A DNA stretch of 44,706 nt from Bacteriovorax sp. Its GTDB lineage: Bacteria > Bdellovibrionota > Bacteriovoracia > Bacteriovoracales > Bacteriovoracaceae. The stretch covers positions 1 to 44,706 of the forward strand of contig JACMNL010000007.1 in NCBI GenBank assembly GCA_014378525.1, written 5' to 3'. The position numbers and the translations under genes are program-made. The first letter of the stretch is position 1; each line of letters starts with the position of its first letter. The notes under the pieces are model-generated. The model saw only the letters and a list, made by a program, of their open reading frames with translations, was not told the DNA's origin and did no database searches. Shown in pieces: positions 1 to 44,706 of this stretch.

Positions 1-1
1 T

Positions 2-292
2 ATTGCCGGTTCATATGTTATCGACGGAAAAATCGCACAAGGCTGCGGGATTCGTTTACTTCGTAACGGGAAGATCATGCACGACGGGAAACTTTCTTCA
101 CTTAAACGTTTCAAAGATGACGTTAAAGAAGTTAAGAATGGTTACGAATGTGGTATCTCACTTGAAGGATATGTTGATATTAAAGCGGCCGATATTTTTG
201 AAGCTTACTTAATGGTTCAGAAAAAACGTACATTAGAAGATACAGCTGGAATGACTTCATCTGGATCTAAAGAATCGAGACCAGTGTTATAG
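2..292 (+). CDS. infB: translation initiation factor IF-2, C-terminal end (partial)
   Basis: This is the 3' end of a gene that begins before the window. Read in frame from base 2, it gives the last 96 residues, including [20 protein letters not shown] and [15 protein letters not shown]. These are typical of domain IV of bacterial IF-2, which binds the formylated initiator tRNA on the 30S subunit. The next gene, rbfA, begins one base after the TAG stop, so infB-rbfA-truB form the classic translation/RNA-modification operon. A short Ser/Gly-containing tail after the conserved EAYLMVQ segment is a little longer than in many IF-2 proteins. Identification rests on the motif and gene order. Confidence 0.95.
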
Positions 293-293
293 T

Positions 294-650
294 ATGGTAA
301 AAAAAGCTAACAATTTTAAGAAAGATAAATACGAAGAAAGACTGTTAAATGAAATTAACAGTCTCCTTCGCACTTCTACAAATGACGGGCGCCTGGCGCG
401 CGTTTCAATCACGAAGGTTGAGCTTTCGCCGGACTATGGATACGCTACAGTTTCGTGGGACACTTACGATGCAGGAACTCGCGGAGACGCAAAAACTGCT
501 ATCGAAGCAAGTGCAGGACGTATCAGATCTGAGCTCGCAAAAGTTCTCGAAGTCCGTCATGTTCCTTCTTTAACCTTTGTTTACGACAATCAGTTTGAAG
601 AAGAAAAAAAGATCATGGATCTTATCAATAAAGAACAAGACCCAGAATAA
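294..650 (+). CDS. rbfA: 30S ribosome-binding factor RbfA
   Basis: A 118-residue protein of the usual RbfA length, which assists late maturation of the 16S rRNA 5' end and 30S assembly. The KH-like fold is suggested by RVSITKVELSPDYGYATV near residues 35-55 and by the C-terminal VRHVPSLTFVYDNQFEEEKK, which matches the family pattern of a hydrophobic strand followed by an acidic helix. It starts one base after infB and ends six bases before truB, so translation of the three genes is probably coupled. Confidence 0.95.
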   Translation: MVKKANNFKKDKYEERLLNEINSLLRTSTNDGRLARVSITKVELSPDYGYATVSWDTYDAGTRGDAKTAIEASAGRIRSELAKVLEVRHVPSLTFVYDNQFEEEKKIMDLINKEQDPE

Positions 651-656
651 TCTCCT

Positions 657-1628
657 GTGGAAACAGATTACAAAAAAATTCCTCTCGTATTCAATGTCTA
701 TAAGCCGGAAGGACCGTCATCATTTAATGTGGTCGCGCACTTTAAGCGCAATCTCAATTATGATTTTGGAAAAATTGGCCATTTTGGAACCCTCGATCCG
801 TTCGCAGAAGGAGTACTTCTCATCGGAGTTCAGGGGGCGCAGAAACTAAATAATTACATTCATGAACTGCTTCCCAAATCTTATCGAGCTGTCGGAATTT
901 TCGGTGGAAAAACGGATACAGGCGACTTCACAACTCAGGTTACTGAGACAAAACATATCGCAGAAGAGTTCCAAAAATTAAGCCTGAGTGAAATGGAAGA
1001 AAAACTGCGCAAGCATTTTTTGGGAGAGTACTGGCAAGCACCTCATAGATTTTCTGCCTCAAAGTTTGAAGGGAAGAGAATGTATAAACTCGCTCTTCAA
1101 GGTCGGGTCGTTGAAAAAGAAAAAGTAAAAAGAGAAATTGTTGAATTCGAGGTTTTGAATTTCAATTATCCTGAAATGGAATTTGTCGTCACGGTGAGCT
1201 CCGGAACTTATGTAAGAAGCCTGTTTGAAGAAATCGCAGAACTGTTTAACGGGTTTGGCGCACTGAAAATTTTAGAACGCATTGCCATAGGTGAAAACAC
1301 TTCTGATAACGCAATTAAAGAAGCTGACTGGCCTAAGAAAGATAGAGATTTTGACCTGGAAAAATGGGGCAAGCCGCTTGATCAAGTCTTGAGTTTAAAT
1401 AGTGTTCGACTGGATGTTAATCAAGCATCATTCTACTTACAAGGCGGAAGGATTTTAATTTCGGAATGCAATATGAAAATGGATGAAAACCAGGATCATA
1501 TCTCTTCACAAAACCTTTTATGGATTTATAATGTTGATGGATATTTGTTGGGCCTTGGAAGGCCGGTTGAAGGTGAGGTTCACTCCATTTTCAATCTAAA
1601 ACAGGGCATTGCACTTTTTACTTTTTAA
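657..1628 (+). CDS. truB: tRNA pseudouridine(55) synthase TruB
   Basis: A 323-residue enzyme that isomerises U55 of the tRNA T-loop to pseudouridine. The catalytic motif is GHFGTLDPFAEGVL at residues 41-54, with nucleophile Asp47. Further family motifs are KSYRAVGIFGGKTDTGD and VSSGTYVRSL. The start is a GTG six bases after the rbfA stop and has no strong Shine-Dalgarno sequence, so it probably depends on coupling to rbfA. The C-terminal part after about residue 240 is weakly conserved and could be a PUA-like tail. Confidence 0.95.
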   Translation: METDYKKIPLVFNVYKPEGPSSFNVVAHFKRNLNYDFGKIGHFGTLDPFAEGVLLIGVQGAQKLNNYIHELLPKSYRAVGIFGGKTDTGDFTTQVTETKHIAEEFQKLSLSEMEEKLRKHFLGEYWQAPHRFSASKFEGKRMYKLALQGRVVEKEKVKREIVEFEVLNFNYPEMEFVVTVSSGTYVRSLFEEIAELFNGFGALKILERIAIGENTSDNAIKEADWPKKDRDFDLEKWGKPLDQVLSLNSVRLDVNQASFYLQGGRILISECNMKMDENQDHISSQNLLWIYNVDGYLLGLGRPVEGEVHSIFNLKQGIALFTF

Positions 1629-1630
1629 TT

Positions 1631-2509
1631 ATGAAAATAGTTTTTGGTTTATTCATTTTAATTTCTTTGCAGCTGAATGCAATTGCATCCAGTGAAATGA
1701 ATTATATTTATCACCCACCAGAGTCTCCGCTCGATGTCCGTTACAATTATCATTGGGATGTTTTAAAAGCGGCCCTTCAGGTTACAGAAAAAAAATACGG
1801 CAAATTTCACATGAAACCCAGCATCTTCATGACTGAAGACAGGCAGGTCCGCGAGCTGGCTAAAAAAGAAAGCAAAATCTCTATCATGATCAGAGAGACG
1901 AATAATGAATTTGAAAGCAAGTTTATTCCGGTTCGTATTCCGATTGACCGCAACCTTATTGGTTACAGAGTTCTTTTGATTAATAAAAAAGATAAAGACC
2001 TTTTTAAGAGCGTAAACTCTCTGGAAGATTTGAAAAAATTCTCATTAGGCCAGGGTGCCGGTTGGGGAGACGTTGATATTTTACAGAAGGCGGGCTTCAA
2101 AGTTTCAACAGAAGTTTATTATGACAAAATTTTTGAAGGACTTGCTAAGGGTGAATACCAGGCCTTTCCAAGAGCTGCGACGGAAGTTGTCGATGAGTTT
2201 GAAAAGAGAAAAGATAAAATGCCTGAGCTGATGATTGAAGAAAATATTATGCTTTATTATCCGCTACCGACCTATTTCTGGTTTTCTAAAACAGATCACG
2301 GAAGAAAACTTGCTGCCAGAACTCAGGAGGGTATGGAGACTTTAGTGGCCAACGGGACGCTGGAAAAACTTTTCGAGAAATACTACAAAACTGATATTGC
2401 CGGGCTAAAACTCAAAAAAAGAAAGCTATTTAAAATTCCAAATCCGATGCTTCCACTCGATACTCCTTTTCAGGATAAGCGTCTTTGGGTCGATATCAAT
2501 AATTTCTAA
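1631..2509 (+). CDS. periplasmic solute-binding-like protein (SBP family 3 type)
   Basis: A 292-residue protein with a signal peptide (MKIVFGLFILISLQLNAIAS). The remainder resembles type 2 periplasmic binding proteins of the family 3 class: a central hinge region LIGYRVLLINKKDKDLF, the LEDLKKFSLGQGAGWGD segment, and a C-terminal helix with MGTL-like spacing (GMETLVANGTLEKLFEKYY). It begins two bases after truB and is co-transcribed with it, but no permease or ATPase gene is nearby. It may therefore be a sensor or orphan binding protein rather than part of a complete ABC importer. The ligand is unknown. Confidence 0.7.
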   Translation: MKIVFGLFILISLQLNAIASSEMNYIYHPPESPLDVRYNYHWDVLKAALQVTEKKYGKFHMKPSIFMTEDRQVRELAKKESKISIMIRETNNEFESKFIPVRIPIDRNLIGYRVLLINKKDKDLFKSVNSLEDLKKFSLGQGAGWGDVDILQKAGFKVSTEVYYDKIFEGLAKGEYQAFPRAATEVVDEFEKRKDKMPELMIEENIMLYYPLPTYFWFSKTDHGRKLAARTQEGMETLVANGTLEKLFEKYYKTDIAGLKLKKRKLFKIPNPMLPLDTPFQDKRLWVDINNF

Positions 2510-2671
2510 TCACATCAGCTTCGCATAGTCAGTTTATCCAACGCACTGAGTTTTGGTAAATTTAATCTTTACGAGGGGAAAATCGTACTTTTTCCTAAAC
2601 ATCTCGCATTCTTATGTTAAAATAAAGCGTATCAATAACTGATTATTTAACTCGTTCTATCGGGAGTTTTA

Positions 2672-3520
2672 GTGAGCACAACATACATTGCCATGATTGT
2701 GGCGATTTTAATGGGAATTGGACTTTTAGTGGGTATCGGAGCATTGAGTTTGCTTTCGGGTGCACTTAATTTTCTTTTCGTTAAACCAAGAATTGAAATT
2801 CTAAAAAGTAAAAATGATTCAACATTTGCTTTTACTTTCAAATGGGATCAGGATGCTGAGCCGGTAAGTTTTGATCAATTACGCGTTCATTTATTCAATC
2901 CATTCGGCGTACCTGCTGAAGTGGTGATCACTAGAGAATTCGATCCATCGAATGTCGATTTCGTTCGCGAAATTGATCTTGGTGATCAGTTTAAAAAAAT
3001 CTTAACTGCAACAAATCTTGAAAAAGCTTCTGTTGAAGTAGAAGTGTTAGCTTCAAAAGATTCTGTCACTCACACACAATCTTTTAAAGGTGATGTGTTC
3101 GTTAAAAAATTTACTGAATCAACAGCGACTGCTGAAGATGTTGCAAATCAATTTGTTGTAGAAAAAGTAAAACCTAGATTTGAAATTCCTGAGAGATCAT
3201 TTATTTCTCCTCCTCTTCCAAAAACAGCTAAGCAATTAAAGATGGCGACGAATCCAATGTTCGCTGGAGAATTTGCCGGTGCCGGTGGTGGAGCTGCTGC
3301 AGCTGGGCCTGCGGTTGAGAACTTTAATATTGCAAAAGTATGGATCGAGCCAGGGTGTATCGTATGTGATGCATGTGAAGCGATTTTTCCTGAGGTTTTT
3401 GAAGTAACGGATTCAACTTGTATCATCAGACCAGGGGCACCTCTGAATGATGGATTGAGAATGCAAGAAGCAGCTGAAGCTTGTCCAGTTGAAGTTATTA
3501 AGTTCACTAAGGCTTCATAA
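2672..3520 (+). CDS. membrane-anchored single-cluster ferredoxin
   Basis: A 282-residue protein with three visible parts. An N-terminal transmembrane segment of very hydrophobic, Gly-rich sequence spans about residues 5-35. A central beta-rich region of unknown type follows (about 40-165), then a Pro/Ala/Gly-rich linker with a run of Gly and Ala near residue 208. The C-terminal ferredoxin domain (about 220-280) has C-x2-C-x2-C (GCIVCDACEAIFPEVF) and a distal CP (EACPVEVIKF), as in bacterial one-cluster 4Fe-4S or 3Fe-4S ferredoxins. The GTG start follows GGGAG. The electron partner is not visible in the neighbourhood. The domain combination is unusual. Confidence 0.75.
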   Translation: MSTTYIAMIVAILMGIGLLVGIGALSLLSGALNFLFVKPRIEILKSKNDSTFAFTFKWDQDAEPVSFDQLRVHLFNPFGVPAEVVITREFDPSNVDFVREIDLGDQFKKILTATNLEKASVEVEVLASKDSVTHTQSFKGDVFVKKFTESTATAEDVANQFVVEKVKPRFEIPERSFISPPLPKTAKQLKMATNPMFAGEFAGAGGGAAAAGPAVENFNIAKVWIEPGCIVCDACEAIFPEVFEVTDSTCIIRPGAPLNDGLRMQEAAEACPVEVIKFTKAS

Positions 3521-3547
3521 TAAGTTTTTAAATTTAGATTTTAGATA

Positions 3548-3582
3548 AAAAAAGGCCTTCATTATGAAGGCCTTTTTTTTTA
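3548..3582. terminator. bidirectional intrinsic terminator
   Basis: Perfect 10-bp stem AAAGGCCTTC (3551-3560) and GAAGGCCTTT (3566-3575) around an ATTAT loop. An A-tract lies on the left and a T-tract on the right, so it can terminate both the ferredoxin gene and the convergent peptidase gene. Confidence 0.9.
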
Positions 3583-4266
3583 TGATTTAAAAGTTTCAAT
3601 TATTTTCGTAGTAAACATTTTTTTAAACGCTTCTTCATTTTCTTTCCATACAGAATCTAAAGTCACTGTATCCGATAAAACCGGACATTCAAAAGTTAAC
3701 ACAGGAGATTTTAAAATCTGTGGCCCGTATTCACCAAGAGATCCTGGAGTCGGGTGAGTTAAAAAATCTGCTTCAATTGGATACTTGTTGAAGGTTGCTA
3801 AGAAGTCTGCCAGTTCTTTACAAGCTCCGTTGTAATTAATAACCGGATACCATGAATGGAAACTTAAAATAAATCTTGGAGGGTACTTTTCAAAAAGCTC
3901 AACCAGGAATTTATTTTCAGGTTCACTAAGTGGAGCAGTGCCTGGGAAATACTTCGCTTCACGGGCCTCAGGAGTCCATTGAGCGCTTGGAAGGTTGCGG
4001 TTCAGGTCAACACCATTGCCGTTAACTCTTGTTCCTGCTTTGTAGCCATCAACGTTCACAACCGGAACGATGATCATGGGCATATTAACTTCAGAAGTTT
4101 CACCAAGCCACTCGTGAATTTTTTTCGCGAGGTGAGCACCTTCAACTTCGTCGCCGTGAACGGCACCTAAAATGTAATTGTATTTTGGAGCATCCAACTC
4201 TGATTTGAATGCAACGATTTTTTCGCCTTTAACTGATGTTCCGGGAGCTAGTTCGATAAATTTCAT
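3580..4266 (-). CDS. M14 family peptidase, MpaA-like (murein peptide amidase type)
   Basis: A 228-residue zinc carboxypeptidase-fold protein without a signal peptide. Zinc and catalytic elements are in order: HGDEVEG (HxxE), NGVDLNRN (substrate-binding Arg), SFHSW (third zinc His) and LTFECP (catalytic Glu). Its size and motifs resemble E. coli MpaA, which cleaves the gamma-D-Glu-meso-DAP bond of recycled murein peptides in the cytosol. In a predator this could also process prey peptidoglycan fragments (inference). It starts two bases after the PTPS-like gene and shares its operon. A general M14 carboxypeptidase is the alternative. Confidence 0.75.
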   Translation of the reverse strand: MKFIELAPGTSVKGEKIVAFKSELDAPKYNYILGAVHGDEVEGAHLAKKIHEWLGETSEVNMPMIIVPVVNVDGYKAGTRVNGNGVDLNRNLPSAQWTPEAREAKYFPGTAPLSEPENKFLVELFEKYPPRFILSFHSWYPVINYNGACKELADFLATFNKYPIEADFLTHPTPGSLGEYGPQILKSPVLTFECPVLSDTVTLDSVWKENEEAFKKMFTTKIIETFKS

Positions 4267-4268
4267 TC

Positions 4269-4763
4269 TTATTCCTTAAAGAGTGTATACACCGCTGACT
4301 GGCCCGGTGTTTCCTCGACTTCAATTTCGAGTTCGTTAAATTCAAATTTGTATTGGTCCAAAACTTCGTTTCTGATTTCTGTCGCAAGGTAAGCTGCAAT
4401 TCTTTCTGCCGATGTATTTTCGATTGGAAGGAGAAGCACATCCGATTTAGGAATGCTGAAGACACTTTCGTCAGGGCAGACGATATTATAATTTTTTTCT
4501 CTGTCTTCAATGATGATGGCAGAATGATTTTTCGGGATTAAAAGTTTGTGGTCAAGTGAATCACAAATTTTTCTGACGATAGGTTTAATGTTCAGGAAAT
4601 CAAAAACCATGTCATCGTCGAGCTCAGGCGCGTTGCCACGCACTTGTACACGGTAGTTATGGCCGTGAAGAGGCTCTCTTGTTCCATCTTTAAAAAGCAT
4701 GAAATGCGAAGAAGCAAAGTTGAAATACTGTTTATAGACGCGGATGGAAAATGCTGTTTTCAT
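4269..4763 (-). CDS. 6-pyruvoyltetrahydropterin synthase-like protein, PTPS-III type
   Basis: A 164-residue member of the PTPS/QueD family. Zinc ligands are His20 (FASSHF) and His33 and His35 of HGHNY. Later family motifs are CDSLDHKLL, IENTSAERIAAYL and the C-terminal EVEETPGQSAVY. The catalytic Cys of QueD and eukaryotic PTPS is absent. Instead Glu30 stands as E-x2-HGH, the signature described for PTPS-III, which replaces dihydroneopterin aldolase (FolB) in folate synthesis. The likely reaction is therefore dihydroneopterin triphosphate to 6-hydroxymethyl-dihydropterin rather than queuosine synthesis. It is the first gene of the reverse-strand pair with the M14 peptidase. Confidence 0.8.
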   Translation of the reverse strand: MKTAFSIRVYKQYFNFASSHFMLFKDGTREPLHGHNYRVQVRGNAPELDDDMVFDFLNIKPIVRKICDSLDHKLLIPKNHSAIIIEDREKNYNIVCPDESVFSIPKSDVLLLPIENTSAERIAAYLATEIRNEVLDQYKFEFNELEIEVEETPGQSAVYTLFKE

Positions 4764-4821
4764 CCCTCATTGATAACATAATCGCTATGAAAAGAGTATA
4801 TTTTAAAATAGAATTCTCCCT

Positions 4822-5484
4822 ATGAAAAAATCAGATGTCCTTAAAACTCTTAAAAAATTACGTCCCGTATTTGACCAGTTTCCTGAAGGGCTCGAGGCCC
4901 TGGATAAACTGGAAAGTCTAACTCCTGATTTAATCGAATCTGACAAACCAACAAAAAATCTGGACTGGAATTCGGGATTCGCACTTCCGGATGAAATGCG
5001 TGAGCAGACCAGTGCCTATGCAATTTTTGCTGATGGTGCTTGCCGCGGAAATCCGGGGCCGGGTGCCTGGGGTGTGATGATTCAGGATGCGAAAGGTGAA
5101 GTGATTTTAAAAGCGTCGGGGGTTGATGTTCCGACAACTAATAATAAAATGGAGCTTGAAGGAGTTATCAGAGGACTTAACGGGCTGATCGAAAAATGGA
5201 TTGAAGAAGGAACATCGGATTCACTAAGTCCTGTATTCGTTTATAGTGATTCTAAATATGTGACTGAAGGAATTTCATCATGGGTGAGTGGATGGAAAAA
5301 CCGTGGCTGGAAAAAAGCTGACGGGAAAGAGCCGGAGAATATTCTTCTGTGGAAAGAACTGGATCGTTTAGTATCGCGATTTGAGAACATAAAATTTCTC
5401 TGGGTGAAAGGCCATGCCGGACATCCGCAGAATGAAATGTGTGATCGGATGTGTAATCTTGCTTTGGATGAAGCAGGATTTTAA
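4822..5484 (+). CDS. rnhA: ribonuclease HI with N-terminal extension
   Basis: A 220-residue protein. Residues about 64-220 form the RNase HI domain that cleaves RNA in RNA:DNA hybrids. The carboxylates are Asp71 (FADGACRGNPG), Glu111 (NNKMELEGV), Asp143 (VYSDSKYV) and Asp208 (NEMCDRMC). The HxGHPQNE loop (VKGHAGHPQNE) is also intact. The first roughly 62 residues are an extra, Lys/Leu-rich segment that is not the eukaryotic hybrid-binding domain by eye. The gene is divergent from the PTPS gene with only 58 bases between them. Confidence 0.93.
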   Translation: MKKSDVLKTLKKLRPVFDQFPEGLEALDKLESLTPDLIESDKPTKNLDWNSGFALPDEMREQTSAYAIFADGACRGNPGPGAWGVMIQDAKGEVILKASGVDVPTTNNKMELEGVIRGLNGLIEKWIEEGTSDSLSPVFVYSDSKYVTEGISSWVSGWKNRGWKKADGKEPENILLWKELDRLVSRFENIKFLWVKGHAGHPQNEMCDRMCNLALDEAGF

Positions 5485-5505
5485 AAAAATATGTAAGGAG
5501 TTTTT

Positions 5506-6273
5506 ATGCGTTCACTTTTAATAGTTTTATCATTAACAGTTCTTGCTTCGTGTTCGACTCATTCAAATCACGAATCAAATGAAGTAAAGGCCAACCCGCG
5601 CGAGTATCAAATCGGTGCCTATTTATGGCAGCAAACCAGTGGTGAGTACAGAGCACTAGTTCACCAGGCCTATAACATTGCACGCGAGCGAGTGGAGAGA
5701 GATTTAGAAGATAAGCACAATAGAAAACGCGCTGTGATTTTTGATATTGATGAAACACTTTTAGACAATTCTGTCGGTGGTGCACAGGAAATAAAACTTG
5801 GTCTTTCATGGAAAGATAATAAGTTTAACGAATGGGTAAAATCGCGACAGGCCGTAGCGATTCCCGGAACGCTTGATTTCGTAAAATTTTTAAAAGACCG
5901 TCAGGTTGAAATTTTCTACATTTCGAACAGAGCTCTCTCAATGTTCGACGATACTTATGCCAACCTACAGGCAGTAGGTTTCCCTGTGAAAAAAGAAAAT
6001 TTAATGTTGATGGGTGAAGACCATTCTAAAGAAAGCAGACGTCAGATCGTTTTAAAAAAGTATGATGTTGTTGTTTACTTAGGTGATAACCTTACAGATT
6101 TTCCGGGCGGTTTTGAGAAGACATCAGTAGAAGCTCGCAATGCGTTAGTCGAAAAAATGCAAAGTGACTTCGGGCAGAAGCTTATTATTCTTCCGAATCC
6201 ATTGTACGGAGATTGGGAGAGAGCATTGCCAACGGATAAATCGCGAATCGACCTTTTAAAAATTAAACCTTAA
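5506..6273 (+). CDS. HAD acid phosphatase / 5'-nucleotidase lipoprotein, e(P4) family
   Basis: A 255-residue lipoprotein with lipobox VLASC (Cys16). The HAD motif I is FDIDETLLDN with Asp80 and Asp82. Motif II is near FYISNR and motif III/IV is YLGDNLTDF. This matches the P4/hel family of outer-membrane 5'-nucleotidases, which in Haemophilus dephosphorylate NMN and nucleotides so that nucleosides can be imported. In this organism it could help scavenge prey nucleotides (inference). A good Shine-Dalgarno sequence (AAGGAG) precedes the ATG. Confidence 0.85.
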   Translation: MRSLLIVLSLTVLASCSTHSNHESNEVKANPREYQIGAYLWQQTSGEYRALVHQAYNIARERVERDLEDKHNRKRAVIFDIDETLLDNSVGGAQEIKLGLSWKDNKFNEWVKSRQAVAIPGTLDFVKFLKDRQVEIFYISNRALSMFDDTYANLQAVGFPVKKENLMLMGEDHSKESRRQIVLKKYDVVVYLGDNLTDFPGGFEKTSVEARNALVEKMQSDFGQKLIILPNPLYGDWERALPTDKSRIDLLKIKP

Positions 6274-6358
6274 TCTTGATCTTTAAGCTTTTGGGCATTA
6301 ACGTATTATAGTTAAACAAATTGATATTGATCACACATCATTACAAAGGAATGACGAA

Positions 6359-7090
6359 ATGAAGAAGATTTTATTTGCAGTAGTAATTCTAGCTATGGCA
6401 GTTGGATGCTCGAAAGGGAAAGATCCAAAAACTGAAGAAGAGAAAACATTTTACTCAATCGGAACAATGTTCGGATCTCGCTTAACTCAATTAAGCATGT
6501 CAGATGCTGAGCTTGACGCTCTTACATCTGGATTAAGAGATGCAGCTAAAGGTGAAAAACAAAAAGTTGATCCTATGGCATACCAACAAAAAATCCAGGA
6601 TATGTTCAAAGCTCGTATGGAAAAACAAGCTGTCGACGTTAAGAAAAAAGGAAATGAATTCATCGATAACTTCGTAAAGAAAGAAGGAGCAACTAAAACT
6701 GCTTCAGGTCTTGCTTACAAAGTAGAAAAAGAAGGAACAGGGGCAACTCCAAAAGAAACTGATATCGTAAAAGTTCACTACCATGGAACTTTAGTAGACG
6801 GGACAGTATTCGATTCTTCAGTAGAAAGAAAACAACCAGTTTCTTTCCCACTAAACAGAGTTATCAAAGGATGGACTGAAGGTCTTCAAACTATGAAAGT
6901 TGGTGGTAAATCAAAATTCGTAATCCCTTCTGAACTTGCTTACGGTGATGCTGGTGCTCCACCAAAAATCGCTGGTGGCGCAACTTTAATTTTCGAAGTT
7001 GAACTTCTTGCAATTGAAAAAGCTCCAGAAGCTGCTCCAACAGCAACTGCTGCTCCGGCAAAAGCAATGGTTCCAGTTAAGAAAAAATAA
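6359..7090 (+). CDS. FKBP-type peptidyl-prolyl isomerase lipoprotein (Mip/FkpA-like)
   Basis: A 243-residue protein with lipobox AVGC (Cys17). An alpha-helical N-terminal dimerisation-type domain (about 25-108) includes YSIGTMFGSRL, as in FKBP_N. A complete FKBP domain (about 112-212) carries VKVHYHGTLVDGTVFDSS, VIKGWTEGLQ, IPSELAYGD and LIFEVELL. An Ala/Pro/Lys-rich tail of about 30 residues follows. It is expected to assist folding of outer-membrane or periplasmic proteins. It is monocistronic, ending in a clear terminator. Confidence 0.92.
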   Translation: MKKILFAVVILAMAVGCSKGKDPKTEEEKTFYSIGTMFGSRLTQLSMSDAELDALTSGLRDAAKGEKQKVDPMAYQQKIQDMFKARMEKQAVDVKKKGNEFIDNFVKKEGATKTASGLAYKVEKEGTGATPKETDIVKVHYHGTLVDGTVFDSSVERKQPVSFPLNRVIKGWTEGLQTMKVGGKSKFVIPSELAYGDAGAPPKIAGGATLIFEVELLAIEKAPEAAPTATAAPAKAMVPVKKK

Positions 7091-7118
7091 TTTTTAAGAA
7101 AATTTAAAAATAAAGAAG

Positions 7119-7148
7119 GCCTCTTAGTTCAAACTAAGAGGCTTTTTT
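7119..7148 (+). terminator. intrinsic terminator after FKBP gene
   Basis: Stem GCCTCTTAG (7119-7127) paired with CTAAGAGGC (7134-7142), a loop of six bases, then a run of six T. Confidence 0.9.
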
Positions 7149-7215
7149 GTTTTTGGAGCTAGCGTATGTTGCTCCGGCCTATGATGTGATAAAATGTCTT
7201 GAGGTATAATTTGTT

Positions 7216-7827
7216 ATGAAGAAAATTTTATTCGTAATATATTTTTTAAGTTTCCATGCTGTGGCCCAAACTCAGTCTGAGCAGGATCAGATGAACTCTC
7301 AAATTCAAGAGATCATGAAAGCGCGTGCAGAAATGCTGAAAGCTTTAATGGATGACACTGGCAATGGAAGTTTAGAAAAGCATTTGCTGGAGATGATGAA
7401 AAACTTTGATAAAGATGATGATTTCGGTTTCGGGGATATGGGTGGCCCGATTGTGGGAGAGTATGACTGGATTGAAAACGAGACCAGCAAAACGTTAAAA
7501 ATTAAAGTTAAGCAGATTAAGGATCATCCATTAGATATAAAAATCCAGAAAGGGGAGATTAAAATCAAGGGTGATGTCGAAGCTGTAGAAGGCAGCGGCA
7601 AAAGAAAAGTAACGAGAAAAATTAATTTTGAAAGATCATTTACTCTCCCGGATGATGTTGATCAGACAAATCCTGAGTTTGAAAATAAAGGTGGTGAGAT
7701 GTTGATCAAGTTTAAAAAACTTTCAAATAAATCATCTGCTAAAAAAGTTTCATCGCCAAAAGTTGCTCCTGTAAAACAGGAAGAAAGACGTCCGATTAGC
7801 CCTGACAAAGATGACATTAGCATCTAG
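7216..7827 (+). CDS. exported small-heat-shock-like (alpha-crystallin domain) protein
   Basis: A 203-residue protein with a signal peptide ending AVAQ. A helical, Met-rich segment (about 25-70) precedes an Hsp20-like beta domain (about 78-165): ENETSKTLKIKVKQ, IQKGEIKIKGDVE, KINFERSFTLPDDVD and GGEMLIKFKKL, which follows the strand order of the alpha-crystallin fold. The Lys/Pro/Ser-rich tail is likely disordered. Known small heat shock proteins are almost all cytosolic, so a secreted one suggests a periplasmic or surface holdase role (inference). It heads a run of four genes that ends at cpaF. Confidence 0.65.
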   Translation: MKKILFVIYFLSFHAVAQTQSEQDQMNSQIQEIMKARAEMLKALMDDTGNGSLEKHLLEMMKNFDKDDDFGFGDMGGPIVGEYDWIENETSKTLKIKVKQIKDHPLDIKIQKGEIKIKGDVEAVEGSGKRKVTRKINFERSFTLPDDVDQTNPEFENKGGEMLIKFKKLSNKSSAKKVSSPKVAPVKQEERRPISPDKDDISI

Positions 7828-7836
7828 AATTTAATT

Positions 7837-8091
7837 ATGAAAAAATACATCTTTTTAATTTTGGTTCTTTTAATAAATAAATCTTTTGCAGCAACTGGTG
7901 AGTATGTTCTTACAGCATCCAAATCAGTGACACTGGAAAAAGTTCAGTCTGAGTTTAAAAAAACTGAACCTGAGTCAATTACCGACATGGGGAACAATCA
8001 GTTTCTTATCAAATACAAAAAAGACCCGGGTTTCGAAAAGCTTAAAATTTTCGTTGAACCGCCTTACAAAATCACAACCAAACACCGGTAA
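7837..8091 (+). CDS. small exported protein of unknown function
   Basis: An 84-residue protein with a clear signal peptide (MKKYIFLILVLLINKSFA). The mature part is about 65 residues: GEYVLTASKSVTLEKVQSEF and then a mixed alpha/beta pattern ending KIFVEPPYKITTKHR. The alternation loosely resembles peptidase-inhibitor I9 or propeptide-like folds, but I would not assign it. It starts nine bases after the alpha-crystallin-like gene and is probably co-transcribed with it. Confidence 0.65.
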   Translation: MKKYIFLILVLLINKSFAATGEYVLTASKSVTLEKVQSEFKKTEPESITDMGNNQFLIKYKKDPGFEKLKIFVEPPYKITTKHR

Positions 8092-8188
8092 TTCTGCAAA
8101 AAAGCATTAACTTATCCTGATTAAAGTAATTACGTCGGATACCGATAAGCTATGGAGAAATCTATAAAAGTTTATCGAGAGGACCTGC

Positions 8189-8773
8189 GTGAAAAAATTA
8201 ACATACATAACTCTGGTCGCTGTCATCGCAGTGTTTTATCAGAAAGCTTATGCTGTTCAGGAAACTTATTTTAAGGAGAAAAACCTTGAAGTTCCCTATC
8301 GTGAACAGGCCATCATCATTGGTAAAGAAGGTTTTTATCCCAACCGTTTAGTGGTCTATAAAGGCGAAAAAGTTCATTTTTTCGTGACAGCAGTTGGTGT
8401 CGATTCAGCATGCTTTAATATTCCCGACAAAAATGTTTTTTCAAGTCCATCAAAAGACAAAATCGCCGAGACCGATGTTTTTTTCGATAAGGTAGGCGTG
8501 TTTTCATTCAACTGCCCTAACAATACCTTCACCGGCAGAGTTATGGTTTTAGAAAAAGGTTCCGATAGAGATGAGACAAACAGAAGAGGACTTGCCTCTG
8601 ATGTGGTGAAAGTGTGGCGACCGAAAGACACTCCAAGTGAATGGGTGGAAATTAAACGCACTGATTTAAAAGAAGATTATATTGATTTGGATCACGACAG
8701 AGTTGAGCGTTCAGAACCTAAAGGTCAGGAGCGCGAAGAGATAAATCTTGGTCGTGATATGGCCTCGGAGTAA
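8189..8773 (+). CDS. exported cupredoxin-like protein with altered metal ligands
   Basis: A 194-residue protein with a signal peptide ending AYA. Residues about 40-122 have the cupredoxin strand pattern: GFYPNRLVVYKGEKVHFFVT, then ACFNIPDKNVF, then FSFNCPNNTFTGRVMVLEKG. In copper-binding relatives the first position is His (HNFxI) and the last loop is C-x2-H-x3-M. Here Cys75 and Cys109 are present, but the loop His and Met are Asn and Phe or Thr. A charged tail of about 70 residues follows. The GTG start is preceded by GAGAGGA. It lies ten bases before cpaF, so a link with that ATPase is likely. Confidence 0.65.
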   Translation: MKKLTYITLVAVIAVFYQKAYAVQETYFKEKNLEVPYREQAIIIGKEGFYPNRLVVYKGEKVHFFVTAVGVDSACFNIPDKNVFSSPSKDKIAETDVFFDKVGVFSFNCPNNTFTGRVMVLEKGSDRDETNRRGLASDVVKVWRPKDTPSEWVEIKRTDLKEDYIDLDHDRVERSEPKGQEREEINLGRDMASE

Positions 8774-8782
8774 TAAGAATTT

Positions 8783-9928
8783 ATGTCATCAGTATTTAAG
8801 GACGCCATTGACCAGTTTCTTTATCCCATCAAGGATCTTCTTGATGACGTTGGTGTATCAGAAATCATGATCAACGGGCCGAAAGAAATTTTCGTAGAGA
8901 AAAAAGGTCTCGTTTATAAAACAGATGCACAATTCCACAATGAAGAAGCACTTCTGTCAGCGATGAGGGCCATTGCCCAGTCAGTTGGAAGACGTATTGA
9001 TAAAGACAACCCTCGTCTGGACGCCCGTCTTCCGGATGGGTCACGTATCCACGTTGTACTTCCGCCAATGGCGAAAAATGGAACGACAGTTGCGATCAGA
9101 AAATTTTCAAAAGAAAAACTGACTTTGAATGATTTAATTACGTTTGGATCTTTATCAAAAGATGCAGCGAGATTTCTGGATATTTGTATTTTCCTGGGAA
9201 AAAACATTATTGTTTCAGGCGGTACAGGTTCAGGAAAGACGACAATGTTAAACGTTCTGGGATCACGTATTCCAAAAACACAGCGATTAATTATTATTGA
9301 AGATGCGGCGGAGTTACAGGTAAAAGCTGAGCACGTTGTAAACTTTGAAACCAGAAAAGCTGATGCTGAAAGAGGAACAACTGAAGTCACAATTCGTGAC
9401 CTGGTTATTTCGGCCATGAGACTACGTCCCGACAGAATTATCGTCGGAGAGGTCCGTGGAGAAGAAGCACTCGATTTAATCCAGGTAATGAACACAGGTC
9501 ACGATGGTTCAATGGGAACTGTTCACGCGAACAATCCTGTCGATGCGTGTACCCGCCTTGAAACTTTATGTTTAATGGGTGATACGAAAATTCCTGCGGA
9601 CGCCATCAGAAAAATGGTGGGATCTGCTATGCAGATTATCGTTCAGTGTTCACGTTACCATGACGGTGGAAGAAGAACGTCTCACGTTTCAGAAATCATC
9701 GGTATCGATAAAAACGGAAACTATATTTCACGTGATATTTTTAAATGGGTTCAGACCGGAAAGGATCCTGAGACTGGAAAATATATCGGTGAGATGGTGT
9801 CATGTAATTATGTTCCGACATTCTTTGAAGATATCGTCGTCAACAAACTTCCATTCCCGAAGAGCAATTTTTTAGCTCCTGAATGGTACAATCAAAAATT
9901 AAAGGGTGATAAGGGCGAAGCGGCCTAA
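8783..9928 (+). CDS. CpaF/TadA family secretion ATPase
   Basis: A 381-residue ATPase of the type II/IV secretion superfamily. The N-terminal domain has the CpaF signature VSEIMINGPKEIFVE and RLDARLPDGSRIH. Walker A is GGTGSGKT (146-153). The Asp box is IIIEDAAELQ and Walker B is the RPDRIIVGEVRG segment. The His box is MGTVHANNP. CpaF/TadA proteins power Tad/Flp pilus assembly or related export, but no TadB, TadC, CpaB or pilin gene is in the window. The upstream partners are three exported proteins. Confidence 0.88.
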   Translation: MSSVFKDAIDQFLYPIKDLLDDVGVSEIMINGPKEIFVEKKGLVYKTDAQFHNEEALLSAMRAIAQSVGRRIDKDNPRLDARLPDGSRIHVVLPPMAKNGTTVAIRKFSKEKLTLNDLITFGSLSKDAARFLDICIFLGKNIIVSGGTGSGKTTMLNVLGSRIPKTQRLIIIEDAAELQVKAEHVVNFETRKADAERGTTEVTIRDLVISAMRLRPDRIIVGEVRGEEALDLIQVMNTGHDGSMGTVHANNPVDACTRLETLCLMGDTKIPADAIRKMVGSAMQIIVQCSRYHDGGRRTSHVSEIIGIDKNGNYISRDIFKWVQTGKDPETGKYIGEMVSCNYVPTFFEDIVVNKLPFPKSNFLAPEWYNQKLKGDKGEAA

Positions 9929-9943
9929 AAATTTTAACGCCAG

Positions 9944-10195
9944 CTATTCGAACTCTACATCAATTCCATCAGGGCCGATTTCTACAGAGACTTCTGCTGC
10001 TTCTTCTTTTTTTGCATCAACAACAATATTCTTTAAGTCTTCAACTGAGATTTCCGGATCTAGATCGAAATCGAGAGAGATGGCATTCACAAGATTGTGA
10101 AGGACTTCGTAGTCACGTAATGCTTTGAACTGGTCAATCTTTACGGTAAGAGTGTAAGTGTGGTCTTTGGCATCCTGAACGACATCTATTTTCAC
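9944..10195 (-). CDS. small acidic protein of unknown function
   Basis: An 83-residue acidic protein without signal peptide or membrane segment, with a predicted beta-alpha-beta pattern (MKIDVVQDAKDHTYTLTVKI and a C-terminal EIGPDGIDVEFE). The GTG start is supported by AGGAGA eight bases upstream. It is convergent with cpaF (15 bases apart). I do not recognise the family. Confidence 0.65.
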   Translation of the reverse strand: MKIDVVQDAKDHTYTLTVKIDQFKALRDYEVLHNLVNAISLDFDLDPEISVEDLKNIVVDAKKEEAAEVSVEIGPDGIDVEFE

Positions 10196-10242
10196 AAAGC
10201 TTCTCCTAAAAGCAGTAACGGTTATAACATCTGAGACCGGAT

Positions 10243-10539
10243 TTATTCTTTGATCTCTTTAATCGTCATTGAAGGTATTATAGCAACGACTTTCACTTTT
10301 TGATCAATTTTTTGAGCTTTTTCAAGCTTTGCTTTAATTTCTGCGAATTGCGGATGTTCTTTGCCTACCTTATAGAGGGCCGCATGGCGGTTAAACTTGA
10401 CCACCAGGACGGGTCCTTCTTCAGTGACTGACTTGATGGCGTCGGTAAAGGAGTCGGTTAATTCAGGCTTCTGCATAGTCTCTGCTTGTAAGTGGGATGA
10501 AAAAAGGAGTGAGGCAAATACAACAAGAAGTGATTTCAT
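10243..10539 (-). CDS. small exported partner of the glutaminase gene, unknown function
   Basis: A 98-residue protein with a signal peptide (MKSLLVVFASLLFSSHLQAE). The mature domain is about 78 residues with GPVLVVKFNRHAALYKV and a C-terminal VKVVAIIPSMTIKEIKE. Its ATG overlaps the stop of the upstream glutaminase-like gene by four bases (ATGA), so the two are translationally coupled. Coupling of an exported enzyme with a small exported protein suggests an inhibitor, chaperone or immunity-like role. That is inference; no family was recognised. Confidence 0.7.
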   Translation of the reverse strand: MKSLLVVFASLLFSSHLQAETMQKPELTDSFTDAIKSVTEEGPVLVVKFNRHAALYKVGKEHPQFAEIKAKLEKAQKIDQKVKVVAIIPSMTIKEIKE

Positions 10540-11267
10540 TCGGATCCTTTGGCGCTTAGTTTCTGGGTCATCTCGAGCATCTCACCCATGCGTCCATAAT
10601 TGCGGTTGGTTTGTTTCATACTATCTAAATCTTCTTCTGAATAATCTTTTAAATCGGCGTGACGTGAATCGGGGTCGTAGTTAAATCTTTTGGTGAAGTA
10701 TTCACTCTTCATTCTGGAATTTGGATTTTTTAGTAAAAAAGATTTCCATTCATCGTAAGAAACCGGGTGATCAAAAAGACCCGGGTCAATCACTGTCGGA
10801 ATATTTTTTCCATTTTTTTTCACCATCACCAGACTCGCTACATGATAACTCCATCCGGCCTCACCTAATTTGGTGTCGACAAAAAGTTCGCCTTCTACAA
10901 AAGCTTTCCCTGATACAATTCCCATGTCATCCATGTCGAGGGCCATCTTGTGAGCTCTGGCATAACAGCCGTCGAGTGGATAATTAAAAGGAATGTCTTC
11001 ATCATTTTTTAGCTTGTTAAAAACATCCATCGCACGCTCTTCCGTCATAACTGTAAGCTCAACACTTTTTTTATTAAGAGCTGAGTAGACGGTTGCTGAC
11101 TGAACTTGAGATTGCGCGCACTGACTGCAGTTTTCATCTGTATCAATTGATCCGGCACTTTTAATTTTTGAAGAAAATGATTTGAGTTGATCAGTGAGAG
11201 CATCACTCGCATATAGCGATGAAAAATTTAAGATCAAAAGGGACGTAATAAGGAAACTACGAATCAT
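10536..11267 (-). CDS. exported protein-glutaminase-like deamidase
   Basis: A 243-residue protein with a signal peptide ending SLYAS. Residues about 97-165 match the protein-glutaminase fold known from Chryseobacterium: DGCYARAHKM with predicted nucleophile Cys101, WSYHVASLV with His142 and VIDPGLF with Asp161. The same three blocks occur in the same order and spacing in the Chryseobacterium enzyme as I remember it. That enzyme deamidates glutamine side chains in intact proteins. An N-terminal C-x2-C pair (NCSQC) lies in what may be a propeptide. The following small exported gene overlaps it by four bases. The target is unknown. Confidence 0.78.
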   Translation of the reverse strand: MIRSFLITSLLILNFSSLYASDALTDQLKSFSSKIKSAGSIDTDENCSQCAQSQVQSATVYSALNKKSVELTVMTEERAMDVFNKLKNDEDIPFNYPLDGCYARAHKMALDMDDMGIVSGKAFVEGELFVDTKLGEAGWSYHVASLVMVKKNGKNIPTVIDPGLFDHPVSYDEWKSFLLKNPNSRMKSEYFTKRFNYDPDSRHADLKDYSEEDLDSMKQTNRNYGRMGEMLEMTQKLSAKGSE

Positions 11268-11384
11268 AGATTAATTCTAAACCGGCCTGAATTTTTTGGG
11301 CGGACTAAGTATAAATTTCCTCACTATTGCAATTGCATCTCTGAAGATACTTGATAGAGTCTGTCGGATTTGTGACAATAGCTT

Positions 11385-12035
11385 ATGAGTTTAAAACAAG
11401 AAAAAGCTGATTACATCTTAAAGCGCCTGGAAGAATTATATCCCGAGACGCCGATTCCACTCGACCATAAAGATCCTTACACTTTGTTGATAGCTGTTTT
11501 ACTTTCAGCTCAATGTACTGATGTAAGGGTGAATCAGATTACGCCCAAACTTTTTAAGATGGCCGATAATCCAAAAGAGATGGTGAAACATTCTGTAAAA
11601 GAGATTGAAGATATTATTCGTCCCTGTGGACTCAGTCCCCGTAAATCAAAAGCGATTCATGAGCTCTCACAAATTCTTCTCGATAAACATAACGGACAGG
11701 TTCCGGAGAGTTTTGAAGATCTAGAAGAGCTTCCGGGAGTCGGACATAAAACCGCTTCAGTTGTGATGGCACAAAGTTTTGGAGTCCCCGCATTTCCGGT
11801 TGATACCCATATTCACAGACTCGCTCAAAGATGGGGGCTTACATCCGGAAAAAATGTAGAGCAGACAGAAGCAGATTTGAAAAAAGTTTTTCCAAGAGAC
11901 AAATGGAATAAACTTCATCTGCAGATTATTTTTTATGGAAGAGAGCACTGTACGGCACGCGGTTGTGACGGGCTTCAATGTGACTTGTGTTCATCACTTA
12001 ATTTTTTGAGAAAAACACCAGTCATAACGAAATAA
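11385..12035 (+). CDS. nth: endonuclease III
   Basis: A 216-residue bifunctional DNA glycosylase/AP lyase of base excision repair. The helix-hairpin-helix is LPGVGHKTA with catalytic Lys122. The catalytic Asp140 lies in FPVDTH. The C-terminal cysteines Cys189, Cys194, Cys199 and Cys202 give spacing C-x4-C-x4-C-x2-C, instead of the classical C-x6-C-x2-C-x5-C of the 4Fe-4S loop. The iron-sulphur site is therefore a variant or may be lost. It is convergent with the next gene, with four bases between the stops. Confidence 0.93.
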   Translation: MSLKQEKADYILKRLEELYPETPIPLDHKDPYTLLIAVLLSAQCTDVRVNQITPKLFKMADNPKEMVKHSVKEIEDIIRPCGLSPRKSKAIHELSQILLDKHNGQVPESFEDLEELPGVGHKTASVVMAQSFGVPAFPVDTHIHRLAQRWGLTSGKNVEQTEADLKKVFPRDKWNKLHLQIIFYGREHCTARGCDGLQCDLCSSLNFLRKTPVITK

Positions 12036-12039
12036 AATA

Positions 12040-13179
12040 TCAGGATTCAGTTTCCTGGCCTGGTATTCTAAGGGCCTCATCCATATCAGCGCTCATTAAT
12101 CCTGCGATCCATTGAAGCCAGAAATAATCTGAACTTTCAAAAAGAATTTTAATGACCGAAGTAATAGGTATCGCAAGAATTAAACCTACGCCACCCCAGA
12201 GTTCACCCCAGACAATCAGAGCAATCGTTGATGTTGTTGCATTGATATTGACCTGAGAGCCAAGTATTTTAGGTGTGATAAAATCTGCAATAAAAAAGTG
12301 TATAGCAACACAAAGTCCGTAAATAATCAGCGGTCCGCCGATTGTTTGCGTTTGTGTGTAGAGACCTATGGCGGGAAGTATGCCGGAGAGTACTGCACCA
12401 GCAAACGGAATGATGTTAAAAAATGTGGCAAGAGCGGCCGTCGTAAAAATTGATGGAACTGCAAAAAAGTAAAACAGAAGCGCAAAAATCGGATAAGTAA
12501 TTGCTGCAAGAATCAGGTTACCGAGAAAAAATGATTTAGTAGAACGAACAATTTTTTTCCAGGTATTACCTGCCGTTTCCGGGTTATTGTAGGCCTTTGT
12601 AAAAATCTTCCCCAGACCGTCTCTTTCAACGAGTAAAAAGAAGGCCAGGACAGGTACCAGCAAAATAAAAGTAAAAACAGTCGCAGCACTTCCCAGACCA
12701 TGAATAATGGTGCCGCCGATTTCACCTCCGAAAGGAGTTGTCTGAACGATTTCTACTTTAGAGATATTTGAGTGTGGTGTGCTTGTTCCAGGGACTAAGT
12801 TTGTTATCTTGGTATTCCAGCTGGTCCATGAATTATTGAGAGAATCCAGCACTTCAGAAAATATTTTTTTAGACTGATCCAGTTCCTGATAGACTCCGGA
12901 GAAGAGAGATCCCAGAATACAGGTGACAAGTACAATGAGTCCCGTTGCAACCAGGATGACAAATAAAGCGGAGAGTGTCGTTGACCATTTTTTTTTCTTC
13001 AGGAATTCCGCAATCGGATCCAGAAGCACGAATAAAAAAAACGCATTAACCATCCACAGACAAACAGTCGCTGTTTCTGTTATTAAACACCCGATGGCAT
13101 AAATGGCAATTAACCATACAGGAAGGATTAACAATCTAGTGGCAGAGGAATTTTGCAGGTCAATCTTTTTTTCAATCAT
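12040..13179 (-). CDS. AI-2E family membrane transporter (UPF0118/PerM type)
   Basis: A 379-residue polytopic membrane protein with about seven to eight hydrophobic segments. A soluble loop lies between the second and third groups (about residues 100-160). The family signature near the C-terminus is FITPKILGSQVNINATTS followed by WGELWGGVGLILAIPI. Family members are annotated as AI-2 exporters, PerM permeases or Na+/H+ antiporters, and substrate assignment is uncertain. It is followed 15 bases upstream on the same strand by an unknown gene and is probably co-transcribed with it. Confidence 0.85.
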   Translation of the reverse strand: MIEKKIDLQNSSATRLLILPVWLIAIYAIGCLITETATVCLWMVNAFFLFVLLDPIAEFLKKKKWSTTLSALFVILVATGLIVLVTCILGSLFSGVYQELDQSKKIFSEVLDSLNNSWTSWNTKITNLVPGTSTPHSNISKVEIVQTTPFGGEIGGTIIHGLGSAATVFTFILLVPVLAFFLLVERDGLGKIFTKAYNNPETAGNTWKKIVRSTKSFFLGNLILAAITYPIFALLFYFFAVPSIFTTAALATFFNIIPFAGAVLSGILPAIGLYTQTQTIGGPLIIYGLCVAIHFFIADFITPKILGSQVNINATTSTIALIVWGELWGGVGLILAIPITSVIKILFESSDYFWLQWIAGLMSADMDEALRIPGQETES

Positions 13180-13194
13180 GGGATCCTTAATATA

Positions 13195-13944
13195 TTAAGC
13201 ATGCATGCCTTTCGAAAGTGCAGACAGAAGTTGGATAAACTGATCAAACATTTCGCGTTTTCTAAATGAATAATCTCCCGACAATGCCGGTTTTTGATCA
13301 CCAGGTTTTTCACCAGGCTTCACATTGTAAATAATCACTCTCAAATTTTTATCTTCCAGAAGTAAAAACGTCATATCGAGATTAAAGCAGATCAATCTCA
13401 TTTCGTTCATTTTTGTTTTAGGGTTAACTCCCGCAAAAAAAGTCGTCTGAAAAAGATATTCTGGATTAGTTAAGCTCTCTAGCACAGCTTTTATCAGCAT
13501 TTCAAAACTTACACGCATCCACTCGACAGCTTTATCTTCAGCTTCCATTTGTCTCGGACTGAATTCACTTTCATTCATGGCGCAGGTAAACGTTTTTAAT
13601 TCTTTTTCAATAAAGGCATCGAGAATATTATTGAAGAGCACTCTGGTGTTGATGATTTCCATCTCGTTAGTCATGTTGCCGCTGTAAATTTTTTCTTTGC
13701 CCTGAAAAACGTGGTGTGCAATTCCAGATTTAAGTTCGGCCATCTGAAAAGAAACAGGTGGGGTCTCTTTGGAGAAATGTGAATTTAAAACCAGCTCCTT
13801 TGTGAGGATACTGTCAGAAATAGTTCTCTGGTTAATGGCGAGTGCCATCCACGGGTATTTCGCCAAAGTCTCATTATGGTTGTGAGCAATGTAAAAAGAC
13901 TCGAGTTTCTGGAATGGATTTTTTTTAAAGAGGTCAAATATCAT
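13195..13944 (-). CDS. conserved hypothetical cytosolic protein
   Basis: A 249-residue protein if read from the ATG at 13944 (MIFDLFKKNPF). An in-frame upstream ATG at 13992 is possible but would leave almost no spacer to murI, and the later ATG lies downstream of an AAAGGA. There is no signal peptide or membrane helix. It has mixed alpha/beta composition with a Met/Phe-rich middle and the segment LICFNLDMTFLLLEDKNLRVIIYN. I do not recognise the family. It is divergent from murI and upstream of the AI-2E-type transporter in the same operon. Confidence 0.65.
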   Translation of the reverse strand: MIFDLFKKNPFQKLESFYIAHNHNETLAKYPWMALAINQRTISDSILTKELVLNSHFSKETPPVSFQMAELKSGIAHHVFQGKEKIYSGNMTNEMEIINTRVLFNNILDAFIEKELKTFTCAMNESEFSPRQMEAEDKAVEWMRVSFEMLIKAVLESLTNPEYLFQTTFFAGVNPKTKMNEMRLICFNLDMTFLLLEDKNLRVIIYNVKPGEKPGDQKPALSGDYSFRKREMFDQFIQLLSALSKGMHA

Positions 13945-14012
13945 ATTTGAGAGTGATTCCTTTCGATTTATTCTTAACAATAATTGAAACATTGATTAAG
14001 ATAGACCCATTA

Positions 14013-14813
14013 ATGGAAAATGACAAAAAAATGGATATTACCCAGCACCGGATCGGAGTTTTTGACTCTGGAATCGGAGGTTTGTCAGTTTTAAAAGAGT
14101 TGCTCAAAACTTTTCCAGAAGCACAATACTATTATTTCAGTGACGACGCTCATGCTCCCTACGGGCCAAAATCCGATGAATTCATCACTGACAGGTCTTT
14201 TAAAATTACTCAAGAGCTCGTTGACCAGGGCCCTGAGCTGATTGTGGTGGCCTGCAATACAGCAACGGCCGCAAGTATTGATGCTCTTCGCGCACATTAT
14301 CCGAACATGACATTTGTTGGCGTTGAGCCTTATCTCAACGCAATTTATAAAGAAACAACTCCTGCCAAGATGGTCGTATTGACGACAGAATCTACGGGGA
14401 AGTCAGAACGATTTAAAAGATTAAAAGAACGTCTAGACCCCATAGGGTTTATCGATAATTTTTCATTGAAGAATCTGGCCCGTATGGTGGAAGAGTTTTA
14501 TTATGATCCAGGCCTTGAAGCACAGTTTGACCGTGAGCTTGAATTGGAATTAGCTCCGCTGCAGGGAAAAAATTATACCCATGCTATTTTAGGGTGCACT
14601 CACTATCCGCTGGTTAGAAATAAAATTGAAATGATTTTAAATTTAAAAACGCTGAGCCCGTGTCCGTATGTGGCACAAAGAGTGAGAGAGCTTTCAGTAA
14701 AGGACAATGAAGTTTTAAGTCCTGCTGATCATGAGTTTTATTTTTATTCGAGCAGTAAACCCGGATGGACTAAAAAAGACCGCGATAATTTTTTGGGGCC
14801 ATTTAAAAAATAA
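14013..14813 (+). CDS. murI: glutamate racemase
   Basis: A 266-residue enzyme from the ATG at 14013, which interconverts L- and D-glutamate for peptidoglycan synthesis. The N-terminal motif is GVFDSGIGGLSVL. The two catalytic cysteines are Cys81 (VACNTATA) and Cys195 (LGCTHYPL). The longer reading from 13947 adds 22 residues before the conserved start and overlaps the divergent gene, so I prefer 14013; another ATG at 14031 is also possible. It lies nine bases before eno. Confidence 0.95.
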   Translation: MENDKKMDITQHRIGVFDSGIGGLSVLKELLKTFPEAQYYYFSDDAHAPYGPKSDEFITDRSFKITQELVDQGPELIVVACNTATAASIDALRAHYPNMTFVGVEPYLNAIYKETTPAKMVVLTTESTGKSERFKRLKERLDPIGFIDNFSLKNLARMVEEFYYDPGLEAQFDRELELELAPLQGKNYTHAILGCTHYPLVRNKIEMILNLKTLSPCPYVAQRVRELSVKDNEVLSPADHEFYFYSSSKPGWTKKDRDNFLGPFKK

Positions 14814-14822
14814 GGATTTTGT

Positions 14823-16103
14823 ATGTCAAAAATTAAATCGATTCATGCACGTCAGATTCTCGATTCACGTGGTAACCCGACAGTTGAAGTTGATCTGTTC
14901 ACAGACGGCGGACACATGGGAAGAGCAGCAGTTCCGTCTGGAGCATCAACGGGATCAAAAGAGGCCCTAGAGTTAAGAGACGGAGACAAGTCTTACTACA
15001 TGGGAAAATCTGTTTTAAAAGCGGTAAAAAATGTTAATGAAATCCTTGCACCAAAACTTATCGGTGTTGAAGTGACTGACCAGAAAAAAATCGATTCAAT
15101 CATGCTGGAGCTTGATGGAACGGAAAACAAATCCAAGCTTGGAGCTAACGCTCTTCTTGGAGTTTCTATGGCCGCTGCAAGAGCTGGTGCACTTGATTCA
15201 AGCATGAGTTTATTTAAATATCTTTATGAAAAATGTAAGGCTCCAAACGCAGAGAAAAGATATGTGATGCCAACTCCACTGATGAATATCATCAACGGTG
15301 GATCTCACGCTTCAAACAATCTTGATATCCAGGAATTCATGATCGTTCCTCACTTGAAAAAATCTTTCGGTGAAAACCTTCGTGCAGGCGTGGAAGTTTT
15401 CCATGCACTTAAAAAAGTTTTAACTGAATCAAACCACTCAACTAACGTTGGTGACGAAGGTGGATTCGCTCCGGACTTAAAGTCTCACGAAGAAGCTATC
15501 GAGCTTATTTTAAAAGCAATCACGGCCGCTGGTTATAAACCAGGTGTGGATATTTCATTGTCTCTTGATGCTGCTGCCAGCGAGTTCTACAAAAACGGCA
15601 AGTACAGTATGCAAGGAAAAGAGTACACTACTGCCGACATGATCAATTACTATTCAGATTTATGTGCAAAATATCCGATATATTCCATTGAAGACGGTCT
15701 GGATGAAGGTGACCACCAGGGCTGGATTGATTTAACAAAAGTCCTAGGTTCAAAAGTTGTTTTAGTTGGTGACGATCTATTTGTTACAAACAAAAAAATC
15801 TTTGAAGCAGGAATTAAAACAGGTGAAGCAAACGCCATCCTGGTTAAGGTAAATCAAATCGGAACTATGAGCGAGACATTTGAAGCGATGCAATTGGGTT
15901 ACGATAACCATTACAAAGCGATCATCTCACACCGCTCAGGGGAAACAGGGGACTCTTTCATTGCAGATTTAGCAGTAGCAACGGGATCAGGTCACATTAA
16001 GACCGGATCGGCGAGCCGCTCTGACCGTATGGAAAAATATAACCAGCTTCTTCGCATTGAAGAAGAGCTTGGTGCTCAGGCGATTTATCTTCCTGTAAAA
16101 TAA
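14823..16103 (+). CDS. eno: enolase
   Basis: A 426-residue glycolytic enzyme converting 2-phosphoglycerate to phosphoenolpyruvate, of full family length. Visible signatures are [15 protein letters not shown] and PSGASTG at the N-terminus, then [19 protein letters not shown]. The metal-binding acids are in [19 protein letters not shown] and VGDDLFVTN, and the loop is [17 protein letters not shown]. It starts after AAGGA, nine bases downstream of murI. Confidence 0.98.
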
Positions 16104-16111
16104 ATCTAAGC

Positions 16112-16157
16112 ACACAAGACTCTCTTCAAGTTTGAAAAGCAAAAGAGGGTCTTGTGT
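16112..16157 (+). promoter_or_regulatory. hairpin covering the RBS and start codon of the next gene
   Basis: The left arm ACACAAGACTCTCTT (16112-16126) pairs with AAGAGGGTCTTGTGT (16143-16157) over 15 positions with a single G-U wobble, across a 16-base loop. The right arm contains both the GAGGG ribosome-binding site (16145-16149) and the GTG start (16154-16156) of the kinase-like gene. No T-tract follows, so it looks more like an RNA structure controlling translation, or an RNA processing site after eno, than a terminator. Confidence 0.7.
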
Positions 16158-16858
16158 TCTCATTTAAAAAGAAACTTATTCCAGATTCAGAGACACACGA
16201 AGTTCACGACCTGAAAGAGCGTTTGTTTTTTCACGATATCATCAATCACACTCACGGCCTTGTACTGTTTTTAAACCAGAAAGAAATTCAGAAAGATAAT
16301 ATCAATCAGGAAGAAATTAAAATGATTTCCAGTGAGATTAAAACTCTGCAGAGTTTAATCCGCGATCATTTCGATTTCAAACATAAAAATCTTGTGCAGA
16401 CATTTGACTGGGTTCCATTTAGTTATGCCAAACTTGCCTTTGATAATCTGTCACAGACTTATTTGATGGATAAAAAAGTAACGACATCATTTGATATAAG
16501 GGAAAATGAAAACCTGGTTTATTATCCAAGTTTTTATAGAATCCTTAACAACCTCATTAAAAATATTTCTGAATCACATTCTACTCATGTGGAATTCGCA
16601 TTCAAGATTAGTGACTCGGGGATCGAACTTGTTACTAAAAACGAAATGAAAGTGAAGAATGAAAAAAATTTACCCGAGCATTTGTCACGGGTAATTCTCA
16701 ATGAGCAGAAAAAAATTCACGGTCTGGGCCTCGAGTCCGTTTATCATTTAGCTGAGGAAAACGGCGGAACTTTCAGCTTCGAGATCAATGATAGTGTGTG
16801 GACAAACAGATTGTTTCTTCCAACCTCAAAAATTAAATCCGACAAAATTCCTGCATAA
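16154..16858 (+). CDS. soluble histidine-kinase-like ATPase domain protein
   Basis: A 234-residue protein without sensor or membrane segments. A short helical N-terminus contains FFHDIINHTHG (His27-Asp28), which resembles a DHp/phosphoacceptor site. It is followed by an HATPase-like region with NNLIKNISE (N box), a weak middle and HGLGLESVYHLAEENGG (G box). The start is a GTG inside a strong hairpin (16112-16157). It is likely a small phosphotransfer or kinase-like protein; without an obvious D-box it could be inactive as a kinase. No response regulator is adjacent. Confidence 0.7.
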   Translation: MFSFKKKLIPDSETHEVHDLKERLFFHDIINHTHGLVLFLNQKEIQKDNINQEEIKMISSEIKTLQSLIRDHFDFKHKNLVQTFDWVPFSYAKLAFDNLSQTYLMDKKVTTSFDIRENENLVYYPSFYRILNNLIKNISESHSTHVEFAFKISDSGIELVTKNEMKVKNEKNLPEHLSRVILNEQKKIHGLGLESVYHLAEENGGTFSFEINDSVWTNRLFLPTSKIKSDKIPA

Positions 16859-16923
16859 TTACTTGCAACTCAAATAAAAAGTTTCTAATCTAGTATTACA
16901 TCAATCCACGGAAAGGAGTGAGC

Positions 16924-17520
16924 ATGGAATACTTTTTAGGTCTAACTTTTGATCCAAGCTCTATCCATCACACGAAAGTCGAAAGCTTCAGAAGACGCTT
17001 CGATTCGAAATTCAGCAAGCAGGAAAAGCTGCAGTTGACGATTCTTCCCCCATTCACAGTCGATTTCACCAGTTTTAATCAAGAGCAGGACTTCAACGAA
17101 GAATTAAATGAAATTCTCGAAGGGCATCTCTACGGGCTCACTGAAATTTCGCAAATTGAATTTAAGGGCATTACTTTTTCGGCCGGAAAAAAAGGTGTCA
17201 TAGGACTGATGCCGGTTATTTCACCAGATATTATTCATTGTCAGGAATCATTATATTTTTTCTTAAAAGAATATGGTGTAAAATTTAAAAATAATAAAAA
17301 TACCTTCAATCCAATTTTACCCATCGGAAGGTTTGATTACATCGCTGACATGGAGTCTGCCATTGAGACTGCACGAATCGAGTTCTCTGACCCCTTTGTA
17401 TTGGATGCCATGAGCATCGTGCTGTTTGAGAAAACACCACTGTTATGGAAGGAAAAGAATAACCTTTTTGATTTCGAACTTCGGGATCATTTTTTTTTCG
17501 TGAACCATTTATATGCGTAA
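16924..17520 (+). CDS. 2H-phosphoesterase-fold protein lacking both catalytic histidines
   Basis: A 198-residue protein read from the ATG at 16924, with AAGGAG five bases upstream; a GTG at 16918 overlaps that site and is unlikely. The pattern resembles the YjcG/LigT 2H family. The first block is KLQLTILPPF (about 35-44), where active relatives have HxTLLPPF. The second block is NPILPIGRFD, where relatives have PHLTLGRF. Gln37 and Ile131 replace the two histidines, so 2',3'-cyclic phosphodiesterase or ligase activity is not expected. It may be an RNA-binding or regulatory relic. It overlaps the barrel gene downstream by eight bases. Confidence 0.6.
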   Translation: MEYFLGLTFDPSSIHHTKVESFRRRFDSKFSKQEKLQLTILPPFTVDFTSFNQEQDFNEELNEILEGHLYGLTEISQIEFKGITFSAGKKGVIGLMPVISPDIIHCQESLYFFLKEYGVKFKNNKNTFNPILPIGRFDYIADMESAIETARIEFSDPFVLDAMSIVLFEKTPLLWKEKNNLFDFELRDHFFFVNHLYA

Positions 17521-18682
17521 ATTTTTAATTAGTGCTGCTGTTTTAACTCTTTCTGCAAATGCTTTTTCTGCCACTCTTCATAGAGGTGGTGCAGAGCTTT
17601 TAAATCCCGGGGCCTATTCTATCAGCGGTACTACATCTGTTTTTCAAACTTCTGCCTATTACGATACAACAGGGGTTGAGACGACTAAAGCAGATGGTGT
17701 TGATTATAAACTTATTGATGTCGATTTTTCCGTTTCATATGGAATCAGTAAAAATTTACAATTAACAGGTTTCGGACGTTTTAGAAATGTCTCTTCAACT
17801 GCCAATGAAATTTCGGCCACAAAATCAGGGCCTGAATCGGTTGGTGTTGAGGCCAAGTATGGTTTTGATCCGGTTGGAGCTGCACGATGGGCCGTTGGTG
17901 CCCACTACCGCCAGACAGCTTATAAAAATACCAGCTATGATACAGGAACGCTTCCTCCTGCTGATGAAATTATTCTGGGAGATGCGGGAAGTGAATATGG
18001 TGTGGACCTTTATCTGACATATCTTATGAAATCTTTTAAATGGGACGCGCAGATTGGTTACAGTTCACCGGCCAATAATTTATCCGGTGAAGTGAATTAT
18101 AAAATCGAAGGAATGTACCGTTTTACAAAGCTGGGACTGCTGGCCGGTCTTGCTGGGACTTTGTCATTAAAAAATGATCCTTATGCAGATGCCCCGCAAA
18201 CAAAACCATTGCAGGCCACTGGTGCCACACAGTTATTCAACAGCACAGACCGCGAAAAAATGGCCCCTTACGTCGGTGCTAATTATGCATTTGAAAGAGT
18301 TCTTGTCGGTGTAAAAGGGCAGACCATTGTATCCGGTAAATCGACAGACAAAGGCTCTGCATTTTCTTTGAACCTGACATGGAGTTCAGAAGGTGTGACA
18401 CCTGAATCAGTAAAAGTAGAATCGTTCAAAGAGTATCAGATTGAAGGTTCTGTATTGAAGATATCAGCACGCGGAAACTTTGTTCGCATCGACCAGGGGC
18501 TTTCAACAGATGTTGAGAAGGGCATGAAGTTTGACGTCTACCAGACAGATTATTTTGGCGGTAACGTGCTGGTCGCTTCTGGCATCGTTTATGAAGTAGG
18601 AGCGGACTGGTCAATTATTAAACTCACAAAAAAGTACAAAGAGATTGAAATTAAACCCGGATTCGCGGCACGCGGATATTAG
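17513..18682 (+). CDS. outer-membrane beta-barrel protein with C-terminal beta domain
   Basis: A 389-residue protein with a signal peptide ending AFSA. Residues about 25-295 have repeated amphipathic strands (LQLTGFGRFR, GVDLYLTYLMKSFKWDAQIGY, EMAPYVGANYAF-like patterns), as in porin-like barrels. The last 85 residues (KISARGNFVRIDQG, KGMKFDVYQTDYFGG, VLVASGIVYEVGADWSIIKL) look like a separate SH3-like beta domain similar to the C-terminal region of FlgT-like proteins. The start lies inside the end of the preceding 2H-like gene. The transported substrate is unknown. Confidence 0.7.
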   Translation: MRKFLISAAVLTLSANAFSATLHRGGAELLNPGAYSISGTTSVFQTSAYYDTTGVETTKADGVDYKLIDVDFSVSYGISKNLQLTGFGRFRNVSSTANEISATKSGPESVGVEAKYGFDPVGAARWAVGAHYRQTAYKNTSYDTGTLPPADEIILGDAGSEYGVDLYLTYLMKSFKWDAQIGYSSPANNLSGEVNYKIEGMYRFTKLGLLAGLAGTLSLKNDPYADAPQTKPLQATGATQLFNSTDREKMAPYVGANYAFERVLVGVKGQTIVSGKSTDKGSAFSLNLTWSSEGVTPESVKVESFKEYQIEGSVLKISARGNFVRIDQGLSTDVEKGMKFDVYQTDYFGGNVLVASGIVYEVGADWSIIKLTKKYKEIEIKPGFAARGY

Positions 18683-18766
18683 GGAAGAATTTAACTGTTT
18701 TAAAATAGTAAGGTTAGTGTAAAATTAAACTATTATTATTAAATCATTCTTCTTAAGAGGAAATGC

Positions 18767-19501
18767 ATGAAAAGCTTTCGATTATTAGTTATTGCTGTGT
18801 CTCTATGTATGACGACAAATGTTTTTGCCAAAACATTTTCAAGTCAGTTCTCTGAATTCGAACTTCCGAACGGATGGGAGTGTGCTCTCGAGGGTTCCGA
18901 GTGGGTTTGTCAGAGTGAAAACAAAGACAGAAAAAAAGAGGCCATCATTATTCTTGCTGCTAAGTACAGAGGTGAACAGGATTCACTCGACATGTATCAG
19001 GCCTATTTAAAATCACCAAAATCATTTTCACTTCCTGGTGGAAAGACCCAAATTTCAGAAGCAAAATCTGTAACAGTGAGAGAGATTAACGGCCAGAGAT
19101 GGGTTGATGCACTTCATTTGGCTTCAGAAGTACCTGGTTTCTACACGAGATACCTGGCCACTGTTAAAGACTCATTAGGGATCGCCGTCACATTTTCTGT
19201 TGCAAAAGATCACTACGATTCATATCAGGATATTTTCGAAAAAATTATTGCGACTTTAAAAGTTTTCGATCAGAAAGCTGCATCCGGTGGAACATGGAAA
19301 CCAAAAGGTGCTGAAGGAGATTTAATTCAGGATGGAACTTATATTCCTGATGGAAGCCAGAATCCGGACATTGGTGTAAAAAAACAAGGTAAGGGAGATG
19401 GTTCAGGTGAAGAGACTACGACAATCATCGGAATCGTAGTTGTTGCCGCAGTGGCCTTCTTGTTAATCAGAGCTAGAAAAAAGAAAAAAGGTAAAAAGTA
19501 G
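18767..19501 (+). CDS. exported protein with C-terminal membrane anchor
   Basis: A 244-residue protein with a signal peptide ending VFAK. A globular region of about 145 residues follows (FELPNGWECALEGSEWVC, with a likely Cys pair, and QRWVDALHLASEVPGFYTRY). A Gly/Asp-rich linker precedes one C-terminal helix (TIIGIVVVAAVAFLLI) ending in a run of Arg and Lys. The arrangement predicts a periplasmic or surface domain held in the inner membrane, with the basic tail in the cytosol. No sorting motif such as LPxTG is visible. Function is unknown. A strong terminator follows. Confidence 0.75.
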   Translation: MKSFRLLVIAVSLCMTTNVFAKTFSSQFSEFELPNGWECALEGSEWVCQSENKDRKKEAIIILAAKYRGEQDSLDMYQAYLKSPKSFSLPGGKTQISEAKSVTVREINGQRWVDALHLASEVPGFYTRYLATVKDSLGIAVTFSVAKDHYDSYQDIFEKIIATLKVFDQKAASGGTWKPKGAEGDLIQDGTYIPDGSQNPDIGVKKQGKGDGSGEETTTIIGIVVVAAVAFLLIRARKKKKGKK

Positions 19502-19504
19502 AAT

Positions 19505-19537
19505 AAAAAAAGGGACCCAATCGGGTCCCTTTTTTTA
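19505..19537. terminator. bidirectional intrinsic terminator
   Basis: Stem AGGGACCC (19511-19518) and GGGTCCCT (19523-19530) around AATC. A-rich flank on the left and seven T on the right, placed between convergent genes. Confidence 0.92.
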
Positions 19538-19538
19538 T

Positions 19539-19862
19539 CTAAATTATGTTAAGCCTTCGCAAATTTTTAAAAATCAAAACTTCATTCTTCGCTTCTTCAT
19601 AGGACTTCACTTCACGCCAGTCCGTTTCTTTATTAGATCCAAGAACAACCTCTTTATTATAAAACGGCTGATCCTTTAAATAAGGTGAACCGGTGGCACT
19701 CGTAATTTTATCTTCACTGGCCGTATTAAGATCGTTTGAAATCTTAATTTCATTGGCTATATTACGAAGCTCTCTGACCTGTTCGTCACTGGAGTAAGGC
19801 GTTTGTGCCTTATACAAATTACGCATGGAACTTAGATTCTTAAGACTATTGATATCACTCAT
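19539..19862 (-). CDS. small hypothetical protein
   Basis: A 107-residue, polar, Asn/Ser/Glu-rich protein without signal peptide or membrane helix. Helical segments are predicted around residues 20-45 (SDEQVRELRNIANEIKI) and 80-100 (YEEAKNEVLIFKNLRRL). It begins divergently from the HPt gene and ends at a bidirectional terminator, which supports it as a real transcription unit. The Shine-Dalgarno sequence is not obvious. I do not recognise the family. Confidence 0.55.
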   Translation of the reverse strand: MSDINSLKNLSSMRNLYKAQTPYSSDEQVRELRNIANEIKISNDLNTASEDKITSATGSPYLKDQPFYNKEVVLGSNKETDWREVKSYEEAKNEVLIFKNLRRLNII

Positions 19863-19947
19863 ACTTGACCATATCGGTTGGTCGTGGTGAAAACTTTAGC
19901 ATTGCTTTTATTTAGTTAATTTTAATTTAAGCCGATAGGTAGTCACT

Positions 19948-20307
19948 ATGAAATACAATTCTTTTAACGACTCAAATTTAATGCAGCAATTTAAAGGGGA
20001 TGAAGAAATTCTTCTCGATATGATCGGTATTTTTGAGAGCGATGTAGGACAGCTTTTAAGTCCTATCAGAGAGTCCATTCTCAATCAGGACGGGCAGCAG
20101 TTGCGTATTAATGCCCATACATTTAAGGGTGTGATGGGAAACTTCTATGCCGAGCAAGGCAAGCAGCTAGCTTTCGAACTAGAGACACATGGAAAACAAG
20201 CAAATTTTAAAGACACGCTGGAACTTTTAAACAAGCTTGAAAATGAACTGCAGTTATTTTTATTTGAACTTAATACTCTTAAGAAAAATCTAGATATTAA
20301 AGCTTAA
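19948..20307 (+). CDS. stand-alone histidine phosphotransfer (HPt) protein
   Basis: A 119-residue four-helix-type HPt domain. The phosphoacceptor site is INAHTFKGVMGNF with His57, matching the AH-x-LKG pattern (Phe for Leu). It would relay phosphate between hybrid kinases and response regulators. No such kinase is adjacent. Its 3' end overlaps the convergent menE-menH gene by 18 bases with no terminator between them, so transcripts from both sides must overlap. Confidence 0.85.
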   Translation: MKYNSFNDSNLMQQFKGDEEILLDMIGIFESDVGQLLSPIRESILNQDGQQLRINAHTFKGVMGNFYAEQGKQLAFELETHGKQANFKDTLELLNKLENELQLFLFELNTLKKNLDIKA

Positions 20308-22368
20308 AATCTTTTTTACTTCAGAAAGATTCGTCTTGTGGGGATTGTGCCCACAATTTTCAATTACATTGATGGTTAATTCTGGAAGTTTTAATTTCAT
20401 CTGTAAAAAATGGTTTAGATATTTTTTGTCCTCACTTCCGACAATCCCTGCGATATTTTGTTTTTTTAGTAGAGTTACAACTTTTTCCTGTGAAAAAGGA
20501 AAAGCTCCTGGTGAGAAAAATTCCAGTGATGCCTGCCATTCATTTGGATTGTGATAAATTTTTTTCTGAATATCAATGATGTAATTTGAAAATTTATTAT
20601 AATTTCCGAAAATAGGATTTTTATACCACTCTTCAAAAAATCGAGAAAGATCCAGATCTGGTGCAGTTAATAATTTTCTGTCAGAGCTTAGTCGTTTTTC
20701 TTTTTCTTCCGACGTCACTAATCCGAAGTGACTCGATTCCAGAAATAAAATGTCTGGTGTAAGACCCATCATCGTCAGCTCAGTCGCAATACGTCCTCCC
20801 ATTGAGTAGCCATAGAGAATAAGTGCGTGGTCTTTTTTATAATAATTAATAAGCGAGATTAGTTCATTAAAAACACCGGCCCGTGTTTTAAATTTATTTA
20901 CTGTCGTTCTTCCATGGCCTGGAAGATCGATAAAAAGAAATGAAGTGTCTTTGTGGTTATCCATCAGAGGAATCATATCTGAATGGTCTTCCATAAAACC
21001 GTGGAAAAAAACCGTCAGCTTTTTTGCATTAGAGTTTGGAACGTAAAGATAATGGAACAAATCCTTAAAGTAGAATTCCTGTGCAAATTGCGAAATATCA
21101 AAACGTCTTGGTTTGATTCCATCAGGGATCAGGTCTTTGGGAGCTTCAATAAAATATTTTGGAACAAGATGCGGATGAAAAAATTCTTTCAGGTATTCTT
21201 TTAAGTCATATCCAAGTTTTGTTTCATCATTGGTTTTATAAATCATGACTCCGGCATTGGTCCATTCATGATGTTTTACAGGTACTACGATCGCATCAGT
21301 TATCCATGGAAGCTGTTTCGCACGGGATTCAAGTTCAAGGGGATTAATAAGCTCACCTGCGCTTTTAAAGAGAAGGTCCCCGCGGTGTTTGAAAGATAAG
21401 GATCCATCGGGATTTTTTGTTCCGATATCTTTTGTGTGATAAAACCCTTCAGCATCAACCGGAACTGCTTTTGATAAAGTATATCCTTTAATCAAAAAAT
21501 ATCCTTCAGCATCCAGTTTAACAATCTGCCCTTCAAGAGGTTTTCCGTTTAATAAAACCAGGGAACAAGTCTCGCTCATTCCATAGGTCTCAAAAATTTT
21601 AAGATTATTTTTATGGGCCGAATTTTTTAACTGCTCTTCCAGTGGTGCCCCACCGATAAGCACTCCACGGCAACCCTGAAGTTTTTTAGTTTTTTGTGAA
21701 TCTTCCAGTATTCTTTGAAGCTGAAGTGGTACAAGTGAGATAAACTGGTAACTTTGAGAATCGTCCGTCGTAATTTTTCCACCGCTAAAAAAGGCACGCC
21801 AGAAAATCATCAGGCCACCGATGTGATGGTGAGGAAGATTTGAAAAACTTGTATCATTTGAGGTCATCGAAAAAAAATCAATTACACTGGTTGCTGAGTA
21901 ATAAACATTTTTTAAAGTGAGTGGGATTCCTTTTGAAGACCCGCTTGATCCGGAGCTTAAAATAGTGAAGGCCGGGTGATCCGGGTTTACTTTTATATCC
22001 GGGAAACTTATATCGCCGGAAAAATCCATAGGTTCATCTGTTAAAACTTTCGTGAATGGAATAGTTTTTTGAATTTTATCAACTGAGGCCTCAGGTTCTT
22101 TACTGGATAGTATGACAACATTTTTTTGTGAAAGAGTGGCCGCCAGTAAATGCACAAAAAGTTTATAGGAAGACTTCATCTTCAAGGCAAAAAAAGAATC
22201 TGGAGAGTTTACAAAATAGTGAGTGCGATCGAGGGCGTGTTTGATTAAGTCTGAATAAGAATGCTGTTCGGTTTTTGAATGTAGAAAAATCTGCGCCCCA
22301 CGCACAGGGTCGTTTAAAAAGGACTGGCAGTATTCTGCAAATTTTAAATGTTCCAAATTTAAGCACAA
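20290..22368 (-). CDS. MenE-MenH fusion: o-succinylbenzoate-CoA ligase plus SHCHC synthase-like hydrolase
   Basis: A 692-residue two-domain protein. Residues 1 to about 430 are an acyl-adenylating enzyme: SSGSSGSSKG (about 138-147), LPHHHIGG (178-185), ETYGMSETCS, HRGD, and Lys419 near IKPRR. LPxxHxGG is characteristic of MenE. Residues about 445-692 are an alpha/beta hydrolase with FFHGFMEDHSDM, DLPGHGRT, GYSMGGR (Ser522), Asp647 and His674, the MenH pattern. Both act in menaquinone synthesis. The predicted start overlaps dinB by ten bases. No other men gene is in the window. Alternatives are a fused ligase-thioesterase of another pathway. Confidence 0.8.
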   Translation of the reverse strand: MCLNLEHLKFAEYCQSFLNDPVRGAQIFLHSKTEQHSYSDLIKHALDRTHYFVNSPDSFFALKMKSSYKLFVHLLAATLSQKNVVILSSKEPEASVDKIQKTIPFTKVLTDEPMDFSGDISFPDIKVNPDHPAFTILSSGSSGSSKGIPLTLKNVYYSATSVIDFFSMTSNDTSFSNLPHHHIGGLMIFWRAFFSGGKITTDDSQSYQFISLVPLQLQRILEDSQKTKKLQGCRGVLIGGAPLEEQLKNSAHKNNLKIFETYGMSETCSLVLLNGKPLEGQIVKLDAEGYFLIKGYTLSKAVPVDAEGFYHTKDIGTKNPDGSLSFKHRGDLLFKSAGELINPLELESRAKQLPWITDAIVVPVKHHEWTNAGVMIYKTNDETKLGYDLKEYLKEFFHPHLVPKYFIEAPKDLIPDGIKPRRFDISQFAQEFYFKDLFHYLYVPNSNAKKLTVFFHGFMEDHSDMIPLMDNHKDTSFLFIDLPGHGRTTVNKFKTRAGVFNELISLINYYKKDHALILYGYSMGGRIATELTMMGLTPDILFLESSHFGLVTSEEKEKRLSSDRKLLTAPDLDLSRFFEEWYKNPIFGNYNKFSNYIIDIQKKIYHNPNEWQASLEFFSPGAFPFSQEKVVTLLKKQNIAGIVGSEDKKYLNHFLQMKLKLPELTINVIENCGHNPHKTNLSEVKKILSFNI

Positions 22369-23456
22369 AGAGGAAGAAAACTTAATTGAATAGGGTCGAC
22401 CTCTTCTCCTGTCAGAAATCTTACTCCAACACCCAGAAGACGTACAGGGCGGGTTTTTTTTGCGAGGCTGACATTGAGCAGGCGGTAAAAGCTGTCGATA
22501 TTGACGGCCTTATCAAAGATCTTTTCTGAATATTCAAAGGGGATCAACGTCTCTTCTGAAGTCGATTGTTTAAAATCGTTGTATTTTACTTTAACAAATA
22601 TTTTTTTAATTTTTTTGTGTGGCTCATCTTCAAGATGACGGCCTACCCTGTCTTTCATCTCCATGAGGAGCTCTTCAAGATAAAGTTTCATCTCTTCGGG
22701 ATTTGTCATGTCATTTAGAAAAGTGTTTTCAACGCTGAGAGATTTTCGCTCCCATTCACTTTGAACTTCACGCTCATCAATTCCGCGCGAGTAATAAAAA
22801 AGGTCCAGGCTAAACTTGCCAAAACTTAATGCCAAAACTTCTGGAGGGAATGACCTTATGTCATTGCAAGTTTTTATGCCTAGACTTTCTAAATGCTGAA
22901 GACCGACTTTGCCGACTCCAGGAATAAGTTTTACCGGTAAATCTTTTACGAACGATTCAACTTCGTGAGGTTTAATCACGAAGAGTCCGTTTGGTTTTTT
23001 CCAATCGCTGGCGATTTTTGCCAGAAATTTATTGGGAGCAATTCCTACTGAAGCTGTAAGACCTGTGGCCTTCCAGATATCTTCTTTAATTAATTTTCCG
23101 ATCTCCGTTGCATTCACTGCACCTGTGACATCGAGATATGCTTCATCTAAAGATACAGTTTCAACCATGTCAGAGTATTTCAAAAAAATATTCTGAATGA
23201 TCTCTGAGGCCTTCTGATACTTTTTAAAATTAGGGGGCAGGACCACTAATTTAGGACAAAGCCTGACGGCGAAATCCGTAGGCATTGCCGATTTAACTCC
23301 GAACGTTCTCGCGATATAGTTGCTCGTGCAAAGGACACTGCGGGTTCCAGGGGCACCGCCAATTGCCAGTGGAACATTTTTTAATTCTGGTCGATCACGC
23401 ATTTCTACTTGCGCGTAGAAACAGTCCATGTCGACATGGATGATTTTTTTCTGCAT
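22359..23456 (-). CDS. dinB: DNA polymerase IV (Y family)
   Basis: A 365-residue translesion polymerase. Metal-binding acids are Asp9 (HVDMDCFYAQVE), Asp104 and Glu105 (VSLDEAYLDV). The steric-gate/fingers region is RSVLCTSNYIARTFGVKSAMP, and the helix-hairpin-helix is PVKLIPGVGKVG. The C-terminal QLSFLPL is a good beta-clamp-binding peptide. It follows lexA by 18 bases and is probably in the same SOS-regulated transcript. Confidence 0.95.
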   Translation of the reverse strand: MQKKIIHVDMDCFYAQVEMRDRPELKNVPLAIGGAPGTRSVLCTSNYIARTFGVKSAMPTDFAVRLCPKLVVLPPNFKKYQKASEIIQNIFLKYSDMVETVSLDEAYLDVTGAVNATEIGKLIKEDIWKATGLTASVGIAPNKFLAKIASDWKKPNGLFVIKPHEVESFVKDLPVKLIPGVGKVGLQHLESLGIKTCNDIRSFPPEVLALSFGKFSLDLFYYSRGIDEREVQSEWERKSLSVENTFLNDMTNPEEMKLYLEELLMEMKDRVGRHLEDEPHKKIKKIFVKVKYNDFKQSTSEETLIPFEYSEKIFDKAVNIDSFYRLLNVSLAKKTRPVRLLGVGVRFLTGEEVDPIQLSFLPLCA

Positions 23457-23474
23457 AAAATAATTTTTTGTTAA

Positions 23475-24089
23475 CTAGTACGAGCGAAGAAGTCCCACTA
23501 AATTTCCAACAATTTTAAAATCAGCAACTGATTCGTCTACGACGATTGGTTTATAATTTTTATTTGAAGCAATTAGCTCGATTGTTTTCTTCTGGTGAGA
23601 GAAAGTTTTCACCGTCGCTTCACCGTTGACGACCGCTACAACGATTTGCCCGTTACGAGCTTCTTTTGTAGATCTGCAGACGATGACATCTCCTTCGAGA
23701 ATGCCGGCATCAATCATTGAATCCCCTTTAACAGTCAGGGCGAAATATTTAAATCCGCCTTTCAGCAGATATTTTGGAACAGTAATTAGGTTGGTTGGAT
23801 TCTCGATTGCTTCAATAGGGTTACCGGCAGCTACTTGTCCTAAAAGAGGGATCTGGTCAGAGTCTGAGTCGATAACATCAGCAGATTTTATTTCCAGGCT
23901 TCTGCGCTGGTTCCATTGAGTTTCTAAAAGACCTTCTTTATTTAAATACTGAAGGTACTTTTGAACAGACCCAAAAGATTTCAGACCGAAATGGTCCTTG
24001 ATTTCTTTTTGAGTCGGTGAGTGGCCATGCTCAGAGTTATAGGCCACAATATAGTCATAGAATTCTTTTTGTTTTTTTGTAATCGCCAT
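23475..24089 (-). CDS. lexA: LexA repressor
   Basis: A 204-residue SOS repressor and self-cleaving peptidase (S24 family). The N-terminal winged helix covers about residues 1-65 (SPTQKEIKDHFGLKSFGSVQKYL). The cleavage site is Ala88-Gly89 (GQVAAGNP). The catalytic dyad is Ser124 (VKGDSMIDAGI) and Lys161 (ATVKTF). It heads a reverse-strand unit lexA-dinB-menEH, so the SOS response probably affects all three. Confidence 0.96.
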   Translation of the reverse strand: MAITKKQKEFYDYIVAYNSEHGHSPTQKEIKDHFGLKSFGSVQKYLQYLNKEGLLETQWNQRRSLEIKSADVIDSDSDQIPLLGQVAAGNPIEAIENPTNLITVPKYLLKGGFKYFALTVKGDSMIDAGILEGDVIVCRSTKEARNGQIVVAVVNGEATVKTFSHQKKTIELIASNKNYKPIVVDESVADFKIVGNLVGLLRSY

Positions 24090-24100
24090 AATAAAAGCTT

Positions 24101-24124
24101 AAGCGTAGTTTTTGCGTAAGTCAA
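24101..24124 (-). promoter_or_regulatory. candidate lexA promoter with direct-repeat operator
   Basis: On the reverse strand a TTGACT hexamer (24124-24119) sits 17 bases before a weak TAAGCT (24101-24096). Between and overlapping them are two copies of TACGC (24118-24114 and 24107-24103), exactly 11 bases apart, one helical turn. The placement just upstream of lexA suggests an autoregulatory LexA site of non-E. coli type. The match is by eye only. Confidence 0.4.
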
Positions 24125-24149
24125 CACCTAAGGCATTTATTTTTTCAAA

Positions 24150-25940
24150 TTATTTTTCAGATGCTTCAGATCCTATTGAGTCCTGTTCATCCCGGCTTAA
24201 AACTTCTGCCAGCTGTGCCTGGGCCTGGTGATAAAGACTGACGAATTGTTTTTCATCGTTTCTGACTTTATGTTGTTCGATGACCATCTTTTCATCGTGG
24301 TCCGCAAATCTTTTAATGATTGAATCAACTTTCACCTGATCGATTCCCAGATCAATCAGAAGGTCGCGCGAAAAATTTAAACTCGAATCAAAAACTTCAC
24401 GCTTGATATGTTTCACTCCCATATCCATCAGATCAAAAGTATGACCTCTGTTTCTCGAGCGCGCATAAATTTTAATATGGGGGAAATGTTCTTTAATCGT
24501 AGCTGCAGCTTTCAATGAATCTTCAACATCATCAATGGCAAGCACGAAAAATTTTGCTTTTGCGGCCCCAGCAGCTTCCAGAATATCCAGCCTCGAAGCA
24601 TCACCATAATAAACTTTATTACCAAAGCGACGAACGAGATCAATCTGATTGGGATCGCGGTCAATGGCCGTAAAAGGAATTTTCTGTGTTCTTAAAACGC
24701 GGGACATGATCTGACCGAAACGTCCGAATCCGGCAATGATCACTTCTGGAGATTCATTGGCAATGACATCGTACTTTGGTGTATTGGATTCTTTACAGAA
24801 AAAAGCATCGAGCTTGTCATTGATTAAAAATAAAACCGGACTTATGGCCATTGAAAGTGTGATCACAACAGTGAGTATCGACAGGATTTCCGGATCGGCC
24901 ATGTGGTAAGTTCCGGCGATACCAAAAATAACGAAAGCAAATTCTCCGCCCTGACCGACAGCGAGTGCCATGAGTTTAGAATTTTCTCTTTTCATAAAAG
25001 CGCGGCCGATGAAGAAAACCATCACCATTTTTAAAATCATGTATCCAACTGTGAGTAAAAGTATCAACACAGGTTTTGCAATGACCAGATCGAGATTGAC
25101 GTTCATCCCGACACCCATGAAGAAAACTCCCATCAGAAGATTTTTAAACGGGCCTATATCAGCTTCAAGTTCATGGCGGTATTCCGAGTCTGCAAGTAAA
25201 ACTCCGGCAATGAAAGTTCCCAGTGCTGCCGACAATCCGATTTTTAACATCAGATATGCAACACCTAAAACGATCACCATCGTGATGGCCGTAAAGTACT
25301 CGCGGCTTTTTGTTGAACTCACGAATCTAAAAACCGGTCTCATTAAAAAGCGACTCGCTAGAATCAGACCGATAATGATCGCTGCAAATAACCATAGCGT
25401 CTTCATCGTCAGGCCTGGAGCTGTATCATCTGCCGTTAAAGTAGGAATGATTGCAAGAGCGGGAATCGCAACCAGATCCTGCATTAATAAAATAGCGAAT
25501 GATGCCTGGCCGAATTGGGTTCCAAGCTGACTTCTTTCTCCTAAAATTTGCAAGGCAAAAGCAGTTGATGAAAGTGACAATGCAAAACCAATTACGAATG
25601 AGGAAGTTTGCGACAGTCCAAAATACTTGGCGATCATTGCAAAAAAGAGCGTACATAAAATAATCTGGACACCACCCATACCAAAAAGATTTTTTCGCAT
25701 GTTCCAGAGTTTTTTTGGCTGGATTTCCAGTCCGATGATAAAGAGTAGAATCATCACACCCATTTCAGCGAAGTGACCAAGACTTTCATAGTCGTTGACC
25801 ATTTCAAAACCGTAAGGGCCTACGATAATTCCCGCGACAAGATAGCCGATGATGGAGCCGAGGCCAATCCATTTAAAAAAGGGAACGAGAATGATGGCCG
25901 AGCCGATAAAAAGAAGTGCTTGAGTGATAAATGAATTCAT
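24150..25940 (-). CDS. KefB/KefC-type monovalent cation:proton antiporter (CPA2) with RCK domain
   Basis: A 596-residue inner-membrane protein. Residues 1 to about 375 form 11-13 hydrophobic helices with CPA2 motifs IGYLVAGIIVGPYGF, LLFIIGLEIQPKKLW and SLSSTAFALQIL. A Rossmann-type RCK_N/TrkA-N domain follows (about 398-515: IIAGFGRFGQ, DRDPNQ, YGDASRLDIL). A charged tail ends the protein. Such proteins exchange K+ (or Na+) for protons and are gated by nucleotides or glutathione adducts. The next gene upstream on the same strand is an AlkB-like protein, 39 bases away. Confidence 0.9.
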   Translation of the reverse strand: MNSFITQALLFIGSAIILVPFFKWIGLGSIIGYLVAGIIVGPYGFEMVNDYESLGHFAEMGVMILLFIIGLEIQPKKLWNMRKNLFGMGGVQIILCTLFFAMIAKYFGLSQTSSFVIGFALSLSSTAFALQILGERSQLGTQFGQASFAILLMQDLVAIPALAIIPTLTADDTAPGLTMKTLWLFAAIIIGLILASRFLMRPVFRFVSSTKSREYFTAITMVIVLGVAYLMLKIGLSAALGTFIAGVLLADSEYRHELEADIGPFKNLLMGVFFMGVGMNVNLDLVIAKPVLILLLTVGYMILKMVMVFFIGRAFMKRENSKLMALAVGQGGEFAFVIFGIAGTYHMADPEILSILTVVITLSMAISPVLFLINDKLDAFFCKESNTPKYDVIANESPEVIIAGFGRFGQIMSRVLRTQKIPFTAIDRDPNQIDLVRRFGNKVYYGDASRLDILEAAGAAKAKFFVLAIDDVEDSLKAAATIKEHFPHIKIYARSRNRGHTFDLMDMGVKHIKREVFDSSLNFSRDLLIDLGIDQVKVDSIIKRFADHDEKMVIEQHKVRNDEKQFVSLYHQAQAQLAEVLSRDEQDSIGSEASEK

Positions 25941-25979
25941 CTCAATATTAAACGACTAATGGGCCTGATTGACTAGAAT

Positions 25980-26810
25980 TTATTGTTTTATGGCGCGCTC
26001 AAAATGCGCAGAGTTTTTTGCGAGTGCTTCCATATATTCTTTGACATCACTTTTTTGCGGTAGTGGAAGATCCTTATAGGGAATAATGTGTTCCTTGGGA
26101 ACATATCTGAATGTAAAATTAATTCTTCTGGTTTCAAAGTTTTCAACATTAAGAGTAAAAACAGTCTTTAGTTTATTCTCAACTCTCTGGACTCTGTGAA
26201 AAGCTTTTTCTTTATATAAATCACCAGCGAAAATTTGCAGCGAACAATCTTCGAGCCATTGCTCAAAAAGTACATTGTTCTTTAAATCTTTTTTTCCAAG
26301 TACAAACTGAAAAAAAGCACGTTCACCAAACGATACTGAAGCAACAGGTCCCAGTTCAAAATCCTTGTGGTCACCAACTCGTGCAGTATCGATTTTTTTC
26401 CCGTCTTCATCTATCGATGTTCCATAGAAATTTATAAGGCATGTATTAAGGTGCCAGCCTTTAGGGACTTCATTTTTTTTAAAGTGCATTTTAGTAATGC
26501 CTTCAATTGTCGTAATCATTTTTTTCAGCACAGGCGGGTAATCTTCGGCCTTAATGCATCTATTATGAATACCTTTCGGCGGATGATAATAATTGAGGCA
26601 GGCAAATTGCCAGTTGCCCAGCCAGTACACCGGTCTTAATAGTTTTCTTTGAGTGTCACCTTCAGGAGGTGGATTGTTTTCCGAGTAACGCATTTCCCAG
26701 ATCGGGTGCAGAGTCTGCAGATACTTTATAACGTCCTCACGTTCGTCCTTTTTAACAAAGGTTGGATGGTAGAAGAGTCCGTCTTTTCGAATGATAGTTT
26801 TTTTGGCCAT
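25980..26810 (-). CDS. AlkB-like 2-oxoglutarate/Fe(II) dioxygenase
   Basis: A 276-residue protein with all AlkB-type catalytic elements: NTCLINFYG, DHKDFE with His148 and Asp150 (HxD), distal His205 (AFHRVQRV), and the terminal RxNxTxR (Arg229, Asn231, Thr233, Arg235). The Fe(II) triad and the 2-oxoglutarate Arg are therefore complete. Members remove alkyl groups from DNA, RNA or proteins; the substrate here is open. Its position upstream of kefC-lexA-dinB on the same strand favours a repair role. Confidence 0.82.
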   Translation of the reverse strand: MAKKTIIRKDGLFYHPTFVKKDEREDVIKYLQTLHPIWEMRYSENNPPPEGDTQRKLLRPVYWLGNWQFACLNYYHPPKGIHNRCIKAEDYPPVLKKMITTIEGITKMHFKKNEVPKGWHLNTCLINFYGTSIDEDGKKIDTARVGDHKDFELGPVASVSFGERAFFQFVLGKKDLKNNVLFEQWLEDCSLQIFAGDLYKEKAFHRVQRVENKLKTVFTLNVENFETRRINFTFRYVPKEHIIPYKDLPLPQKSDVKEYMEALAKNSAHFERAIKQ

Positions 26811-26958
26811 TGTAAGGAAGTTTTAAAATTCTGCACATGTAATGTAAATTCAAGGGCCCATTATATGTAAAATTTACCACTATTAGAAGTGCTAATTGTT
26901 CTTTTAGTTCAGGATTGATAAACCATGGCAACAAAAATAATCCTGGGGGGATTACCAA

Positions 26959-27852
26959 ATGAAGAATCTTACAAAAGTCACTTTAGCAGTTTTAGTTGTA
27001 ACTCAACTAATGAGTGTAGAGGCCTTTGCCGGTGCTAAATTTAAAGAATCATTATTAACAACAAAAAAAGATGGAATCACAGATCCATACTTTCAAATCA
27101 AATCTACTAAAGTTGTAGAGCTTACTGATGAAGAAGCAATGGAATTCATCAATGATGATAAATCTGCAGTTCAGGACTCAGAAGACAAATACAACATCGT
27201 TCCTAAAGGTATAGTTCTTCCAAACATTCCACCTATACCACCAGCAGTTACCATCGGTAATAAAGATGCGAGTGGTGGTTTAGTAGCAGCAGGCGGCGGC
27301 GGAACAGCAACACCGACTCCTATTCCAACAGGATTTCTTGACGGCATCATCATGGTTGTTGATAAACTAATCGCAATCGGACAAAAAATTCTTCCTACAA
27401 TCGAAAAAGGAAGAGCTGTTGTAACAAACAATCCAATGGCAGCAGTTTCTGTACTTCCAAGACTTGAAACTAAAGATCCTGTTGTTCACGACATGGGGAA
27501 CTGGACTGTACCTGTTACAAAACATTATAAAATTTCTTACTCAAATGGTTTAGGTTCTGAAGTTGTCTCTTTCGTTTATAGCATCACTTACCAGTACAAC
27601 GGAACTTACGGTGGGAAAGGAAAATACTTAACTGGTATCAGAGCATCAGCAAGAAACATCGTTATTTCCTGGGGATTTGACTTAGATGCAAGTTCTTCAT
27701 TAATCCAGATCTCTAATGTAGGTACAGCAGAAAACGTTATCGCTGGAGCTACAATTGAAATTTCTTATACAGTAAAAAACTGGACGAGAACGATTACAAC
27801 TAACGAGCAGTTCTTTATTGCTGGTGACGGCCGTCTTCTAAAACAAGACTAG
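26959..27852 (+). CDS. exported protein of unknown function
   Basis: A 297-residue protein with a signal peptide ending AFAGA, preceded by a very strong GGGGGGA ribosome-binding site. The N-terminal third is polar and acidic. Residues about 85-125 are a low-complexity Pro/Gly/Thr linker. A helical stretch follows (GIIMVVDKLIAIGQKIL). The last 120 residues are beta-rich (YSNGLGSEVVSFVYSITYQY and SLIQISNVGTAENVIAG). Codon use (for example many AAA, GAA and CTT codons) looks like a well-expressed gene. No family was recognised. A terminator follows. Confidence 0.75.
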   Translation: MKNLTKVTLAVLVVTQLMSVEAFAGAKFKESLLTTKKDGITDPYFQIKSTKVVELTDEEAMEFINDDKSAVQDSEDKYNIVPKGIVLPNIPPIPPAVTIGNKDASGGLVAAGGGGTATPTPIPTGFLDGIIMVVDKLIAIGQKILPTIEKGRAVVTNNPMAAVSVLPRLETKDPVVHDMGNWTVPVTKHYKISYSNGLGSEVVSFVYSITYQYNGTYGGKGKYLTGIRASARNIVISWGFDLDASSSLIQISNVGTAENVIAGATIEISYTVKNWTRTITTNEQFFIAGDGRLLKQD

Positions 27853-27885
27853 TTAGTAAAAAATACAATCATGACATAAAAAAGT

Positions 27886-27914
27886 AGGGCCCTTATAAGA
27901 GGGCCCTTTTTTTA
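27886..27914 (+). terminator. intrinsic terminator
   Basis: AGGGCCC (27886-27892) pairs with GGGCCCT (27901-27907) across eight bases, followed by a run of seven T. It separates the 297-residue exported protein from the next gene. Confidence 0.9.
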
Positions 27915-27971
27915 TTCACTATTTGTGATATATAACTTTCGATGTTCAAATTAATTTTTTTGGAGATATTT

Positions 27972-28379
27972 ATGAAGGCAGCTCTTCTAGTTTTAGCTCT
28001 TGGTGTTTTAGGATCAACAGCAGTAAATGCACAGGCAATCCGTACATGTACTAATGAAGTTCTGACTTGTCGTCTTGAAAAAGAATTACCAACAGGCGGA
28101 AAAATAACTGTATCAGAAACTTCTGCTAAATTTTCTGGATTAAATAACGATGAACCATCAATCGAGCCGGATGAATGTACTCTTTCTTTATCTCTGGAAA
28201 ATGAAGGTCTGATGTTTAGTGTAAGTGTTGGTGACAGTGATTATGTTGCAAACGTTTATGCTCAAAAATTATCTAACCCAGGAAGCATGCTTCAAGGTGA
28301 TGCTGCTTTCCCTATCATGACGGGGAAGAGATTTTATTTCCGTCACACATCTCAAATAATCAGCTGCGTACTTCACTAA
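27972..28379 (+). CDS. small exported protein of unknown function
   Basis: A 135-residue protein read from the ATG at 27972, which follows TGGAGA by five bases; an ATG 30 bases upstream lacks such a site and would spoil the signal peptide. The signal peptide ends VNAQA. The mature part of about 115 residues has four cysteines (RTCTNEVLTC, DECTL, SCVLH), likely two disulphides, and beta-strand-like alternation. Function is unknown. It is a monocistronic unit between two terminators. Confidence 0.75.
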   Translation: MKAALLVLALGVLGSTAVNAQAIRTCTNEVLTCRLEKELPTGGKITVSETSAKFSGLNNDEPSIEPDECTLSLSLENEGLMFSVSVGDSDYVANVYAQKLSNPGSMLQGDAAFPIMTGKRFYFRHTSQIISCVLH

Positions 28380-28382
28380 TAT

Positions 28383-28418
28383 ATAAAAAAGGCCTTCGTT
28401 ATGAAGGCCTTTTTTTAT
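28383..28418. terminator. bidirectional intrinsic terminator
   Basis: Stem AAAGGCCTTC (28388-28397) and GAAGGCCTTT (28403-28412) around GTTAT, with A- and T-tracts outside. It is nearly identical to the terminator at 3548-3582, differing by one loop base. It serves convergent genes. Confidence 0.92.
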
Positions 28419-29402
28419 CTATAATCCGAATTTTTTGAAGAATTTTATCATGAGTGCTGTTGCGTCCGGCCCTTTTGAATCATTGTATTTTACACCTGAA
28501 ACACCACCACTCCAGTCGTGCCCAAGATTGTCGATCATATAGCGCTCGATGAACACCTGATTGTCATTGTTCGTTGTCGTGTAAAGTTTGTATCCGTAAG
28601 AAGTTTTTGTAGGTGCTACTGTCACTACAGCTTTTGATTTAACATTTGAATTATCTTTTTTCCCGTTATCAAGATAGTCGTTGAAGTCTTTCATTTCATC
28701 TTCAATTTGAGTGGCATGAATCGGGCTCATCAGCGGGCTGTTTAATCCGTAAAAAATCACCATTGGCATCTGCTTGGGTTTATTTTCTACAAACTTCGAA
28801 CATTCAAATCCTGTTTTCGCGGCCACTGCTGAAGTGATTGTTGCACCTTTCATGACAACATCGATGAAATCCATACCTGTCGCCGTTGCGTAATATTGTG
28901 TTCCATCGTTGCTTGCCAGCGCTTTAAAGCGCTCCGGATAGCAGTTCCCCAGGATACTGACCATTGAAGCTCCGGCACTCATACCGCCCGCAAAAACGTT
29001 TTCAGAATCGATGTTGTATTTTTCAATCATACTATCGACCATCGACATGATAGATTGAGATTCGCCGTAGCGGCTGTTGTAAGCTGGCAGATACCAGTTC
29101 CAGCATCTCATGGCATTACTCATAATATTTTGTTCAGGAAAAAGGGCGATGAATTTTTCTTTTTCAGCGAGTTGTTCAATGTGAGAACCTTTGGCGAAAT
29201 CTTCAGCGTTTTGATCACAGCCGTGAAGCATAACTACCAGAGCTGGTTTGTGGCCTTTAGGCATATTATCCGGAATATAAATTCGATAATCATTCAGGCC
29301 GTTTGAACTAGATGTTGTTCCGGTTTTCCAGGTTCCAGCTTGTACATTTGCAAATACAGTTGTGAGCATAAGCAAAACTAAAGATGTTATTAATTGCAAC
29401 AC
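28419..29402 (-). CDS. secreted PHB-depolymerase-like esterase
   Basis: A 327-residue protein with a signal peptide (QAG cleavage region), read from a GTG with AGGAG eight bases upstream. It is an alpha/beta hydrolase of the esterase/PHB depolymerase type: VVMLHGCDQNAEDFA (oxyanion region), FAGGMSAGASM (nucleophile Ser in GxSxG) and NLGHDWSGG (catalytic His). The usual Asp block (GTxDxxV) appears as YGLNSPLMSP, without Asp at that place. It may hydrolyse short-chain polyhydroxyalkanoates or other esters outside the cytosol. Divergent from the acyl cluster. Confidence 0.78.
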   Translation of the reverse strand: MLQLITSLVLLMLTTVFANVQAGTWKTGTTSSSNGLNDYRIYIPDNMPKGHKPALVVMLHGCDQNAEDFAKGSHIEQLAEKEKFIALFPEQNIMSNAMRCWNWYLPAYNSRYGESQSIMSMVDSMIEKYNIDSENVFAGGMSAGASMVSILGNCYPERFKALASNDGTQYYATATGMDFIDVVMKGATITSAVAAKTGFECSKFVENKPKQMPMVIFYGLNSPLMSPIHATQIEDEMKDFNDYLDNGKKDNSNVKSKAVVTVAPTKTSYGYKLYTTTNNDNQVFIERYMIDNLGHDWSGGVSGVKYNDSKGPDATALMIKFFKKFGL

Positions 29403-29552
29403 GAGGGAAGCTCCTAGAAATTCGTTAAAGTAACTTTTTATAATTGAGATTTTGAGTGAGCGATACGAGAAACGTGCTTCAGTGCAAGATGTCAGTAAAT
29501 GTTAGATTGCGAAGAGGGGCTATTGCGTGGATTTTTCATGGCGATAGTGTCC

Positions 29553-29581
29553 TTGACAGTTTCGTTGTGGCGCGCGATTTT
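29553..29581 (+). promoter_or_regulatory. possible promoter of the acyl-enzyme cluster
   Basis: A perfect TTGACA (29553-29558) lies in the 214-base divergent gap, 17 bases before GATTTT, a poor -10 match. The rest of the gap (29403-29616) shows no convincing gene or RNA. Confidence 0.3.
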
Positions 29582-29616
29582 CATGTCGCTCATTATTTTA
29601 TTGTTAGGAACACATT

Positions 29617-30426
29617 ATGAATCAATCAATGATCACGCGCGATTCCCAGGACATTGCTTTTTACACAGAAGGTACAGGGCCATACCTTTTAGGTTTATCC
29701 GGATTCGGATGTAATCATTACAATTTTATTGATCTGGTTCCAGAATTAAAAAAGAATTTTACAGTTGTATTAGTCGACAACAGAGCGACAGGAAAATCGG
29801 GGCCTACAACAAAAGATTATAAAGTATCAGACCTCGCAGCAGACGCACTGGCGGTGATGGATTCTTTGAACGTAAAAACTTTTGGTGTGATGGGAATTTC
29901 AATGGGCGGATTTATCGCTCAGGAATTAGTGAAGCTTGCTCCTGTAAGAGTGAGCGCACTTGCACTTATGTGTACAACTTCAGGGCCTCCGGTTTTTTCA
30001 CATCCAAAAAAATTAACTGAAGCAGATTTACGTGCCTCGGCTGCCTATGAACCTCGCGCCTATGCAACAATTATGACAGATTTTACGACTCACGAGTCAT
30101 TGAAAAAAAATGATCCGGACAGATACCAGAGAATTATTAATTTAAGATTAGAGAGTCCAATGGATCTCGAAGAAAAAATCAGACAAAACAGAGCGGCCGT
30201 AGCGTTCATCGAAACACCGTTTGATTTATCTGTTATCAAATGCCCGCTTTATGTTTCAGCTGGCGAAACAGACAGATTTTTAAGCCCGACATTCCCTTCA
30301 ATTTTTAAATCAGTTATCCCTCAGGCAACTGCGGAGCTGATTCCTGAAACGGATCACTATTTCTTTTTAGAGAAACCGGTTCTTGTCGGCGGTAAATTAA
30401 ATAATTTTTTTCAAGGAAAACTCTAA
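29617..30426 (+). CDS. alpha/beta hydrolase, first gene of acyl-enzyme cluster
   Basis: A 269-residue soluble alpha/beta hydrolase. The nucleophile elbow is GISMGG with Ser95. The acid is probably Asp in AGETDRFL, and the His lies in PETDHYFF. VVLVDNRATGKSGP is the usual strand-4 block. It starts after GGAA, and its TAA overlaps the next ATG by one base (TAATG). It could act as a thioesterase, lactonase or C-C hydrolase. The cluster context suggests release or editing of an acyl intermediate. Confidence 0.8.
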   Translation: MNQSMITRDSQDIAFYTEGTGPYLLGLSGFGCNHYNFIDLVPELKKNFTVVLVDNRATGKSGPTTKDYKVSDLAADALAVMDSLNVKTFGVMGISMGGFIAQELVKLAPVRVSALALMCTTSGPPVFSHPKKLTEADLRASAAYEPRAYATIMTDFTTHESLKKNDPDRYQRIINLRLESPMDLEEKIRQNRAAVAFIETPFDLSVIKCPLYVSAGETDRFLSPTFPSIFKSVIPQATAELIPETDHYFFLEKPVLVGGKLNNFFQGKL

Positions 30427-31460
30427 TGACTTTTATCAATATTAAAAAAGCTGCCGTATGGCTTCCAGAAGGATTTGAAGACGCAGCTCACATCGCACGT
30501 GAGTCCGGTGTTCCTGAGCATGTAGTATCGACGAAAATGGGAATTGTAAGAAAGTGCCGTGCTGATAAAGACACACACCCGGGTGACATGGCCGTGAATG
30601 CTGCCAGAAAAGTTTTAAAAGATATTGACCCGCTTTCAATTGATATGGTGATCTGGACTGGTTCTGAATATAAAGACTACATCGTTTGGACTGCAGGGAT
30701 TTATGTTCAGCGTGAACTTGGTTTAAAAAACGCAAAAAGTTTTGATATCTCGGCACGTTGTTCAAATAAAATTCTGGGACTTCATTTAGCAAAATCTTTA
30801 ATGCTGACTGACCCGAAATTAAAACGTGTTCTTCTTTGTGGAGGACATAAAACAGGGGATCTGGTTAATTACAAAGACCCGAATACAAGATTTCTTTTCA
30901 ATTTAGCTGACGGTGGTTCGGCGATGTTGCTTGAAAAAAGTGAAATTGCAGAAAATCCATTATTAGAATCATCAATCATTACTGACGGTGATTTTACGAC
31001 TGACGTAATTGTTCCAGCGGGTGGAACGAGACATCCAACTCGTGACAACACAGATCCTTCGATGACATACCTTCAGGTTCCTGATGTCGATGGAATGAGA
31101 GACCGTTTAGAGAAAAAATCTATCGTAAATTTTCTTTCTGTTATCCGTGAAGCTTCGAAGAATGAATTAAATAAACCGATCGACTACCTTGCACTTCTTC
31201 ATATGAAAAAATCTGCACACGATGCGATTTTAGAACCGATGGAGTTAAAACAAGAGCAATCGATTTACATGAACCACTACGGGCATTTCGGTGCTCCTGA
31301 TCAGGTGCTGTCGCTTGGTCTTGCAGAAAAGCGCGGCCTTCTTAAAAAAGGTGATCATGTGGTTTTAGCTTCTGCTGGAATTGGTTATATGTGGTCGGCA
31401 ATGTCTTTCAGATGGGACAAAAATACTTTTGATACAAACGAACTTCAAGACTTAGGTTAA
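30426..31460 (+). CDS. KAS III/FabH-like condensing enzyme with C-H-H active site
   Basis: A 344-residue thiolase-superfamily protein. The nucleophile is Cys112 in FDISARCSN. The first active-site His is His259 in LALLHMKKSAH. The position that is Asn in FabH (YGN) is His287 in NHYGHFGAPD, giving Cys-His-His. ADGGSAMLLE is the conserved FabH-like loop. Such enzymes condense acyl-CoA or ACP units. The changed third residue points to an unusual acceptor or to acyl transfer. It is tightly coupled to the genes on both sides. Confidence 0.8.
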   Translation: MTFINIKKAAVWLPEGFEDAAHIARESGVPEHVVSTKMGIVRKCRADKDTHPGDMAVNAARKVLKDIDPLSIDMVIWTGSEYKDYIVWTAGIYVQRELGLKNAKSFDISARCSNKILGLHLAKSLMLTDPKLKRVLLCGGHKTGDLVNYKDPNTRFLFNLADGGSAMLLEKSEIAENPLLESSIITDGDFTTDVIVPAGGTRHPTRDNTDPSMTYLQVPDVDGMRDRLEKKSIVNFLSVIREASKNELNKPIDYLALLHMKKSAHDAILEPMELKQEQSIYMNHYGHFGAPDQVLSLGLAEKRGLLKKGDHVVLASAGIGYMWSAMSFRWDKNTFDTNELQDLG

Positions 31461-31481
31461 TTTTAAAATACGGGAGAATTT

Positions 31482-32213
31482 ATGAAAGGTTTAACAAACA
31501 AAAGAGTTTTCATTACAGGTGCAGCTTCGGGAATCGGCCGTGCAACAGCGGAAAGATTTTATGCTGAAGGATCTGTTTTAGTTTTAGTTGATATGCCAAC
31601 ACTTGAGCAGTCAGAATTAAAAGCAATTTTTCCAGAGCGTATGACTTATATTTCTGGCGACGTAACAAAAGCAGATACACTTGATGCTGTTAAAGCAGAA
31701 ATGGCAAAAGGAGTAGACGTCCTTATTAACAATGCAGGGATCACTCGTGACGCTACTATGTTAAAGATGACTGACGATCAATGGGATTCAGTTATCGCTG
31801 TTAACCTAACTTCAATTTTTAAATTGTCCCGTGCTGCGGCCGAAGTGATGAAAGCTTCTGGAAAAGGCGGATCAATCACTCACGCTGCTTCTGTTGTTGC
31901 TCACTATGGTAACTTCGGACAGGTAAATTACTCTGCAACTAAAGCAGGTGTAATCGCTATGGCAAAAACGATGGCGAAAGAATTAGGCAAAGATAAAATC
32001 AGAGTGAACGCTGTTGCTCCTGGATTCATTGCTACTCCCATGGTTAAAAAAATGCCGGAAAAAGTTTTAGCGATGATGGAAGAAAAAGCAAGTTTGAGAA
32101 GATTAGGTAACCCTGAAGACATCGCTGCTGCTTATGCATTCTTAGCGTCTGACGATGCTTCATACATCACTGGAACATGCCTGAACGTAGATGGCGGTAC
32201 AATATTAGGTTAG
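31482..32213 (+). CDS. FabG-like short-chain dehydrogenase/reductase
   Basis: A 243-residue classical SDR. The cofactor loop is TGAASGIG (12-19) and NNAG (83-86). The catalytic residues are Ser137, Tyr150 and Lys154 (YSATK). PGFIATPM and the C-terminal YITGTCLNVDGG are typical of 3-oxoacyl-ACP reductases. Within this cluster it would reduce the beta-keto product of the KAS III-like enzyme. It is preceded by GGGAGA. Confidence 0.88.
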   Translation: MKGLTNKRVFITGAASGIGRATAERFYAEGSVLVLVDMPTLEQSELKAIFPERMTYISGDVTKADTLDAVKAEMAKGVDVLINNAGITRDATMLKMTDDQWDSVIAVNLTSIFKLSRAAAEVMKASGKGGSITHAASVVAHYGNFGQVNYSATKAGVIAMAKTMAKELGKDKIRVNAVAPGFIATPMVKKMPEKVLAMMEEKASLRRLGNPEDIAAAYAFLASDDASYITGTCLNVDGGTILG

Positions 32214-32980
32214 AACTACACTCACTTTTAGAAGGTTCTAAAAAGAACGCAAACGACCCGACTATAGTTTTAGTTAACGGGTTGTTTGCTGATCTCACAT
32301 CATTTGATGGAGCGGTCACTTATTTAAATGATAAATTCCAGTATCTTCGTTTTGACTGCCGCGGGCAGGGAAAGTCTCCCAAACCTGAAGGCATTTATCA
32401 TCTTGAAGATCACGTCATGGATTTGAAGGGATTATTAGAAAAGCAGGATTTAGGAAAAATAATTTTCGTAGGATTATCAAACGGTGCCCGCATCGCGATG
32501 GAATATGCCAGACGTTTTCCTGATGGCGTTGTTGGTGTCGCTGCCTGCGATTGTTTTGATATGGTCACTCCAATGATTAAAGCAAAACTTGGAAGCTGGC
32601 TTATGGCCCACGAAACGGGAGGGCCTCTGCACCGTTTTGATATCGCAACTCCATGGATATGGGGTGAAGATGTATTCAATGAAAAAAGTGATTTGTTTTT
32701 AAGTTATAGAGAACGAGCGGGAAGTCTTCCATCTCATGTAGTGAGTGGATTATTACTTGGTGCCATGGACACTGATATTGATGTCAGTCTCATTCGTTGT
32801 CCAATACTTTTTGTGGCCGGCAAAGAGGATTTATTAACTCCTCCATTCAATCATGAAAAGATGGCCGCCAAGGCAATGAAAGGTGAGTTTGTCATGTCGG
32901 AAGGCGGACACGCTGGTCTGATTGAAAAACCTTCGATCATGGAAAAACAGATTTTACCGTGGATAGAGAAAATACTATGA
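32177..32980 (+). CDS. second alpha/beta hydrolase of the cluster
   Basis: A 267-residue alpha/beta hydrolase. The nucleophile elbow is GLSNGA with Ser101. The acid is in AGKEDLLTPP and the His in EGGHAGLIEKP. The ATG at 32177 overlaps fabG by 37 bases and has only a weak GGAAC before it. Homology-like sequence begins around residue 11, so the true start could be later at a non-ATG codon. It ends inside the start of the ligase gene (ATGA overlap). It differs from the first hydrolase in sequence, so the two are not a recent duplication. Confidence 0.78.
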   Translation: MPERRWRYNIRLELHSLLEGSKKNANDPTIVLVNGLFADLTSFDGAVTYLNDKFQYLRFDCRGQGKSPKPEGIYHLEDHVMDLKGLLEKQDLGKIIFVGLSNGARIAMEYARRFPDGVVGVAACDCFDMVTPMIKAKLGSWLMAHETGGPLHRFDIATPWIWGEDVFNEKSDLFLSYRERAGSLPSHVVSGLLLGAMDTDIDVSLIRCPILFVAGKEDLLTPPFNHEKMAAKAMKGEFVMSEGGHAGLIEKPSIMEKQILPWIEKIL

Positions 32981-34446
32981 AGTACTGGATAGATTTTTTA
33001 GAAAAAAACGCTCACGTTTATGACGATAAGATTGCCCTGATTGATCAGGGTACTAACCGCCGTATCAGTTACTCTGAATTAAACCGTGAAGTGGATTCGT
33101 GGGCGAGCGTTCTACAAACTCATCATGTTGGTAAAGACGATGCAATCGCTTTTTTGCATGCATGCAATTGTCTTGAACACGTGACACTTATGCTTGCCTG
33201 TGCAAAAATCGGCGCGTTTTTTGTCCCTTTAAATTTCCGTTTATCAAATGTAGAAATTGAAGATGTGGTGAACCGTCTTGAACCGAAACTTTATATCGGG
33301 ACAGGAACGAAAGTATTAAATGTTGAAACAAGATATCTCGATTTAAAAACAATCAACCTTTCTGACTATAAAACATTTGTTGAAAATAAATCGACTCTCG
33401 ATGATACGATCCTGATGCTTTATACTTCGGGATCTACTGGTGTTCCCAAGGGAGTTATGTTTCACGGCAACATGCTTCTTACAAACCAGATTGAAACGGG
33501 AAAAGGCTGGAAGTTGACCCCAGATGATATTACTCTGGTAGAAACGCCGTTTTTCCACACTGGTGGATACAATGTTTTACTCCTGCCGCTTTTACATCTT
33601 GGCGGAACAGCGATTCTCGCAACGGCCTTCAGTCCGGAAAATGTTTTCGAATGTATTGAAAAGGAAAAAGTCTCTGTGTATTTCGGTGTTCCGACAATGT
33701 TCCAGATGCTTTTAGAAAAGCCATATTTTAAGAGCTGCAATTTCAGTTCAATCCGATTTTTTGTCTCTGGTGGAGCTGCATGCTCAATCCCGATGATTGA
33801 AGAGTATCAGAAAAAAGGATTGATGTTTAAGCAGGGATTTGGTCTGACTGAAGTTGGCCCGAATGATTTTCTTCTGGAAGAAAAAGATGCAGTCAGAAAA
33901 GCGGGATCGATCGGAAAACCGATGCCTCATACGATTGTGAAAGTAATCAATAAAGAAGGTAAAGAAGTAACAGCAGGTGAACCTGGTGAACTTCTTTTAA
34001 GCGGCCCGCATGTTTGTACAGGCTATTACCGCAATAACAAAGCATGGGAAGAAACTTTTAAAAATAATTTTTTCTATACAGGTGATCTGGTTCGTTTTGA
34101 TGATGACGGATTTTTCTTTGTTGTTGGAAGAATTAAAGACATGTATATTTCCGGTGGTGAGAATGTCTATCCTGGTGAAGTTGAAAAACAAATCACAGGA
34201 CATAAAGACATTGCTGAGGCCGTTGTCGTTCCGGTGCCGAGTGAAAAATGGGGCGAAGTTGGTTTTGCTTTTTTAAAGACTGACGGAGTGGACATTACTG
34301 TTGAAGGACTTCGCGAGTATTTAAATCCATTGTTATCGAGATATAAACATCCGCAGTTCGTTCGTTGCATGAAAGATTTTCCTCTTCTTCCAAATGGAAA
34401 AGTGGATAGAAAATTTTTAAAGAACGAAGCTTCGAAATTTATCTAA
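32977..34446 (+). CDS. acyl-CoA/acyl-adenylate ligase (AMP-binding)
   Basis: A 489-residue ANL-family enzyme from the ATG at 32977, which overlaps the previous stop by four bases; an upstream GTG at 32959 is less likely. Motifs: LYTSGSTGVPKG (P-loop), FFHTGG, QGFGLTEVGP, YTGDL, GRIKDMYISGGENVYP and the C-terminal LLPNGKVDR with the catalytic Lys. It would activate a fatty or other acid to the adenylate or CoA ester. It closes the cluster and so may supply the substrate for the condensing enzyme. Confidence 0.88.
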   Translation: MKYWIDFLEKNAHVYDDKIALIDQGTNRRISYSELNREVDSWASVLQTHHVGKDDAIAFLHACNCLEHVTLMLACAKIGAFFVPLNFRLSNVEIEDVVNRLEPKLYIGTGTKVLNVETRYLDLKTINLSDYKTFVENKSTLDDTILMLYTSGSTGVPKGVMFHGNMLLTNQIETGKGWKLTPDDITLVETPFFHTGGYNVLLLPLLHLGGTAILATAFSPENVFECIEKEKVSVYFGVPTMFQMLLEKPYFKSCNFSSIRFFVSGGAACSIPMIEEYQKKGLMFKQGFGLTEVGPNDFLLEEKDAVRKAGSIGKPMPHTIVKVINKEGKEVTAGEPGELLLSGPHVCTGYYRNNKAWEETFKNNFFYTGDLVRFDDDGFFFVVGRIKDMYISGGENVYPGEVEKQITGHKDIAEAVVVPVPSEKWGEVGFAFLKTDGVDITVEGLREYLNPLLSRYKHPQFVRCMKDFPLLPNGKVDRKFLKNEASKFI

Positions 34447-34447
34447 C

Positions 34448-34570
34448 TTATTTTCTTTTTACCTGTACTTTTACGCGTACTTTTGATTTTTCAAGGTTGG
34501 TTTTTGCAACGAAGATAATCATGACAAGGCCTGTTCCAAGTACAATAGTAGCGGCATCCATTAAACTCAT
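34448..34570 (-). CDS. 40-residue single-helix membrane protein
   Basis: A short open frame read on the reverse strand from ATG at 34570 to TAA at 34448. GGGAGA lies about five bases before the ATG. It has one hydrophobic helix (ATIVLGTGLVMIIFVA), then a Lys/Arg-rich tail (KVRVKVQVKRK). The N-out or N-in orientation should follow the basic tail, leaving it in the cytosol. It is the last gene downstream of the 2Fe-2S ferredoxin-like gene, 47 bases after it. No homology is claimed. The small size leaves some doubt. Confidence 0.6.
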   Translation of the reverse strand: MSLMDAATIVLGTGLVMIIFVAKTNLEKSKVRVKVQVKRK

Positions 34571-34617
34571 AAAATTCTCCCATAAAGGTCACAAAGACTT
34601 ATCGGGTAAAAAACGAA

Positions 34618-34917
34618 CTACTTTAGTCGAGCGGCTTCGTCGGTTAATTTCCGGAACATTTTGTCCTCATCTTCCGGCCTTAGGTTGAGATTCCATTCAC
34701 CCTTTGGGTAGAGGACTGAGGCAATTCCGTGTTCGCATTCACCCAGGCATTTCGAGGCAGATACGCGTACTTCCTTCTTGGAAAAAAGCTCTTTTGCTCT
34801 ATGTTTCAGATTTTTTCTGAGCTTGGCAGCTTCTTCAGGATCAGATTCTTTTCCACTCTGCTTACGGTAAGTACATTCAGTGCATATAAATAAATGGGCC
34901 TTTAATTTTTCAGACAT
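34618..34917 (-). CDS. thioredoxin-like 2Fe-2S ferredoxin
   Basis: A 99-residue protein from the ATG at 34917, supported by AGGAGGT four to five bases upstream; a longer open frame to 35070 runs into the divergent gene and lacks a site. It has HLFICTECTYRK at the start and SASKCLGECEHG in the second half. This is the pattern of NuoE-like 2Fe-2S ferredoxins of the thioredoxin fold. It may carry electrons for a cytosolic redox enzyme. Palindromes lie in its divergent promoter region. Confidence 0.8.
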   Translation of the reverse strand: MSEKLKAHLFICTECTYRKQSGKESDPEEAAKLRKNLKHRAKELFSKKEVRVSASKCLGECEHGIASVLYPKGEWNLNLRPEDEDKMFRKLTDEAARLK

Positions 34918-34931
34918 AAACACCTCCTGAA

Positions 34932-34973
34932 ATGAGAGGTAATTTCTCTCATAGTGTTTTCTTATAACACTAT
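34932..34973. promoter_or_regulatory. two adjacent palindromes in divergent promoter region
   Basis: First, ATGAGAG (34932-34938) with CTCTCAT (34946-34952) across seven bases. Second, ATAGTGTT (34951-34958) with AACACTAT (34966-34973), also across seven bases. The second overlaps the first by two bases. They lie between the ferredoxin-like gene and the large unknown gene, about 60 to 100 bases before the latter, so they are candidate operators controlling both. Regulator unknown. Confidence 0.6.
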
Positions 34974-35032
34974 TATCGTATATCATTATGAAAGATACAA
35001 ATTCATTTTTTTTATAGTCAAGGAAGTCAACT

Positions 35033-36445
35033 ATGGGACTAGGGCAACGACAAAAGGCCTTGGAGATCAATCTTAATCACAGTATCTACGGCACGTTCGC
35101 AGAAATCGGTGCTGGCCAGGAAGTGGCAAGACATTTTTTCCGTGCAGGTGGTGCAGCGGGTACGATAGCAAAAAGTATCTCCGCTTATGACATGACAATG
35201 AGTGATGCCATTTATGGAAAAGAAAAAACCGGAAGATATGTCTGTGAAGAACGTCTGCATAAAATGCTCGACATTGAATACGACATGCTTGTGACAAGAC
35301 TGACTGAAGTCAGATCAAATGAAACAAGATTTTTTGCTTTCGCTGATACCGTTTCTGCCAAATCTTTTAAAGGCACTGGCGAAAACCATGGCTGGATCGG
35401 AGTTAAGTTCCAGCACAAACCAAAATCAAAACCATCTCAAGTTATCATTCACGTAAGTATGCTCGATGCTGAAAATATCCAACAGCAGGAAGCACTCGGA
35501 TACATCGGAGTAAATTTAATTTACGCTGCTTTTTATATGGCCCAGGACAGTGAAGCATTTGTGGCCAGTTTAATGGACGGACTCACGACTTCAAGAATAC
35601 AGATCGATATGATCAGCGTTTCAGGTGAAGCATTTAAAGGTGTAGACAGCAGGCTTCTATGTTTAGAGCTCGTTAAAAATAAATTGTGTGAAGCTGTTAT
35701 CTTTGATGTTGATGGACACGTACTGCAGGCCTCTGAAGTTTTGTACAAGAAAAACGTTTTGGTCGTTCGCGGAGGATATCGTCCACCAACTAATTTAAGT
35801 TTAGACATGCTTGAGTGCGGTCTACGTAAATTTAAATTATCGATGGATACTTCGGAAAGAGAAAATATAATTGTGATTCCCGAAATTAGTATGTCTACTC
35901 TTCTAGATCGTGGAGTAGTGGACAACGAAGATTTCCTGGCCAGAGTCGATTTATTATCAGCATTAGGCCAAAAGGTTTTAATTTCCAACTCGGAAACTTA
36001 TAGCGACCTGAACATGTTCTTCACAAAGTACGCAAAAAAGAAAATCGCTTTTGTAATGGCCTCTTATAATCTTGAAGAAATCTTAAATAAGACTCGTTAT
36101 GAAGGCAACCGATGCGGTTTGGGTCTGATTGGATCGGTAGGAAGATTAGTGGAGCCCAATACAAAGCTCTACATTTATCCTGCGCGCGATTCTCTGGACT
36201 CTGCCATTCAAACAATTGAGTCCATGAATGTCAGCGATGATTTAGCTTTTCTTTTACTTTATTTAAAAGAGAACCAGTTGATCGAAGATATTCTCGATTA
36301 TAACCCGGAAGTAATATCGATCTGGTCGAGAAGAGTTTTAAAGATGATTCAGGACGGGGCCCTTGGCTGGGAAAAATTTGTACCGGCGTCTGTAGCTAAA
36401 ACTGTAAAAGCGAAATGTTTATTTGGAGCTAAGTGTGAAATATAA
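35033..36445 (+). CDS. large conserved protein of unknown function
   Basis: A 470-residue soluble protein beginning MGLGQRQKALEINLNHSIYG. Its N-terminal 120 residues are strikingly regular (FAEIGAGQEVARHFF, RAGGAAGTIAKSISAYDM, then DAIYG), with a Gly-rich pattern suggesting nucleotide or cofactor binding. Similar proteins in other bacteria are, from memory, labelled either nicotinate-nucleotide adenylyltransferase or TonB receptor. The sequence supports neither: it has no signal peptide, no barrel and no HxGH motif that I can see. The gene runs into the S1/P1 nuclease with an 11-base overlap. Confidence 0.8.
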   Translation: MGLGQRQKALEINLNHSIYGTFAEIGAGQEVARHFFRAGGAAGTIAKSISAYDMTMSDAIYGKEKTGRYVCEERLHKMLDIEYDMLVTRLTEVRSNETRFFAFADTVSAKSFKGTGENHGWIGVKFQHKPKSKPSQVIIHVSMLDAENIQQQEALGYIGVNLIYAAFYMAQDSEAFVASLMDGLTTSRIQIDMISVSGEAFKGVDSRLLCLELVKNKLCEAVIFDVDGHVLQASEVLYKKNVLVVRGGYRPPTNLSLDMLECGLRKFKLSMDTSERENIIVIPEISMSTLLDRGVVDNEDFLARVDLLSALGQKVLISNSETYSDLNMFFTKYAKKKIAFVMASYNLEEILNKTRYEGNRCGLGLIGSVGRLVEPNTKLYIYPARDSLDSAIQTIESMNVSDDLAFLLLYLKENQLIEDILDYNPEVISIWSRRVLKMIQDGALGWEKFVPASVAKTVKAKCLFGAKCEI

Positions 36446-37262
36446 GAATTTAATTATCGTAGGTGTATTGTGTATAGTTTCGCCTAAAGCTTTTTCATGG
36501 GGAAAAGAAGGCCATAGAATCGTGGCAGAGATTGCTGACCGCAACCTTTCGAACGATGCCAAAAAAGGAGTTGCTGAACTTCTGGGTGATGACAATTTAT
36601 CAAGAGTCGCAAATTACCCTGATGAAATCAGGTCAGAAAAAAAATATGATTACGCTGGCCCTTGGCATTACGTAAGCATTCCTACAGGTAAAACTTATTT
36701 CGACCAGAAAAGAAATAAGGAAGGCGATGTGATTGAAGCATTGTTTCGCTTTGAAGAAACATTGAGAGATCCAAAGGCCTCTAAAGAAGATAAAGTTTTT
36801 GCGTTAAAATTTATGATTCACGATATGGGTGATCTTCACCAGCCGCTGCACGTAGGACTTGCTGAAGATAAAGGCGGGAACGGATTACGTAAAAGATGGT
36901 TCAGGGAAGATTCTAATCTTCACGCTATCTGGGATGAGAAGCTTATCGACTTCGAACAGCTTTCATACACAGAGTATTCTTCATACTTAAATCATTTCAC
37001 TAAAGATGAAACAAAAGATATCCCGAAAGGAACATTTCTTGACTGGGCAAAAGAGTCACAGGACTTAAGAAGTGTTGTTTACGATACAGGTGACAGCGAG
37101 AATTTAGGTTATGAGTACCACCACAAGGTGAAGCCGACATATGAACTTAGACTTCGTCAGGCAGGGCTTCGTCTTGCAACTCTTCTTAACAATATTTTTA
37201 AGAAAGAACCTTTGAGCAAAGATTACATTATTCTTAGACAGAAAGTTAAAGACAATATCTAA
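36435..37262 (+). CDS. exported S1/P1-type nuclease
   Basis: A 275-residue protein from the GTG at 36435 with GGAG six bases upstream; a TTG at 36423 lacks this spacing. The signal peptide is predicted to be cut before Trp22, making Trp the mature N-terminus as required for zinc binding in S1/P1 enzymes. All nine expected ligands are visible: Trp22, His27, Asp63, His78, His129, Asp133, His139, His163 and Asp167. It would cleave single-stranded DNA or RNA outside the cytosol, which suits a predator consuming prey nucleic acid (inference). Confidence 0.9.
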   Translation: MKYKNLIIVGVLCIVSPKAFSWGKEGHRIVAEIADRNLSNDAKKGVAELLGDDNLSRVANYPDEIRSEKKYDYAGPWHYVSIPTGKTYFDQKRNKEGDVIEALFRFEETLRDPKASKEDKVFALKFMIHDMGDLHQPLHVGLAEDKGGNGLRKRWFREDSNLHAIWDEKLIDFEQLSYTEYSSYLNHFTKDETKDIPKGTFLDWAKESQDLRSVVYDTGDSENLGYEYHHKVKPTYELRLRQAGLRLATLLNNIFKKEPLSKDYIILRQKVKDNI

Positions 37263-37280
37263 TTATTTGCGGGTGAACTT

Positions 37281-37685
37281 ATGAGCTATTCTTCTGATCG
37301 AAAATTGCAGCGTGATGTTTTAATCTGTGATGATGACAAAAACATCTGCGAGATCCTAAAAGTTTATTGTGAAAGTATGGGATGTTTTAAAAACATCGTA
37401 ATGGCCCACGACGGGATCACTGCGACTCAAAAACTTGCGAATCAGAAGTTTGCAGTTATACTTCTCGATATTAGTATGCCGAAAAAAACAGGCTTTGATC
37501 TTATTGGGGATATTACTGCAAGTGAACTTAACAGCATTGATTCGATTCTTATCGTTTCCGGAACTCTGGAAAAAGATCTGATCGCGCGAATCATTCAAAG
37601 TGGTGTGAAAAATTTCATGGTGAAGCCATTTGATGAAAAACAATTTCAGGAAAAAGTTTTAAAAATATTAGGGACAACTAAATAA
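37281..37685 (+). CDS. single-domain response regulator
   Basis: A 134-residue CheY-like receiver without an output domain. The acidic pocket is ICDDDKN, the phosphoacceptor is Asp63 (LLDISMP), the switch Thr95 lies in VSGT and Lys115 lies in MVKPFD. Fifteen bases separate it from the cyclic-nucleotide-binding gene, so the two probably work together. No histidine kinase is adjacent. Confidence 0.9.
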   Translation: MSYSSDRKLQRDVLICDDDKNICEILKVYCESMGCFKNIVMAHDGITATQKLANQKFAVILLDISMPKKTGFDLIGDITASELNSIDSILIVSGTLEKDLIARIIQSGVKNFMVKPFDEKQFQEKVLKILGTTK

Positions 37686-37700
37686 CCAGGAAGGATTTTT

Positions 37701-38066
37701 ATGTCGAACCCCAGCTCCTCTGCAGAGTCGATTAAATTAAATGTCGGCGACTATCTTCTTTACGAAGGAGAAGAGAGTACAGAAATGTATTACCTTCAAC
37801 AGGGAACTCTGGCCGTCTTTAAAAGAAAAGGTGAAAAAGAGCAGCAGATCGGAACAATAATTTCCGGAGAGCTGGTTGGTGAAATGTCTTTTTTAGACAA
37901 GCATCCAAGGTCTGCATCGGTTAAAGCAATGACTGAATGTACTCTGGTTGTCGTTCCTCATGAAAAACTTGAAGCGACGTTAAACGGGCTTCCAAAGTGG
38001 TTTACAGCTTTGTTACTCACGTTGCTTGACCGTTTGAGAAAAGCAAACGCTCGAATCAAAATCTAA
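37701..38066 (+). CDS. cyclic-nucleotide-binding domain protein
   Basis: A 121-residue single CNB domain: VGDYLLYEGEESTEMYYLQQG, then the phosphate-binding cassette GELVGEMSFLDKHPRSASVKA with the Arg-Ser-Ala core. A helical C-terminal segment of Leu/Arg (TALLLTLLDRLRKANARI) could mediate dimerisation. There is no DNA-binding wing. It follows the response regulator after an AGGA site. It ends overlapping the convergent LRR gene by four bases. Confidence 0.85.
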   Translation: MSNPSSSAESIKLNVGDYLLYEGEESTEMYYLQQGTLAVFKRKGEKEQQIGTIISGELVGEMSFLDKHPRSASVKAMTECTLVVVPHEKLEATLNGLPKWFTALLLTLLDRLRKANARIKI

Positions 38067-38656
38067 TCCAGCGAAATTTTGAAATTTTTTTCAATCTCTG
38101 ATTTTACATTTTCAGGGATCGGATTATTGCAGATTGAAAGGTGATTGAGCTCCTTCAATTCTTTGAGTTTTAGTGGAATGTCGTGAAGTTTATTGTTTTC
38201 AAGGTTCAATCTTTTTAATTTTGTAAGTCTGTAAAGACTCTCGGGAATTTCAGTAATATAATTGTGTCCTAAATCCAGAAAATGCAAATTCGGTATTTCA
38301 TTAAAAAAAGAATCTAGTGCTTTTGCATTCAGATAATTTCTTCCCAGAATAAGCTGTTTTAAATGAGATTTTGTTTCCAGCTCCGGAAGCGCGCTTAAAC
38401 GGTTATTTTTCAAACTTAAATATTTTAATTCCGGCAACTGGAAAATTTCTTTGGGGATAACGGAAATTTTTGTGGAGATAAGACTGATTTTTTTTAATCT
38501 TTTAAGGATAGAAATATCTTCCGGGAAATACGTGAAGTTTCCGCCGATGATTTCCAGCTCAGTCATGTCCCACAAGTTTAACAACTCAATGGGGAACTGT
38601 TGGTCATCATCGTTACACTTCATACTGATGCGTAACTCATTCCTGGATTCAAACAT
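38063..38656 (-). CDS. cytosolic leucine-rich repeat protein
   Basis: A 197-residue protein of tandem LRR units of about 22-23 residues (for example LKYLSLKNNRLSALPEL, LHFLDLGHNYITEIPESLYR and LKRLNLENNKLHDIPLKLKE). There is no signal peptide or membrane helix, so it is probably a cytosolic protein-binding scaffold. It starts three bases after panD ends and belongs to the pgsA-serB-panD operon. It is also convergent with the CNB gene. The operon link may only be transcriptional. Confidence 0.85.
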   Translation of the reverse strand: MFESRNELRISMKCNDDDQQFPIELLNLWDMTELEIIGGNFTYFPEDISILKRLKKISLISTKISVIPKEIFQLPELKYLSLKNNRLSALPELETKSHLKQLILGRNYLNAKALDSFFNEIPNLHFLDLGHNYITEIPESLYRLTKLKRLNLENNKLHDIPLKLKELKELNHLSICNNPIPENVKSEIEKNFKISLD

Positions 38657-38658
38657 TA

Positions 38659-39003
38659 TTAAAGATCCTGAACATACTTGTTATGGGAATCAACTAATAT
38701 CATCTTGGGCGTAATGGCCCTGTCACTTAAAGCGTAGCTGAAAATGATAACTTCTTCACCTTTTTTTATCAGGAGTGCCGCAGCACCATTGATTCCAATC
38801 ACTCCAGTGCCACGTGCTCCTGCAATGACGTAAGTCTCAAGACGGTTTCCGGATGTATTGCTTACGACCGTGACCTTTTGTCCGGGCCATAAATCAATCC
38901 TGTCCAGCAGGTCCTGATCGATAGTGATACTGCCGATATAAGCAATGTCAGCTTGTGTGACTGTCGCTTTATGAATTTTACTTTGTAGCAATTCTCGTAA
39001 CAT
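38659..39003 (-). CDS. panD: aspartate 1-decarboxylase precursor
   Basis: A 114-residue pyruvoyl enzyme making beta-alanine for pantothenate. The self-cleavage site is Gly24-Ser25 in AYIGSITID, as in E. coli. The [13 protein letters not shown] and [15 protein letters not shown] segments follow. The length is a little shorter than in E. coli, by its C-terminus. Its ATG overlaps the serB stop by one base (TAATG). Confidence 0.95.
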
Positions 39004-40211
39004 TAAAATTTCTCGTTGCTGTTAGGTCCCGGGATACCAAGGAAATAAAGAATCGATGTCATCGGCCCGTGACTTAAATGTTGTTGAGCTTCTTTTCTTA
39101 CAACATCCTTTGCGTGAAATGCAATACCAAGTCCCGCTGCTGCCAGCATTGGTAAATCGTTGGCACCATCACCGATGGCCACTACCTGCTCCAGCGAAAT
39201 ATTTTCCTGTTGAGCGATAAGTTTTACGAGGATTGCTTTCTGGTTGGCGTTGACGATTGTTCCCGTCACGCGTCCAGTTAGCTCACCGTCTTTTACTTCA
39301 AGTTCATTGGCAAAAGAGTAGTCGAGTCCCAGTCTCTTTTTTAGTGCATCAGCAAAAAATGTAAATCCCCCGGAGATCAGGGCGACTTTATATCCTAGAA
39401 TTTTTATTGTTTTAATGAATTCTTCTACACCAGGAGTGAGTGGAAGATTTTCCAGAACTTCCTGCATGCGATCGACTTTTAAACCTTTTAGTTTTGAAAC
39501 GCGCAGTTTTAATGACTCATCGAAATCCATTTCACCGTTCATTGCACGTTCAGTTATTTCTTTTACTTCTTTTCCTACACCACAAAGCTCTGCCAGTTCG
39601 TCGATAACTTCCGCCTGGATTAAAGTCGAGTCCATATCAAAAACGATCATACGTTTATTTCTTCTGAAGACGTTGTCTTTTAAGAAAGCGACATCAATTT
39701 TATGAGTCGTTGAAACTTTCATTAGCTCTGATTTAAGCGCTTTTGAATCCAGCGATTTTGGAATCGAAGTTGAAATTTCCATTGAAGAAAATTCCTTCGG
39801 GCTGACTTTATCAATGCGTTCAATGTTGATTTTGTAGTTGGCAAGAATTTGCGCGAGGTCTGCAACAAAGTTTGCTGTAATTTTAAGAGGAGAAACGCAA
39901 GTTACGATGAACTTATCTCCTTCCATTTCCAGAGTATGAATTTTTTCTTCAACAACTTTATAAGAAAGAGCAAGGCCCATTCCGTTGGCGTCGAATAATA
40001 AATCTTTTAAAACATTACCACCATCATTGCTGGTTGAACCAAATCCGAGAACGAAACTCAGAGAGAGAAGTCCGTGAGTTACAGCTTGCCCCATATCGAG
40101 AACGTCTACGTTATAAGAGGCGATAATTTTCATGAGGCGGGCAGTGATACCAGGACCGTCCGGTCCGCTTACAGTGACAAGAATTGTTTTACCATTAAGA
40201 ATTTGATTCAC
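39003..40211 (-). CDS. serB: phosphoserine phosphatase with N-terminal ACT domains
   Basis: A 402-residue enzyme of the long SerB type. The N-terminal 170 residues form two ACT-like regulatory repeats ([18 protein letters not shown] and [18 protein letters not shown]). The HAD domain has FDMDSTLI with Asp192 and Asp194, then [12 protein letters not shown] and [11 protein letters not shown]. It makes L-serine from phosphoserine; the ACT region is likely feedback-controlled. It overlaps pgsA by 17 bases. Confidence 0.95.
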
Positions 40212-40833
40212 TTATATTTCCCTTATTACGTTTTTTTTCTTTTCTAATTTTTTGGATTTTAGCAATGAGACCAATGGAGTATTCAACAGCTGAATAGAGA
40301 GAAAAAATCGATGCAAGATAGATGGCAATCGTTCCAAGAAGTGGCATGTCGATTCCCCAAGGGACGTCGTTGGCCATTAAAAGTGGAATACCTACCATCT
40401 GTGTAGCTGTTTTCCATTTACCTAAAGTCCCGACCGGAACGCTGATTTCTTTTTCCATCGCGAATAATCGAAGAGCAGTGATGTACATTTCACGGAGAAC
40501 TAAAATGAGCACGACCAGAACGTGTACGCGGTTTAGTGCCTGAAGCATGATCAAAGCGGAGATTACCAGGAATTTATCTGCGATTGGATCGAGAAAAGAT
40601 CCGAATACAGTCACGATATTTTTTTTTCTGGCGATAAAGCCATCAAGGAAATCAGTGATTGAAGCAGCAACGAAAGTCCAGGCAGCGATATAGTTGAGAA
40701 GTTTTGTATGTGCGACGGCCCATTCGTAGTGAACCAGCACTGAGAACATGGAAAAAATAATAATAGGAATCAGAATCACTCGAAACATAGTCAAGCGATT
40801 TGGAAGGTTATCTATTTCCCATTCATTACTCAT
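40195..40833 (-). CDS. pgsA: CDP-diacylglycerol--glycerol-3-phosphate 3-phosphatidyltransferase
   Basis: A 212-residue inner-membrane enzyme of phosphatidylglycerol synthesis. The CDP-alcohol phosphotransferase motif is complete: Asp61, Asp64, Gly65, Ala68, Arg69, Gly78, Asp82 and Asp86 (DFLDGFIAR and GSFLDPIADK). Four to six hydrophobic helices are visible. It is the first gene of the pgsA-serB-panD-LRR operon. Confidence 0.93.
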   Translation of the reverse strand: MSNEWEIDNLPNRLTMFRVILIPIIIFSMFSVLVHYEWAVAHTKLLNYIAAWTFVAASITDFLDGFIARKKNIVTVFGSFLDPIADKFLVISALIMLQALNRVHVLVVLILVLREMYITALRLFAMEKEISVPVGTLGKWKTATQMVGIPLLMANDVPWGIDMPLLGTIAIYLASIFSLYSAVEYSIGLIAKIQKIRKEKKRNKGNISESNS

Positions 40834-40901
40834 TTTTTCCTTCTTATATTAAATGTGAGTTTATTTTAATCTAGAGTAGTGAAGCTTACTAGGAGAAAAA
40901 A

Positions 40902-41624
40902 TTGGAAAGACACTTAAGTTTGATTAAAACCGAATATCAGGAACTGGAAAAAAGAGTTTTTCCCCGTTTTCCCTTTGGTTTCATGATTTTTAAAGAATTA
41001 GCTGGTAACAAAATGGTATTCGAGGTGAAAGATATTTCGCTTACCGGTATGCAGTTATGTTTCAGAGACGGGACGCATGATTATAAAATCGGATCAAAGA
41101 TTGAAGGTGAACTTCACTGGAGAGGATCCAATATGCCGATCAAGGCAAAAATTCAATGGGTGCGCGAAGCTGCATTGGGGATTTCTTTTGATTCGAGCAT
41201 AAGTTTCGAAGAAAAAATGCGCTCATTTTTATCCTTCGATAATATTGTTTCGCATATTAAACCATTACACAAAACTGATATGGCCATTGAGCTTCCCAAC
41301 AATTTAAAATTCTGGCTGAAGGCCGATGGAGTTTTGGATTTATATGTGTGGGAGCATTCTTCACAGGGAATTTCGCGCTTTCAGGTTCTCATGATGGAGC
41401 ATTTCATCGAGTGGGAAGAAGGCGTTGGTGTTAAAACCGGACGTGTCATGACTCAAAGAGATCTCGATACACCGCTGACACAAGAAGATGAATTTGTTTT
41501 TCAAATTGATGAAAACGTCGTGAGTGAAAAAGTCGAAATGGCATTGGGCGTTGTCAGAAAAATTTCCGAAGATCACCTGCCACTGGATGCTAAGGAATTC
41601 TTAATTTACAAACTTGGAGGGTAG
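40902..41624 (+). CDS. PilZ domain protein
   Basis: A 240-residue protein starting at a TTG with AGGAG six to seven bases upstream; no good ATG exists nearby. Residues about 15-105 are a PilZ domain with the c-di-GMP pattern RVFPR (Arg18 and Arg22) and DISLTG (Asp44-Gly49). The C-terminal half is a distinct region containing LELYV-like strands and WEEGVGVKTGRVMTQRDLD, possibly an additional binding or effector domain. It is divergent from pgsA. Confidence 0.82.
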   Translation: MERHLSLIKTEYQELEKRVFPRFPFGFMIFKELAGNKMVFEVKDISLTGMQLCFRDGTHDYKIGSKIEGELHWRGSNMPIKAKIQWVREAALGISFDSSISFEEKMRSFLSFDNIVSHIKPLHKTDMAIELPNNLKFWLKADGVLDLYVWEHSSQGISRFQVLMMEHFIEWEEGVGVKTGRVMTQRDLDTPLTQEDEFVFQIDENVVSEKVEMALGVVRKISEDHLPLDAKEFLIYKLGG

Positions 41625-41673
41625 CTCACGCTACCTTTTCCTTCCATTACGATCAGATCCCTTTTATACTCTT

Positions 41674-41691
41674 TAAAGTAAAAATACTTTA
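41674..41691. promoter_or_regulatory. palindrome directly before the glpX RBS
   Basis: TAAAGTA (41674-41680) and TACTTTA (41685-41691) are perfect inverted copies across four A. The GGAG of glpX begins two bases later. It may be an operator or an RNA hairpin limiting translation. Confidence 0.4.
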
Positions 41692-41705
41692 TGGAGTAAA
41701 CCCCT

Positions 41706-42659
41706 ATGAATCGTAACCTTGCACTAGAATTTGTTCGCGTAACTGAAATGGCCGCTATCGCTTCTGCTCGTTTAATGGGTAGAGGAGATGAAAAAGCAGC
41801 AGACCAGGCAGCAGTAGATGCGATGAGAGCAATGCTTGATTCTGTCGATTGTGATGCAACAGTTGTAATTGGTGAAGGTGAACGCGATGAAGCTCCTATG
41901 CTTTATATCGGTGAAAAAGTTGGATCAGGAAAAGGACCGGAATTAGAAATCGCACTTGATCCATTAGAAGGCACAACAGTGTGTGCGACTGGTGGATACA
42001 ATTCAATTTCAGTTATGGCGATTGCAGAAAAAGGAAACTTTCTGCATGCACCAGATACATACATGCAAAAAATTGCATGCGGCCCTGAAGGAAAAGGTCT
42101 TTTAGATATCAACGAAACTCCAAAAGAAAATTTAAGAAGACTAGCGGAAGCGAAAAAATGTCGTATTGCTGATTTAACAGTCGTTGTTTTAGATCGCCCG
42201 AGACATAAAGAACTCATTCAACAAATCAGAGATGCTGGTGCACGTATTCAATTAATCGGAGACGGCGACGTTTCTGCTGCGATTGCTTGTTGTGACCCTG
42301 AATCTGGTGTGGATATCTTACTCGGTATCGGTGGAGCACCAGAAGGTGTTTTAGCTGCAGCTGCGATGAAATGTATGGGAGGAGACTTCCAGGGAATTCT
42401 TCAGTGGAGACACGATGAAGAAATCGCTCGCGCGAAAGCAATGGGGATCACAGATCTTAAAAAAGTTTTTAAACTTGAAGACCTGGCACGCGGGAACGTT
42501 ATGTTCGTTGCAACTGGAGTGACTTCTGGGAATTTCCTAAAAGGCGTACGTTTCAAACCATGGGGTGCGATTACTCACTCGATTGTTATGAGATCGTCAT
42601 CGGGAACAGTAAGACATATCGAAGCGGAACACCACTTTGATACGAAACCTCGTTATTAA
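41706..42659 (+). CDS. glpX: class II fructose-1,6-bisphosphatase
   Basis: A 317-residue metal-dependent gluconeogenic phosphatase of the usual GlpX length. Signatures are VVIGEGERDEAPML, ALDPLEGTT, and the later IGGAPEGVLAAAAMKCMGG and FVATGVTSG. No class I enzyme is near. In a predator that lives on amino acids and nucleic acids, it would support gluconeogenesis (inference). Confidence 0.95.
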   Translation: MNRNLALEFVRVTEMAAIASARLMGRGDEKAADQAAVDAMRAMLDSVDCDATVVIGEGERDEAPMLYIGEKVGSGKGPELEIALDPLEGTTVCATGGYNSISVMAIAEKGNFLHAPDTYMQKIACGPEGKGLLDINETPKENLRRLAEAKKCRIADLTVVVLDRPRHKELIQQIRDAGARIQLIGDGDVSAAIACCDPESGVDILLGIGGAPEGVLAAAAMKCMGGDFQGILQWRHDEEIARAKAMGITDLKKVFKLEDLARGNVMFVATGVTSGNFLKGVRFKPWGAITHSIVMRSSSGTVRHIEAEHHFDTKPRY

Positions 42660-42705
42660 TTTTTTTTAGATTTAAAAACTACTAATATTTTACGGAGAAA
42701 ATGTT

Positions 42706-43131
42706 ATGGCAATTGCTACAAGAACTGAAGTCGTCGATGTCGAAATCAACAAGCTATATGATGTAATTGTTGATTATGCAAAATACCCTGATTTCGTAGA
42801 CGGCGTGAGTGCAACTAAAGTTATTAGCCAAAATGAAACAAGTGCGAAAGTTGAGTACTCTGTGAACATGATCAAGAGTTTTAAGTACACACTTGCTACA
42901 TCACAAACTAAACCAACAAAAGTTTCCTGGGTTCTGGATTCAGGCGATCTTTTTAAAAAGAACGACGGAATGTGGACACTGAAAGATTTAGGCGGCGGAA
43001 AAACTGAAGTGACTTATACATTAGAAGTTGATTTCAAAATGTTTGCACCAAACTCAATTCTCACAGCATTGACTCAAAAAAATCTTCCTATCATGATGGA
43101 ATCTTTTTTCAAACGTGCGAAGGCGAAATAA
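42706..43131 (+). CDS. SRPBCC (START/COQ10/RatA-like) family protein
   Basis: A 141-residue protein with the SRPBCC beta-helix-beta pattern. An N-terminal strand is followed by a helix and VVDVEINKLYDVIVDYAKYPDFVDGV-like segments, the second half contains LGGGKTEVTYTLEVDFKM, and the end is a C-terminal helix (LPIMMESFFKRAKAK). This resembles polyketide cyclase or coenzyme-Q-binding proteins. It could bind a lipid. It is followed after one base by the phasin-like gene. Confidence 0.75.
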   Translation: MAIATRTEVVDVEINKLYDVIVDYAKYPDFVDGVSATKVISQNETSAKVEYSVNMIKSFKYTLATSQTKPTKVSWVLDSGDLFKKNDGMWTLKDLGGGKTEVTYTLEVDFKMFAPNSILTALTQKNLPIMMESFFKRAKAK

Positions 43132-43132
43132 T

Positions 43133-43456
43133 ATGAGCGAAAAAGAAAACAAAGGTTCAGGCCTTGATAACATCATTAAAAAAGTGGTGTCTGTCGGAGT
43201 TGGTGCAGCTTTCATGACTGAAGAGTCAGTGAAAAAAATCTTAGAAGATCTTCCTCTTCCGAAAGAAATTCTTTCCGGACTGGTTCAAAATGCCAAAGGT
43301 GCAAAAGAGGATTTCACTAACGGAATACGAGAAGAGCTTAGAAATTATTTAACCAAAGTGGATGCTTCAAAAATCGCGACAGATATTCTGGATCGCTACG
43401 ACGTTGAAGTAGAAGCGAAGTTTAAGTTTAAGAAAAAAGAAAAGGTAGATGAGTAA
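43133..43456 (+). CDS. phasin-like small protein
   Basis: A 107-residue protein from the ATG at 43133. It has amphipathic helices with VVSVGVGAAFMTEESVKKILEDL-like spacing and a Lys-rich end (FKFKKKEKVDE). Similar small proteins in deltaproteobacteria are labelled phasin-like or PhaF-like, but the assignment is weak. It starts one base after the SRPBCC gene and overlaps the PLP gene by eight bases, so all three are one unit. Confidence 0.6.
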   Translation: MSEKENKGSGLDNIIKKVVSVGVGAAFMTEESVKKILEDLPLPKEILSGLVQNAKGAKEDFTNGIREELRNYLTKVDASKIATDILDRYDVEVEAKFKFKKKEKVDE

Positions 43457-44117
43457 CGAATTAGCGATAAGGCTCCGCGACCTCAAAGCGGAGCTGAATC
43501 ACGCAACTCTTGTAGCTGTTTCAAAATACTCGCCCGTGGAAGATGTTATAGAGGCCTATTCTTACGGGCAGATCGATTTCGGTGAAAACCGTGTCTCAGA
43601 ACTAAAAGCAAAATCAGAAACATTTGAAGCAAATAAATTATCCAACGTCCGCTGGCATTTTATTGGTGGGCTGCAAACCAATAAAGTAAAAGAGCTTTTA
43701 AAGATTCCAAATCTTTGGGGCATTCATTCTGTTGGTTCAAAAAAAATAGTTGAAGAACTGATTAAAAGAGAACATGAGTTTGATGGACCTGAATTAAAAT
43801 TATTTTTTCAGCTAAATACATCTCACGAAGAAGAGAAATCTGGTTTTGAAACTATCGAAGAATTAAAAAAATCAATTGATTTGATCAACTCACTAAAAAA
43901 TTCTAAATTAAAAGTTTTTGGACTGATGACAATGGGAGCTATCCGCACAGAAGACTTCGTGGCCTCGGCCATCATGTCGTTTCGTGAACTAAAAAATTCC
44001 AGAGAAAAGTTGGAAATGAAAGATCTGAAGCTTTCAATGGGAATGAGTCAGGATTATAAAATTGCATTGAGTGAAGGTGCAGACTTTATACGTGTTGGTT
44101 CTCTAATTTTCAAATAA
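43449..44117 (+). CDS. YggS/PLPBP family pyridoxal phosphate-binding protein
   Basis: A 222-residue single-domain PLP protein that helps PLP homeostasis and has no known catalysis. The PLP Lys is Lys26 in LVAVSKYSP. Other motifs are DFGENRVSEL, WHFIGGLQTNKVK and the C-terminal LSMGMSQDYKIALSEGADFIRVGS. It is a little shorter than E. coli YggS and complete. Confidence 0.92.
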   Translation: MSNELAIRLRDLKAELNHATLVAVSKYSPVEDVIEAYSYGQIDFGENRVSELKAKSETFEANKLSNVRWHFIGGLQTNKVKELLKIPNLWGIHSVGSKKIVEELIKREHEFDGPELKLFFQLNTSHEEEKSGFETIEELKKSIDLINSLKNSKLKVFGLMTMGAIRTEDFVASAIMSFRELKNSREKLEMKDLKLSMGMSQDYKIALSEGADFIRVGSLIFK

Positions 44118-44127
44118 GGACTTTATG

Positions 44128-44706
44128 AAAATTGAATCCATTCAAATAGGTATGCCAAAGACTGTCGAGTTCCGGGGGAAGCAAATTTCCACTGGGATAT
44201 TTAAAGATCGAATTAAGGGTCCTGTCATACTTAAGACTTTAAGCCTGGAAGGTGATGGCCAAGCAGATCTTCGCGTTCACGGTGGAGTTGACAAGGCCCT
44301 TTATGCCTATCCGTTTGATACTTACAATCGCTGGAGAAAGCTTCGTCCCGATTTAGAATTTACTGACGGAGCTTTCGGAGAAAATCTTTCGATGAGTTCT
44401 TTGCAGGAAGATTCAATTTATATTGGCGATATTTATGAATTAGGCGAAGCGATTGTTCAAGTCACACAACCGCGTTTTCCTTGTTATAAGCTCGGAGTAA
44501 AGTTTAAAGAATCAAAAATCATAAAACAGTTTATGGAATTTGATCGTCCAGGTGTTTATTTTAGAGTTTTAAAAGAAGGCATAATTGATGTTGGTGATGA
44601 ATTAAAACTTGTGAGTCGCGAGAAAGTTCTGCTTTCAGTTTTAGAATTATTTCATATTCAAGACTTTGAAGAAGTGAATAAAGACCGCATCCGCGAGATC
44701 CTGCAA
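44128..44706 (+). CDS. MOSC domain protein (YiiM-like), cut by window end
   Basis: The reading frame opens at the ATG at 44128, preceded by AAGGA, and runs without a stop to the last base, giving 193 residues. It shows EGDGQADLRVHGG, FGENLS and QPRFPCYKL, the MOSC pattern with its catalytic Cys. YiiM-like proteins reduce N-hydroxylated bases using molybdenum cofactor. The 3' end lies beyond the window, so whether extra domains follow is unknown. Confidence 0.85.

Follow-up and report, generated by a model that had tools for sequence, protein, structure and literature searches.

We studied a pair of overlapping genes in a 44,706-nucleotide stretch of DNA (hereafter, the window), which is contig C126 of a 3.6-Mb genome; among named relatives, MAGs of Bacteriovorax and Bacteriovoracaceae come nearest to it. 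The upstream gene encodes a predicted protein glutaminase and the downstream one a small, probably exported partner. Comparisons of their sequences and structure models suggest that the pair is most likely a split zymogen or an enzyme-immunity pair, the small half of which would be the pro region of the commercial enzyme. Protein glutaminase is a commercial food enzyme and, to our knowledge, its biological role is obscure.

Gene organization of the locus

Both genes are in the minus strand. The features of the locus, with the basis of each assignment in parentheses, were the following:

10536..11267, minus strand: protein-glutaminase gene, 243 aa, ATG at 11267 and TGA ending at 10536 (PF18626; PDB matches by sequence and fold)
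11208..11267, minus strand: probable Sec signal peptide of the glutaminase, residues 1-20, ...SSLYA/S (by eye; low pLDDT in the model)
10740..11033, minus strand: catalytic core, Gln_deamidase_2 domain, residues 79-176 (PF18626 match)
10965..10967, minus strand: codon of Cys101, the predicted nucleophile, in DGCYARAH (aligned to 2zk9/3a56; invariant in 18 sequences)
10842..10844, minus strand: codon of His142, in WSYHVA (aligned to 2zk9/3a56; 17/18 sequences, Asn in L041)
10785..10787, minus strand: codon of Asp161, in IDPGLF (aligned to 2zk9/3a56; 18/18 sequences)
10536..10539, minus strand: ATGA overlap of the enzyme stop and the partner start (four bases common to both ORFs)
10243..10539, minus strand: partner gene, 98 aa, putative stand-alone pro-region homologue (profile, fold and profile-profile matches)
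10483..10539, minus strand: probable Sec signal peptide of the partner, residues 1-19, ...SHLQA/E (by eye)
10249..10458, minus strand: pro-like domain that the partner is predicted to form, spanning residues 28-97 and made up of three strands, a helix and two strands (AF2 pLDDT blocks 81-98; Foldseek top matches 3a56/3a54)
10372..10386, minus strand: HAALY motif of the partner, H52-Y56, Ala53 corresponding to Ala47 of pro-protein-glutaminase (hmmsearch alignment; Ala in 46/59 pairs)

The translation contained the 243-residue ORF with DGCYARAHKM, WSYHVA and IDPGLF in the order given by the first-pass annotation, and the ATGA shared by the enzyme stop and the start of the 98-residue gene was likewise confirmed. 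The same annotation took both proteins to be exported, a prediction that agrees with their N-termini, each of which presented by eye a hydrophobic stretch with an AXA-like end (LYA in the enzyme and LQA in the partner). Among 59 distinct enzyme-partner pairs the -4 spacing of the window's ATGA was found in 15, and the two genes overlapped in 39. A promoter scan found no promoter-like site in the minus strand; the promoter and terminator scans returned 2 and 1 sites, compared with 3.5 and 1.4 in shuffles. An 83-aa gene (window positions 9944-10195, minus strand) lies 47 nt past the partner and showed a weak match to the trigger-factor N-domain only; it is kept at the locus in several relatives, including those without the glutaminase. 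Kinship with known predators is what would link the pair to predation.

The window enzyme is a predicted protein glutaminase

The profile PF18626 (Gln_deamidase_2) matched the 243-aa protein with 97 bits (curated cut-off 25) and E 9e-28, and it was the only Pfam family found in the enzyme, with no delivery domain and no eCIS-core. By sequence search, residues 91-180 matched PDB 2zk9/2ksv (E 3e-14), and Chryseobacterium protein-glutaminase chains matched the protein at E 3e-14 to 9e-14. The NCBIfam equivalog NF040782 (Chryseobacterium-type) gave 72.3 bits against a cut-off of 250; by sequence, then, the window enzyme appears to be of the same family as the NF040782 proteins, outside that equivalog. 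In an alignment of 18 sequences 12 columns were invariant, C101 and D161 among them, and H142 was present in 17 of the 18. The three residues Cys, His and Asp occupied the positions aligned to 2zk9/3a56, and we take a Cys-His-Asp set at these positions to be the protein-glutaminase triad. This assignment agrees with that of protein glutaminase in excerpts of PMC9396377. A paired glutaminase elsewhere (L041, 1809-2561) carries Asn for the catalytic His (WGYNVA), although the partner encoded with it shows good conservation.

The AF2 model of the enzyme (mean pLDDT 85) presented the glutaminase fold: its best structural matches were six protein-glutaminase chains (E 5e-11 to 2e-9), followed at a distance by the next match at E 0.28. 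Residues 21-56 were modelled as one helix (21-37) and a low-confidence stretch (38-52), i.e., there was no covalent N-terminal pro domain. The family profile, the sequence match to solved structures and the fold all upheld the protein-glutaminase assignment proposed in the first-pass annotation. Judging from sequence and model, the window enzyme is a new member of the known protein-glutaminase family, and as such it should change glutamine to glutamate in proteins.

The partner resembles the glutaminase pro region

The single partner sequence found nothing near the cut-off in Pfam or NCBIfam, no match in the PDB and weak matches only in PHROGs, the best being phrog_31892 (unknown function, E 0.007). 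Since the single sequence finds nothing in the PDB, the link to the pro region needs a profile or the fold. We built a profile from the partners of the window and its relatives, 20 in all, and compared it with 177,635 PDB sequences: the pro-enzyme 3a56 came first (E 0.01) and 3a54/3a55 second (E 0.23), the third match having E 1.8, and the alignment covered chain residues 29-90 of pro-protein-glutaminase. No staphostatin chain was among the partner's PDB matches at E up to 10. In the AF2 model residues 31-98 of the partner had pLDDT 94-98, and a Foldseek search of this model against 350,542 chains also ranked the pro-enzymes first, with 3a56_A, 3a56_B and 3a54_A as the top three (E 6e-4 to 2e-3, TMq 0.64-0.65, rmsd 1.6-1.7). 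When the partners were compared by hhalign with 8 Bacteroidota pro regions, signal peptides removed, the match extended over 73 columns with probability 95 and E 6e-8. A first-round profile, made exclusively from Bdellovibrionota, reached the pro regions of four Chryseobacterium enzymes (L169, L170, L164 and L159) at sequence E 2e-5 to 1e-3. These profile and fold matches strongly support the view that the partner is homologous to the inhibitory pro region of protein glutaminases and stands alone as a separate protein, and this homology gives strong support in turn to the predicted role of inhibitor or immunity protein that had been suggested for it.

The first Ala of the HAA-Y motif of the partners aligns to residue 47 of the pro-enzyme. 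The 3a54 entry corresponds to the A47Q1 mutant, and the structure paper (Hashizume 2011) reportedly, according to its title, turned pro forms into an enzyme-substrate complex; going by this entry and title, the residue aligned to 47 should sit at the active site. Over the 59 pairs the position was occupied by Ala in 46, Ser or Pro in 11, Asn in one and Asp in one. The pair with Asn (G008) has an enzyme with DAC for DGC and YHAA for YHVA, which is suggestive of a joint change. An apparent natural Gln at this position in Chryseobacterium stand-alone proteins was discarded, as the Gln falls in the next column, like Gln48 of the pro-enzyme.

Enzyme and partner distances correlated over the 59 pairs (r 0.72; best of 1000 permutations 0.11), a joint divergence that partly reflects shared descent. 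A comparison of paralogues is a cleaner test: in six genomes with at least two pairs, the partner was closer to the partner of the nearest foreign enzyme than to the other partner of its own genome in 14 of 14 cases.

Distribution of the enzyme and the partner

The window's genome has five PF18626 places. Besides the one in the window, two long glutaminases (552 and 628 aa) also have downstream partners, the fourth copy (L004, G000:C85:8397-8819) ends early near a contig end, and the fifth is divergent. At L001 (1992-2537) and L013 (1998-2551), two long glutaminases are each followed by two tandem partner genes.

The gene pair is kept in related genomes. In 57 genomes, the window's own plus relatives, we tabulated 74 PF18626 places, 26 of which had a partner directly downstream; inspection added two more, G022:C7, where the chosen start gave a longer overlap, and G031:C88, whose partner is divergent. 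A partner was thus downstream at 28 of the 34 best-scoring places and was not found at the other 40 of the 74. Over the phylum, the partner profile matched 84 of 368 genomes at E up to 0.01, the weakest of which may be chance matches, and PF18626 matched 221 (216 over the cut-off). At least 61 of the 110 partner matches lay within 1.2 kb downstream of a glutaminase, among the 152 places listed. Ninety-three places were partnerless; 40 of these, mostly higher-scoring rather than random, were fetched, and no partner was found at any of the 40 when their ORFs were compared with the partner profiles (E 0.1), two of the contigs (L235 and L251) ending soon after the enzyme. A weaker match to the partner profile was found in a group of Bacteriovoracaceae proteins of ~300 aa with a fused N-terminal domain (L072, E 6e-5; L064, E 6e-4). 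By hhalign, nine of these proteins matched the partners at E 2e-9, signal-peptide columns included, and the group matched the Bacteroidota pro regions with probability 60 and E 9e-5.

Forty-nine partner matches were unpaired among the matches listed; 19 of them were fetched together with the pair L221, and 15 of these 20 loci were inspected, including two glutaminase pairs (L221, and L223, whose glutaminase was absent from the places listed) and two loci broken by contig ends (L219 and L220). Three same-genus relatives (L037, L043 and L045) have kept the partner intact, in each case with the common 82-83-aa gene after it and with no adjoining glutaminase. Another relative of the window's genus (L051) has only a damaged partner remnant, again with no glutaminase adjoining. 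Four genomes of one genus (g71; L215-L218) have a stand-alone partner homologue of 103-105 aa, also with no adjoining glutaminase, next to a gene for an exported protein of 137-141 aa and another that resembles 3-dehydroquinate synthase (by eye). Such stand-alone partners fit an immunity role and could also mean another function. The dN/dS between stand-alone and paired partners was 0.09-0.18 in four comparisons, all with dS > 1, and undefined in two, these being pairwise values that are not assignable to the stand-alone branch. Weak partner-profile matches, which may be unrelated, were seen just upstream of large exported L,D-transpeptidase-like genes (by eye) in L222 and L231.

A scan of genome contigs with the enzyme alone confirmed no relative. 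Eighty named glutaminase loci were chosen by the enzyme alone, as the best 80 of 241 from an alignment query, and searched with a partner profile free of the signal peptide, which at E of 0.05 or less matched 50 of their 1,976 ORFs. In 43 loci, 12 of which are contigs that supplied training sequences, a match adjoined the glutaminase, either no more than 300 nt downstream or immediately upstream; in 6 loci a match lay inside the N-terminal region of the glutaminase, and 3 loci are counted in both groups; none of the 1,976 ORFs matched away from a glutaminase. Counted by domain at E < 0.05, there were 44 rows beside, 3 inside and 0 elsewhere, the best of five shuffled sets reaching E 1.1. With the signal peptide kept in the profile, all matches with E < 0.01 were beside or inside a glutaminase, and two weak ones were elsewhere (L098, E 0.04; L139, E 0.38; best decoy 0.12). 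A second-round profile, which already included Chryseobacterium pro regions, gave 47 beside, 9 inside, 6 both and 30 of the 80 loci with neither.

Outside Bdellovibrionota, loci with an adjoining partner belonged to alphaproteobacterial, Bacillota and Saprospiraceae MAGs and to Chryseobacterium, Pedobacter and Elizabethkingia. In Chryseobacterium (L159, L164, L169 and L170), Pedobacter (L157) and Elizabethkingia (L167) a fused pro-enzyme is accompanied by an adjoining stand-alone copy. This copy measures 103-123 aa, in L167 as part of an ORF of 206 aa, and in many cases its start resembles, by eye, that of a lipoprotein. Pfam located PF18626 together with an eCIS-core domain in L143 (alphaproteobacterial MAG) and L144 (Calothrix), and with a WXG100 domain in L123 (Herpetosiphon); by eye, L148 is like L144 and L128 like L123. 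A recognisable partner was found in only one of these five loci, L143, where it has 76 aa, overlaps the enzyme gene and lacks an apparent signal peptide. A phage or plasmid origin was rejected: a search of viral contigs with one pattern confirmed no relative, and there was one distant plasmid match.

Proposed mechanism and alternative explanations

We consider it quite probable that the two genes together encode a protein-glutaminase zymogen split over two chains, with the partner capping the active site in trans. The 243-aa enzyme, with the putative triad Cys101-His142-Asp161, would be exported via Sec with no pro domain of its own, and the 98-aa partner, probably translated from the same transcript through the overlapping start and stop codons, would be exported separately and fold as an OB-like pro domain. 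The partner may then cover the active-site cleft, its HAALY residue Ala53 being placed like Ala47 in Chryseobacterium pro-protein-glutaminase, and would keep the enzyme off in the periplasm of the producer. The enzyme would be turned on once the partner is degraded or left behind, e.g., outside the cell or in prey; release could be due to prey or predator proteases or to separation on export.

Excerpts of a study of the Bacteroides helcogenes enzyme (PMC13139226) report a 12-kDa band, taken for the cleaved propeptide, that co-purifies with the mature enzyme, and cite another study in which 4 M urea was required to strip the propeptide from the Chryseobacterium enzyme; from both observations it follows that a pro domain can hold with no covalent link. 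In the same excerpts the B. helcogenes enzyme already shows activity in its pro form, although 17-fold less than in the mature form, and cleavage of the propeptide raises activity (PMC13139226), so that capping need not be complete. The two-chain zymogen has against it the many PF18626 enzymes with neither a partner nor a fused pro domain, as well as the stand-alone partners, the Asn for His in L041, the Asn for Ala in G008 and the lack of a promoter-like site.

On a wider scale, we tentatively suggest, with a little less confidence than an even chance would give, that the pro region might be one instance of a mobile inhibitor module for protein-deamidating enzymes across several phyla. Its forms would include a cis fusion with the enzyme, a trans partner that is exported, a lipoprotein-like protein encoded next to the pro-enzymes of Chryseobacterium and Pedobacter, and a partner that has no signal peptide and goes with cargo that is apparently injected. 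On this view the known zymogen would be an enzyme-immunity pair joined into one chain, and the lineage of predators would maintain a deamidase arsenal, several members of which have a matched cap.

A strict immunity function, with the enzyme serving as an antibacterial effector against which the partner shields the producer and its kin, rather than controlling a zymogen, seems to us rather unlikely. It would account for a partner gene that is small, downstream and overlapping, for the intact partners of the three relatives with no adjoining glutaminase, and for the partner homologue of L143, which lacks an apparent signal peptide and overlaps an eCIS-core cargo gene; the window enzyme, however, has PF18626 only, with no delivery domain and with a probable Sec signal. 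Immunity also differs from the two-chain zymogen in purpose more than in mechanism.

The partner would instead be a folding chaperone if it helped the exported enzyme to fold and was then discarded, without acting as an inhibitor. Since each chain has a probable signal sequence, the two could come together in the periplasm, and propeptides often both inhibit and aid folding, as stated for subtilases in excerpts of PMC6993865; on the other hand, the pro region of known enzymes lowers activity, according to excerpts of PMC13139226. Many PF18626 enzymes have no such domain nearby, and it therefore seems unneeded for the fold in general, which makes a pure chaperone improbable.

It is very improbable that this small exported protein is unrelated to the pro region and has no more than an OB-like fold in common with it: this fold is common, many OB-fold proteins follow the pro-enzymes in the Foldseek list and the PDB profile match has an E of only 0.01, but the pro-enzymes came first by two methods with the profile-profile comparison in agreement, the signal-peptide-free profile matched at glutaminase genes only, and the Bdellovibrionota-only profile reached four Chryseobacterium pro regions.

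A separate pro-region gene that diverges together with its enzyme in relatives of predators, and that is also found beside an eCIS-type cargo gene, points to enzymes that may be harmful to the cell producing them, and to a pro region that may have begun as, or become, an immunity module. With the two-chain zymogen as the preferred explanation, the partner would provide an industrial enzyme with an inhibitor that lends itself to direct testing, small exported genes without a Pfam match would gain a likely function, and there would be a concrete hypothesis of how Bdellovibrio-like bacteria might alter prey proteins.

Comparison with known systems

Pro-protein-glutaminase of Chryseobacterium proteolyticum (3a56 and 3a54; mature enzyme, 2zk9 and 2ksv) has the same catalytic domain and triad positions as the window enzyme, and its pro domain has the same predicted fold and motif as the window partner. 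In Chryseobacterium this pro domain is covalently attached as the N-terminal part of a single chain, whereas in the window it would be a separate exported protein encoded downstream.

The SpeB-Spi and staphopain-staphostatin systems resemble the window pair in having a cysteine enzyme with a small inhibitor or inhibitor-like gene alongside, and Spi resembles the SpeB propeptide. Each consists of a papain-like cysteine enzyme and a small specific inhibitor whose genes are adjacent and co-transcribed, according to excerpts of PMC3462683. SpeB and the staphopains are proteases, and Spi and the staphostatins are thought to be cytoplasmic in those excerpts (PMC3462683), unlike the window partner, which is probably exported. 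SUB1-ProM of Plasmodium, described in excerpts of PMC6993865 as a stand-alone subtilisin propeptide-like inhibitor encoded beside enzyme genes, is similar to the window partner as a stand-alone propeptide homologue adjoining an enzyme gene, and differs from it in that it inhibits a serine protease and belongs to a eukaryotic parasite. Separately encoded propeptide-like inhibitors are thus known for proteases; for protein glutaminases, full-text literature searches, with subscription papers mostly outside their scope, returned no report of a stand-alone pro domain or a separate inhibitor.

The eCIS-core (DUF4157) cargo proteins of L143 and L144 share the PF18626 domain with the window enzyme, and that of L143 also an overlapping partner homologue; the window protein differs from them in having no eCIS-core domain and a probable Sec signal. 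In excerpts of a review of papain-like enzymes (PMC10318531), PF18626 is named as protein glutaminases that have Dot/Icm genes near them.
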